A stretch of 64,000 nucleotides of DNA from Okapia johnstoni (Eukaryota; Chordata; Mammalia; Artiodactyla; Giraffidae), in the NCBI GenBank assembly GCA_024291935.2, contig CM044312.1, forward strand, positions 76,961,001 to 77,025,000, written 5' to 3'. The stretch's first letter is position 1; each line of letters starts with the position of its first letter. Shown here piece by piece: positions 1-64,000 of this stretch. The position numbers and the translations under genes were made by a program. The notes beneath the pieces are model-generated. The model ran no database searches and was not told where the DNA came from. It was given only the letters and a program-made list of their open reading frames with translations.

Positions 1-117
1 AGAATCCATAAAGGCTGTAAGGGAACTTTGAATTGTTGGCAGCTCTAACAAGCTGCTAGATGGTGCCAATAATGCTGCCCTAGGACAACAATTTGACTAA
101 AAATTTTGATGGTGATC
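1..117. other. Unassigned left-edge sequence
   Basis: No repeat family, reading frame or RNA gene was recognised between the window edge and the target-site duplication of the first SINE. Confidence 0.5.
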
Positions 118-128
118 ATTATACACTT

Positions 129-327
129 GGGGTTCCCTGGTGGCTCAGAGCATAAAGAATCTGCCTACAATGTGGATTCGATCCCTGTGTTGGGAAGATC
201 CCCTGGAGGAGGGCACAGTAACCCACTCCAGTGTTCTTGCCTGAAGAATCCCCATGGACAGAAGAGCCTGGTGGACTACAGTCCATGGGGTCATAAAGAG
301 TCTGACACAACTGAGCAAATAAGCACA
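129..327 (+). mobile_element. Bov-tA SINE
   Basis: A tRNA-derived ruminant SINE. The head at about 131-190 carries the tRNA-like pol III promoter: an A-box-like TGGCTCAG at 141-148 and a B-box-like GATTCGATCCC near 175. The body (about 205-320) is the Bov-A module, with ACCCACTCCAGTGTTCTTGCC and a GTCTGACACAACTGAGC-like end. The left target site is ATTATACACTT (118-128) and ATTATACA recurs at 328-335, where a second SINE interrupts the right copy. Transcription would be by RNA polymerase III, and mobilisation is thought to use BovB machinery in trans. Confidence 0.9.
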
Positions 328-335
328 ATTATACA

Positions 336-594
336 ATGGCACCCCACTCCAGCACTATTGCCTGGAGAATCCCACGGACAGAGGAGCCTGGTGGGCTGCC
401 GTCTATGGGGTCGCACAGAGTTGGACACGACTAAGCGACTTCACTTTCACTTTTCCCTTTCATGCAGTGGAGAAGGAAATGGCAACCCACTCCAGTGTTC
501 TTGCCTGGAGAATCCCAGGGACGGGGGAGCCTGGTGGGCTGCCGTCTATGGGGTCGCACAGAGTCGGACACGACTGAAGCGACTTATCAGCAGC
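336..594 (+). mobile_element. Bov-A2 SINE (two Bov-A monomers), 5' trimmed
   Basis: Two Bov-A monomers are joined by the A2 linker (TTCACTTTCACTTTTCC, about 440-457). The second monomer begins at GGAGAAGGAAATGGC near 469 and ends in a short AGCAGC tail. The first monomer lacks its usual GGAGAAGGC start. ATACA occurs on both sides (331-335 and 595-599), and the right flank then continues as CTT. Removing the SINE and one ATACA restores the complete right target site of the preceding Bov-tA, so this element landed in that duplication and is the younger of the two. Confidence 0.88.
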
Positions 595-602
595 ATACAC
601 TT

Positions 603-821
603 ACTCTGAATTTGCCCTTCATTGGTACTTGAAATACCAAGTAAATTAGTCATAGTCTCTGTCCTCAAGGGGATCAAGACAAATGAAGATTTATAGTCTA
701 GTAGTAGTCTACCATAAAAATAAAAACACGTAAAGATACCAAGACAATCCTGAAATTATAAATATGATTACACATACAATTCTCAATATAAAATAGCTAA
801 AATTTAACTCTTATGAATTAC
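603..821. other. Unassigned AT-rich sequence
   Basis: No gene or repeat family was recognised. Confidence 0.45.
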
Positions 822-962
822 GTGCTAATGCCAATCACTTTGCAAAGGTCTTTTAAAGCATTAACTCACTTATTCTTCTTACTCCTATTGTTAATATATG
901 TAATATGGAGGTTAGCACTATATTTTATTTCTACATTTTCAGGTATGGAGGTACAGAAAGCA
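822..962 (+). mobile_element. MIR SINE fragment
   Basis: The order of motifs follows the MIR core: a CACTTTGCAAAG-like segment, then TTTTAAAGCATTAACTCA, then a GGAGGTTAGCACTAT-like stretch, then TTTTCAGGTATGGAGGTACAGAAAG. This is an ancient tRNA-derived mammalian SINE, heavily diverged. No target-site duplication is visible. The short reading frame that starts at 813 overlaps it and has no coding support. Confidence 0.6.
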
Positions 963-1655
963 TTTTTTTTTAGTTTATATTTAATTTATTGTCCATCAAA
1001 CTGTTTGAATTTACTTATGAAATTATTTCTGACTTCCTTGGATATTTTATAGTAAATGTGGACCTCATTATAATAAAATAATAGATCTGCATATTCACAG
1101 AGAGACTTCTTTAAGACTTCATGGTGTAAGAATAGATTATTGTCTTAGTCTAGGAACTCTGAGCATAGCAGTACATGCATGGGATCTTTTGAGGGAGGTC
1201 ACCATTATCTTCATTACCTCCATCATAGTTTGGCCCCAGGTAAATAGCAGGGAGGGAACACAGTTCCACCTATCAACAGAAAATTGGATTAACTTTACTC
1301 ATGGTCCCTCCATTCAGAACAAGGCCCAGTTTCCCCCTCAGTCAGTCTCTCCCATCAGAAAACTTTCCTAAGCCTCTTACCTTCTCCATCAGAGGGCAGA
1401 CAGAGTGAAAAGCACAATCTCAGAAAACTAACCAATCTGATCACATAGACCACAGCTTTGTCTAACTAAATGAAACTATGAGCCATGCCATGTAGGACCA
1501 CCAAAGATGGACAGCACATGGTGGAGAGTTTTGACAAAATATGGTCCACTGAAGAAGGGGAATGGCAAACCACTTCAGTATTCTTGCCTTGAGAACCCCA
1601 CAAACAGTATGAAAAAGCGAAACGATAGACACTGAAAGATGAACTCCCCAGGTTG

Positions 1656-1921
1656 CTGCTGCTGCTGCTAAGTCGCTTCAGTCGTGTCCGACTCTGTGCG
1701 ACCCCATAGATGGCAGCCCACCAGGCTCCCCCGTCCCTGGGATTCTCCAGGCAAGAACACTGGAGTGGGTTGCCATTTCCTTCTCCAGTGCATGAAAGGG
1801 AAAAGTGAAAGTGAAGTCGCTCAGTCGTGTCCGACTCCTAGCAACCCCATGGACTGCAGCCCACCAGGCTCCTCCGTCCATGGGATTTTCCAGGCAAGAG
1901 TACCAGAGTGGGGTGCCATTG
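1656..1921 (-). mobile_element. Bov-A2 SINE inside BovB
   Basis: A Bov-A2 dimer in reverse orientation: the (GCT)n end comes first, at about 1653-1669, followed by two Bov-A monomers joined at about 1790-1815. A 13-bp direct repeat, ACTCCCCAGGTTG, flanks it at 1643-1655 and 1922-1934, and removing the SINE plus one repeat rejoins the BovB sequence. It therefore inserted after the BovB. Confidence 0.93.
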
Positions 1922-2064
1922 ACTCCCCAGGTTGGTAGGTGCCGAATATGCTACTGGAGATCAGTGGAGACCTAACTCCAGAAAGAGTAAAGAGACAGGG
2001 CCAAAGCAAAAACAACACCCAGTTGTGGATGTGACTGGTGATGAAGCAAGGTTGGATGCTGTAA

Positions 2065-4850
2065 AGAGTAATATTGCATAGAAACCTGGAATGTTAGGTC
2101 CAATAGTCAAGGCAAGTTGAAAGTGGTCAAACAGGAGATGGCAAGAGTGAATGTCGACATACTCGAAATCAGTGAACTGAAATGGACTGGAATGGGTGAA
2201 TTTAACTCAGATGACCATTTTATCTACTACTGTGGGCAAGAATCCCTTAGAAGAAATGGAGTAGCCATTATAATCAACAAAACAATCTAACATGCAGTAC
2301 TTGGATACAATCTCAAAAACGACAAAATGATCTCTGTTCATTCCCAAGACAAACCATTTAATATCACATTAATCCAAGTCTATGCCTCAGTAATGCTGAG
2401 GAAGCGGAAGTTGAACAGGTCTATGAAGGCCTACAAGAACTTCTAGAACTAATACCCAACAAAGATGTCCTTTTCATTATAGGAGACTGGAATGCAAAAG
2501 TAGGAAGTCAAGGAACACCTGGAATATCAGGGAAATTTGGCCTTGGAGTACAGAATGAACCAGGGAAAAGGCTAATAGAGTTTTGCCAAGAGAACACACT
2601 GGTCATAGCAAACACCCTCTTCCAACAACACAAGAGAAGACTCTACATGGACATGACCAGGTGGTCAATACCGAAATCACACTGATTATATTCTTTGCTT
2701 CCAAAGATGGAGAAGTTCTATTCAGTCAGCAAAAACAAGACTGGGAGCTGACTGTGGCTCAGATCATGAACTGCTTATTGTCAAATTAAGACTTAAATTG
2801 AAGAAAGTAGGGAAAACCACTAGACCATTGAAGTGTGGCCTCAATCAAAACCCTAATGATTATACAGTGGAAGTGAGAAATAGATTTAAGGGACTAGATC
2901 TGATAGACAGAGTGCCTGATGAACTATGGAAGGAGGTTCGTGACATTGTACAGGAGACAGGGATCAAAACCATCCTCAAGAAAAAGAAATGCAAAAAGGC
3001 AAAATGGCTGTCTGAGGAGGCCTTACAAATAGCTGTGAAAAGAAGAGAAGCAAAAAGCAAAGGAGAAACAGAAAGATATTCTCATTTGAATGTAGAGTTC
3101 CAAAGAATAGCAAGGAGAGATTAGAAAGCCTTCCTCAGTGATCAGTGTAAGGAAATAGAGAAAACAATAGAATGAGAAAGACTAGAGATCTCTTCAAAAA
3201 ATTAGAGATACCAAGGGAACATTTCATGCAAAGATGGGCTCAATAAAGGACAGAAAAGGTATGGACCTAACAGAACCAGAAGATATGAAGAAGAGATGGC
3301 AGCAATACACAGAAGAACTGTACAAAAAAGATCTTCATGACCCAGATAATCATGATGGTATGATCATTCACCTAAAGCCAGAAATCATGGAATGTGAAGT
3401 CAAGTGGGCCTTAGGAAGCATCATTATGAGCAAAGCTAGTGGAGGTGACGGAATATGAGCTATTTCAAATCTTAAAATATGATGCTGTGAAAGTGCTGCA
3501 CCCAGTATGCCAGCAAATTTGGAGAACTCAGCAATGGCCACAGGACTGGAAAAGGCCAGTTTTCATTCCAATACCTAAGAAAGGCAACACCAAAGAATGC
3601 TCAAACTACCGCACAATTGCACTCATCTCACATACTAGTAAAGTAATTCTCAAAATTTTCCAAGAGAGGTTCAACACTACATGATCTGTGAACTTCCAGA
3701 TGTTCAAGCTGGTTTTAGAAAAGGCAGAGGAGCCGGAGATCAAATTGCCAATATCCGCTGGATCATCAAAAAAGCAACAGAGTTCCAGAAAAGCATCCAT
3801 TCCTGCTTTGTTGACTGTGCCAAAGCCTTTGACTATGTGGATCACAATAAACTGTGGAAAATTCTGAAAGAGATGGGAATACCAGACCACCTGACCTGCC
3901 TCCTGAGAAATCTGTGTGCAGGTCAGGAAGCAGCAAGTAGAACTGGACATGGAGGAAATGACTGGTTCCAAATAGGGAAAGGAATACGTCAAGGCTGTAT
4001 ATTGTCACCCTGCTTATTTACCATATATGCAGGGCACATCATGAGAAATGCTGGGCTGGATGAAGCACAAGCTGAAATCAAGATTGCTGGGAGAAATATC
4101 AATAACCTCAGATATGCAGAAAGCACCACCCTTATGGCAGAAAGTGAAGAAGAACTAAAGAGCCTCTTTTGAAAATGAATTAAAACTCAACATTCAGAAC
4201 ACTAAGATCATGGCATCCAGTCGCATCACTTCATAGCAAATAGATGGAGAAAAAATGGAAACAGTGGCAAAATTTATTTTTGGGAAGCTCCAGAATCACC
4301 ATAGATGGTGAATGCAGCCATGAAATTATAAGACGCTTACTCCTTGGGAGAAAAGTTATGACCAATCTAGACAGCATGTAAAAAAGCAGAGACATTACTT
4401 TGTTAACAATGGTCCAACTGGTCAAGGCTATGGTTTTTCCAGTAGTCATGTATGGATGTGAGAGTTGGACTATAAAGAAAGCTGAGCACTGAAGAATTGA
4501 TGGTTTTCAATATAGTGTTGGAGAAGACTCTTGAGAGTCCCTTGGACTGCAAAGAGATCCAACCAGTCAATCCTAAAGTAAATCAGTGCTGAGTATTCAC
4601 TGGAAGGACTGATGTTGAAGTTAAAACTCCAATCCTTTGGCCACCTGATGAGAAAAACTGACTCCTTTGAAAAGACCCTATTGCTGGGAAAGATTGAAGG
4701 CTGGAGGAGAAGGGGACGACAGAGGATGAAATGATTGGATGGCATCACTGACTCAATGGACATGAATTTGAATAAACTCCTGGAGTTGGTGATGGACAGG
4801 GAGGCCTGGCGTGCTGCAGTCCATGCAGTTGCAAAGAGTCGGACACTACT
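2065..4850 (+). pseudogene. BovB endonuclease-reverse transcriptase remnant
   Basis: The broken BovB protein-coding region. Endonuclease similarity is seen around 2480-2600, where a GDWNAKVGSQGTPG-like stretch lies near an apurinic-endonuclease-type motif. A linker segment reads openly at 2798-3124 and stops with TAG at 3122-3124. The reverse transcriptase palm is readable at 3681-4172, with motif A (FVDCAKAFD) and motif B (RQGCILSPCLF). The catalytic YADD is changed to YAES at 4113-4124, which removes both aspartates and should abolish polymerase activity. A deletion near 3454 and further stops (for example TAA near 2288) also break it. The known role of the intact protein is target-primed reverse transcription in the nucleus. 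Confidence 0.88.
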
Positions 4851-4879
4851 GAGCAACTGAACTGAACTGAACTGAGGTC

Positions 4880-5400
4880 CTCTGAGAAGCAGCCTCCAAA
4901 ACAGGATTAAATGAGTAGGAAATCTCAAAAGGTAAAAGCCTGTGAAACAAACTGGGGAGAAACCTGGGAGAGATTAGCTGTGACCATGATACTAGTCTAA
5001 TTCCTTAATTACTTCCTAAGTCCTAATTCCTATAAAATAAAGCAGAAAAGAAGGTGAGTGATTGTGGCAGCATCTCAGACTACCATTCAGTAGTTCAGAA
5101 AAGTTAAGCAAGGCAGCTGGTGAGTCCATAAGGCAAAATCATTCATCAGAGGAGCCCTGTGTCTCCCAGGAGCAAGCCTTGGTATTCCTCCCTTGCTCAG
5201 TCACTGTCAAGGAACAGCCTGAGGGAAGCCCCTGGGCACAAGCAACAATGTGAATTTCAAACCATTTCAAACCATTCTGTGTCATCTGACAAGTAAATTC
5301 CCTGCAGCTGAAGATCTGAGGAGCCAGTGGGAGAATTCTCATGGTCACCCTAGTTACATCGACTCTTCAGTGTCCTTTGCAGAGTGAGTCCAGCTGAGTC
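4880..5400. other. Unassigned; possible old LTR relic
   Basis: The base composition is higher in GC than the surroundings, and CAACAGCCTGAG-like and AAGCAGCCTCC-like segments give an impression of a degraded mammalian LTR. I could not assign a family, and no TG...CA ends or target site were found. The short frames here show no protein similarity. Confidence 0.25.
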
Positions 5401-6596
5401 AAACTCTTAAACTTTAAATTTGTTCCTTTAACAATAAACATAAAATGACCATTGATTTACAGGTACTATCAACATCTGCTTCCTGTCATCTTGAACACAG
5501 TTCCAATTTGTCTTGTTAAGTGCATAAACTAAACAATTAGAATTAAGATCCTAGAATGTGTGAGCCTTCTGGAGGTCTTGAAGAATTCTTACAGTGCTTT
5601 GGATAGTTAAGACTGGACATGCAGAAGGACACTTTTCAGCACATTCCAGGAAATTCATGTGACATGCACACTTGTCACTGCAACTACTTCCCACTGAATT
5701 CTTTACTTAATGCAGCACATTAAGAAAAACGTAAGAAAAAACTAAATGATGAAAATCACACGTAGCAAACTCTCAAGGTGTTGTGTGATGCACAAGCATA
5801 GATCAAGTACTGGGGACAATATGAAAAGTATAATATTCAATCACTTTTTATAGATGAAACCTTGAAATTTACACGTACTACAGATACTTTCTGTATTTCA
5901 TTTTCAGTTTCTCTAACAATATTTACTACTTGCCTCTTAACAGTAATTTTTATATTAAAAAGCCAATACAGGATCACCAAAAATTTTGTAGTCTCTTGAA
6001 TTTCAGTTCCTATTGTGATTTCAATCATGTGCTCATTTCAACAAAAGAGGGAGCAAAGTGCTTGAAAGTTATGAAATGTCAATCTATATGTAGAAGAAGA
6101 GAGTAATTTAGCAATGCATCAAGACTTGTCTTTAAACTGCTGCAACTGTCAAGTTTTGAGGAAAAAAACAATAGCACCTGGTGCCTTACATTCAGCAATG
6201 GGTGTGTTCTGCAGTCAAGATTTCTAGCCAACGACAAGTCAGAACAATTTTTCAAAAAGTGATTAGTGATTAGTTCTGCAGTAGCAAATCAAAGAATAAA
6301 TTTACTTGTGCACTAATATGAAACAAACTTCTAGTCTGTCATCATGCAAATTGTATTACAAAACACAAAACTAATCAGTTCCACAAAAATGCGGTATGTG
6401 CTGATAAGGTCAATTTCTTTCACAGCTGCATAGTATTTCTAGAAAGGTATAGTACAATGAATCCAGATAAATAAATAAAATTTCAAAATTTTTCTTGAAA
6501 TAAAGGCTCATAATTGTGTAATAAAAGATATTTTTAACTGCTTGTAAAATATCTACATAGTACTTCCTGATGATTAATAGATTTTAATAAAGAGCA
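5401..6596. other. Unassigned AT-rich sequence
   Basis: Nothing recognisable: no long frame with similarity, no young repeat and no simple-repeat tract. Confidence 0.5.
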
Positions 6597-6606
6597 TTCA
6601 TAGCAT

Positions 6607-6804
6607 GGGCTTCCCTAGTGGCTCAGATGGTAAAGAATCTGCCCACACCAGATTCAGTCCCTGGGTCAGGAAGCCCTTGGAGCAGGGAATGGCAACCCAC
6701 TCTGGTAGTTTTGCCTGGAGAATTCCATGGACAGGGGAGCCTGGTGGGCTACAGTCCGTGGGGTCGCAAAGAGTAGGACACACTGATAGACTAACCCTTT
6801 CACT
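6607..6804 (+). mobile_element. Bov-tA SINE
   Basis: A tRNA-like head (GGCTTCCCTAGTGGCTCAG) is followed by a Bov-A body ending in an ACTAACCCTTTCAC tail. A perfect 10-bp target-site duplication, TTCATAGCAT, flanks it at 6597-6606 and 6805-6814. The head is slightly shortened between the A and B boxes, and the B box is degraded (GATTCAGTCCC), so promoter strength is probably low. Confidence 0.93.
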
Positions 6805-6818
6805 TTCATAGCATAGTT

Positions 6819-7396
6819 GAATCAGTTCAGTTCAGTTCAGTCGCTCAGTCGTGTCCGACTCTTTGCGACCCCATGAATTGCAGCACGCCAGGCCTCTCTG
6901 TCCATCACCAACTCCCAGAGTCTATCCAAACCCATGTCCATTGAGTTGGTGATGCCATCCAGCCATCTCATCCTCTGTCGTCCCCTTCTCCTCCCGCCCC
7001 CAATCCTACCCAGCATTAGGGTCTTTTCCAATGAGTCAACCCTTCGCGTGAGGTGGCCAAAGTATTGGAGTTTCAGCTTCAACATCAGACCTTCCAATGA
7101 ACACCCAGGATTGATCTCTTTTAGGATGATGGATTGATTGGATCTCCTTGCAGTCCAAGGGATTCTCAAAGAGTCTTCTCCAACACCACAGTTGAAAAGC
7201 ATCAATTCTTCGGCGCTCAGCTTTCTTCACCGTCCAACTCTCACATCCATACATGACCACTGGAAAAACCATAGCCTTGACTAGATGGACTTTTGTTGGC
7301 AAAGTAATGTCTCTGCTTTTAAATATGCTATCTAGGTTGGCCATAAGCTTCCTTCCAAGGAGTAAGCGTCTTTTAACTTCATGGCTGCAATCACAT
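6819..7396 (-). mobile_element. BovB LINE 3' fragment
   Basis: Begins with the reverse complement of the BovB tail (repeated TTCAG at about 6823-6840) and runs through the C-terminal coding region to about 7396, where similarity stops at GGCTGCAATCAC. It is a typical 5'-truncated insertion. In-frame segments on the minus strand are readable at 6837-7205 and 7036-7344 in two different frames, showing a frameshift near 7130-7200. Confidence 0.9.
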
Positions 7397-7437
7397 AGAG
7401 ACAGTTAAAAAAGTTATTGAAAAAGATCCCAAGTCTT

Positions 7438-8041
7438 TTTTTTTTTTATTTTTTTATTTTTTTTATTTTAGTTGGGGGCTAATTACTTTACAATATTGTA
7501 GTAGTCCCTGCCATACATCGACATGAATCAGCCACGGATTCACACGTGCTCCCCCTCCCAAACCCTCCTCCCACCTCCCTCCCCCTCCCATCCCCCTGTG
7601 TCATCCCAACGCTCCATCCCTGAGCATCCATCCCATGCATAGAACATGGAATGGTGTTCTGCTTCACATATGACAATATACATGTTTCAATGTCACTGTC
7701 CCAGAACGTCCAACCCTCACCTTCTCCCTCAGAGTCCACAGGACTGTTCTATGCATCTGTGTCTCTTATTCTGTCTCACATATAGGGTTACCATTACCAT
7801 CTTTCAAATTCCATATACATGCATTAGTATACTGTATTGGTGCTTTTCTTTCTGGCTCACTTCACTCTGTATAATGGGCTCCAGTTTCATCCATCTCAAT
7901 AGAACCGATTCAAATGTATTCTTTTTAATGGCTGAGTAATATTCCATTGTGTATATGTACCACAGCTTCCTTATCCATTCGTCTGCCGATGGACATCTAG
8001 GTTGCTTCCATGTCCTGGCTATTGTAAATGGCTAACAAACA
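7438..8041 (-). mobile_element. L1 LINE 3' end, artiodactyl type
   Basis: Starts with a T-rich tract (reverse-complemented poly(A), 7438-7475), followed by the reverse complement of an artiodactyl L1 3' UTR and the end of ORF2. The segment AATATTCCATTGTGTATATG near 7938 is the usual end-of-ORF2 landmark in reverse. Similarity ends near 8032. CCAAGTCTT is present at 7429-7437 and 8042-8050, a plausible 9-bp target-site duplication. The element is strongly 5'-truncated. Confidence 0.88.
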
Positions 8042-8050
8042 CCAAGTCTT

Positions 8051-8446
8051 AATATTTTTTAAACAACCTAGCTTAAAAATTGAATTTGGTTTGTTAAAAT
8101 TTCACAAGCAAAATATTTATGAATCTTTTCAAAATAAAAATATAGTTTAGAATTTAAAAGAATAAATTTATGCTTCCCAAACTGCAGTGCTATAGAAATC
8201 TACTATTAATAACCACCCTATTACCCAAATTATTAACACAAATATAGTATACCAAAACATTGGGGTATATCAAAAGATTGCTCTTAGGAATTGAAAACCT
8301 CTCATAATTTTTATTAAAAGGAAAATTGGTATGCTATAGAATATGATACTTTAGAAAAGTGCTTATAAATATTAAAAGAAGCCTACACAGTAAATTTCTT
8401 TGTTGTAAATTAGAAGAGGCAGTCTCATATGTTTTTGAGTTTACCT
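8051..8446. other. Unassigned AT-rich sequence
   Basis: No recognised gene or repeat. Confidence 0.5.
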
Positions 8447-8563
8447 TGGAGGAGGAAATGGCAACCCACTCTTATATTCTTGTCTGAGAAATCCCATGGA
8501 TAGAGGAACACAGCAGGCTACAGTCCATGGGGTCACAAAGTCACCACTGAGCAACTAACACTA
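8447..8563 (+). mobile_element. Bov-A SINE fragment
   Basis: A single diverged Bov-A body (GGAGGAGGAAATGGCAACCC start, CTACAGTCCATGGGGTCAC middle, ACTGAGCAACTAACAC end) without a tRNA head. It may be a 5'-truncated Bov-tA. Confidence 0.8.
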
Positions 8564-8564
8564 T

Positions 8565-9319
8565 GGCTTTTAAATTCAGAGCAAATTTTAGAAAGAAAAA
8601 AAAAATGAAAAGGAATGCTCAGGTTGAAAACTCTATGACAAAGGCGACTGAATTTTAAATTGGCTTATTTAGATACAAGTGGCAGAATGGATTTTAAATT
8701 AAAAACCTAAAACAAGGACTAATTTTAACCTTTTTAAAAAGTCTTTAAAAAGTTGGTAAGCAGAGGTAGCGCTAGTACAGAAGTATGAATGAGTCTCATA
8801 CTTTCCCCTACCCGTCTAAGGAAAATATGAAACAGGTTTGCAGGAAAAAAAGTAGCACATGGCTCCCTTGAAGGCAAATTTTCATTCCAATTTTACTAGA
8901 TCTTACTTACAGTCTGCAAAATCTACTTCTGATGTTTTCTGCTAAGCACATCTGTTGTTGGTAGCTAGAAGACAAGCATGCTCATTTTTTAGAAGTCTAT
9001 ATAAATGGAAAAGAGTTACATTATGCAAAGGCTTTTATAAGTATCACTCAGAATAAAATCAGTGCTATTTAGTCCACATAAGAATATTCAAGAAGAGTTT
9101 TTCTCCGATCCTCAAAACAGATTTATACAAATTACTTCACACAACAAGATATGAATCCCTCTTATAAATTAAAAACAGAACACAGAAATTCATTTTCCAA
9201 AAATCAGGTAGTTATACATTATAATAAATATGTAAATTAGATCAACCAAAATAAATTCCTATTCTCAGATTTCATTATTTGTGATTATGTTTAACAAAGA
9301 GAAAGCATGAAATATAATT
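8565..9319. other. Unassigned sequence
   Basis: AT-rich, with no recognised repeat family, open frame with similarity or RNA gene. Confidence 0.5.
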
Positions 9320-9529
9320 CTCCTCCCTTTCTCCTCCTGCCTTCAATCTTTCCCAGCCTCGGTCTTTTCCAATGAGGCAGCTCTTTGCATCAGGTCACCA
9401 AAGTATTAGAGTTTCAGCATCAGTCCTTCTAATGAATATTCAGGATTGATTTCCTTTAGGATTGACTGGTTGGATCTCCTTGCAGTCCAAGGGACTCTCA
9501 AGAGTCTTCTCCAACACCACAGTTCAAAA
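9320..9529 (-). mobile_element. BovB LINE internal fragment
   Basis: Reverse complement of the BovB C-terminal coding region, containing a TTGGATCTCCTTGCAGTCC landmark near 9473. Both the element tail and the 5' part are missing, so this is a fragment rather than a simple insertion. It is more diverged than the copies at 58 kb. Confidence 0.82.
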
Positions 9530-9977
9530 GGTGTGTATTACCATTCAATATACTGGGTTTATCAGTCCCAGAGCATTAGAGGAGGGCCAAGCAGGCTCTC
9601 CATACTCAACAGATGTCACTGTTCTAAGCCTGTTTAGATCTGTTTAAATTTAGAACTAAAGAATGACAAATAGATAGATACATGAGAAGAATAAGGTATG
9701 TGGAGATAATTATTCCAGGCAGAGGACACATAAAATTTCAAAAAGCCCAGAAACAGGAAAACTCACTTTCAGATTTGAGGTGAGGAATGGCAATGTGGCT
9801 AAGCACTGACTTTCAAAATTCTTGACTCTGACACACAGCACAGTTAATTAGTTTTATATTACCACTTAATATACACCCAGACACAAACAGACACATACAC
9901 ATATATAACTCGAAAGAGCTTTATGAAACATTTTTACTTACTACATGTTGTAATACGCTTTGATCTTTGCTTCAGTT

Positions 9978-10022
9978 TCCTCCTTCTCCTCCTCCTCCTC
10001 CTCTCTCTCTCTCTGTCTCTCT
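9978..10022. repeat. (TCC)n/(TC)n simple repeat
   Basis: A pyrimidine-only run changes from CTCCTC triplets to CTCTCTCT dinucleotides and ends near CTATATAG. Confidence 0.85.
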
Positions 10023-11888
10023 ATATAGATGAGAACCATAAGCTGATTTCACTTTTTCCTAATTGCTCACCTTGCAGTTTGTAAAACAGGGTAGAGACGA
10101 GTATGGTAGAAACTGATGAGGATGATAATGGCAGCCAAGATAAACAGGTCCCAGAGAAGGTGAGATGTGTAGGCCACTAAAAAGCACTTGTTTTATGAAC
10201 TACAATAGAGTGACTGATTTAGCAGATAAATATACACACTGGAATTTCAGATAAACAATTAATAGCTATTATTATAAAATGTCTCATCACTATTTATACT
10301 ACAGTAATACGATGCATAACATGTAACACATCCTATATTTTATCTGGCAACTCTAACAGTAAAAGAAAGCCATTAAAAATTGTAATCCAGAGTGATAAAC
10401 AGAGAGATAAATGATCTGATTTCCTTTAATATTCCTCCAGTTGCCATGGAAAGAGAGGCAGAAAGACGACCCTAGAATTATGGATCCTAGAATATTGGTT
10501 TAATGTAATTTAATATGGGGAATTTCAGCAATATCCCAGGTCTTGGAGCAAAAATTGAATTAATTGAACTAAGTTTACCTATCATATGCTAACTTACCTA
10601 TATATGCTTTAAATTTTAATTTTATTTCTCGAAATAAGATCATTTAAAATTCTGTGGCTTTTTAACACGTTAAGTGCGAATTTTTGCAATTCTTCTACTT
10701 GAAGAGTGTTTTTTTTTAAAAAAATTTCACGATGCTTCCCAGTCCCTGGGGCTAAGAGTTTAGAGGTTTGAGTATGGTTTCAGTTCCAAAGGGAGGAAAA
10801 CGGACCCAGGCTACTAATCCTCACTGGCCTCCATAGGACAGCCTGCACTGTTGCCTTAGCGTATAGTCCTTGAGTTTTGAGGAGGAATTTCAGAATGGAA
10901 TTTTTCATGTGGTGGTGACATGTTTTCACAGATAAATCATATAGTAGTATCCTGATTTAAGTGCCTTTCTTTAAATTTTCTTATAAAATATTCACAGAAG
11001 CTTATTTAGTATAATGGCTCCTCAGAGAATACAAAGTCTAATATAGTTTGTCTGTACTTGATTAAGTTAAATAGTCACTTAAAAATAAGTTTCACTTTTT
11101 AATTTTTGATAACTATTTTTAAAATGGTTTCTCAAAATCTTACTCCTAGAGCAGCGATAGACAATATCTTTAATGACAGTATTTTAATTTAAATATGTCA
11201 CGTTGTTTCAGTATCCCTTCAACTAGATTTTGGAAACCTAACTCACTCTAATTTAGAGAGACTTAGTTTCACTGCATAATTATCCATGAAATCACTAGGA
11301 TTCCTCAGCATCCCTTAAAAGGAACTGGCTAAAGTGCTTTAAGCCCTATGAAATAAGTTAAACAGAGAAAATCTATTGTTACTTAAAAGTTAAGTACAGC
11401 GGAAATAGCACAGGACAATCATGGGGGCCAACAAAGAAATATGGGGAGGAAAGCTTATTCAGATATCAAAATGAACTCTAATATCAGCCATTCTGAATAA
11501 GTTGTAATCTGAAAATATCCTGTCTATTTGCATTAAACATAACAAAGGAGTCCCAAGTGACACACAGTAAATGACAGAATTCTCCTCCGATAATTGTAAT
11601 AGTCCATGGATTAGCCAATATCGTCTGCTTTTGATCTTGGCATTTTACAGAAACACAATACATGCATTATATATAGAAGTTCATTTGAGTCACAAGCTAT
11701 TTCCATATGTCTATTATGCTTTAATAGACATAGTTACAATAGGATTTTTCCACATTAAATTGAAGCCACCTTTCATATCATTAAGCATTCAGAAGAATTT
11801 AGATTTCTTTAGAATTAGAGCAATTATAATCTACATACCTGCCCTCTGCCAGCAATTTTTTATTTAAAGTGAATCCAATTATACCTTT

Positions 11889-11907
11889 TTCTTTCTTTCT
11901 TTCTTCT
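11889..11907. repeat. (CTTT)n microsatellite
   Basis: About four to five CTTT units, too short to be informative alone. Confidence 0.7.
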
Positions 11908-12457
11908 AATAAAACCTGATGTTAATCAATAAGAATAGTGTTCATCATTATTCATAACTGTAGGAAATTGCCATAACTTGTAGTGAAGGTTATGTTTCCA
12001 ATTGTTTAAGTCAATTCCTGCTTTTAAGTCAATTCAAAGGTCTCTAAAAAATCATATCAAATTAGATAACCTAATTAAAAATGCAGAGGTAACACTCATC
12101 AAATATCATTAAGAATCCTCTGCAGTGTGATATACTTTGGTTTGCTCCAATATAAACAGTCTTATTTTCATAATCTGAAGGTACCAGAATTATTTCAAGT
12201 ATTGACATAATTAAAATTTGATTTTAGATCGTATTCTTTTTTAATCCAATCCATAATCAGCATATGATTTTAGTTTTTGATTATAAAATAGCTGTAGTTA
12301 CAATAATTAAAAAAACAGAAATGGTATAGTAATTCATGAAGGTAAAAAAAATTAAAAGATTTACTTTTAGTGGATCATGGGTTAACTCAACTATTTACCC
12401 ACTCATTTACTGGGTTTTAATCCCAGTAGTCCTTATGGGAAAGAATTTTATTGTTAA

Positions 12458-13074
12458 CCTACATGAGAAACGCTGGGCTGGAAGAAGTACAAACTGGAAA
12501 CAAGATTGCCGGCAAAAATATCAATAACCTCAGATATGCAGATGGCATCACCTTTATGGCAGAAAGTGAAGAAGAACTAAAGAGCCTCTTGATGAAAGTG
12601 AGAGAGGAGAGTGAAAAACTTGACTTCAAGCTCAATATTCAGAAAACTAAGATCATGGCATCCGGTCCCATCACTTCATGGCAGATAGAGGGGGAGACAG
12701 CGGAAACAGTGGCTGACATTATTTTTTGGGGCTCCAAAATCACTGCAGATGGTGATTGCAGCCATGAAATTAAAAGACGCTTACTCCTTGGAAGGAAAGT
12801 TATGACCAACCTAGATAGCATATTCAAAAGCAGAGACATTACTTTGTCACCAAAGGTCCGTCTAGTCAAGGCTATGGTTTTTCCAGTGGTCATGTATGGA
12901 TGTGAGAGTTGGACTATAAAGAAAGCTGAGTGCAAAAGAATTGATGCTTTTGAACTGTGGTGTTGGAGAAGACTCTTGAGAGTCCCTTGGACTGCAAGGA
13001 GATCCAACCAGTCCATCCTAAAGGAGATCAGTCCTGGGTGTTCATTGGAAGGACTGATGTTGAAGCTGAAACTC
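12458..13074 (+). pseudogene. BovB reverse transcriptase C-terminal remnant
   Basis: One open frame covers the last part of the reverse transcriptase palm and the region after it. The catalytic motif reads YADG (12535-12546), with the second aspartate lost. The frame ends in two consecutive TAA codons (13075-13080), where sister copies encode Gln-Tyr. It is inactive. Confidence 0.85.
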
Positions 13075-13312
13075 TAATAATTTGGCCACCTGATGCGAAG
13101 AGCTGACTCATTTGAAAAGACCCTGATGCTGGGAAAGATTGAGGGCAGGAGGAGAAGGGGACGACGGAGGATAAGATGATTGGATGACATCACTGACCCA
13201 GTGGACATGAGTTTGGCTGGACTCCAGGAGTTGGTGATGGACAGAGAGGCCTGGTGTGCTGCAGTTCATGGGGTCACAAAGAGTCGGACATGACTGAGTG
13301 ACTGAATTGAAC
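12458..13312 (+). mobile_element. BovB LINE, 5'-truncated
   Basis: Begins abruptly inside the reverse transcriptase coding region (ACATGAGAAACGCTGGGCTG) and runs to the TGAATTGAACTGAA tail. The length is about 0.85 kb. Flanking duplications were not resolved. Confidence 0.9.
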
Positions 13313-13412
13313 TGAAAACACACTTTATGATTTAAATATACTGCATATTGATTGTGGTGAATAGTAAGACACAATTTGCGCACAAGTAACTGCTTTTATA
13401 GTAGCTTTTAGA

Positions 13413-16018
13413 TGACCATTATGACTAATACTGTGGGCAAGAATCCCTTAGAAGAAATGGAGTAGCCATTATAATCAACAAAGCAGTCCAACATGCAGTA
13501 CTTTGATGCTATCTCAAAAAAGACAAAATGATCTCTGTTCATTGCCAAGACAAACCATTTAATGTCACAGCAATACAAGTCTATGCCCCAACCAGTAATG
13601 CTGAGGAAGCAGAAGTTGAACGGCTCTATGAAGACCTTCTAGTTCTACAAGACCTTGTAGAACTAACACCCAAAAAATATACCCTTTCATTATAGTGAAC
13701 TGAAATGCAAAAGTAGGAAGTCAAGAAACACCTGGAATATCAGGGAAATTTGGCCTTGGAGTACAGAATGAAGCAGGGAAAAGGTTAATAGAGTTTTGTC
13801 AAGAGAACACACTGGTCATAGCAAACACCCTCTTCCAACAACACAAGAGAAGACTCTTCAAGCAGACATCACCAGATGGTCAATACCAAAATCAGATTGA
13901 TTATATTCTTTGCTTCCAAAGATAGAGAAGTTCTATTCAGTCACCAAAAACAAGACTGGGAGCTGACTGTGGCTCAGATCATGAACTCCTTATAGCCAAA
14001 TTGAGACTTAACTTGAAGAAAGTAAGGAAAACCACTAGACCATTCAGATATGACCTAAATCAAATCCCGTATAACTATACGGTGGAAGTGACAAATAGAT
14101 TCAAGGGATTAGATCAGATAGACAGAGTGCCTGAAGAATTATGGACGGAGGTTTGTGACATTGTAGAGGAGACAGGGATCAAGACCATTCAAAAGAAAAA
14201 GAAATACAAAAAGGCAAATAGTTGTCTGAGGAGGCCTTACAAACAGCTATGAAAAGAAAGGCAAGGGAGAAAAGGAAAGATATACACATTTGAATGCAGA
14301 GTTCCAAAGAATAGCAAGGAGAGATTAAGAAACATTTCTCAGTGACCAGTGCAAAGAAATAGAGGAAAACAATAGAATGGGAAAGACTAGAGATCTCTTC
14401 AAAAAATTAAAGATACCAAGGGAACATTGCTTGCAAAGATGGGCACAATAAAGGACAGAAAAGGTATGGACATAACAGAAGCAGGAGATATTAAGAAGAA
14501 GTGGCAAGAATACACAGAAAAACTATACAAAAAAGATCTTCATGAGCCAGATAATCACAATGGTGTGATCACCAACCTAGAGCCAGACATCCTAGAATGT
14601 TCATCACTATGAACAAAGCTAGTGGAGGTGAAGGAATTCCAGGTGTGATATTTCAAATCTTAAATATGATGCTGTGAAAGTGCTACACTCAATATGCCAG
14701 CAAATGTGGAAAACTCAGAAATGGCCACAATACTGGATAAGGTCAGTTTTCATTCCAATCCCAAAGAAAGGCAATGCCAAAGAATGCTCATACTACGGCA
14801 CAATTGTAGTCATCTCACACGGTAGCAAAGGAATGTTCAAAATTCTCCAAGCCAGGCTTCAACAGTACATGAACTGTGAACTTCCAGATGTTCAAGCTGG
14901 ATTTAGAAAAGGCAGAGGAACAAGAGATCAAGTTGCCAACATCCACTGGATCAAAGAAAAATGCTAGGAAGTTCCAAAAAAATTCTACTTCTGCTTTATT
15001 GACTATGCCAAAACCTTTGGCGGTGTGGATCACAACAAACTGGAAAATTCTTCAAGAGATGGGAATACCAGATCACCTGACCTGCCTCCTGAGAAAGCTG
15101 TATGCAGGTCAAGAAGCAACAGTTAGAATTGGACATGGTACAACAGACTGGTTCCAAATTGTGAAAGGAGTACATCAAGGCTGTATATTATCACTCTGCT
15201 TATTTAACTTACATGCAGAGTGTATCATGAGAAATGCTGGGCTGCATGAAGCACACACTGGAATCCAGGTTGCCAGGAGAAATATCAATAAACCCAGATA
15301 TGCAGATGACATCACCCTTATGGCAGAAAGTGAAGAAGAACTAAAGAGCCTCTTGATAAAAGTGAGAGAGGAGAATGAAGCAGTTGGCTTAAAACTCAAC
15401 ATTCAGAAAGCTAAGATCATGGCATCCAGTCCCATCACTTCATGGCAAACAGATGGGGAAACAGTGGAAACAGTGACAAACTTTATTTTGAGGGGCTCTA
15501 AAATCACTGCAGATGGTGAATGCAGCCATGAAATTAAAAGACGCTGGGTCCTTGGAAGAAAAGTTATGGCCAATCTGGACAGCTTATTAAAAAGCAGAGA
15601 CATTACTTTGCCAACAAAGGTCCTTCTAGTCAAAGCTATGGTTTTTCCAATAGTCATGTATGGATGTGAGAGTTGGACTATAAGGAAAGCTGAGTGCCGA
15701 ATAATTGATGCTTTTCAACTGTGGTGTTGGAAAAGACTCCTGAGAGTCCCTTGGACTGCAAGGAGATCCAACCCGTCCATCCTAGAGGAAATCCGTCCTG
15801 AATATTTATTGGAAGGACTGAAACTGAAGTTGAAATTCCAATCTTTTGGCCACCTAATGCAAAGAACTGATTCGTCTGAAAAGACCCTGATGCTGGAAAA
15901 GATTGAGGGTGGGAAGAGAAAGGAACAACAGAGGATGAGATGTTTGGATGGCATCACCAACTCAATGGACATGAGTTTGAGTAAACTCTGGGTATTAGTG
16001 ATGGACAGAGAGTCCTAG
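13413..16018 (+). pseudogene. BovB endonuclease-RT remnant with intact YADD
   Basis: Readable blocks are the linker (14001-14252), the start of the reverse transcriptase (14674-14967, containing IPKKGNAKECSYYG and FRKGRGTRDQVANIHW) and a long frame at 14876-16018. The first roughly 55 codons of that long frame are out of phase with BovB. A two-base deletion near 15041 brings it into phase at WKILQEMGIPDHL. From there motif B (HQGCILSLCLF) and an intact YADD (15299-15310) follow, then the C-terminal domain to a TAG near 16016. Frameshifts near 14222 and 14965 break the protein. Confidence 0.85.
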
Positions 16019-16065
16019 CGTGCTGCAATCCATGGACTCTCAAAGAGTCAGACATGCCTCAGCAA
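13413..16065 (+). mobile_element. BovB LINE, 5'-truncated in the endonuclease region
   Basis: Starts within the endonuclease coding part (TACTGTGGGCAAGAATCCC) and continues through linker, reverse transcriptase and C-terminal region, ending near CAGCAACTATACTGA without the clean GAACTGAACTGA tail. It lies only 100 bp after another BovB in the same orientation. The copy is about 2.65 kb, second in length to the one at 1180. Confidence 0.9.
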
Positions 16066-16310
16066 CTATACTGAGTATATATGCATGAAGGTAGAAGATT
16101 AAATATGTATAAAATTGTTTGAGAATATCAGTAAGCTTTTAAAAGTGGAAATATCTGTGTGATCATAATGCAGAGTTTACATTTTACTACTGCTTATTCC
16201 TTTTCTATCTCCCTTTTAAACACATTGTTATCTTTCTTGGTCATGCAACTGAAGAAATATTTGGATATGTTTAACATATGGTTCTCTAAATTCTCCTTAC
16301 TTCATGTTAT
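16066..16310. other. Unassigned spacer
   Basis: AT-rich spacer between the BovB end and the L1 fragment; nothing recognised. Confidence 0.5.
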
Positions 16311-16925
16311 ATATTTTTTAATTTACTTTTTATTTTATATTGAAGTATAGTTGATTTACAGTGTTGTGTTAGTTTCATGTGTACAGCTAAGTGATTAAGT
16401 TATATATATATATATCTTTCTTTTACAGATCTTTCCCATGTAATTTATTGCAGAATATTGAGTAGAGTTCCCTGTGCTATATAGTATGTTCTTGTTGATT
16501 ATTTATTTTATATACAGTGGTGTGTATATGTTAATCCTAAACTCTTAGCTTACCCCCCACATTGTTTCCCTTTTGGTAATCACACATTTGTTTTTGTAGT
16601 CTATGATTCTCTTAAGTTTATTTATATCATTTTTTTTTAGATTCCACATATAAGTGATATCATATGATATTTGTGTTTCACTTATTTAACTTAGGATAAT
16701 TTCTTATGTCTATGAATTTTGGTGCAAATGATATTATTTCATTTTTATGGCTGAGTAATGATACATTGTGCATATGTACCATATCATCTTTATCCATTCC
16801 TCTTTCAATGGACATTTAGGTTGCTTCCATGTCTTGGCTATTGTAAATGGTACTTCAGTGAACATTAGTGTGTATATCTTTTTGAATTGTGGTTTTTTCT
16901 GGCGGTATGCCCAAGTGTATGTTTT
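16311..16925 (-). mobile_element. L1 LINE 3' fragment
   Basis: Reverse complement of an L1 3' UTR and the end of ORF2. Landmarks in order are a T-rich start, TATTGAAGTATAGTTGATTT, ATTGAGTAGAGTTCCCTGTG, AGTGATATCATATGATATTTG, TTTATCCATTCCTC and GGCTATTGTAAATGG. A short (TA)n run lies near 16401-16413. The frame at 16768-16962 is antisense L1 and not a gene. Confidence 0.85.
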
Positions 16926-16935
16926 TTACAAGTTC

Positions 16936-19311
16936 TTAAAATCTGAGGAAAAGAAAATATAAAAGTAAATTGAAAATTCTAAGCATATTTTATGTGAGAA
17001 GTGACTTCCATCTGCATAGTGACAATGATTTCAACAGGGCTACTCAAGCTTTTTTGACTATATTCTCCTATTGATTATTCCTCTCCTGAATTGTCTCTCA
17101 GACTTTAATATTTTAGGGTGAAAATGATTATTTTATACTCCTTTGAGGTACTTTGTTCTGCTTTCTTGGGCTTCCTGACTTTGTGAGCAATTTTGTTTTC
17201 TTCCAGGATTGAGTCGTATAGTTTGCCCTCATAAATATTTAAATAGTTATTATCAATATTATTAACATATTTTTAATAACAGCACTTCGGAAAAGTGGAG
17301 TTGCTATTGCCTATGAAAGCTAGTTGACACCTTTTGATACGGATATGGTTTTGAGAGGAGCTGTAAAGAGCAGAGTAGGAGGTTGACAGCTGCAGTAAAG
17401 GGAACATTAACTCCAACCCAGGGAAGGCCAGTGATTGCAACTGGAGTGACAGTTTCCAGGTGGTTTCATTTATCTTTCTGATACCTTTCAAATATCTCTC
17501 TAGCAAAATGCCTTGGGCAAAACACACAAATTTCCAGGTGTAATTTTATTAAAAGAATACTGTAGAGGTGTATAGAACTCTTTCAGGGAATAGTTTCAAA
17601 AATTCATATTTGTAAGAAAGTAGTTTAATCATTTCCCTTCTAAAATTTACTTCCGACAGCTTCAGCTAATCTTGTGTGGTCTTAACCACTCACTATCTGT
17701 CAAACATTCAGGATCAAAAAGAAATTCTCTTTAGTCATGACTTCTGCTCCAAATAAGAATAAACAGATTACAAGACTCAATTTTAAGCTTCAATCCTAAT
17801 GGAAATAAAATTTATAGGACAGAATTACCAGGATTATTTTCATTTGTTAAATGTAATCTTGTTGAAACAGACATCTCCTTTTGAAAATATTTGCAGGGCA
17901 TAATAGGTATTTCCTCATGCCCCCATGTAGTAAACACACTAGAGCAGTAACCAAGAATAAAAGATAAACTCCCTAGAAAAAAAAAATGCACTTTCTCTCT
18001 TGAAAGAAAAAGATTCACAATCCGATCACATGATAATTGTCCACAGATATTACAAAGAACAGACTTTGGAGACCACTCACTGAACCTAAGCCCTTCTAAC
18101 TCCTCTCTTTTTCACTATGGATGTGCTCTATTTAGTGTGTGTTTTGCAGCTGTAGCTGCAACAATCTGGGGAAAGCTGGAAGGAGATATTCATGAACCCA
18201 AAGAAGAAAAGGAGAAGGTGGATAGAGAAGGATTGTTTCTGCTTTAAATTAATAGAAAAACTAGTAGAGGACCATTTCCTTCACCTGCATCTGTATCAGT
18301 GCCATTTATCCCAATATGGAAATAATTTGAACTGATGTACACAGAGGGAAAGAAGGAGAAGAAAATAAACTATGACCAGGCTATTAAAATAATCTATCCA
18401 AGTTTACTCACTTAAAAATGTGAAAAACAAAACCATGGAACTAGAGCACCACTGCCACCGTTCTTCCCCTTATCTCATACTTCATTTACCATCTGTGCTG
18501 TGTGTTTTCCCTCCTTTTTTCCCCTCTTAATTCATTATCTTATCTTCTTTTTTCCGATTCCCTGACCCTGTAAACCAGTGGTCTATTTCATGTTTGTAGA
18601 TACAATATTCCCTGCTCAGAGGTGATGGGCAACATAAGGTTTGTGTATTCAAATACCATTTTATGCTCTGTTCCACACTTTGCATCCTTAAGATCATTAG
18701 TCACAGTATGTGTTCATGCTGTGCCCATAATGTCTCAGCTGATAATTACATGCTCAAAGAAAATTTTGAATCTCTATTTTACTAACAAACTATCAGTATC
18801 AAACACAATGTGTCCCTTGTGTTGCTACTCGTTCCAAAGCTTATGTCTTAATATAGAGACAATATTTATCTCTTTAGAATTCCCAAAATGTGTTTTGGTC
18901 AACTGAGAACTTTTCAGGGTTAACAAACAGGAAAGGCTATTTTTTTTTAACTTGTTAGCAAGGAAACATCTTTAAATAGACTAGAATTTTTGAATATAAT
19001 TATTTCAAGCTGATTAAGTTTTAATCATGAATGTCATCCGTGGACTGAAATAAAAATGTGAAGAAAGAAGAAATTGTCATAAATGAGGGATTGAATGAAA
19101 ATTCTTTTAGTGGTACAAATCATTCATTTTTGAAATAATCAGGAAAGATTGTAAGGCAGCCTCAAATGGAAAAAAAAATCTAACATTATCTCAGTTTGAT
19201 ATGTACAGTGTATATATAAGATTGCCATATGTTTTTATGAAGGATTTATAAAGATCCTAATAAGATGAATGCCGCTATGTTGAAATCTAAATGAAAGAAT
19301 ATGAAAAGTAC
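16936..19311. other. Long unassigned stretch
   Basis: No recognised repeats or genes. The frames at 17273-17527, 17812-18018 and 18622-18906 are short, lack similarity I can recognise and have no splice or promoter context. Confidence 0.45.
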
Positions 19312-20158
19312 CAGTTCAGTTCAGTCACTCAGTCATGTCCGACTCTGCGACGCCATGAATTGCAGCATGCCAGGCCTCCCTGTCTATCACCAACTCCCGG
19401 AGTTTACCCAAACTCATGTCCATCGAGTCGGTAATGCCATTTAACCATCTCATCCTCTGTCGTCCCCTTCTCCTCCTGCCCCAAATCCTTCCCAGCATCA
19501 GGGTCTTTTCCAATGAGTCAACTCTTCGTATGAGGTGGCCAAAGTATTGGAGTTTCAGCTTCAACATCAGTCCTTCCAATGAACACCCAGGACTGATCTC
19601 CTTTAGGATGGACTGGTTGGATCTCCTTGCAGTCCAAGGGACTCTCAAGAGTCTTCTCCAACACCACAATTCAAAAGCATCGATTCTTCGGCGCTCAGCT
19701 TTCTTCACAGTCCAGCTCTAACATCGATACATGACTACTGGTAAAACCCATAGCCTTGACTAGACGGACCTTTGTTGACAAAGTAATATCTCTGCTTTTT
19801 AATATGCTATCTAGGTTAGTCATAACTTTCCTTCCAAAGAGTAAGCATCTTTTAATTTCATGTCTGCAATCATCATCAGCAGTGATTTTGGAGCCCCCCA
19901 AAATAAAGTCTGTCACTGTTTCTGCTGTTTCCCTATCTATTTGCCATGAAGTGATGGGACCAGATGCCATGATCTTAGTTTTCTGAATGTTGAGCTTTAA
20001 GCCAACTTTTTCACTCTCCTCTTTCACTTTCATCAAGAGGCATTTTAGTTCCTTGCCGGAGTCCTGCTCCAGCTGGTCAGGGTTCCCTCAGGATGGACGG
20101 CGTCGGTGATGCGAATGAGAAGACACAGCGAGTCTCAGCATTTCCAAGTGTCTCCTCC

Positions 20159-20186
20159 TTTATTGTTTTCTAAAGCAGCTTTTATA
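20159..20186 (-). promoter_or_regulatory. LTR TATA box and poly(A) signal
   Basis: On the minus strand, TATAAAAGC (20178-20186) is followed 13 bases later by AATAAA (20159-20164). This would make a short R region starting near the poly(A) signal, an arrangement seen in some betaretroviral LTRs. Activity is not shown by sequence. Confidence 0.55.
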
Positions 20187-20229
20187 TTTTTAGTGGTATA
20201 TAGAAACATGTAAAGCATAGAGTCATACT

Positions 20230-20317
20230 AATTCAGCTTAAGGGACATACCAATTTAGCTTAATGGGCATATGAATTCAGCTTAATGGGCCTATCAATTC
20301 AGCTTAATAGGCCAGCA
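20230..20317. repeat. Four 22-bp direct repeats in LTR U3
   Basis: Exactly phased units start at 20230, 20252, 20274 and 20296, each beginning AATTYAGCTTAA. Units two and three differ at only about three positions. Such arrays in retroviral U3 regions often act as enhancers; that role is inferred here. Confidence 0.88.
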
Positions 20318-21283
20318 GTTTTTGACCTTCATCGAAACTGTTTGCCTGTTTTTAGTTACAAAAAGCCTCATTTTGTTTACATCATCTTATGGCCTGGGGG
20401 CCTGCTAACATCTTTGTGACTCTCCATTGATAAGGGTTGATCAGTCAGAACACTTTTGTATCAGGCACAGCAGGAAAGAATTTATCAATAGAAAATTTCA
20501 AGGTAAAACCTGTTTTCGGTAATTTACTTTACGCCTTGAGCTTAACAGAAAAGAATGTGGTCCCATAAGGTCATAGAACAGCAAGCTGAAGGTCAGCTCT
20601 AAGTAAGAATCATCAGTTAAATCAACAATTGTCTTATTATTTGTATTAAAGCTAAACTTCTATTTATATAAATCTTTTAACTATTATACTTTCATTACAT
20701 AGGCTAAATACGTTAAGAGTAAAAACATAGTGAGTAAATATAGACTAAGTAACAGTTTCATAAAGCAATATTTCTTATATTTCCTAACAAGCTTTTTTTC
20801 CCTACAAAGGGCTCTGTGCCCATCGGGGCTTTTTGTGTGGAAGCTCTCAATGCTGTTTTGTTGTTAAGGAGCAGCCATGCACATTAGCTCCAAAGGCACA
20901 GGTATATTTATTAAACAAACCAATATGTTAGCAAAAGGAATTTAGATCAGCATACTCTATATCCTAGATAGTTTTATTTAGGGTGCTACCGTTCAGGGGC
21001 CTTGTTGATTTGAGGTTTCAGAATGATCTATTTTAGAAGGGAATCAGGAAAGGCCTTTTGCCTAAGTCATAGAAAATAAAAAGAGGTTTATTATAGTAAA
21101 CATCAGAAAGACAGATATCTTTAAGGTGAGCGCTGAGGCAGCCTTCTGAGATTCCCTGAGGCCTGAGAAGCCTTGCTCAAATCAGTCCTCTTTCTCATGA
21201 CTCTGTCATGGGTGGGATCTCGTGAGCTGGCTCCCGGCAGTTCCTCTTTACTTTCTGCCATAAAGGTGATGTCATCTGCGTAT

Positions 21284-21412
21284 CGGAGAAGGCAATGGCA
21301 ACCCACTCCAGTGTTGTTGCCTGGAGAATCCAGGGACGGGGCAGCCTGGTGGACTGCCGTCTTTGGGGTCGCACGGAGTCAGACACGACTGAAGCGACTT
21401 AGCAGCAGCAGA
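21284..21412 (+). mobile_element. Bov-A SINE monomer inside BovB
   Basis: One Bov-A unit from GGAGAAGGCAATGGCAACCC to a short GCAGCAGCAG tail. The flanking repeats are ATCTGCGTAT (21274-21283) and ATCTGCATAT (21413-21422), with one mismatch. It lies in the codons for the YADD catalytic motif of the host BovB (minus strand). Confidence 0.9.
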
Positions 21413-21971
21413 ATCTGCATATTTGAGGTTATTGATATTTCTCCTGGCAATCTTGATTCCAGCTTGTGCTTCCTCCAGCCCAGCGTTTCTCATGATGTAC
21501 TCTGCATATAAGTTAAATAAGCAGGGTGACAATGTACAACCTTGATGTACTCCTTTTCCTATTTGGAACCAGTCTGTTGTTCCATGTCCAGTTCTAACTG
21601 TTGCTTCCTGACCTGCATACAGGTTTCTTAAGAGACAGGTCAGGTGGTCTGGCAATCTTGCTAATGATTATTCTGTGACATCTGGTATTCCCATCTCCTT
21701 CAGAAGTTTCCACAGTTTATTGTGATCCACACAGTCAAAGGCTTTATTGACATAGTCAATAAAGCAGAAATAGATGTTTTTCTGGAACTCTCTTGCTTTT
21801 TCGATGATCCAGTGGGTGTTGGCAATTCGATCTCTGGTTCCTCTGCCTTTTCTAAAACCAGCTTGAACGTCTGGAATTTCATGATTCACCTATTGCTGAA
21901 GCCTGGCTTGGAGAATTTTGACCATTACTAGCATGTGAGATGAGTACAATTGTGTGGTAGTTTGAACATTC

Positions 21972-22285
21972 AGATTCCTTTCCCATTTAGGTTACTATAG
22001 AATATTGAGTAGAGTTTCTTGTGCTATACAGTGGGTCCTTGTTGATTATGTATTTTACATATAGTAGTGTGTTTATGTTAATCCCAAACTCCTAAGATTA
22101 CCCTCCCCATCCCCACCTTTCCCCTTTGGTAACCATAAGTTTGTTTGTGTAGTCTGTGAGTCTGTTTCTGTTTTGTAAATAAGTTCATTTATATCATCTT
22201 TTTAGATTCTACATGTAAGTGATATCATATGATATTTGTCTTTCTTTGACTTGCTTTATTTAGTGTGATAATCTCTAGAACTCCT
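21972..22285 (-). mobile_element. L1 LINE 3' fragment
   Basis: Reverse complement of an L1 3' UTR: ATTGAGTAGAGTTTCTTGTG, then CCAAACTCCTAAG, then GTAAATAAGTTCATTTATATC and AGTGATATCATATGATATTTG. It lacks poly(T) at its left side and abuts the truncated BovB end, so the BovB may have inserted into, or been deleted next to, this L1. Confidence 0.82.
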
Positions 22286-22625
22286 CTTTTAATTTTATGT
22301 GCTCTACTGGGCCTCTAGCCATTTCTTGTACTAGACAATAGGCATTTGTTAATTAAGCCTACAAAATAGTCCCCTAGTGAATCATGCCTCCTGATATTCA
22401 CACCCTTGGATGGGCCCCTCTAAAACTGAATTTGCTCTGACCATATATAGCCAAAAGATTGTGGCATAAATAATGATGCATGAGTTCAAGACTAGCTTTC
22501 AAATACTGAACTCTAGGAATACCCACTTATCACAATAGCCATGTCAAAAGTTGAAGAAACTAAGACCACCATGCTATGAGAATACTCAGGCTAGCCAAGT
22601 AAAGAGGCCATGTGGAGATGGCTAT

Positions 22626-22839
22626 GGGCTTCCCAGATGACTTAGTGATAAAGAATCTTCCTGCCAATGCAGGAGACATGGGTTCTGTCTCTGGGTCGGG
22701 ATGATCCCCTGGAGGAGGAAATGGCTACCCACTCCAGTATTCTTGCCTGGAAAATTCCATGGACAGAGTAGCCTGGCAGGCTGCAGTTCCTGGGTTCACA
22801 AAGAGTTGGACATGACTGAATGACTGAGTACATACACAA
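22626..22839 (+). mobile_element. Bov-tA SINE
   Basis: A tRNA-like head (GGGCTTCCCAGATGACTTAG) and a Bov-A body with a CTGAGTACATACAC tail. Imperfect flanking repeats are ATGGCTAT (22618-22625) and ATAGCTAT (22840-22847). The B box is degraded (GGTTCTGTCTC). It interrupts an older LTR. Confidence 0.88.
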
Positions 22840-23065
22840 ATAGCTATCCCAGACCAGCTGTCAGACATGTGAGTAAAGGAATCACCTTGCATATTCCAGC
22901 TCTAGGAGGTCTCAAAGTTAAAAGCAACAACTAAAGCTGAAAACTTACAGCCCTTCTTAAGCTGTCCCAGCCTTCTCCAGCCATTTGACCTACTCTAGGT
23001 AGGACTCCACTGCTAAGCCTTCCTTGCTGTGGCCCACCTGAGTTCTTAACCACAGAATTTCAGTA

Positions 23066-23170
23066 TATGAATACCTATGGCTGATCCATGTTGAGGTTTG
23101 ACAGAAAACAAGAAAATTCTGTAAAGCAGTTATCCTTCAATTAAAAAATAAATAAATTTAAAAATATAAT
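23066..23170 (+). mobile_element. L1 LINE 3' terminus
   Basis: The sequence from about GATCCATGTTGAGGTTTGAC through CTGTAAAGCAGTTATCC to CAATTAAAAAATAAATAAA matches the last part of artiodactyl L1 3' UTRs and ends in an A-rich tail. Only about 100 bp are present. Confidence 0.65.
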
Positions 23171-23181
23171 TGTTTTCATTG

Positions 23182-23400
23182 TGTGCTAAGTCACTTCAGT
23201 CATGTCCTACTCTTTGTGACCCTATGGGTTATAGCCCACCAGGTTCCTCTGTCCATGGAATTCTCCAGGCAAGAATACTGTAGTGGGTTGCCATGCTCTC
23301 CTCCAGGGGATCTTCCCAACCCAGGGGTTGAACCTATGTCTCTTATGTCTCCTGCATTGGTAGGTGGATTCCTTACCACTGACACCACCTGGAAAGCCCC
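23182..23400 (-). mobile_element. Bov-tA SINE
   Basis: Reverse-oriented Bov-tA: the GTGCTAAGTCACTTCAG end comes first and the tRNA-like head last (CCACCTGGAAAGCCCC at 23385-23400). The B box on the minus strand is GGTTCAACCCC. It lies directly after the L1 3' end inside the older LTR. Confidence 0.9.
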
Positions 23401-23482
23401 GATATTTTATGTACAAGGTTGGTTGTCACTGTATACCCTTAAATATTGGGGTAATTCATTTTGCAGCAATTAATAACTAAAA

Positions 23483-26400
23483 TGGTATTTAGTTTTTAGA
23501 TGCAGGATAGATGTATGAAAAAAATATAAAATGTACGTCATTAGCTTTCATACCATGCAGTGGGCAGAAATGGAAAGGACATTTAAAAAAGTTATTAGAA
23601 GCTGAAAAGGACTCAAGGAAACTGTTGATGTGGGCTTGAAGGGCAGTGAAGGAAAGGTGCCAATTATATGCTGACAGAAAAGTTACAGAAATTTTTTTCT
23701 CTGTAATGTGAAAAATAGAAAGGAGTTATAATTTGTGCATAATTAAGAAGATTTCAACACCAAAAATTGAAAATTCTACATTGTTTCTTTTAGATATATA
23801 TAATAGGGAAGAGAAAGATGCCGTAAAGAAAAAGTAGTTCCATTTTTTAGCATAATTTAGAGGACATATATAGGAACAAGGAATTGCTGTATTCAAAAAT
23901 AGAAATCTTTCTTTTCCCCAGCAAAATATTCTCAGAGTGAGAAATGGGCAAAGATACAATTCAAAACGAGGCAGTTAAATCCTTTACTAAGATAAAAAAT
24001 GAAGAAAAAAAAAAATGCTGCACCATAGAAAACCTCAAAAGACTTAAGGGCCTTAAAGAAATTTGGTTAAGTAATAGGGCTCCTAAGAATTTTAAGGGAC
24101 TTGTTCCACAACAGCCTGACATAAGGCCCAAGATAGAAAATAACCTTTCTGGAGGTGATTTGAGGCTGTCCTTTTGTTTTTATAGTAAATTCTAATATTA
24201 TTGATAGGAAGCTCAAAGTTCTTAATAGAGTGATACTTGAAGAGGCATTTCCTGTTTGACTAAAAACCACAGAGCCTGTACAAAATAAAAAGATACTTCC
24301 TGGGGAGAGAGGTAACCAATAAAGACCTCAAGAATTTCAGTCATCCCATCCCAGGTGCTAAGCAGGTGAGGGGGAAAAGTCTTCAAAGGTCACCAGCCTC
24401 AGTCTCTATCTAACTGAAGTCTAATTGTATAAGGGATCCAAAGTAGGAATCACCCAGCCTGTCATCACCAGAAATCATCTGTCTGACTCATACCTCTTGA
24501 TGACACTAAATGTGTTTTTCTAGCTTGGCAAATATTTTGCAATAGCATTTAAGATTATCTTTGTTTTCCATGTTTTTGATTCTCTGCAAAAAATAATAAT
24601 AACTTATAGCCTATCATAACAGTAATTTACATCATTTCATAAGATCATAGCTACTCATATCATGTGAACTAATCCAGAGTAATATCAGCCGTATGATCTC
24701 TAAAGTTGCAGAGCATCAAAGTCTCTAATTTTGGCACATTTCAACTTTTTTCTCTCCATATAATCGATTTTAATTTCACCATGAATTGAAAAGTTTGGGG
24801 AAGATGAGTTGAGAATTTTAACCTATACATTTTCATGATCTAGTTATAGATTTTACCCTAAAAACTTGCAAAAATAATAGGTAAAGGCAAATCTGCCAGT
24901 CTGTATATAGGTAAATTAAGATGAGTCAATTTAGAACATTATGTACTAACAAATAAACACGTACCTGATTATATGTGAAATTTTAAATGTGAAGTACATT
25001 GAATATTTTGGTACATTTTTCTGCAGTAAATTTATTTTTCAAATGGAATCAATCTTAGAGTACAATATATTCTAACACAGATTTAAAATATTGCTGGTAT
25101 GCATTATAAGATTTTATTTTGCTAATCTTAAACTCCAGACTCTTTCTTTTCTTCAAATCTTATTTTGAAGATACTCATGAACAATTTTAATAGTTTGTAA
25201 ATATCTAAAATACACTTTATAGTTCAGTTTTCAGGCCAAAACTGTTGGTTTTATAAATGGAAAAGCTCTATTATATACCATTAGCTAGTTCTTCTTAAAT
25301 ATTTACTGAGCATTTAGGGTTATGGGCTTCATGACGAAAATCTTTGAGCTGTTTCTTGAAGTGGAAAAAGACTTGCATTATATAAAGTGCAAAACAAGTT
25401 TCTCTTTAATGCTGACCTATATCAGAACTAGTGACCTTCAATATCACTTTCCTGTGATCTGAGATTTAATTAGGAAGAGTAAGAATGTATTGATCATAGA
25501 TATGTTTGTTATAAAATGTTCTGTTACTTTATGTATATGTTGATTCCACATAAATGTTATTCAATTTTTTAATTTTCTGTCCTTCCAGTAATAAAACTTT
25601 AATTGGAAATTACTAAATTGCCACAAAATCTTAAAGTTGGAAGAGGCTTTGAAGTACTGATATATAAACTTAAACTCAGTGCCAGCTTGTCAGTTGCAAT
25701 GAACCTGCATCCCACCCTTCAGGGGTATCCTGCAAGCCCTGGTCCTCAGCGTTAGCATTTCCTGCCTGTTCTACTCAAAGACTTCAAGCTAAATAGTTTC
25801 ATACATGATGAACAATAACCTACTTAATATCAATTCCCTTCAAAAAGATCAAGGTTCCCTGCTTAAGATTATTTACCCTTTGAATTTTAAAACCAGGATG
25901 TTTGAGAAATTTGATAAAATTCACATTGTCTTCTTGTAGTGCCTAAAATTAGGATAGTGGATTAGAAGTTACTTTAAGGGTATAAAAATATTATATTATT
26001 GAAATTCTAATTTAGAAATTCAAGCTAATGTGTGAATAATGAGTGGAGGAAACAAGACCGACTAAACATACATCTTCCCTTCTCTTTTAGTCACTGTATT
26101 TTTCCTGTAATTATGTCTTTATTCATTCTTCATTTTTAATTCACCACTTCTTCTACTACCTAACGTAATCTAATTCTATGTCTCCTGTACATGTCAGACA
26201 CCCAACTATATCAGACACATGATGAAGCAACTCTTCAAGTGCAAGTTAATGAATTCTCAGAGAAGTTCCTGATCAATAAAGGAATGAAAGTGGCTAGGTA
26301 GAAATTGCATTTTCCACTTTCTCATTTATTTCAGGACACAACTTAAAAGGCAAAGGCCAGAAGAATGTTCGGATGTCACTTTGTTTTCCTAAGGAACTGT

Positions 26401-27819
26401 TCTTCATGACTATAATATTATAATGCTTTTGGGAGAACTATCTGTGAATGTTCTATGATAAATACAGTTATTGTAACATAAAGAAAAGCAAGTGTGTCCA
26501 AAATATTATTATTTCACTAAATCAGGTCACAGGCACAAAGTAACAATGATTCTGAATATTGTTTACACATTAGCCTCCCCTTAGAAATCTCCCACTTGAG
26601 ATAAAATTAATCAACAGAAATTCAATTGTATCAATCAGGATTAGTATTCTAATAAAGCTGTGTCCACAGTAAAAGATATTAAGAAAAATATGTATTCAAA
26701 AGGTTAAGAAAAATAAATTGAACACATGTACTTAATTTTAAATCACACACATTGCTCCTTTCTAATTGATTATGGCACCTTTTGTAGCTCCAGAAACAGC
26801 AAGTGCTAGTGTTATAATTTCCAAAATATCTTCAACAAGAAACTAAGGGTTTAGAATGACCTCATATTTATTGCTTCAAACTCTATCACATGTCAGTAGA
26901 CATAGCAAACATACAATATTAAGTTTAACAGTTTACATAAAAATTAAGATAAAAATGTAATTATATGATCATAGTTAATCATTTCTAACAATTTGCTCTT
27001 GGGTTAGCCAAGTAATTTCACTTCTTTATGAGTATTATGTTATTAATATTTGTATAGGTATCACATTGTTTACTTAATCTCTCCAAATTACATTGTAATA
27101 TTTTATCAAGAATTGAGTCATTGACCTCTTAATCATTTTCATGACTACTATATATGTCTTTCACAGTTTGTCAATACCAGTAAGAATAGAATTCAGTATT
27201 TTACACATGGTCTTACCCAGCTTTCATCAGTAGGTTATCACCCACCTCTCATGAATTCAGGGACTGTATAGACATGGCATCAAATATATGGAACTGATTT
27301 TTCTCTTCATATATAATCTGCTTGCTCTCATTGTTTTCATAATCAGACTTTGATTATCATCACTATTTTCAGCTTGTAGTATTCAAACTATATGTGTTTT
27401 GGAAACTAATTCTTTTTTTTTTTTTTACTTTACTCCATAATTTTTTTTACAATTATTCCATAATTGTCAGTGTGCTTCTCCTGATAATGTAAAAGAAAAG
27501 GAAGTTGGTTTTTAAAAACTAGAAAAGTTAATATTAAATAAAGTTCTGAAAGGCGCATGATAAAGATCAAGTGTACTAGAAAAATACTAACTCTTGCCTA
27601 TTAACATAATATTCTCCAAATGTTGAACATTCAAACTTTTCCAATATTTTTTTGTAAAACAAAGAGTGAAACTTTGCTGCTCAGGTAACAAAAGGTAGTG
27701 CATGACATTTATTTTAAACTAAAACTACCTTAATTTTCCCACTAGACCCTTACTTTACTGAAAAGGCAAGCTATACAAGTTCTAGTTTTTGCTCCAAAAA
27801 AGAGAATTTTGACATATAC
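23483..27819. other. Long unassigned stretch
   Basis: About 4.3 kb of AT-rich, unique-looking DNA without young repeats. A T-rich run lies at 27413-27427. A segment near 25630-25760 has the look of an old mammalian repeat (AAAGTTGGAAGAGGCTTTGAA) but could not be placed. The frames at 23944-24195 and 24067-24270 show no similarity. Confidence 0.45.
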
Positions 27820-27831
27820 TACAAGAGAACT

Positions 27832-28105
27832 GGAGAAGGCAATGGCACCCCACTCCAGTACTCTTGCCTGAAAACTCCCATGGATGGAGGAGCCTGGTAG
27901 GCTGCAGTCCATGGGGTCGCTAAGAGTCGGACACGACTGAGCAACTTCACTTTCACTTTTCACTTTCATGCACTGGAGAAGGAAATGGCAACCCACTCCA
28001 GTATTCTTGCCTGGAGAATCCCAGGGACGGCGGGGCCTGGTGGGCTGCCATCTATGGGTCGCACAGAGTCGGACACGACTGAAGCGACTTAGCAGCAGCA
28101 GCAGC
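27832..28105 (+). mobile_element. Bov-A2 SINE
   Basis: Full dimer: the first monomer from GGAGAAGGCAATGGCACCCC, the linker TTCACTTTCACTTTTCAC, the second monomer ending in GCAGCAGCAGCAG. The near-perfect target-site duplication is ACAAGAGAACT (27821-27831) and ACAAGAAAACT (28106-28116). This is one of the best-preserved A2 copies here. Confidence 0.93.
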
Positions 28106-28116
28106 ACAAGAAAACT

Positions 28117-28333
28117 ATTACAGCAAAGCTCTGCTATAATTTAAAATTCACACAAATGACAGGCTCACACTGATAAACCTCATGGACTTTTTTGCACTTT
28201 TTTCTCAGAATGTTTTCCACCATTTACTGCCTATCATCATCTATCAAACTCTTGAGTCTGCAAGAATTAGTTCAGATGTCACTTTGTGAAGTGTTCTGCA
28301 GTTCGCATCAGAATAGATTATACCTATGATTCG
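28117..28333. other. Unassigned spacer
   Basis: No recognised element. Confidence 0.5.
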
Positions 28334-28490
28334 ATCAGTTCAGTTCAGTTCAGTGGCTCAGTTGTGTCCCACTCTTTGCAACCCCATGGACTAAGGAACG
28401 CCAGGCTTCTCTGTCCATCACCGACTCCCTGAACTTACTCAAATTCGTGTCCATTGAATTGGTGATGCCATCCAACCATCTCATCCTCTG

Positions 28491-30490
28491 TCATCTCCTT
28501 CTCCTCCTGCCTTGAATCTTTTCCAGCATCAGGCTCTTTTCAAATGGGTCAGTTCTTTGCATCAGGTGGCCAAAGGATTGGAGTTTGAGCTGCAGCATCA
28601 GTCCTTCCAATGAATATTCAGAACTGATCTCTTTTAGGATGGACTGGTTGGATCTCCTAGCTATCCAAGGGACTCTCAAGAGTCTTCTCCAACACCACAG
28701 TTCAAAAGCATCAATTCTTTGGCGCTCAGCTTTCTTTATAGTCCAACTCTCACATCCATACATGACTACTGGGAAAACCATAGCTTTGACTATACGGACC
28801 TTTGTTGGCAAAGTAATGTCTCTGCTTTTTAATAAGCTGCCCATGTTGGTCATAACTTTTCTTCCAAGGAGCAAGCGTCTTTTAATTTCATGGCTGCAAT
28901 CACCATCTGCAGTGATTTAGGCGCCCCCCAAAATAAAGTCTGTCACTGTTTCCATTGTTTCCCCCTCTGCTTGCCATGAAGTGATGGGACCGGATGCCAT
29001 GATCTTAGCTTTCTGAATGTTGAATTTTAAGCCAACTTTTTACTTTCCTCTTTCCCTTTCATCAAGAGGCTCTTTAGTTCTTCTTCACTTTCTGCCATAA
29101 GGGTGGTGTCATCTGCATATCTGAGGTTATTGATATTTCTCCCAGCAATCTTGATTCCAGCAGCCCAGCGTTTCTCTTGATGTACTCGGCATATAAGTTA
29201 AATAATAGAGTGACAATATACAGCCTTGAAGTACTCCTTTCCCAATTTGGGACCAGTCTGTTGTTCCATGTCCAGTTTTAACTGTTGCTTCTTGACCTGT
29301 ATACCAATTTCCCAGGCAGCAGGTCAGGTGGTCTGGTATTCCCATCTCTTGAAGAATTTTCCACAGTTTATTGTGATGCACACAGTCAAAGGCTTTGTCA
29401 TATTCAATAAAGCAGAAGTAGATATTTCTCTGGAACTCTCTTGTTTTTTTGATGATCCAGTGGATGTTGGCAATTTGATCTCTGGTTCCTCTACCTTTTC
29501 TAAATCCAGCTTGAACATCTGGAAGTTCATAGTTCATGTACTGTTGAAGCCTGGCTTCGAGAATTTTGAACATTACTTTGCTAGCACGTGAGATGAGTGC
29601 AATTGTGTGGTAGTTTGAGCATTCTTTGGCATTGCCTTTCTTCGGGATTGGAATGAAAACTGACCTTTTCCAGTCCTGTGGCCACTGCTGAGTTTTCCAC
29701 ATTTGCTGGCATATTGAGTGCAGCACTTTCACAGCATCATCTTTCAGGATTTGAAATAGGTCAACTGTAATTCCATCACCTCCACTAGCTTTGTTCGTAG
29801 TGATGCTTCCTGAGGCCCACTTGATCACGCATTCCAGGATGTCTGGCTCTAGGTTTGTGATCACACCATCATGATTATATGGGTCATGAAGTTCTTTTTT
29901 TTTTTTTTTTTTTTTAATAATTTTCTGTGTATTCTTGCTACCTCTTTTTTATATCTTCTGCTTCTGTTAGGTCTATACCTTTTCTGTTCAGTCCATAACT
30001 TTTCTGTCCTTTATTGAGCCCATGTTTGCATGAAATGTTCCCTTGGTATCTCTAGTTTTCTTGAAGAGATCTCTAGTCTTTCCCATTCTATTGTTTTCCT
30101 CTGTTTCTTTGCACTGATCACTGAAGAAGGCTTTCTTGTCTCTCTTTGCTATTCTTTGGAACTCTGCATTCAAATGGGTATATCTTTCCTTTTCTCCTTT
30201 GCTTTTCACTTCTCTTCTTTGCACAGCTATTTGTAAGGCCTCCTCAGATAGCCATTTTGCTTTTTTGCATTTCTTTTTCATGAGGATGGTCTTGATCCCT
30301 GTCTCCTGTACACTGTCACACACCTCCGTCCATATGTCTTCAGGCACTCTGTCTATCAGATCTAGTCCCTTGAATCTATCCACTGTATAATCATAAGGGA
30401 TTTGATTTAGGTCATACCTGAATGGTCTAGTGGTTTTCCCTACTTTCTTCAATTTAAGTCTGAAGTTGGCAATGAGGAATTCATGATCTG
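28491..30490 (-). pseudogene. BovB reverse transcriptase and linker remnant
   Basis: Three minus-strand blocks are open: the linker (29988-30512, with RLKLKKVGKTTRPFRYDLNQ), the RT N-terminal part (29127-29864, 245 codons, with motif A FIEYDKAFD and motif B LQGCILSLYYL before a frameshift) and the C-terminal part (28491-28874). The catalytic YADD is intact at 29108-29119 but in a different frame from motif A. The linker-to-RT boundary is broken by the poly(T) expansion. Motif A reads FIEYDKAFD where sisters read FIDYAKAFD. Confidence 0.86.
29895..29915. repeat. (T)21 homopolymer inside BovB
   Basis: Twenty-one consecutive T residues replace the short T-rich segment found at this place in sister BovB copies. 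Slippage is the simplest explanation. Confidence 0.9.
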
Positions 30491-30499
30491 ACTTGATAT

Positions 30500-31050
30500 A
30501 TGATAGAAACATATTATTTTCCTCTATTAGAATATGTATCTCTCAGTAGAGAAACTATGTTTTGCTTGTTCTGTTGTCTCTCAAGAGCAAGTGCAAATAT
30601 TTAATAATCTGGTTTCTCCATATACTTCTGGAAGAGTAGCTTAGGGCAGAGTAATATTTGTTAAGTAACCAGCCAAAGAATCAAAAAAGATAAAAATTCA
30701 TTTAGAGGGCCAAGGGCTTTGGTGTCTCAGTGACCCCAAGTCTCTCCTAAACCAATAGCTGTATTAGATTAATAATTTAAAATTTAATATGCAGTAATTA
30801 ATAGATTATTTTGTTTTTCCCCAATAACCATTTTCATTTAAGCCATGAGATTTGGTATCACTTTTTTCCTAAAATAAGATTTGGAGATGAATAAGTGGTT
30901 GGTATTGGGAAAATGAAATTTTGTGGCCAAAGTGGAAAAAAGACAAGTTACTGACTTTCAAAAGCATTGCTCACAGGTACAGCTTAATATTCCAAAAAAT
31001 ATGTGTAGTTGTCCTTTTAGGGAAAAATAATATTCTCATGAGACAAAATT
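30500..31050. other. Unassigned sequence
   Basis: AT-rich; no recognised gene or repeat. Confidence 0.5.
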
Positions 31051-31052
31051 GG

Positions 31053-31067
31053 GTGTGTGTGTGTGTG
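31053..31067. repeat. (GT)7 microsatellite at SINE tail
   Basis: A short GT run directly at the 3' (left) end of the reverse Bov-tA, consistent with microsatellite growth from SINE tails. Confidence 0.85.
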
Positions 31068-31252
31068 CCTGTGCTTGCTTAGTTATGTCTGATTCTTTGC
31101 AATCCCATGGACTGTAGCCTGCCAAGCTCTCTCTGTCCATCAGATTTTCCAGGCAAGAATCCTGGAATGGGTTGCCATTTCCTTCTCTAGGGGATCTTCC
31201 CAACCCAGGAATCAAACCTGGGTCCCCTGTGTCTCCTACACTGACAGGCAGG
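31068..31252 (-). mobile_element. Bov-tA SINE, head truncated
   Basis: Reverse Bov-tA from TGCTTGCTTAGTTATGTC to CTGACAGGCAGGT. The tRNA-like head beyond the B box (minus-strand GGTTTGATTCC) is missing because the next SINE begins within two bases. Confidence 0.88.
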
Positions 31253-31253
31253 T

Positions 31254-31457
31254 AAGGCTTCCCTGGCGGCTCAGTTGGTAAAGAGTCTGCCCATCATGTG
31301 GGAGACCCAGGTTCAATCCCTGGGTCCACAAGATCTGCTGGAGAAGGGAATGACTACCTACTCCAGTATTCCTGCCTGGAGAATTACATGGACAGAGGAG
31401 CCTGGTGAGCTACAGTTGGGGTCACAATGAGTTGGACATGACTGAGTGGCTAACAAC
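31254..31457 (+). mobile_element. Bov-tA SINE, inverted partner
   Basis: Bov-tA with head AGGCTTCCCTGGCGGCTCAG and intact B box GGTTCAATCCC, ending in GTGGCTAACAAC. It abuts a reverse Bov-tA to form a nearly spacer-free inverted repeat. Confidence 0.9.
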
Positions 31458-31460
31458 AAA

Positions 31461-31669
31461 ATGATTGTATTGTTTAAATCTAGCATACAGTTGGTTTTAA
31501 ATAGAATCTTTTTTAAAAATAAAAATAATTTAAGTGCTTCAGATAAATGAAGGTGTTATATTTCACCAGTTAATCTTTCCATACATTGGTAGAATAGCCA
31601 AAAAATATCTTTTTTAAGCTGCCATGTCTTTCACAAAGTGAGTATTGAACTGAGTATAGTTGCAGTAAT
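31461..31669. other. Unassigned spacer
   Basis: AT-rich; nothing recognised. Confidence 0.5.
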
Positions 31670-31917
31670 TTCTTTTTTCAAATGTTATTGAAATATAGTT
31701 GATTTACAATGTTGTGTTAATGTCTTCTGTACAGCAAAGTGACTCAGTTTTACATATATATATTCTTTTTCATACTTTTCCATTATGATTTATCACAAGT
31801 CATTGAATACAGTTTTCTATGTAATACAGTAGGACCTTGTTGTTTACCCACCTTACATTTAACAGTTATCTCTGCTAATCCCAGACTCCCAATCCTTTCC
31901 TCCTCTCCTCCCCTCCA
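31670..31917 (-). mobile_element. L1 LINE 3' fragment
   Basis: Reverse complement of an L1 3' UTR: TTATTGAAATATAGTTGATT, TACAGCAAAGTGACTCAG, TACAGTAGGACCTTGTTG, then the C-rich CCTTTCCTCCTCTCCTCC. Just after it (31920-31960) a short AGAATCTAAAATACAATAC stretch resembles the same L1 region on the opposite strand, suggesting a small inversion. Confidence 0.78.
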
Positions 31918-31960
31918 CTTATGTGTAGAATCTAAAATACAATACAAATCAACATGTCTA

Positions 31961-34123
31961 ATTGTTGTAAGTTCTAATATTTTATTTTCATACTACCCAG
32001 GAATAGTAGGTATTATTAAGAAAGAGACTGAATTCAATCAGAGGATGTTACACCAGATTTAGAGATATTACTTCACATAATTGTATTTAGTTATGCAGTC
32101 AAGTTCACTATACAGTCATATCATATTTAAAGGGATGCTACTCTATAATCCCAGTTATCTCTTTCCTTTCCTGGAAACTGAACATATATCTCCTTAGTTT
32201 CTGTGGGAAGTGTGTTTATTTAGACTATTTACTGTGAACTTTAATCAAATATGACTTCAAAATATCTGCAAGATGTATAAATATGTAAACAACACTTGAC
32301 ATACATTTTCTTCCTAATAGATTATCACAAAATTGTCAGGAAAAGAGAGAGTGATGTATATAATTTTTTGGTTTGTTAAACTGTGGTCAGAAAATTCTAA
32401 TCACCAAAGTATTTTACTATAGTTGTTTCATTTTAAAATGATCATCAATACTAATAAAGCAAATATAAACAATACGTTTTCTTAATGGTAACACCTACTC
32501 ATTTGGTACAAAACAATTCAGACAATTCAAAAATTGTTTCTAGTGTTTACAATTTTTCAATAATTGTCCAATGGTATGCTTTCATGAAAAATTCAATGAC
32601 TGTGCAGCAAGACTCATATATAAATCTTGGAGACCAGTAATACAGTCATGTATATTGCTTTGTGTATCAAAATGTTTATTTCAGTTAATTAGGGGAAGAG
32701 TAGACCAGTTTTATGAGTTGTATCTGAATGATGCGATGTTCAATCATATTAAGATGAAGTTCTACTGTTTTTAAATTTCAAACCTATCATAACATTATAC
32801 TTTAGCTCTTAAATGTGTGATAGTCTAAAAGTGTGACTTTTTTTTAATCCACGAGAAAGTGTCATATTCTCAAAGGATTTTTATAAAGATATTTTTCCTT
32901 TTACTTTTCTTGTCAGCTAGATAACAATGACATGAATTTATTGGAAATAAGAAAAACTGGCATTGCATTTCTCAACAGGCATGCAGATGATATATAGGGA
33001 ATCAGGAGTGTGTTTAAAAATGTTTGGAAAGGACAGACAAGGATGGACTGGAAGTGATTTAATGATTTATAAGATTAAAGTGATCTGAAGAGTTTAATAA
33101 TATGAATTAGGGAGTGGAATTCAGTAACAGTATGCCAGATCTTGCTCAGATGTTCTGTCTTGCATTTCTTCACATTAAAGAGTCTTTGGCTTCCCCTCTG
33201 TAAAATCATAAATGTTTGGTTACCCAAATGATTTTTCCAAATTTCCCAGGCTCTCCAAGGTCCAATTATTTTACAATGCAGTGTCTTGAATATCTTAATG
33301 GCATAACTGGCACAGAATCTTTTCTATGTTAGCACTGGATCTTCAGACACGTTTGTCACAACAGCGTGCACAGGGAGACAATTAAAGTAAATATTTTTTT
33401 AAAATGTTTGAAATAAAATAGCTTTGTGATATTCTTTATATAAACTGGTCTATTTATGGCTTCCCAATGAATAGAAAGAATGTGCACTGAATGTAGCAAA
33501 GCAAAGCAAGCTACTGTCAAGAACAAAAAATGGGCTTGTACAAGTGTCATATTTTCAGCAGAACTTTACATAAAGGTGATGTATCTGTCCTTATTTAAAC
33601 ATATTAGCATCCCCATTCTCCGTGCACAAAGTTGTACATGCACACATGCACACACACGCACACACACATTAAAAGCACACAGTATATGTTACTATAGAAC
33701 ACTGCAGCGATGACTGTTCATTTTGACTACCTACCCTTGGTATGTTATGTTGCCATTCACATGGACATTTCTCTTATTTTTTGGCTAGAAACCACATTTT
33801 TTACTTCTACTGAAAGTCTGGTTATCTTCAACTTGTCAGCTGCTTTATACTGTGAGGTTTGCTTAGCACCTGGGTGCCTGATAAAAGTTGGTGCAGTATC
33901 AGGCAATGCTGTGATTACTGTAATAAATTCAGGCTTCACAATTGCTTTACTATGGCAAATCATATTCAAGAAAAGGCTTTCTATATGTTCTATGAAAGTA
34001 GATGACTATGGACCTCACTCTATAAAGCCTAGTCATTTTCTCAGATAGCTTTGAGTGTCTCCAGATTTAAATATATCAAAAGACTGAATTCTAAGGAGCA
34101 GTTCAAGATTGTTAAAAGGGAGC
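31961..34123. other. Long unassigned stretch
   Basis: Unique-looking AT-rich DNA. A CA-rich microsatellite lies at 33641-33669. The frame at 33710-34048 (112 codons) is hydrophobic in places but has no similarity I recognise and no context of a gene. Confidence 0.45.
33641..33669. repeat. (CA)n interrupted microsatellite
   Basis: CACACATGCACACACACGCACACACACA-like run with two interruptions. Confidence 0.8.
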
Positions 34124-34267
34124 CACCTCTGTCCATGAAATTCTTCAGGCAAGAGTACTGGATTGGGTAACCATTTCCTTCTCCAAGGGATCTTCCTGAC
34201 CCAGGGATTAAACCCAGGTCCCCTGCATTGCAAGCAGATTCTTTAATATCTGAGCCACCAGGGAAGC
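34124..34267 (-). mobile_element. Bov-tA SINE, 3'-truncated
   Basis: Reverse Bov-tA containing the body from CCTCTGTCCATGAAATTC and the tRNA-like head at its right end (GAGCCACCAGGGAAGCTT). The 3' part that would hold AAGAGTCGGACACGACTGAG is missing. No target-site duplication was found. Confidence 0.87.
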
Positions 34268-34849
34268 TTGACAGTTGAAGAATAATCTGCTCACTTGGTA
34301 AAATTGCCTATGATTAAAAATTAAATGAGAGACATACTTTTGGCTTATATTTCTATAGATTATGATGCTTTTGGTTTGAAAAGAACTGATTATTGTATAG
34401 TTTCATGTTTCCTTTTTCTTATTTTGTCTTCTTTGCTTCTGTAAGTGACAGATTCTAAAGAACATACTCCTTCCTGATTTATTTGTTTTGTTTTGTTTTG
34501 ATTTTATGGCATGAATAGTCATCTTCCTTAAAGACTCATTAAATAATGCATCCAAGGTTTCCCATTAACTTTTTTATATGTATATTTTTTCAAGTTCTCA
34601 AAGATGCAGCTCTCCTATGACTAAATTTAAGAATCCATAATTGATAAATTGTGATTGATAAATCCAATTAAATATGTATCAAAAAATAAATTTAACTATA
34701 TGTAAAAAAAACACACCTAAGCAAGCATATATGATAAACTAAGTGAAAAACTTACCTGCAACACATCATAAACAAAAAGGTAATGTATTTTCTATATAAA
34801 GAATCCCTAAAAGTAAATAAGACCAAAGGAAAAATGGAAGATGATGATT
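34268..34849. other. Unassigned sequence
   Basis: AT-rich with a small (TTTTG)n run near 34483-34500; no gene or repeat family recognised. Confidence 0.45.
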
Positions 34850-34935
34850 AGGAACCTCTAGTTACTATCACAGTGTCCAGCATATAGAGAGATCATTAAA
34901 TGTTTTATGAAGAGATGTGTGAGTAAATGACTATT
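34850..34935 (+). mobile_element. Possible L2 LINE 3' end
   Basis: CACAGTGTCCAGCATATAGAGAG followed by CATTAAATGTTTTATGAAGAG resembles the terminal part of mammalian L2 (or the related MIR/L2 shared end). It is short and diverged. Confidence 0.4.
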
Positions 34936-35055
34936 CAATCAGTTGTCCTGACATTTCAATAAAAAGCTTCACTTTTTGTGTAGATTACCAGTAAAGAGTT
35001 ACATAAAGGTTATATATGCATATATATAATATATAAAATCTGTATTTTTAAAGAC

Positions 35056-35350
35056 ATTGAGTGTAGTTCTCTATTCTATAGAATGGGCCTTTGTTGTTCC
35101 TGCTTTGTGTATAGTAATGTGTATATGTATATGTATAGTAATGTGTATATGTTAATCCCAAACACCTAATTTGCCTCTTTTCCCCCACCCCCTCCACCAA
35201 CTGTAACCACAAGTTTGTTTTCTGTGTCTGTAAGTCTATTTCTGTTTTGTAAATAAGTTCATTTGTATCATTTTTTAAAAATAGTGCATATAAATGATAC
35301 CACATTATATTTGTCTTTCTCTGCCTTCACTTAATATGATAATTTCTTAT
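35056..35350 (-). mobile_element. L1 LINE 3' UTR fragment
   Basis: Reverse L1: ATTGAGTGTAGTTCTCTATTC, CCAAACACCTAATTTGCC, GTAAATAAGTTCATTTGTATC, ATTATATTTGTCTTTCTCTGCC. A local duplication of ATAGTAATGTGTATATG lies at about 35113-35150. Confidence 0.82.
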
Positions 35351-35359
35351 GGTTGTGCC

Positions 35360-35500
35360 ATGAGAAAGAGTGGGATAATGCCGTTTGCAACAACATGGAT
35401 GGACCCCGCAATTACCATCTTAAGTGAAGTGAGTTAGGCAGAGAAAGACAAATATCATATGATATCTTTTGTATGCACAATCTTAAAAAATGATTCCACT
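35360..35500 (+). mobile_element. L1 LINE fragment, inverted next to the previous one
   Basis: Plus-strand L1: GGGATAATGCCGTTTGCAAC, AACATGGATGGACC, AGTGAAGTGAGTTAGGCAGAG, ACAAATATCATATGATATC. It overlaps in L1 coordinates with the adjacent minus-strand piece, so the two form a partial inverted repeat around 35352. Confidence 0.8.
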
Positions 35501-35503
35501 GTA

Positions 35504-35726
35504 GGGCTTCCCAGGTGGCACTAGTGGTAAATAACTGCCTTATAATGTGAAAGATATACTAAGAGACTCTGGTTCAATCCCTGGGTCAGGAAGACCCTCT
35601 GGAGGAGGGAATGACAACGTACTCTAGTATTCCTACCTGGATAATCCCATGAACAGAGAGGCCTGGAGGGCTACAGTCCATAGGGTCACAAAGAGTGAGA
35701 TATGACTGAAGTGACTGAGCGCACGT

Positions 35727-35727
<1 letters not shown>
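35504..35727 (+). mobile_element. Bov-tA SINE
   Basis: Bov-tA with head GGGCTTCCCAGGTGGCACTAG and B box GGTTCAATCCC, ending in GACTGAGCGCACGTG and then a CA microsatellite. It sits between L1 segments. Confidence 0.9.

Positions 35728-35757
<30 letters not shown>
35728..35757. repeat. (CA)15 microsatellite at Bov-tA tail
   Basis: Fifteen uninterrupted CA units directly at the 3' end of the SINE; a candidate polymorphic marker. Confidence 0.93.
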
Positions 35758-35758
<1 letters not shown>

Positions 35759-35762
35759 TTAC

Positions 35763-35792
35763 ACACAATATTCCATTATAAATATGTATTAG
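35763..35792 (-). mobile_element. L1 LINE remnant between SINE and BovB
   Basis: ACAATATTCCATTATAAATATGT is the reverse of the L1 end-of-ORF2 landmark. It continues logically at 36797 (ACCACACCTTCTTTATAC), showing that the BovB inserted here. Confidence 0.72.
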
Positions 35793-36796
35793 TTAGTTAG
35801 TTCAATCGCTCAGTCATGTACGACTGTTTGCAACCTCATGAACTGCAGCACGCCAGGCCTCCCTGTCCGTCACCGACTCCCAGAGTTTACCCAAACCCAT
35901 GTCCATCGAGTAGGCGATGCCATCCAGACATCTCATCCTCTGTCATCCCCTTCTTCTCCTGCCCCCAATCCTTCCCAGCATCAGGGTCTTTTCCAATGAG
36001 TCAGCTCTTCGCATGAGGTGGCCAAAGTATTGGAGTTTCAGCTTCGACATCAGCCCTTCCAATGAACACCCAGGACTGATCTCCTTTAGGATGGACAGGT
36101 TGGATCTTCTTGCAGTCCAAGGGACTCTCAAGAGTCTTCTCCAATACCACAGTTCAAAAGTATCAATTCTTTGGCGCTCAGCTTTCTTTATAGTCCAACT
36201 CTCACATCCATACATGACTACTGGAAAAACCATAGCCTTGACTAGACGGACCTTTGTTGGCAAAGTAACGTCTCTGCTTTTAAATATTCTATCTAGGTTG
36301 GTCATAACCTTCCTTCCAAGGAGTAAGCGTCTTTTAATTTCATGGCTGCAGTCACCATCTGCAGTGATTTTGGAGCCCCCATAAAATAAAGTCTGACACT
36401 GTTTCCACTGTTTCCGCATCTATTTGCCGTGAAGTGATGGGACCAGATGCCATGATCTTAGTTTTCTGAATGTTGAGCTTTAAGCCAACTTTTTCACTCT
36501 CCTCTTTCACTTTCATCAAGAGGCTCTTTAGTTCTTCGCTTTCTGCCATAAGAGTGGTGTCATCTGCATATCTGAGGTTATTGATATTTCTCTCGGCAAT
36601 CTTGATTCCAGCTTGTGTTTCTTCCAGCCCAGCATTTCTCATGATGTACTCTGCATATAAGTTAAACAAGCACGGTGACAATATACAGCCTTGACATACT
36701 CCTTTTCCTATTTGGGACCAGTCTGTTGTTCTTTGTCCAGTTCTAACTGTTGCTTGCTGACGTGCATACAGGTTTCTCAAGAGACAGGTCAGATGA
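35793..36796 (-). mobile_element. BovB LINE, 5'-truncated, inside L1
   Basis: About 1.0 kb minus-strand BovB from a modified tail (TTAGTTAGTTAGTTCAATCG) to GAGACAGGTCAGATG. It interrupts the L1 sequence that resumes on both sides. Confidence 0.9.
35943..36780 (-). pseudogene. BovB reverse transcriptase remnant with intact YADD
   Basis: Two overlapping minus-strand frames: 36352-36780 (142 codons) with motif B (CQGCILSPCLF) and YADD at 36559-36570, and 35943-36419 (158 codons) covering the C-terminal region. An insertion near 36380 separates the frames. The N-terminal half of the protein is absent. Confidence 0.86.
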
Positions 36797-37092
36797 CCAC
36801 ACCTTCTTTATACATTCATCTGTCAATGGACATTTAGGTTGATTCCATTTCTGATTATCATAAATAGTGCTGCTATGGACATTGGAGTTCATGTATCTTT
36901 TTGAATAAGAGTTTTCTCTGGGTATATGCCCAGGATTGATATATGCCTGTCAAATAGAATCATGTGATGACTCTATTTTTAGTTTTTTTAAGTAGCATCT
37001 ATACTGTTCTCCACAGTGGCTATGGTAATTTACATTCCCACCAGCAGCGTGGGAGGGTTCCTTTTCCTTCCTATACTCTCCAGCATTATTAT
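36797..37092 (-). mobile_element. L1 LINE ORF2 3' segment
   Basis: Reverse L1: TTCATCTGTCAATGGACATT, ATGCCCAGGATTG, TACTGTTCTCCACAGTGGC, ACATTCCCACCAGCAG. It ends at the region that, in normal L1 order, directly follows the end of the plus-strand segment 37094-38303. Confidence 0.85.
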
Positions 37093-37093
37093 C

Positions 37094-38303
37094 TGTACAC
37101 TAGAGCTCATCAATGAATTCAGTAAAGTTGCTGGATACAAAATTAATATCAGAAATCTATTACATTTCTATCCATGAACAATGAAATATCAGAAGAAGAA
37201 ATTAGGAAAACAATACCAATTAGCATTGCATCACAAAAATACCAGGCAACAAACTTTCCTAAGGAGGCAGAAGGCCTGTTTCCTCAAAACTGTACGATAT
37301 CGATGAAAGAAACTGAAGATAATACAAACAGATGGAAAGTTATACCATGTTCTTGGATTGGAAGAATCAATATTGTTAAAGTGACTATACTCCCCAAGGC
37401 AATCTACCGATTCAGTTCAATCCCTATCAGAATGCCAATGGCATTTCACAGTGCTAGAACAAAACAATGTAAAATTTGTATGCAAGTACAAAAGACCTAG
37501 AATGCCACAGTAATCTTGAGAAAGAAGAATGGACCTGGAGGAATCAAGCTCCCTGACTTCAGACTATGCTACATCTACATCAATCAAAACAGTATGGAAC
37601 TGGCACAAAAAAACAGATACGTAGATCAATGGAGCCGGATAAAGAGCCCAGAAGTTAACCTACACATAATTAATTTACCACAAAGAAAACAAGAATATAC
37701 AATGCAGAAAAAAGTTTCTTCAGTAAATGATGCCAGGAAAACTGGACAGCTACATGTAAAAGAATGATATTAGAACATTTTCTAATACCATATACAAAAA
37801 TAAACTCAAAATGGATTAAAGACCTAAATATAAGGCTGAATACTGTAAAACTTTTAGAAGAAAGCATAGGCAGAACACTCTTTGACAAAAATCTCAGCAA
37901 TATTTTTTTGGCTCCATCTCCTAGAGTAATGGAAATTGAGACAAAAATAAACAATTGGGACCTAACTAAACTTAAAAGCTTTTGCACAGCAAAGGAAACC
38001 ATAAATAAAATGAAAAGACAACCTACGGACTGGAAGAAAATATTTGCAAACAATGCTATCTACAAGGGATTAGTTTTTAAAATATGCAAAGAGTTCGTAC
38101 AATTTAATGTAAAAAAAAAAAAAAACAATGAAAAATGGGCAGAGACCTAAATAGATATTTCTCCAAAGAAAACATACAGATGGCCAACAGGAATGTGAAA
38201 AGATGCAGTAGTGCTAATTATTAGAGAATTGCAGATCAAATCTACAATAAATTATCACCTCAGACCAGTCAGAATGTCCATCATTAAAAAGCCTACAAAT
38301 AAA
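37094..38303 (+). mobile_element. L1 LINE ORF2 segment, inverted relative to its neighbour
   Basis: About 1.2 kb of plus-strand L1 ORF2 downstream of the polymerase core, ending at CATCATTAAAAAGCCTAC. Three open pieces show L1 ORF2 protein features: 37174-37500 (SWIGRINIVKVTILPKAIYR), 37516-37767 (GGIKLPDFRLCY and VDQWSRIKSPE) and 37764-38150 (WIKDLNIRLNTVKLLEES, SFCTAKETINKMKRQPTDW). Stops and shifts between them make it a pseudogene. Confidence 0.87.
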
Positions 38304-38412
38304 ATGTGTACTTTATTTATACATAGAACAGGTATATATTTTATATATAATCTGTATTAAATTATAGACAAAGTACATATTATGTATAAAATATGTATAT
38401 TCATTTATACAT
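38304..38412. other. AT-rich, TATA-like low-complexity sequence
   Basis: Mostly TA-rich words such as TATATAATCTG and TATGTATAAAATATG; this low-complexity DNA hosts the Bov-A that follows and continues on its other side to about 38600. Confidence 0.6.
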
Positions 38413-38424
38413 ATATACATACAC

Positions 38425-38551
38425 TGGAGAAGGCAATGGCAACCCACTCCAGTACTCTTGCCTGGAGAATCCCAGGGACGGCGGAGCCTCGTGGGCTTCC
38501 GTCTATGGGGTCACACAGAGTCAGACACGACTGAAGTGACTTAGCAGCAGC
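38425..38551 (+). mobile_element. Bov-A SINE monomer
   Basis: Single Bov-A unit from TGGAGAAGGCAATGGCAACC to TTAGCAGCAGC. A perfect 12-bp target-site duplication, ATATACATACAC, is found at 38413-38424 and 38552-38563. The clean target site shows that a lone monomer was itself mobilised. Confidence 0.93.
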
Positions 38552-38563
38552 ATATACATACAC

Positions 38564-38771
38564 ATGCATATATGTATGTATATATAGATATATATCTTTT
38601 CCCTTAAATTATCATGTTAAAAAGAGGGTAGAAGTTTACTAAAAAACACAAATAGATTGGCATTTAATTTGTAGATTACATTATGTCTTTTTATACTGTT
38701 ATAGCACCACTTCTGCTTATTATATAGGAAAAAAGATAAAAACATAATAGGTAATAATAGATGACTAGGTG
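38564..38771. other. Unassigned AT-rich sequence
   Basis: TATA-like simple sequence to about 38600, then nothing recognised. Confidence 0.5.
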
Positions 38772-39170
38772 AATGTATGTAGATTGAATTGTTTTTCTTC
38801 AGTCTTCACCTGCCTCATTCAGCGAAATGACTCTGCTGTGCCCCAGAGTAAGTGGACTAAAATTTTCCATTTAATTGATGTTGAGCTTTGCCCACAGGAC
38901 TTAACTTTGATAAACAGAATATTAAGGGGCATGACTTACAGAGACCTTAAACAAGCTTGAATGGTTTGGCTCAGGTGGCTTGGCCTGGGTAGCTGCTTGT
39001 CCAAAAATACATAGAAACACATGCAGCATGCCTGAACCCATCCTGCAGCCTCAAGCTGGAACCTAGCATGTAGCTGGTTTACCATGAGCAAAAATTAAAA
39101 GCTTGTTGTTGTAAGCCATCAAGTTTTGGAGAGTTTCACTGTACAAACTTATTTCTATGTTAGCTGACCA
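38772..39170 (+). mobile_element. ERVL-type LTR (MLT2-like)
   Basis: The order of motifs suits a mammalian ERVL LTR: GGTTTGGCTCAGGTGGCTTG, CCTGAACCCATCCTGCAGCC, CATGAGCAAAAATTAAAAGC, then CTTGTTGTTGTAAGCCATC and AAGTTTTGGAGAGTTT, with a TAGCTGACCA end. A degraded poly(A) signal (AATTAAAA) precedes the GTTGTTGTAAGCC landmark as in ERVL/MaLR LTRs. The primer-binding-site-like sequence that follows supports ERVL. Confidence 0.62.
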
Positions 39171-39178
39171 ATAGTAAA

Positions 39179-39195
39179 TGGTATCAGAAATAGAA
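39179..39195 (+). promoter_or_regulatory. tRNA-Leu-type primer-binding site (degraded)
   Basis: TGGTATCAGAAATAGAA, eight bases after the LTR end, fits the tRNA-Leu-complementary primer-binding site typical of ERVL with a few mismatches. It is a relic of minus-strand DNA priming. Confidence 0.55.
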
Positions 39196-39900
39196 TGGTG
39201 CTATCAACAGAACTCCAAAATATGTGCCAAGAGCTGACTTTACAATTGGGTAGTGAATGTCGAAGAAACTGTTATACTGGACTGAGAACATGAAAATCTC
39301 CATTATAGTATAGCAAAATATTTGGTAAAATTGTCATCTTTGATAACCTGGAAGTCAAAAAACTTACCCAAAGAACTTCTGGTATTGGGCAAAGCTGTGA
39401 GGCAGAGTGTTGATATCATGAGTGCATTATTGCTAGCAGCATGTATGTGATAAGTTACCACAAGAAAGATAAGCTCAGAAAAAAAGGAAAAAACAAAAAA
39501 AAAACTGGACAGTTTGTAGCAGAATTTAAAGATACTATGGAGATGTCTCTTTCCCTGATAGCTTTAGAATAGACAGCATTAAGTTGAGAGAGTCATGGAA
39601 GAGCGAATGCAAAGAAAGAGCTTATTCATTAAAAATAGTTCTAAGGAAGAACTCCTGGCTTGGTTATTCATGAGAAACAGACCAGAAGCCTAAGAAATTT
39701 TTGAGTAAAGTGTATTCCAAAGAAACCTCGCAAGCTTGGGTTTCAAAGTCATTTGATTATTTGAAATTTAAAACAAACATTGGATGCCCAGATTTACAGG
39801 ATCAGGATTCCTGCTGTGAAATTCATTCAGTACCCAAGAAGGAATACTATCCAAACCCACTTCAGGAAGTGATCAAAGAAGACTCTCCTAGAAGATGAAT
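39196..39900 (+). pseudogene. Possible ERVL internal (gag-proximal) relic
   Basis: The sequence downstream of the primer-binding site is uniform in character and without young insertions until about 39900. No continuous frame remains; the longest is 39701-39898 (65 codons), rich in charged residues. No second LTR was found. Assignment rests on position after the LTR, not on protein motifs. Confidence 0.35.
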
Positions 39901-41615
39901 AGGAGTCATGTAAAACCACAGCCAGTGGAGTTAATCCCTGATTTATTAATTATTATACAGAGATTACAGACAAGGTATTCAACAGAATGTTAATTGTCCT
40001 TTTTTGATGTTTTCTTGCAAACTAATTTGTATCTCAATAGCTATTTTCTCCTAGAATTTCTATAGCTTTTTTTTGTTTCACTAAGTAGATTTAAATGATA
40101 ATTGTTTTTGTATCTACTTATGTCAAAAATAGTCTCATAATAGATATAAAAGTCAAAGAATTTTGCATAATAGTCCGTAAGAGAAAGGGGTGTTTTCATT
40201 TTAGCCTGGAGAAAATTGATTTGAATGAAGTCCAGTTTTTCTCATACTGTATTCAACTAAATTGATTCTAGTTTAAATAAAATCTTATTCTTCTCTCAGT
40301 TTCCTGCACATTTACATAGACTTTTATAATGTTGATTAATTTCAGTGCTTGCTAAATTCTGTGGGAATTAAAGTCCATGAAATCTGATTTTAGCTTTTGT
40401 TTGTTTTTTGTGTGTGATGAGGTGGGAGTAGATCTAAGCATCCTATTCTGTACCCATACACACGAGTAGGTAATTGACATTTTTAAAAAAGAAAAGTCAT
40501 TTCTTTGGATAACTGAGATTCCTTCCTCAAATGTTTTCATATCAGGCAAAGGGGATGTGAACTTCTACACTGATAATAAAGTGCTAACTGTAGGTACATT
40601 TTGCTCCATAGTAGGCCTTTACTTTTACTTAACTTCATTAAGTAGAGAATACATATCAGTGATGAAATAAATGAGAATACTTTCTATAAATATTTTTAAT
40701 ATTAAGTAGCTAATTATCTGTTATTTTATCATTTTCCTCTGAAACGTATTTGAACCTCAGGTTAGTAGGCTACAATAAAGGTTGTTGAAATTTTGTGCTA
40801 GAAAGTTAAGTTACGGTAAAAAGAAATGAAAAGCTTTTAAATGACTAGAGAGGAGATAGATGGCTTCAACAGAAGGAAAAAATGTATACAGTCTTATAAT
40901 TCCTTATTTTCAGTATAATGTTTTCTAATATGTCATATGCTTTAAAAAAGTTTAAAATAATGTTTTGAAACACATTGTAAGATATTAAAAAACCTGCCAT
41001 CTCTATTATTTCGTTCTAATTCATATACCTTTTATCACTGGAATATATTGAGAAATGTTTGTCCCCTGTTAAACTATGTTATTGGTCCTGGGATTGAGAA
41101 CACACCATCTGCAAGATTTTCCTTAAAAATGATCAGAAAGATGTCTTAATCTCAATTTGGGAGTGTTTATGTTTACCTAACTATTGAAGTGATTTATTTT
41201 CAGTGGTTATCAATAGAGTCTGTTCAAATTGACACTGTGTACATGCTAATGAAAGGACAATTGACAACTGTGATAACCCTTGGAAAGAGCTATCTTCTTT
41301 GGTTGTGTGGTCTTGCATTTGTCACTTGGATTGTGTTTATGATTTTGAATCTTCCACTGGTTTGAATTTCCAAATAGAAAATAGATGGGAAAGCACATCC
41401 TCCCCTTTTAAAGAAGTTATTTTTGTCATCTTTCTGCTCTGAATATAATTCATATTCTCTGTGTATGTATGAGTGTATATAGAAAAGAAATACTTTGTTG
41501 ATAAGAATTAATATAATCACTTGCTTATTTACTGAATTTAATTGTCTATAAATTAGAATTAACAACATTGAACTTTAAAATTTACTTTTCAAATTGTTTA
41601 GAAAATAGAAGGCTG
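39901..41615. other. Unassigned AT-rich sequence
   Basis: No recognised repeats or genes in about 1.7 kb. Confidence 0.45.
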
Positions 41616-41619
41616 AATG

Positions 41620-41974
41620 TGTTGTAGGAAAGGCGGGGGGGGGCGCCCTCCAGGGCCCCAGGAGTGGGCTCTTGTCTAACATTAGGAAAAGAATTCTCTG
41701 AGGAGACATGTGCTGACAAAGCAAGAGACTTTATTGGAAGAAGGCACTGGGGCAGAGAGCAGCAGGGTAAGGGAACCCAGGAGAACCGCTCTGCCACGTG
41801 GCTCACAGTCTAGGGTTTTATGGTGATGGGATTAGTTTCCGGGTTGTCTTTGGCCCATCATTCTGATTCAGAGTCTTTCCTGGTGGTGCACGCATCGCTC
41901 AGCCAAGATGGATGCTAGAGAGGGATTCTGGGGAAGTGGACGGACATGCGCTATCTCGTTTTGACCTTTCCTAA
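41620..41974 (-). mobile_element. Left LTR arm of palindrome
   Basis: Minus-strand LTR. U5 lies at 41620-41729, AATAAA at 41730-41735, an R-like segment to about 41805, and a CATAAAACCC TATA-like box near 41813-41822, followed inward by U3-like sequence. The CCCTTACCCTGCTGCTCTC block is shared with the right arm. Confidence 0.6.
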
Positions 41975-41987
41975 ACTCCTCCGGTTG

Positions 41988-42263
41988 CTGCTGCTGCTGC
42001 TAAGTCGCTTCAGTTGTGTCCGACTCTGTGCGACCCCCATAGACGGCAGCCCACGAGGCTCCCCCGTCCCTGCAATTCTCCAGGCAGGAACACTGGAGTG
42101 GGTTGCCATTGCCTTCTGCAATGCATGAAAGTGAAAAGTGAAAGTGAAGTCGCTCAGTCGTGTCCGACTCCTAGCGACCCCATGGACTGCAGCCTACCAG
42201 GCTCCACAGTCCATGGGATTTTCCAGGCAAGAGTACTGGAGTGGGTTGCCATTGTCTTCTCCG
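41988..42263 (-). mobile_element. Bov-A2 SINE in the LTR palindrome
   Basis: Reverse Bov-A2 dimer starting with (CTG)n and ending TTGCCATTGTCTTCTCCG. Flanking repeats are ACTCCTCCGGTTG (41975-41987) and ACTCTTCTGGTTG (42264-42276), 11 of 13 identical. It inserted after the LTR structure formed. Confidence 0.9.
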
Positions 42264-42276
42264 ACTCTTCTGGTTG

Positions 42277-42578
42277 ATGGTGGCTTACTAGTTCCGTATT
42301 CCTTACCAGGACCTCCTGTCATAAAACAACTCATGTGGATGGTTATTAGTGAGCCTGTCCAGGGTGGGCGATTTCAGTGTGCTTCCCCTAACAACTGAAA
42401 GAAGCTCTCCTGGGTTCCCTTACCCTGCTGCTCTCTCTGTTGGTAAAAGGCCTGGGTGCCTTCTTCCAATAAAGTCTCTTGCTTTGTCAGCACGTGTCTC
42501 CTCAGACAATTCTTTTCCAAGTGTTAGACAAGAGCCCTCTCTTGGGACCTTGGAGAGGGCCCCCCCCTTCCTGCAACA
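42277..42578 (+). mobile_element. Right LTR arm of palindrome
   Basis: Plus-strand LTR with a CATAAAACAAC box near 42321, CTCTCCTGGGTTCCCTTACC, AATAAA at 42468-42473 and the U5 end CTTCCTGCAACA. It is longer between the TATA-like box and the shared block than the left arm, so the two are not exact copies. Confidence 0.62.
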
Positions 42579-42582
42579 AATG

Positions 42583-42949
42583 GTCTGAAAAATTTTAGTT
42601 CTACATGTCAATATTATAATACTGACAAGTAATATTCTTAAATTTCAGAATTTGTACTTAAGATCTTTAGTTTATAATTATTTCATTATGGTATAAAATG
42701 GTGAAGACAGTGCTATAAGGTAAAAATATAGGTGCTCATCTATAATACACCAGAAAGAAATAAGAAAATCCCCACACTAATGTGCCTGGGATTGTGGAGG
42801 AATACCAGCAATAATTCAAGAAAGGTGCTGGAAGGTGTTATAAATCATCTTTCTATAGCATAGTACTGACATAAATTTGAAGAAAAATAGCAAAGTATTC
42901 CACTAGATAATTTTTTATGCATGAGAACCTGCTCATAGAAGGAGGTTTG
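42583..42949. other. Unassigned sequence
   Basis: AT-rich spacer; nothing recognised. Confidence 0.5.
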
Positions 42950-44128
42950 TGTTAGTCAGCTCAAGCCACCATAGCAAAATAGATGGGGCAACTTTAGTCC
43001 AAGATCAAGGTTCCTTGCTAATTTGATTCCTAGTGACATTTTCCTCCTGGCCTGCAGGCAGCTGTTCTATGTCCTCATATGAAGGAAAGCAACAGCCCTA
43101 GTCTCACTTCCTCTTCTTTTTTTTCTTTTTCTGGATTTATTAAGATAGACTTGATACATAGTATTACATAAGTTTAATGCAATACAATATATTATCGTGT
43201 AATGTTAACACACACGAACAACATATTGATTTGACATACTAATATATTACAGAATTGATTACCACCATAGCATTCGCTAATACCTACATCACATCACATA
43301 ATTACTGCTTTCTTTTGTAGTAAAAACATTTGACTTACTCTCTTAGCAACTTTCAAATATATAATACAGCCTATTAACTATAATTACTATGTAGTATATT
43401 AAGCCCCTAAAACTTAATCACCTTATACTGGAAGTTTATGTTGTTTGGTCAACAATATCCCCTACTTACCTTCTCCCAATTTCCAGCCCTTGGTAACTAC
43501 CTGGTAACTAGCTTCTATGAGTTTGGCTTTTTAGATTCCACCTGTAAGTAATACTATAGAATATTTGTCTTTGTCTAAACTTATTTCACTTAGCATAATG
43601 CCCTCTAGGTCTAGCCATGTCATATCCAAATGGCAGGATTTCTTTCTTTTGTAAGGCTAATTAATATTCCATTATGTATTGACTTCATATATCAATATAA
43701 TTGCATGTATTATACTCACATCACTTTAATCTCTTCATTCATTGACTGACACTTTGATTGTTTCCATATTTTGCCTATTATGAACAATGCTGCAATGAAT
43801 ACGGGAGTGTGGTTATCTCATAGATATCCTGTTTTCATTTTCTTTGGATATATAACCTGAAGTGGGATTGCTGGATCATATGGTAGTTCTGGTTTTAATT
43901 TTTTGAGGATTCTCTATACTGTTTTCCACAGTGGCTATACCAGTTTACATTCCCATTCTCTTCTCTTCTCTTCTTATAAAGATACTAATCCCACCACGAG
44001 GCCACACCCTCATGGGCTAAGCTAAACCTAATTACCTCCAAAAGGGTGTACCTCCAAATACCATCACATTGGGAATTCGGGCTTTAACATAAGAATTTTG
44101 GAGGACATAAATATTCAGTCCACAATAG
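42950..44128 (-). mobile_element. MST/MLT-type MaLR LTR split by L1
   Basis: Two parts (42950-about 43115 and about 43956-44128) are collinear with a reversed MSTA/MLT1-like LTR: TGTTAGTCAGCTCAAGCCAC, AGTCCAAGATCAAGGTTCC, CTATGTCCTCATATG, then after the L1, ATACTAATCCCACCACGAGG, CCATCACATTGGGAATTCGG, GAATTTTGGAGGACATAAA. It inserted long before the ruminant SINEs. Confidence 0.75.
43117..43955 (-). mobile_element. L1 LINE 3' fragment inside MaLR LTR
   Basis: T-rich start (reverse poly(A)), then reverse L1 3' sequence with TTCACTTAGCATAATGCC, TTTGATTGTTTCCATATTTTG, GAAGTGGGATTGCTGGATC, TACTGTTTTCCACAGTGGC and ACATTCCCA. CTCTTCT-like sequence occurs on both sides and may be the target site. 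It is diverged, an L1M-like older subfamily by feel. Confidence 0.82.
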
Positions 44129-44447
44129 TGTTGAAATATATTACTTGATTTTAAATATGTTCTTTTTTTTCTAAATTGCTATTGGACTATTAAAAAGTAC
44201 TAACATAACAAGCTGATCAAGTTAAAATATTTTGGAGATTTTGAATTTTATAGAAAATAGCATGAATCCCAAACTTAAGTGTGCCAAAGAGAGATTAGGG
44301 AGGTTAATTGATCTCAGTGCCATTCTTACCAACACCCTTCAGCACTAGGGAAAATCATTAGGGTGACCCAGTGTGCTTTGGATGTGGCATGGGAGGATCT
44401 TCAGCAAACAACAAAGGGGGACGGAGTTTCAGACACAAGTGCTTTCG
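44129..44447. other. Unassigned sequence
   Basis: Nothing recognised. Confidence 0.5.
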
Positions 44448-44459
44448 TGTTTCCTTATG

Positions 44460-44665
44460 CTTGCTAAGTGGCTTCTGTTGTGTCCGACTCTTTACGACTC
44501 CATGGACTGTAATCCATTCCTCTATCCTTGGGATTTTCTAGGCAAGAATACTGGAGTGGGGCCCTGCTCCAGGGGATCTTCCTGACCAAGGGATCAAACT
44601 CACGTCTCTTATGTCTCCTGCATTGGCAGGTGGGTTCTTTACCACTAGTGCCACTTGGAAAGCCC
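44460..44665 (-). mobile_element. Bov-tA SINE
   Basis: Reverse Bov-tA with head at the right end (GCCACTTGGAAAGCCC). A perfect 12-bp target-site duplication, TGTTTCCTTATG, is found at 44448-44459 and 44666-44677. A small deletion after GGAGTGGGGCCC shortens the body. Confidence 0.94.
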
Positions 44666-44677
44666 TGTTTCCTTATG

Positions 44678-45404
44678 GCTGTTCCTCATTTGCCCTGGAA
44701 AAAGTAGAAACATGTATTAAATCCAATAGGAAAGGGAAAATGATACAAATTCACAAGTAATCACATATGTGTAAATTAAAATAACAAATACTATTGTAAA
44801 CTCAAAGTAGAGAAAATTTCCAGAATTCAGGGTATCCAAGCATTTTTACCTTTAGATATACAACACAGAGAAACTTTCATGCAGTTCAGACAGAAACATA
44901 GACAAGGGTACTTATCTTATTGGTATTTGTGGAAGAAAAAAACCATCTGGGTTGTTATGACCAGGGGAATAGGAGAATCAAGATTGTTGCATGCATGTGC
45001 TGGAATACCACTGCAAAATTCACTGTCAAGGAATATGACTTATATATCTCAGCATTACAGTCTCAAAATAAAACATTTTCTATGAAAAGTAGTAAGAAAC
45101 GTGTATAATTTATGCAAAGTAAACTTGCACAGATACAATATAGTTTATACTATACAAAAACTCTAAATAAATATGTAGAGAGTAGATTGGAATCATGTTC
45201 ATTTAATGTATTAAAATAGGTGTGTGGAGTAGGTGGAGAAGTGGAAAGTTGTTTTTAAGAAGAATATAATCAAGATACCAAAAGCAATGTATCAATAGTT
45301 AGGTTGTCCTCGGTGAATAGCTCTTCATTATTAATAATTTTTAGAGGAAATTGAAAAGGAGAAATTCCTTGCAGAATAGAAATTTACTTTAATTATCTCC
45401 TTAT
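44678..45404. other. Unassigned sequence
   Basis: AT-rich; the short frames at 44879-45108 have no recognised similarity. Confidence 0.45.
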
Positions 45405-45860
45405 TAATCAAGTATTGCCACAATAAATATGAAACAAACCTCTGCAGAATCTTAGTAGCTTGCAATAAGAGCATTTACTTTTCCCACTCACAGGTTTGTA
45501 ATTTGAATAAGATGGCTCTGCATCATTTAACATAATGGCTCAAGTTGAGTCCAGGTTTCACTGGATTTCATTCAGTCCACAAGTATCTAAATGCTCCTGT
45601 ACCTGCAGAACTCCAAGGCATGTTTATATAATGATTATCAAGTAGAATACAAGAGGCAAAGCCATGCCATGCAAATAGTTTAAAGATCTTTGTTTGCATC
45701 ACATTCCGGTAAAATTTCTTTAGCCAAAACTGGTCATGTGGCCTCGCTCAGTATTGATGGTATGAGAACATATATCCCTTTATTCTAGAGACCTGAAAGA
45801 TCCTATGGCAAAAGGAATGTGGAGAGTTGTGGGGGAATTTCAGTCTACCACTGCAAAATT
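45405..45860 (-). mobile_element. Possible old MLT1-like LTR
   Basis: Order of AGTATTGCCACAATAAAT, AATCTTAGTAGCTTGCAA, TTTTCCCACTCACAGG, GGTCATGTGGCCTCGCTCAG and TTTCAGTCTACCAC suggests a reversed diverged LTR of the same broad type as the one at 22.4 kb. Similarity is weak. Confidence 0.4.
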
Positions 45861-47109
45861 CACTCTCCCTGTCCCAACTCCCAAATTCTTATGCAGTCAC
45901 ATCATCAGGCTTGAAGTCCAGGATCTAATGATTTACCTTAGAGCCAGATGAGGAGCCTCTTGATCAGGAGACTGATGAACTAAAAGATGAGTAAACTGTC
46001 CTCTGCATACCATTAGTACCAGAGAACAGCTGTAATAAACACTCCCATGTAAAAGGGGGAGGGATGAGAATCATACAGTAGCTATTATTCCACAGTAATT
46101 CAGCAATTCTGAAATTCTAGAGGCCAAATGTTACATGGTTCACCTTACGTAGTTATGGTATGCCCCTTCATCAGGCCCTTATCTACCTTCTGGGAGTAGC
46201 TCCTTAGTCCATTTTTCTCCATGGTTGTTGCTTTACTACATGGCATGTCCTTCTTTGATGTCAGTCACCTTGGTTATATTGGAAAAGGGCATTGAGGAAC
46301 AAAATCTTGGTTGAGTAACTTTCTAAGCCCACTTTGTACCTGTATAAAGTTATAATTCTAAAGGTATTCATATATCTTAAATTTTAAAGTATTTTGTTGT
46401 CAGTTGAGCTAACAAATTCTATAGGTAGTCTGTGTTTATGATTCATAACTAATAACTCTTTTGACCTGTACGCTTCCTCTAGATTTATTTACTAAGGCTT
46501 TGGACATACCAGATTTTGGCACACTGTGAGTTTAATTTTTCTTAGGATTGGTTTCTTGATGTCTGACTCAAAGCATCTACCTTAATCCTTTCAGAGGCCT
46601 AGCAAAGGTTGTGCCAGTCACATCCTTAGTAGATCATGTCCTGGAGCTTTGTCTTAAAGGTTACACCCCGGATTTGTTTTGAGGCATGTTTTAATGACAT
46701 TGGTTTATTTTTCAAAGAAAAAAGTTCACATAGAGTTATTCTCAGTGGGATCAAAATCTGCTAGTTCCCCTCCAGCTATTACAGAAAATTTTTGCTTTGC
46801 ATATGATGGATCATCAGTTTTCCAACCTTGAATAGCTATTATTTTTGCCATTTGCGACTTAATACCTTGGCCCATGACCTAAAAGTTAGTTTTTGTTTAT
46901 GTTTGTACCTTCTTCAAGGTACTAATTTCAGTGTAAGTTAGGCACTAGATGCCTGAAAAGATTCTCTTAATTTGTATAGAAATGAATTTCAATTTAAGGA
47001 CCAGGAACTTGTTTTCGTGACCTTCAGTTTAATGACTAAATCTATTGTTGTTTCTACATGCTCTAGCATAGAACACAGTTCTAGATGTGGTAGTATGATC
47101 TAAAAATAT
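45861..47109. other. Unassigned sequence
   Basis: About 1.2 kb without recognised elements; could contain degraded retroviral internal sequence, but no motif supports it. Confidence 0.4.
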
Positions 47110-47925
47110 CAGAAGACCAAATAAGGATATGATAAAATGCTTATCACTAATCACTAGGGAAATGAAAATCAAACCATAGTGAGATACCACTTCATACCTA
47201 TTAGTATAGCTGTTATCAAAAATCAGAAAATAACAAGAGCTGGTGAGGATGTGGATAAATTGGAACACTTGTGCTTTGCTGGTGGGAATGTAACGTGGTA
47301 CAGCCATTATGGAGAGCAGTATGCCAGTTCCTCAAAAAGTTAAACATAGAATTAGTGCATAATTCAGCAATTTCACTGCCGCATACATACCCAGAATAGA
47401 AAGCAGGGCCTTGAACAGATATTTGTATACCAGTGTTCATAATAGCATTATTTTACAGTACCTGAAAGGTGGAAACAACCCAAATGTCCACTGATGGATG
47501 AATAAACAAATATGGCATACACATACAGTGGAGTATTACTCCTTTTTAAAAATAAGTGAAATTCTGATATATGTAACAACATGGATATATCTTGAAGACA
47601 TTATGCCAAGAGAAATAGCTAGACACAATAGGACAAATATTATACAATATTACTTTTATGAAATACCTAGAGAAGTCATATTCTTAGAGACAAAAGTGGA
47701 AGGGCAATTTTCAGGGGCTGGGTGGCAGAGAGAATGGGGAATTATTGTTCATGGGTACAGAACTTCAGTTTGGAATGTTGAAAACCATCCGAAAATGGAT
47801 TGTGTTGATGATTGTGCAGCAGTGTCAATGTATTTAATAGCATTGAATTGTACACCTAAGAATGGTTTAGATGGTAGGTTTTATGTACATTTTACCACAA
47901 TAAAAATTATTTTTAAATATCAGAA
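47110..47925 (+). mobile_element. Old L1 LINE 3' fragment
   Basis: Plus-strand L1 end of ORF2 and 3' UTR: AAAATGCTTATCACTAATCAC, GGAAATGAAAATCAAACC, GAGATACCACTTCATACC, GCTGGTGGGAATGTAA, CCAAATGTCCACTGATGGATG, AGTGGAGTATTACTCC, ending near ACATTTTACCACAATAAAAA. The old-type 3' UTR (GGTAGGTTTTATGTAC) suggests an L1M subfamily. The 162-codon frame at 47498-47986 is a chance frame in this L1. Confidence 0.85.
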
Positions 47926-48230
47926 GGCCTGCAACAGCAAATCTAAAGGGCCAGTGATATGGACCAGCATATATGAGATACTTTAAAGGAAGAACACCTT
48001 GCTGAGGAAAGAGAGAGACAACATCTATAAAGTGTGGAGTGAGAGAGAAATATTAGCTCTTGATATCGTATCTCTAAAATGATTGCTAAATTCAGCCGCC
48101 ATTCACTAGTATCTGAGCCTTAGCAGAAAAGGAATACACTTAAAGTGTAACTATGTGTTTTATAGAATCTAAAAGAGTTCTTGGGAGCATTGTGAGACCC
48201 CTTCCTAGTAGGAAATGCTTAAAATAGTTG
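47926..48230. other. Unassigned spacer
   Basis: Nothing recognised. Confidence 0.5.
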
Positions 48231-48436
48231 GGTAGGCTTCAGTGGTGCTAGTGGCAAAGAATCTGGCTGCCAATCCAGGTGACTCGAGATGTGGGTTCAA
48301 TCCCTGGGTCAGGTAGATCCCCTGGAGTAGGGAATGGCAACCCAACCAGTATTCTTGCCTGGAAAACTCCATGGACAGAGGAGCCTTGCGGGCTCCAGGA
48401 CATAAGGTCACAAAGTTGGACAAGACTGAGCATAAG
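48231..48436 (+). mobile_element. Bov-tA SINE
   Basis: Diverged head (GGTAGGCTTCAGTGGTGCTAG), B box GGTTCAATCCC intact, Bov-A body with several deletions (AACCCAACCAGTATTC; CACAAAGTTGGACAAGAC). Confidence 0.87.
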
Positions 48437-48437
48437 G

Positions 48438-51400
48438 ATCTGAAGGAATCTGTAATTCTCACAGTTCTATAGTTGGGCTTGAGCTTTTTTCGTTATGATT
48501 ATGACACTGTTGAGTCCTTAGCTTCCTGTGGTGGTCTAAAGAAATACTGGTTACACAAGCTGTTCACATTCCAACTTGTGTAAGAGTTGTCATCAGTCAT
48601 ACAGTACCTTCAAATTTCAACTAGAGGGGTAAACAAGAGTGGACGTGAACCTTCCTGAAACTGTTGATAACTGCAAAATTACTGGTTCCTTTCTCTCATG
48701 ACACCAGTAATTTCCTCCTGGAAATCATAAATTGATTCTTTCCTCCATCTATAAATTTTGCAGAACATTATAATTGTAATGTTTTAGCAGAAACAATATA
48801 AATGTCCCTCTCTGAATTACAAGTGCTTTTAAGCTAGTTGCTGCAGGCAAATGCACTCCTTGCATCAACAAGTCAGTGAAAGTTGATTGAAAGAGAAGTA
48901 AAGCTAAGAGATTCCCTCAGTGATAACTGCAACACCTGTATTAAAGGGCTAGCCGCTAAAAATTATGAGAAGTAATGAAGCAGCAGCAAATCTTACATTT
49001 GCTCTTGATTCCTTGACAACATAATTGTGTCTTACTTGCTGTTATTTTAATCATAGTATTGGAGAACACCTAGTGAAACCAAAAACAAAGAAGACATCTG
49101 TGTCCATGTTGTTCACCTATAATGGTATATGTGTCTTGGTTTCTAGAGAAAGTTGTAGTGACCAATGAGAAGTATGTAGCTAAATATATCTTTTGCTTCC
49201 ATCTTATTTTAAAACCATTTCCCCTGGTACTATTTTCAATAGTATCATTATAAAAACAATGAAATAAAATTTAAGGTGTCAAAGACATATGACATACAAT
49301 GTAATAGAAATCATCTATTCTTGAGGTATCTTTGGGCAATAAGTAGATTATCTTTAGCCATAAGTCTTCTGTGTTATTTTTACTGCAAATACACACAGTG
49401 TGATGAATGTTCAATTGCTCATGACCTATCGGATTTCCCATGCATTCAACTTCTTGACTTTTCCTGATTTCATGAAAAAATAGACCACAAAAGCCAATGT
49501 ATGTTAAAAATTGCCTGTAATGTCTTCATTGAACAATTATTTTGCTGGGGACTTGTAGCCGTACTCAAAATCCACTCAGATTCTACAGACCCTTAATGAT
49601 ACAGTCAACTGCTAATAACACATCTACTTTAGTATTCCTTCAGGATGAGGGAAAAAGAGGAAATGGAAAGTGCTCTCTATTTGCATATCAATAACTAACA
49701 TTGCATTTTCAAGTCAAATTTCTATCATTTATTATTCAAGATAGCAGGAAAATTATATAATTATAAAATTAATGGCATTTTGTGAAGCCTTTTATTTTTC
49801 TAATTTCTAAACTTCATGGCCTGAAAATAATACTCCCCTAAGAATAAACTGTTGTCTTCAACAAAAGAACATATTATAGTAGCAACGAAAAGTGCTACTC
49901 CTGTTTATATTCTTCTTGCCCTTATTCAAACTTAATCCCCAATGTCTCTTTCTGTACCTCTTATAGCATTGCCAAAATGTTAACAAAGGCTTTCTGGACT
50001 ATATTTTTCCCAAATGCAACACAATCCTAAATTTGGCATATAGCTGTTTGGCCATATTTTCTTTAAATACTATAAAAGCCAGTTTAGCTTCATGGTGTCA
50101 TTTTGAATACTGTTTTTCTCAATTGTATAATAATATGGTCCCATCAATTAATTATATGATTAGTATTACATTCTTACTTGTGACTGTTTCTAAATCCAGT
50201 ACCTTGCCAAGGTTAAAAAATAATAATAATAATCTTAACTATAGCTTTCTTATTTCTATGTACCATTTGATAGACATCCAGACTTTTTCTAGTTAAAAGT
50301 GAATTTCTGTTACCTCTGTTGTCTTCAAGTAAACACAGATTTATTAATTATTGAGTGTACTCCTTATATTTCAACATATTTTAACATTTGTTGGAACATT
50401 TGGGGAAAAAACTAGAAAATTTTAATGAAAAAATATTTAAATGATAGAATACCCATCTTGTACTAATTAACTTCTTTAAGGCTTCGAAATAAATGGTACA
50501 AAATCAAGATATTTTTAAACACTCTAATATTGCTTTTGAAAAAATTAAGATTCCAATAATAATATTTGGACCCATTCAAATTAAATTTCCACTTGGGTAC
50601 AACTGTTTTTTTAATGAATTTTTATTATGTGGTCCCATGGTTGATTTGCACCCTCCTCCTGTTAAATGATGCAACGTACTTTGAAACTGAGATGTTATTA
50701 TGCCTCACACAAATCCAAAACCAACTAGCCACAGGTGTCAACCATGTGAGTTGCTGAGAACAGGGCCATGAGGATTGTGGTGCATCGAAAATATGTTCAT
50801 CTTAAAGTGAAGCTGGGCACTGTTTATACATCAAGGTATTTTTACTAGTAGCCTTTGAAATATTTAGGCAGGTGCCTGTGTATGATTTTGGTCTGTGGAG
50901 CAGATGTGTATCTATCTATACCTAACAGATCATAAAAGCCTAAAGGTTAATAAAGGGATAAAAGGTATGACCAAGAGGAGGACTTGGTATGAGTCCACAG
51001 TATAATTTAACTATGAAGTTGACACAGTGTCTAGAGAGGCACACTAGAGATAGCATTTCCTTCCCTCCAAAGAGATACTTAAATGTTTCCATCTCCCTTA
51101 TACTTGGTGAGATGTAGCCCTGTGCTAGATTATTTTCAGGTGGTGTGGCATTTTCATGAAATGAGTGGTGTGTGAGTGAAATTTAGAAGCCAATTGTTCC
51201 CTTATTAGAAAAATAAAAATCTGATAACACAGAGGATTCATTCCACATCATTCTGCAGAATATAGTATTTCAAATGTAGTTCAGTATGAGGCACATTTGA
51301 GTTTGCTCTTGAAAATTATATTTTCTTTTAAAAATAAATTTATAGGAGATGAAATCCAGTTTTAAAAGGCTATAGTTTTGTGTTAACGTTATTGGCATGT

Positions 51401-52565
51401 GAAGTGTATAATTCTCAATTTGAGTTGCTTTAGGAATCATACTAAGGCACTAAAAGTAATTTATGGAATGCAGTTTGAGTTCATAATGTAAAAGAAGGTA
51501 TTTATATTAGAATACAGGAATTATTAGGAAAGGCCTATCTCTGAAATTCTTTTAAAGTGGAATAACCATCTGTTATTGAGGCAAGTATGATCTGATAACA
51601 CACACAAAAAAACAATACAAGAAATATTATTTTACTAAAATAATTAGTATAGATTAACAGGATCAATTCTGAAATTATAGATTGAGGACAGGAAGTTAAA
51701 ATTTTATCAACATAATTCTTATGCACTTAAAATCACTTCTTTTCAAACTTTTCAAACTATGCAATAATTAAGATAAACTTACAAATATCCAGCACACACA
51801 CATGCAAATATGAAACACGCAGAGATTCATGAATTTTGTTACATGTGTAAAAGTATTACACATTTTGGTGTTTTAGGAATTATTTATAATCTTTGAAGTT
51901 TCTTTGAAAAATATCTTCTTTCAGATATTCAACAAAATATAAAACAAGATTATAGAATTGTAACACTGGTTCAAGTCTAGGTTGGTCCTGCATAGTCTGT
52001 TGGTTTGCTTCTCTTATAAACATAATGTTTGAATTGTGTGTAGAATTTGTATCTCTGTATGCAAAGTGTAATATTGGTCAATCTGCTAAATGATATAAAG
52101 ATTTTTCAAAAGGTAAACTTAAGCTCACACTCAATCTCAGCAGTCAGTGAGGAAAATGCTTTCCACATGGCTTGTAACATACCACAAACCAATTCTCTGC
52201 TTTGAAGATCATTCTCAATGGCAGGAGAGGGAAGACACCAAGGGCAGAGTGATTTTAGGTCCAAATCCACTGGCAGTACTCTGCAACTGCACTCAACAAG
52301 GTTCTGAATTCACAATTCAGTCTTTCTGATCGATTCCTTAGGTACCGCATACTGTTTCTATTTTAGTCCATCTTAATCAAATTTTAGAATATAGATTTGC
52401 TAACATGCAGTGTTCACCAAAAAACAGTTGGGGAAATTGTAATGCCAGTTGGTAGGCAGGATTTGTCTGGATATTTAATTTTTAGTCTCATATTGAAAGC
52501 AACTGTTTAGTGCTGTAGCTGGCTTTCACACAGAGTGAAACCTACAGAAAACTTATAAAGAGAAC
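48438..52565. other. Long unassigned stretch
   Basis: About 4.1 kb of AT-rich DNA without identifiable young repeats, the largest repeat-poor block of the window along with 23.5-27.8 kb. A (TAA)n run lies near 50217-50233. Frames at 49276, 50033, 50566 and 51535 are short, lack similarity and are not called as genes. Confidence 0.45.
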
Positions 52566-52705
52566 CTCATCAAACTTCCGTTTCCCCAAGTCTGAGAAAT
52601 GAGATTGAGGTAAAGATTAAATGAGGTGATGCTTGTAAAATACCAGTCACATGTGCGTGGTTAACAAATATAAGGTTTTAAATATTATTGTCATCATATT
52701 TTTTT
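52566..52705 (-). mobile_element. MIR SINE fragment
   Basis: Reverse MIR order: CAAACTTCCGTTTCCCC, TCTGAGAAATGAGATTGAGG, AAGATTAAATGAGGTGATGC, TTGTAAAATACCAGTCACATG, TATTATTGTCATCAT. Ancient and diverged. Confidence 0.7.
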
Positions 52706-53198
52706 TAATCTGGAGCTCTACCTTCATTTCATAATTCAAAATTGCAGTAGGCAACACATTTAAATGGTTTAAAATTTAAATTAAACAATTTAAAAATGAA
52801 GATTAACAAAGAGCATATATTGGAGACTCTCCATTCCTCCTTCTTTCCAACCAGTTGGTTTCCTGTCAGGAGAAACTCATATGATCAATTCTTTATGTAT
52901 CCTCCCAGAGATATTTTGCATGTGTGAAGGTAAATATAAAAATATCATTTACTTTTATACATGTTGCTGCAGAGTATGCTTAACACATTTTTGCACCCTT
53001 AATATTAGATATGTTAATCAGTAAATTTCTCCTCTCTTTATTCAACCTCCCTGGAATTGACCACTAGTTTTTAGCATAATTAACCTTATTGGCTATCTCT
53101 GGGTCAAGCAAGCTCCTACCTTATCTTCTCTTCTGATATGTACATTAAAATTTTGCATCCTATCCTAAAAGTTCCCACAATCTACTTTCCCCTTCCCT
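52706..53198. other. Unassigned sequence
   Basis: Nothing recognised before the G-rich and TA-rich simple repeats. Confidence 0.5.
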
Positions 53199-53217
53199 GG
53201 GGGCGGGGGGCAGGGGG

Positions 53218-53262
<45 letters not shown>

Positions 53263-53278
53263 TATATATATATATATT
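53199..53278. repeat. G-rich run followed by (TA)n(CA)n(TA)n
   Basis: A G-rich segment (CTGGGGGCGGGGGGCAGGGGG, 53197-53217) directly precedes an alternating TA tract of about 32 bases, a short CACACACACA block and a second TA tract. The reading frame across it is a translation of the microsatellite. Confidence 0.9.
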
Positions 53279-53499
53279 CTAAGGAAAACTTTGATAAATA
53301 AATCATCCCATCATTTCTTTTTTATATTCAACTAACTGAATATTCATTGCAACAAAATGAATCTGCTTTGGTTTTATTTATCTCTTCCCTGATATATAAG
53401 GACATAACAGATAATCAGCTAAGCCCAATAAACAAACCTTTTCAGTCTAAAATTAAGACTTCATAAATTTGTGAAAAGTGGGTAAATGGGGGACTGCAA
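53279..53499. other. Unassigned spacer
   Basis: Nothing recognised. Confidence 0.5.
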
Positions 53500-53508
53500 C
53501 ACAGTAGT

Positions 53509-53719
53509 TGGGCTTCCCTGGTGGCTCAGACAGTAAAGAAACCTCCTGCAATGAGAGAGACCTGAGTTCAATCTCTGGGTTGGGAAGATCCCCTGGAGGA
53601 GGTCCTGGCAACCCACTCCAGTGTTCTTACCTGGAGAACTCCCATGACAGAGGAGACTGGCAGTCTACAGTCCATGGGTTCACAAAGAGTCAGACACCAC
53701 TGAGTGACTAAATACACAG
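53509..53719 (+). mobile_element. Bov-tA SINE
   Basis: Head GGGCTTCCCTGGTGGCTCAG with A box intact, B box GTTCAATCTC slightly changed, Bov-A body and CTAAATACACAG tail. Flanking repeats are CACAGTAGT (53500-53508) and CACAGTGGT (53720-53728), one mismatch. Confidence 0.92.
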
Positions 53720-53728
53720 CACAGTGGT

Positions 53729-55284
53729 GAGGAGTCCTAGTTTTTCTAAGTATCTGCCAACTCCATCAACTCATCATCTTCTGACAATATTATCTCTAAA
53801 ATAAGGGAGTTGAGCCAAGTGATTTCTAAGTTTCTCAGTACTAACATGATGGTTCTGTGTTATGTTTACAAAGACCTTTTTGCTCTCATCACACAATACG
53901 AATATCAGCAGAAACATGGTGAAATAATGAGAATTGTAATAAATTCAAGACATTTTAAAGCCAACTGGTATTAGTTACCCCACATTTTCTGAAGAATGAG
54001 GCATTATGCTTTGGGTTGAATCATTGGCATCCCCGGTTTATACAATAGAAATTGTTAAAAAGGTGCTTTCAAACCATTACTGTATTATCTTAAGGTCAAA
54101 TTCAAAGGTAGAATTTCATTTATCTTTGAATTGTTTATAATTCATATAAAATATCCTATGGAAATAAAATTCAAACATGGAAAGGAATGAAAAGAGGATT
54201 TAAAAGAATGAGATGAAGATAAAATCTAAGTGAAAAATTTTAAATGTCAGGGTCCATCCCCATACCCAGCCACCCAGAAGTATCTGCAGATCCCCTTTAC
54301 TCGATGGATTACCCATCCCCCATCTGCTATGAGTGTTGGCTGCAGAAGCTTCCTAACATTCACCAAGTCCATAGGTCAAGGAACATATGTAAGGATTCTA
54401 CTAGTTACTAAGTTTATTTATTCCAGCAAAGAATCCCAGAAGTGAATTAAAAAACAAAAACATAAACCTAGAGTGTATTTATGGACCGACAGGACTCACC
54501 CTAAGATGGACTTGAGCCAGCCCTCCACTGATCATGTAACTTCCGTATAACTCCAACTCACACTGCTGGGCCAGTGTTAGTGTTTGGTGTCTCCAGGGAT
54601 TAGGGTCAGTTCAGAGTCAGTGCTCAGTAATCCTTGAGTAGTTTGTTTATTCCCCCTTCACAAGTTCAGTCACTCTGAAAAATGGCTACAAGTTCTCTGA
54701 AGAAGGAGGAAGATTTATGGTATGTTTTTGTCATTATAGCAAGGTTCTTCTTCCAAAGGTCTTGCCCTCTCATATAGTCTAGGGGTTCTGAGTCTGTGAA
54801 CTGGATCAAGTATAGGAATTGGTGGAGGGATTATAGCTCTCCATTTTGTTAATTCAAGTCAGACTTCTATTAACATTAACCAGATTTAGAACGCTTTTAC
54901 ATATATAAATCAAGTAAGATTTTTGTAGAATGCCATCTATTTCAGTTACAGGGAAACCAGGCCCAATTAGCCAAAGTCAAAAATGTCAGCTGGTAAAGCC
55001 ATTTTAATTACTGCCTTGATTGTGATGCCCATCATGGTCACCACAATCATCTTCTGTGTGGTGATTAAGTGCCACTACTTGGCTTCTACTGTCAGGGCAC
55101 ATCATCCATAGTGAATTCACAGAGTCCAGTTCAATGGCATTATGAAAGTATCCCTAACCAGTGGAGAACAGCCTCCACAGAACTCCTGTAGGATGCCAGG
55201 ACTCTCCTCAACAATGTAGTCCTATAAAACTTTGTAAAGAGAGTGTCCACTAGACACTCCCAGGGGACATATTAAGAGGATGGT
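53729..55284. other. Unassigned sequence, possibly old repeats
   Basis: 53760-53860 has a CTAAAATAAGGGAGTTGAGCC segment that looks like an old mammalian repeat. 54480-55280 is less AT-rich and continues beyond the next SINE. It could be degraded retroviral internal sequence, but no motif was identified. Confidence 0.35.
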
Positions 55285-55285
55285 T

Positions 55286-55489
55286 GAAAGAAAGTGAAGT
55301 CGCTCAGTTGTGTTCAACTCTTTGTGACCCCATGGACTGTAGCTTACCAGGTTCCTCCATCCATGGGATTTTCCAGGCAAGAGTACTGGAGTGGGTTGCC
55401 ATTTCCTTCTCTAGGGGACCTTCCCGACCCAGGAATCGAACCCTCGTCTCCCGCATTGTAGGCAGACACTTTTACTGGTTGAGCTGACC
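55286..55489 (-). mobile_element. Bov-tA SINE
   Basis: Reverse Bov-tA from GTGAAGTCGCTCAGTTGTG to GGTTGAGCTGACC. The B box on the minus strand is GGTTCGATTCC. The outermost head bases (CCAGGGAAGCCC equivalent) are missing. Confidence 0.9.
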
Positions 55490-56633
55490 TTAAATGATAA
55501 ATCTACTCAGGCTTCCAGTCTCTATGAGCTTTTCCATACCTTCCTCTATAACATACCAAGGAAGATCTGCAATTTCAAATTCATTTGGTATAAACCAACC
55601 AATAAAACTGTCAGGATCATTCTCTTTACTTGAATTAACACCTTATATCCAGAATATCTGCTTAATAATATGAGAAGGCAGATTACATTCCTATCAGACT
55701 AAGTTTTATTTGTTCCACTACTTCTAGACTTCAGCAAATTCTTCATGAATTCACTCCTCAGTTGGGACCCTCAAATACCCAGTTTTGTTACTGTCTCTTT
55801 GCAGCTGCTAAAAGCTTTTCTGGGATTTTCTTTCCCCTCATAAAGGCTACTTGCTAAGTCCATTCTCAGAATCACCAGATACCAAGGAAGGAAATAAGCT
55901 GCTTCTTGTTAGCTTATATGTGAGTAACGAGAATATCTCGAATTTTAGCCAGTCAGGACTTCTTTCACTGTATATATCTCTCAGCCTTAAAAAGTAATAT
56001 GAAGTTTGTAATTTAATCAGCTTTTTCTACCTGTTGTAATGAGAAATTTGGTCTTGCCTAGACTTATTATATCTTAAACAGCAATAGAATTCCCCATTTG
56101 TTTGTGCCAGTTAGGAACAGTTTATATTTATCTGGCACTTCTCAGATAAATATAGGAGGGCAGAGGGTTTGGTTATTATTGTTTAAAGTTCAAAAACCCA
56201 GACCTCTCTATTTTGGGACACTAGATCCCTTAGATCTCTTGGAAAAATTCATTTAGTTCCTATAGGAAAAAAATTTTTTTTTCTGAATATAAGACCATTT
56301 ATTAAGGCCTTTGTGACTTCAAGAAACATGCTTCTTCCATTCTATACTTGACTATAGTGTCCTCCACAGTTCCCATGAGGTAATTTACCTAGTCTTTTAG
56401 AAATCTACTGAGATACCTTGTCTGCTAATGCTCAGTAACCATTCTCTTCATTGATGGAAGTTCATTTTAATGAGTGCTCATTGAAAGTAGATAAAGCATG
56501 TGATCAATCTACCACTGGCCCTGGATATCTTCTCAAAGATATTATGAAATATTTTAAATATTTAAAAAAATAGAATAAAATGTTCTATTACATTTTTCAG
56601 TGAATATTTAACATACCTTGTTGTGTAAAGATG
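55490..56633. other. Unassigned sequence
   Basis: Continues the character of the segment before the SINE, so both may be one old element. No frame or family recognised. Confidence 0.4.
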
Positions 56634-57200
56634 TGTGGTAGGAATAAATGAGGACCACCAAATGAGAACAAACAGAGGCTACTTATTCAGAGCTTGCTAT
56701 TACAAAGGAGTTGGCCACCATCACCTTGGTTTGGCGGAGACCCAAAGATAGTTTTATAGTTTAAAAAGGGAGAGGGAGGCTTTATGTATACGATTAAAAG
56801 TTGTTGGCAAGGGGAAGCTAGATGAGGTTAACTATAGTGCAGAATTCTATATAGTTCGTTGAGGAGCGCATTTGACTTTCACTGGTTGATCACGAGTTGG
56901 AAGCAGGGATAAAAACTAGGGAAGCTGGCACTCATTGACCAAATGCTGTCTGCTCTGGGCTGCAGAGACCATGGTTTATGGTTTGCCTTTCCTGCTGATC
57001 ACTCAGACTATGAGTCAGAGGTCTTTGTCATATATGATCTGGCTGCTGCCCATTTGTATATCCACTTTCTTGATATAAAAGTAGTACCAGGTTTGTTCAC
57101 TGACAGTTTGGCGAAAATATTACTTTCTTCCATATTGTATACCATTAAGCAGGTAAATTATTGCAGAGAGAGTGCCAGCTCCCACTTTTCCATAATTCAA
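56634..57200 (-). mobile_element. Possible old retroviral LTR
   Basis: GGACCACCAAATGAGAACAAAC, GAGGCTACTTATTCAGAGC and GGAGTTGGCCACCATCACC give an LTR-like order in reverse, with a possible TG start at 56634. The frame at 56943-57209 has no recognised similarity. Family not assigned. Confidence 0.35.
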
Positions 57201-57258
57201 CCTTATTAGAAAGTGGCTTTCTAAATTAAAATAAATGAGAGGTTAATAACAATTCAAA

Positions 57259-57687
57259 TATTGTTGTTGTTGCTTGATTGCTATGTTGTGTCTGACTCCT
57301 TGCAACCCCATGGACTGCAGTATGCCAGGCTCCCCTGTCCTTCACTGTCTCTGCTCACATTCATGTCCATTGAGTTGGTGATGCTATCTAACCATCTCAT
57401 CCTCTGCCAGCTCCTTCTCCTTTTGCCTTTAATCTTTCCCAGCATCAGGGTCTTTTCCAAGAAGTTGGCTTTTTCACCAGATGGCCAAAATACTCAAGCT
57501 TCACCTTCAGCATCAGTCCTTCCGATGAATATTCAGGGTTCATTTCCTTTAGGTTTGAGGGGTTTTATTTCCTTGCTGTCCAAGCAAGAGACTCTCAAGA
57601 GTCTTCTCCAGCACTACAGTTCAAAAGCATCATTCTTTGGTGCTGAGCCTTCTTTATGGTCCGACTCTCACATCTGTACATGACTTT
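57259..57687 (-). mobile_element. BovB LINE 3' fragment, older copy
   Basis: Reverse BovB tail region from (TTG)n through GTTGTGTCTGACTCC to GTACATGACTTTA. It carries more substitutions than other copies (for example TTCACCAGATGGCCAAAATAC), and the tail is TTGTTGTTG rather than TTCAGTTCAG, suggesting an older subfamily. Confidence 0.85.
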
Positions 57688-58057
57688 ACTGGATATATTC
57701 AAATATCACTGACAGCTAAAGGAAAAATCCCAGTAAGTTACTGCATTAAGTTAAATATTCTTAGGGGTTTCAGTTGATGATAGACAGATGGCTTTATTTT
57801 AGAAATGTTTGATTGATAGAAAATTACTCCAACCCTTCATGCCTGGACAAGAATTTAAATCATTGGCTTTTAAATTTTGTTGTGTCTTTTATTTTTTTTT
57901 TTCATAATTCAGTGTCATTCCACCTGGCCAAAACCTGTACCACACCTCTTTGTTGTCTAAATGCTACATCAATAATGCATTTATCATCCATGCACAGATG
58001 AATGTAGGATTATTACTTTGTCACTGAGGACTTTTAAAAAATGCTGATTTATTTATA
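57688..58057. other. Unassigned spacer
   Basis: AT-rich between two BovB tails; nothing recognised. Confidence 0.5.
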
Positions 58058-58066
58058 TGTCAGAAT

Positions 58067-58980
58067 CAGTTCAGTTCAGTCACTCAGTCGTGTCCGACTC
58101 TTTGCGACCCCATGAATTGCAGCACGCCAGGCCTCTCTGTCCATCACCAACTCCCGGAGTCTACCCAAACCCATGTCCATCGAGTCGGTGATGCCATCCA
58201 ACCATTCTCATCCTCTGTCGTCTCCTTCTCCTCCCGCCCCCAATCCTACCCAGCATTAGGGTCTTTTCCAGTGAGTCAACCCTTCGCATGAGGTGGCCAA
58301 AGTATTGGAGTTACAGCTTCAACATCAGACCTTCCAATGAACACCCAGGATTGATCTCTTTTAGGATGGATTGATTGGATCTCCTTGCAGTCCAATGGAC
58401 TCTCAAGAGTCTTCTCCAACACCACAGTTGAAAAGCATCAATTCTTCGGCGCTCAGCTTTCTTCACCGTCCAACTCTCACATCCATACATGACCACTGGA
58501 AAAACCATAGCCTTGACTAGACGGACTTTTGTTGGCAAAGTAATGTCTCTGCTTTTAAATATGCTATCTAGGTTGGCCATAACCTTCCTTCCAAGGAGTA
58601 AGCGTCTTTTAATTTCATGGCTGCAATCACCATCAGAAGTGATTCTGGAGCCCCAAAAAATAAAGTCTGACACTGTTTCCCCATCTATTTCCCATGAAGT
58701 GATGGGACCAGATGCCATGGTCTTAGTTTTCTGAACGTTGAGCTTTAAGCCAACTTTTTCACTCTCCTCTTTCACCTTCATCAAGAGGCTCTTTAGTTCT
58801 TCTTCACTTTCTGCCATAAGGGTGGTGTCATCCGCATATCTGAGGTTATTGATATCTCTCCCGGCAATCTTGATTCCAGCTTGTGTTTCTTCCAGCCCAG
58901 CGTTTCTCATGATGTACTCTGCATAGAAGTTAAATAAGCAGGGTGACAATATACAGCCTTGACGTACTCCTTTTCCTATT
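58067..58980 (-). mobile_element. BovB LINE, 5'-truncated, well preserved
   Basis: Reverse BovB from the TTCAGTTCAGTCAC tail to GTACTCCTTTTCCTAT. A 9-bp target-site duplication, TGTCAGAAT, is found at 58058-58066 and 58980-58988 (the shared T makes it 8 or 9). It carries a long uninterrupted reading frame, so it is among the younger BovB copies here. Confidence 0.93.
58311..58980 (-). pseudogene. BovB reverse transcriptase C-terminal half, open frame
   Basis: The frame is open for about 223 BovB codons from motif B (RQGCILSPCLF) through an intact YADD (58827-58838, minus strand) and the SWEIDGETVSDF-like region into the C-terminal domain, before a shift near 58311. The N-terminal half and endonuclease are absent because of 5' truncation, so it cannot act alone. 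Confidence 0.88.
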
Positions 58981-58988
58981 GTCAGAAT

Positions 58989-59292
58989 AACTGTCAATTA
59001 ATGTCAAACTTGGCATTGTACCAAAATATATAATGAGAAATATTGTCAGTTGATGATAATCCCCTAAGTATACTGTGTTTTAAGTTAAATCTAAATTAAT
59101 ATAATACTTTGTCCTTCATCTAGCAAGAAGATTCTTACACTCTTTCAATAGTATACTGTGCAGAAATAATTTTTTAAAAAGATTCTGATGGGTTATGGAT
59201 TCTATTTTTGGAGGTTTTTTGTGATTTTTCTTGGAGAATTTTTTTCCTCATTCTGATACAAAGACATCAACAAAAAAACTTAGAGCAAACAT
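58989..59292. other. Unassigned spacer
   Basis: AT-rich; nothing recognised. Confidence 0.5.
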
Positions 59293-59569
59293 CATCAGTT
59301 CAGTTCAGTTCAGTTCAGTCACTCAGTCATGTCTGATTCTTTGTGACCCCACGGACTGCAGCACGCCAGGCCTCCCTATCCATTACCAACTCCTGGAGTT
59401 TACCCAAACTCATGTCCATTGAGTCAGTGATGCCATCCAACCATCTCATCCACTGTCGTTCCTTCTCCTCCTGCCCTCAATCTTTCCCAGCATCAGTGTC
59501 TTTTCAAATGAGTCAGCTCTTCGCATCAGGTGGCCAAAGTATTGGAGTTTCAGCTTCAACATCAGTCAT
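59293..59569 (-). mobile_element. BovB LINE 3' fragment
   Basis: Reverse BovB tail with four to five TTCAG units, ending inside the C-terminal coding region at TTCAACATCAGTC. ACATCA occurs at both ends, possibly a short target site or microhomology. Confidence 0.88.
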
Positions 59570-60604
59570 GCTTAGTAGTAAGACACTGAAAACCATAAGA
59601 TGAGAATAAGGCAAGGATGAATACTGTCTTTCCTTATAGTCTCCTTTGCCTTGCATCCTAGGCAGGGACATATGGGAGGTGGGGGGAAGGGTTACAGGGA
59701 GCCAGAAGGATAAAATGGATTGAAAAAGACTAAAATTTGTACCAGGATTACAGAGGGGCTTATGTTTTAGTCAAGTGATCTGTTTCTTAAATTGGTTGGT
59801 AAGTACATGAGGTTGATATTCTTATTACAGTTTAACATGTAGATGTAATGTTACAAACTACTGTTTGTATCAATGTACAGTTTTGAGATAAAGTTTAACC
59901 CAGGAAACACAACATAACAGAGCATTTAATTTGGGTAAAGGTAAGGAAATAAACTTAGGTTATTTAAACCAATTACTTTTTTAGGCAGGTGATAATTTAG
60001 TCTCATTAAAATGACCACATGTGAAACTACAACATCATACAGAATGTTGAGGTTTCACTTCTCCTATATTGTCCTCAGATCTTAAAATAGCTGGAAGAGC
60101 ACACATTCCCTTCTAGTTAGTGAATTCCCAAATGAAAGATTTAATTCCAAATTTCTACATTTTATGTCCTTTTCTTCTCAAAATTTTTTGAGAAAGCAGT
60201 TGTGAAAAGTCTTGGAGAGTTGAAATATAAAGGGAATACTGCTGAAGGAACTGGCACCCCCATCACTATATCATTTAACGGTTTACAAATGATTTAGCAG
60301 TAATACCACCAGGCTTCTCAGAGTTCACAATTTCCATTCTCACATCTGAAAATAGATCATAGTTCTGCTAACAGTTCACGCCATTTTTCAAAATAGGTCA
60401 GCAGAGCCTTTAATATCCAGTGTTTAAAAGGCATCACCACAAATGGTGTTCCTGCCTACACTTAGATAAAGTGGGGTGATTTGTGAGGTGCAAAGGAAAT
60501 TTCCCAAAACAGCATAATCACTTAAAAAATAAACTTGGATTGCTTGCTTGTCTTACAAGATGCTTAAAAACTTCATCATCCTATTTAATTGCAAGGAAAA
60601 TAAA
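59570..60604. other. Unassigned sequence
   Basis: No recognised elements; a G-rich patch lies near 59671-59690. Confidence 0.45.
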
Positions 60605-60840
60605 TCTAGAGAAATTCAAATTTAAAGAAAGATGGAGAGGAAGAAACAGAATTAGAGGGAGAGAGAAAAAAATGAGAGAGAGAGTGCGGAAAAGAGTGAA
60701 AATGAGAACAGAAAGCTAAAGAGACAGGAAATAAAAAAGAGAAAGACAAAAAGAGGGAGATTCGGAGACCAAGAGAGTAAGGGAACCTAGGGAAGGGAGG
60801 AAGAACAAGAAAGTGCAATAGAACCCTAGGGAAAAAAAAA
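60605..60840. repeat. Purine-rich (GA/A) low-complexity tract
   Basis: Plus strand dominated by A and G (GAGAGAGAG, AAAGAGAAAGAC, GGAAGGGAGG-like words) for about 235 bases with only scattered pyrimidines. The K/R/E-rich frame at 60483-60719 is a translation of this composition. Confidence 0.85.
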
Positions 60841-60933
60841 TGATATGCAGCAGATAAGGAAAACCTCTTTCTCTCACACACATTCACAGTGTGTGTGTCA
60901 AATGGCTAATTCAAATTCCAATAATCCATTCAA

Positions 60934-61170
60934 CTATTGTTGTTGTTTGTTATTTGCTATTTAGTCACTAAGTCTAAGTTGTGTCCAACTCTGTTGCTAC
61001 CTCATGGACTGTAGCCCATCCGGATCCTCTGTCCATGGGATTTCCCAGGCAAGAACACTGGAGTGGGTTGCCATTTCCTTCTCCAGGAGATCTTTCTGAC
61101 CCAGGGATCGAACCCACGTCTCCTGCATTGACTGGTGGGTTCTTTACCACCGAGCCACTAGGGAATCTCC
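60934..61170 (-). mobile_element. Bov-tA SINE
   Basis: Reverse Bov-tA with (TTG)n-type tail first and head last (CGAGCCACTAGGGAATCTCC). The B box on the minus strand is GGTTCGATCCC, intact. A perfect 11-bp target-site duplication, AATCCATTCAA, is found at 60923-60933 and 61171-61181. Confidence 0.94.
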
Positions 61171-61181
61171 AATCCATTCAA

Positions 61182-62826
61182 GTAATCACTATTGTAAGAA
61201 TGGTGATCCAGAGCTGACTATTGTGCTAGAACTTACAGCAGTTTTTGGAGGGTGATTGGGCAGGAGGCAGAATCTGCATGGTGAGAGTAAGGGGAGGTAG
61301 GAAGAGGAACTGAGTTGACTGGATGAGACAACAGGAATGGATGATGCTGATTTGTGAAATTTATGATGGAACACATAGTTGAGTGTACTAATTTTTCCAG
61401 GAGTGATTTCCAAGTCCATGGTGATTGCAAGCCCCTCTATTAGTACAGAGGGGAAAAAAGACAGTATTTAGTATTCAGGGGAGGGAATCTGTCTCTTAAT
61501 CCCCATTTTCTATGAAGTTTCCTCTGAGCCTGCTGAATCTTCCTGGACTGCTTGGTTACTATCACCTTCCTCCACACTAGAAAATATGAAGACTAGGTTT
61601 TTGATTCTGACATAAGACTGAGCCCCTGCACTGACATGATTAATATACAGCACAGTAGAAATTACTGGAACCATACTCTGAAGTCACGCCAAACACATGC
61701 TCTGTAGACATGATAACCTTCAATAAAGATCACAAATGAATGTTTTCATTTTCAAGTGAGAGGATTAACTGCAGGATTACCACCCAGAGAGCTCCATTCA
61801 CGTAGCTGGGGCATGATTATTTTGAATTATGAAAATAGAACTCCTTTCAATCATGTCTGAAATTCCGTTCAACCTGGTATGAAAGCAACTATAATACACA
61901 GAAATACCTCGAAGGGTGCAAATTAAACCCACACAAAGAGGGATTCGGGCCAGATTTCTGGGAGGATATTCGAGCTTAGCTCATGTCACTGTTGTGCAAA
62001 CATTAATTAAAGAAGAGAAAGTGCCAATATCCTGACCAAGTAACAGCATGAATCTAGCCTCAGGCCTAAAGTCTAAATTATCCATTTATAATATTTTCAG
62101 TTTTATTCAAGCAAGCATGATCCTTGGAGCAATTCAGAAGAGTCTAATGCATGGTGAGCATTACCAGCTCACATAAGTGAGGGAATATCAATCTCTCATG
62201 GTAGAAAAGAACAGAGGTAATTTACCAAATGGTACCCTATTGACCCCAAAAAACTGATTTACCTCATATGGAGGTTTCATTTTAGAGATTTTATTTACCA
62301 GGTCTCACTGTAAGACCGACACATTGTATGCTGATTAGGAATGTATTGGAATATTTTTCTTCCCTATGGTCCTTTTTTGAAGTAGGAAGGTTGATATTTA
62401 GTTTCAGGTTACAAGGCGCTGAGTTAATATTCTAGACCTGAAAATCACTGGTGTGCTGAAGCATATTGGGCTGTATTCTCATCTGCACTGAGTCAGTATG
62501 ATACCTATTATGGAATTATTAAAAATGCAGACTGTTTAAAACCCTGAATCACAAAGGAAATTCTTTTCTCCTTGACTTATTCAAAATACACTATTTCAAA
62601 TTCTGAGTTGCTCTGTACTGTATGTCCTTTAGAAAATAAATGCAGTTAAATGTGATATATTAAAGGCTTCCAAGTCTGTAATTTAGGGTCAGGTTACTAA
62701 ACATGATACTGTTTCTTTTACTAAGGGAAAAGAGAAAGATCTTGGACAAGGATTTCAAGCAAAGAATTCATATTCTTAGATCCTTAGAAAGAAAGGTTAT
62801 CACTTGTAGTGCATCGTGTCACTATA
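61182..62826. other. Unassigned sequence
   Basis: About 1.6 kb of unique-looking sequence with no recognised repeat or gene. Confidence 0.45.
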
Positions 62827-62914
62827 ATTTACATTTGAAAGAATCATTTTCAGGATAATGTTGTCTACCATCATATATTTACATTTGAAAGAATCAATTT
62901 TCAGGATAATGTTG
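62827..62914 (+). repeat. Local direct duplication, 37-38 bp units
   Basis: The segment from ATTTACATTTGAAAGAATCA to GGATAATGTTG occurs at 62827-62863 and again at 62877-62914, differing by one inserted A. The period is 50 bp. Confidence 0.92.
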
Positions 62915-63499
62915 ATAAAACAGATGGAGAGAATAAAACAGAGAAGTTGTTAAAGGGCTTAAGTCAGTCCATAGAGACAATCCCATGATTTAGTTAGTAC
63001 TGGACCTCCCTAGTTTAACTTTATGACACCTTCTTTTCCATTCTTTACTTATAAATAGTAGCCTAGTCTCCAAACCACAGCTGCCCCAACCCCACTCCCT
63101 CATGCTTGTCCTTCTTTCCATTTAATCAAGAACAGGACACAGTATTGCTATAAAGGGAATTACAACTTTTTCATGTATACGTTTTCTTGTGTATACATTT
63201 TAGAGCATTAAAATTGCTTTTAATAAGATATCTTTTCAAATGGATAAATATTTTATGTTTTCCTTTTTTTTAAGGAGCAAACTCATTTGAAGCACATTGT
63301 TTCTATCAACTTCTAAATTGTCTTTATTTCTTGTTCTTTGACATAATCACCTCCTTTTTAATTAAGTGGAATAAGCTGATTATTGCATTTCTTCTTGATG
63401 ACAAGAATTTTGTTGGCCACTTGAGGGGCATAAATGAGTATGATATGGCTGCCATCTTGAAGGAAACCCGGATAGGGAAGGAAATTGATGACTAAACAA
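62915..63499. other. Unassigned sequence
   Basis: Nothing recognised. Confidence 0.45.
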
Positions 63500-63680
63500 A
63501 TATAACAGTCATAGTAATGATAATAATTCCTGGGAGTTTATTATGTTCCAGACCCTGTGCTGAGCATGCCTTCCTTCATTTGATCCTTTGATGTAAGAGC
63601 TATTTCTAGTCTCATTTTTCACAGACTGTGCAACTGAAGCTTGCCAGGTTAATGATCTTACACATTGAACCCATGTAAAA
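63500..63680 (+). mobile_element. MIR SINE
   Basis: MIR order is clear: GGGAGTTTATTATGTTCCAG, ACCCTGTGCTGAGCATGCC, TTCATTTGATCC, TAGTCTCATTTTTCACAGAC, GTGCAACTGAAGC, then GGTTAATGATCTTACACA and TTGAACCCATG. It includes the core and part of the 3' region. Confidence 0.78.
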
Positions 63681-64000
63681 AACAAATACTCCATTCTCCC
63701 ATTCAAAGTTTATCAAACAATCTTTTAAGATTTCAATTTTTCATATAGCTTTTCCACATAGAGCTTGTCTGACAGTTTTAGTTCTCAATATAATTAATAC
63801 TTTTCAGTCTAGTTTATATTTTTATGATTTTTCTTGGCTTGAATTCTATCCCCAAGTCTAATCAATTCTGGGTCAGTGACAAATAGCATTTCAGAAACTG
63901 CAAAGTTGAGAACTATTTTGACAATTATTTTAAGGTCATTCTACCATGTCAGTTTTTGTGGTTGGTGGTTTTTCTCTCAAATACCAGCTAATCTTTGGAA
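63681..64000. other. Unassigned right-edge sequence
   Basis: AT-rich; nothing recognised. Confidence 0.5.

What the first reader, a model, noticed from the sequence alone, without database searches (positions are those of the whole stretch)
41616..42582. LTR palindrome with two U5-type ends and a 4-bp direct repeat
Both outer ends are the same R-U5-like LTR end in opposite orientation, sharing about 180 bp with an estimated 80-85% identity by eye, each with its own AATAAA. AATG borders both ends. A normal provirus or solo LTR has one U3 end and one U5 end. This looks like a DNA with two U5 ends integrated as one unit, for instance an aberrant or autointegrated viral DNA, or a later inversion. 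A Bov-A2 in the centre shows the structure is not new.
Basis: partly seen in the sequence, partly recalled or inferred. Interest (0 to 1): 0.75.

Follow-up and report, generated by a model that had tools for sequence, protein, structure and literature searches.

The report
Retroviral insert with two U5 ends
An ancient virus fragment in a ruminant-like chromosome carries the same viral end on both sides, and a second fragment of the same shape sits elsewhere in that genome, so it is probably the fossil of a mis-made viral DNA that was still inserted rather than a later scramble.

Summary
The inverted arms are 82% alike with gaps (91% without), both outer ends are U5 ends (...CAACA), and AATG flanks both. 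But the anatomy is asymmetric. Left arm plus centre (41620-42393, minus strand) is one complete ~485-bp LTR, split by a Bov-A2-like SINE with its own duplication. The right arm (42398-42578) is only R-U5 of a second copy, starting near the predicted transcription start, the content of strong-stop DNA. Most other copies read are ordinary LTRs with one U3 and one U5 end; 28 of 53 keep an exact 4-bp duplication. A genome search for the joint found one more palindrome, L081 on contig C5, with exact GTTT outside both U5 ends. The two palindromes belong to different LTR subfamilies, so they arose separately. Best reading: a viral DNA with two U5 ends was made before integration, by joining the U3 end of one copy to an R-U5 strong-stop piece, then integrated as one unit. 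Letters kept at the joint (ACT; AC in L081) match the unprocessed U3 terminus, favouring reverse-transcriptase jumping or end-joining over integrase self-attack; this step is inference. The search saw only joints near R; controls for other positions did not complete.

The parts
41616..41619 (.). AATG, left copy of the 4-bp target-site duplication
   Evidence: the family duplicates 4 bp in 28 of 53 copies
41620..42393 (-). complete LTR, U5 end at 41620, U3 end at 42393 (about 485 bp without the SINE)
   Evidence: contiguous in other copies of the genome
41620..41792 (-). R-U5 part of that LTR (left arm)
   Evidence: R start placed 28-29 nt after the TATA-like ATAAAA; predicted, not measured
41988..42263 (.). 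Bov-A2-like SINE inserted in U3, duplication 41975-41987 / 42264-42276
   Evidence: name recalled
42394..42396 (+). ACT, reverse complement of the AGT that stands between the G run and the LTR: letters of an unprocessed U3 end
   Evidence: AGT in 4 of 4 copies that have a G run upstream; alternative reading in the text
42397..42397 (+). single G, not assigned to either partner; would be the extra C of a jump at a capped RNA end
   Evidence: inference with PMC6885630 section 9
42398..42578 (+). R-U5 of a second LTR copy (right arm), ends ...CAACA
42437..42449 (+). 13-bp insert in the right arm, not seen in the copies whose stretch was printed
42579..42582 (.). AATG, right copy of the 4-bp target-site duplication

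Best explanation
It is the remnant of a viral DNA that had U5 at both ends before it entered the chromosome. During reverse transcription the finished but unprocessed U3 end of one copy (ending ...TAACA-ACT on this strand) was joined to the R end of a minus-strand strong-stop product (R-U5), most likely by reverse transcriptase jumping from end to end at the capped 5' end of a genomic RNA. Integrase then processed the two outer U5 ends and inserted the molecule, duplicating AATG. If the first part was a whole provirus, LTR-LTR recombination later reduced it to one LTR; it may also have been an LTR-sized DNA from the start. A SINE later inserted in U3. Shown: the anatomy, the exact U5 ends, the 4-bp repeat, a second case in another subfamily. 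Inferred: the joining step, the part of the cap, the order of events.
For: Exact AATG outside both U5 ends; U5-flank pairs from different loci agree in 4 of 4 letters in only 1.6% of 2756 pairings. Second palindrome L081 with exact GTTT outside both U5 ends; there the flank of the inner U3 end (ACAG) matches GTTT in 0 of 4. The two palindromes lie in different subfamilies, 100/96 and 100/99 support, and each has both arms in one subfamily. ACT at the joint equals the letters between G run and LTR in 4 of 4 G-run copies; chance 0.0185 by local base make-up; L081 keeps AC. The right arm begins 28-29 nt after the TATA-like box position. MMLV reverse transcriptase jumps at capped RNA ends and leaves mostly one extra C (PMC6885630, abstract and section 9).
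Against: The 12 letters at the joint can also be read as ACTG flush with the U3 end plus a 13-nt deletion; L049 has a similar deletion and L062 has ACTGAAAG in full. The flank of the inner U3 end (ACTG) is 3 of 4 like AATG. R's first 8 letters match single copies in only 3 to 7 of 8. The searches demanded R within 30 nt of the U3 end, so closeness to R is partly built in. The left U5 end of L081 reads TATTG, one substitution from TGTTG. The transcription start is predicted. Sister relation of the arms is unresolved (AU p 0.43 and 0.42).
Confidence: 0.58

Rival explanations
1. Integrase self-attack: the processed U3 end (CA) of one viral DNA was inserted into the LTR of a second viral DNA in the same complex, leaving two U5 ends that then integrated into the host.
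For: The letters after CA can be read as LTR sequence (ACTG...) if a 13-nt deletion is allowed, as L049 has; in L081 the letters after CA also resemble R with one change. Autointegration of retroviral DNA is known (a reference to it was seen; detail recalled).
Against: Needs a deletion in the window copy and a mismatch in L081, and takes ACT/AC as chance. A second viral DNA molecule is needed, since attack within one molecule would not leave two free U5 ends (reasoning).
Confidence: 0.17
2. Two host insertions: a plus-strand LTR was there first, the minus-strand LTR inserted into it, and a deletion then removed the first LTR's U3, perhaps through the shared TGTT at both LTR starts. Or an ordinary solo LTR with a changed duplication lies beside a fragment.
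For: ACTG matches AATG in 3 of 4; 13 of 53 family copies show 3 of 4. TGTT begins both the U3 end and the inverted U5 end.
Against: No remnant of U3 in the left flank. The deletion must stop exactly at both LTR starts, and something equivalent must have happened again in L081. The right arm begins with no host letters between. Both arms are of one subfamily in both cases.
Confidence: 0.14
3. Later inverted duplication or inversion of one LTR within the chromosome.
For: L043 shows that inverted duplication near such an LTR happens in this genome. The sister relation of the arms is not rejected (AU p 0.43); in the first set of 27 LTRs the left arm was the right arm's best match.
Against: The flanks are a direct AATG repeat, not inverted, and show no notable inverted similarity (score 26; ten shuffles gave 15 to 32). 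The copy would have had to stop exactly at the U5 end, twice. In the wider set the right arm is nearer to L040, L030 and L031.
Confidence: 0.07
4. Assembly join of two unrelated LTR stretches.
For: Inverted repeats can be misassembled (general knowledge); no reads were examined.
Against: The arms differ at 14 of 160 letters, the SINE has its own duplication inside one LTR, the outer 4-bp repeat is exact, and a second locus has the same build.
Confidence: 0.03

Closest known systems
Ordinary LTRs of the same family in this genome (no Repbase or Dfam name available here)
   Same: Same LTR, same ends TGTTAGGGG...CAACA, 4-bp duplication
   Different: They have one U3 end and one U5 end; here both outer ends are U5 and the U3 end lies inside
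Autointegration products of retroviral DNA (recalled; only a reference seen)
   Same: A viral end joined to viral DNA in inverted orientation
   Different: Such products are, as recalled, unintegrated circles; this one sits in the chromosome with a 4-bp duplication, and its joint fits an unprocessed end better
Template switching by MMLV reverse transcriptase at capped RNA ends (PMC6885630, abstract and section 9)
   Same: End-to-end jump with one extra C at a capped end would give the single G seen here
   Different: Shown in the tube with oligonucleotides, not as germ-line inserts
Local inverted duplication at L043
   Same: Palindromic arrangement around the same LTR family
   Different: There the host flank is part of the inverted repeat and the outer ends are not two U5 ends

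Membership tests
solo LTR of this LTR family | one complete LTR with TG...CA ends | tested here: met
   41620-42393 aligns end to end with ordinary copies once the SINE is left out
solo LTR of this LTR family | exact target-site duplication directly outside its U3 and U5 ends | tested here: inconclusive
   AATG at the U5 end, ACTG at the U3 end, 3 of 4 letters; 13 of 53 family copies show 3 of 4, control 7%; for L081 it is 0 of 4
insert with two U5 ends | both outer ends are exact U5 ends | tested here: met
   ...CAACA at both; in L081 one end has one substitution
insert with two U5 ends | duplication of the family's length outside both U5 ends | tested here: met
   AATG/AATG; L081 GTTT/GTTT
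insert with two U5 ends | empty site with a single AATG in another species | not testable with these tools
   no related ruminant genome is held (one search says the genome has no relatives here)
strong-stop joint at the cap | right arm begins at the transcription start | tested here: inconclusive
   predicted from the TATA-like box; no RNA 5' ends available
ERVK-type LTR such as bovine ERVK[2-1-LTR] | 6-bp duplication (PMC10924933, passages) | tested here: not met
   4-bp duplication in this family

The most novel reading that the evidence does not exclude
The reverse transcriptase of this ancient virus jumped, more than once, at the capped RNA end between strong-stop DNA and the U3 end of finished viral DNA, making molecules with two U5 ends that integrase accepted; such U5-U5 fossils are an overlooked class of germ-line inserts and keep the letters of ancient reverse-transcription errors.
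Probability: 0.36. Interest if true: 0.75.

Novelty: new variant of a known kind. Interest (0 to 1): 0.58.

Why it matters
Retroviral DNA normally integrates with one U3 and one U5 end. Germ-line inserts with two U5 ends would show that integrase can use a U5-U5 pair in a living animal and that a mis-joined product can be inherited. Because the joint keeps its letters, a survey of such palindromes could show where reverse transcription goes wrong in nature rather than in the tube. Routine repeat annotation would probably list such a locus as two adjacent LTR pieces and so hide it (expectation, not tested).

Tried and rejected
A family LTR that itself contains the inverted repeat: rejected. In the ordinary copies read, left arm and centre run on to the U3 end and stop there. 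The searches scored only 40 of 6341 and 40 of 1912 candidates, so this is a sample of the family.

Right arm as a recent copy of the left arm: not supported. Among the first 27 LTRs the left arm was its best match (91.25% against at most 90.5%); in the wider set L040 (92.0%), L030 and L031 are nearer; sisterhood is not rejected.

Right arm as a subfamily marked by its 13-bp insert: no printed copy has that insert (in one search the stretch was not shown for L009, L018, L019, L022 and L027).

More joints: exact pattern, 1 hit, the window itself, reversed control 0. Looser pattern, 79 hits against 14 for the reversed control; all 78 others were fetched; 3 of 78 match the family at E 1e-4, of which L074 and L129 are ordinary LTRs and L081 is a palindrome. 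Third pattern, 24 hits against 7 reversed; besides the window and L081, 22 were read: 7 ordinary LTRs, 15 without family match at E 1e-3. Controls for joints at other places of the LTR did not complete, nor was a search with the joint as DNA query.

Viral contigs: 0 matches to one 26-base word. Rfam: nothing at the locus. Paper searches listed no paper on a germ-line insert with two U5 ends that I could recognise from titles and abstract starts; this covers an open-licence library only and only the listed rows.

Full report
Observation. The window is G000:C9:76961001-77025000 in a 2.38-Gb genome; its SINEs look like Bov-A2, which points to a ruminant (recalled). The inverted arms are real: 81.8% over 181 columns, score 209 against at most 29 in 500 shuffles, and 146 of 160 letters without gap columns. 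The outer ends are TGTTG... and ...CAACA, with AATG directly outside each.

Anatomy. Searching the whole element in its own genome gave copies in which query 1-378 and 649-778 are contiguous. Read out, the 27 copies L002-L028 are LTRs of about 485 bp, TGTTAGGGG-like at the U3 end and mostly CAACA at the U5 end. L002 is longer because it also carries a SINE. So in the window the left arm plus centre is one complete LTR on the minus strand (41620-42393), split by a SINE (41988-42263) with its own 13-bp duplication, two mismatches. The right arm is only R-U5, on the plus strand.

Family control. Over 53 distinct copies, the 4 bases outside the two ends agree fully in 28, in three letters in 13, in two in 2, in one in 6 and in none in 4. 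Flanks of different loci agree fully in 1.3% and in three letters in 7% of 2756 pairings (20 and 10 of 37 in the earlier set). L031 and L043 were dropped because they have no complete LTR. The U5 flank of one locus agrees fully with that of another in 1.6%. So AATG outside two U5 ends is unlikely by chance. The letters after the inner U3 end, ACTG, also match AATG in three of four, so an ordinary solo LTR with one changed base cannot be excluded from the window alone.

Second case. The joint of a U3 end with inverted R was sought genome-wide. The exact form occurs once, in the window. A looser form has 79 hits against 14 for the reversed control. All 78 others were read; 3 carry this LTR family, and one of these, L081 (C5:39386308-39386954), is a second palindrome: complete minus-strand LTR at locus 209-691, R-U5 up to 855, GTTT before the left U5 end and GTTT after the right one. 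Its left end reads TATTG where other copies have TGTTG, so that boundary assumes one substitution. The flank of its inner U3 end, ACAG, matches GTTT in no letter, so there the solo-LTR reading fails. Its arms agree in 143 of 163 letters. A third pattern gave no further case.

Independence. In the tree of 59 R-U5 pieces both arms of the window fall in one subfamily (100/96) and both arms of L081 in another (100/99); the bootstrap had not settled. Whether the arms of one palindrome are sisters is unresolved (AU p 0.43 for the window, 0.42 for L081). I read this as two events, each with both arms from one viral subfamily.

The joint. In the window the letters between the U3 end and TCTCCTGGG are ACTGAAAGAAGC. 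Reading one: ACT is the reverse complement of AGT, which stands between the G run and the LTR in 4 of 4 copies with a G run upstream (L006, L024, L033, L059), so it is a U3 end before integrase processing; then one G; then AAAGAAGC, the first letters of R, 28-29 nt after the TATA-like box, matching single copies in 3 to 7 of 8 letters (55 copies). In L081 the kept letters are AC, one of them shared with R, and R begins 4-5 nt later. Reading two: the joint is flush with CA on ACTG of the LTR, followed by a 13-nt deletion; L049 has a similar deletion and L062 has ACTGAAAG in full. Reading one needs no deletion and also suits L081, so I prefer it; the letters alone do not decide.

Mechanism. R-U5 is what minus-strand strong-stop DNA contains (established knowledge; the step is named in passages of PMC12789967). 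MMLV reverse transcriptase switches templates more readily at capped RNA and then leaves mostly one extra C (PMC6885630, abstract and section 9); it also tails blunt DNA ends (PMC5288710, passages). A jump between a strong-stop product and the U3 end of a finished viral DNA gives a molecule with U5 at both ends. The unassigned G at 42397 would be that C on the strong-stop strand. End-joining of the same two ends is an equally simple variant. None of this was observed directly.

Limits. The patterns demanded R within 20 or 30 nt of the U3 end, so closeness to R is partly built in; control searches for other places did not complete. Other joint types would have been missed, so two cases is a lower bound. 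No other ruminant genome could be read. The transcription start is predicted. The element was not dated; its arms differ at 14 of 160 letters.

As RNA the stretch folds into a long hairpin (z -15.8 against 20 shuffles); this follows from the palindrome and is no evidence of function.

Noticed in passing
L081, G000:C5:39386308-39386954: Second U5-U5 palindrome of the same LTR family, in another subfamily, exact GTTT outside both U5 ends.
   Followed up: yes
L043, locus positions 1181-1236 and about 1797-1852: Local inverted duplication that takes in host flank and part of an LTR of the same family (read by eye).
   Followed up: no
L031, G000:C28:29438085-29438251 and upstream: R-U5 preceded by a stretch that looks like env coding sequence instead of U3 (by eye); only R-U5 and a few letters before it match the LTR.
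   Followed up: no
L002, G000:C13:72002877-72003626: Another copy of this LTR family, other subfamily and other host site, with a Bov-A2-like SINE at the same place in U3 and its own duplication; perhaps an insertion hot spot.
   Followed up: no
window 42437-42449: 13-bp insert in the right arm, source unknown.
   Followed up: partly
window 43795-43898: Sub-threshold Rfam match to mir-6130, 42.2 bits against a gathering score of 117; probably chance or a repeat.
   Followed up: no
window 20230-20312: Tandem repeat of 22 bp, 3.8 copies.
   Followed up: no
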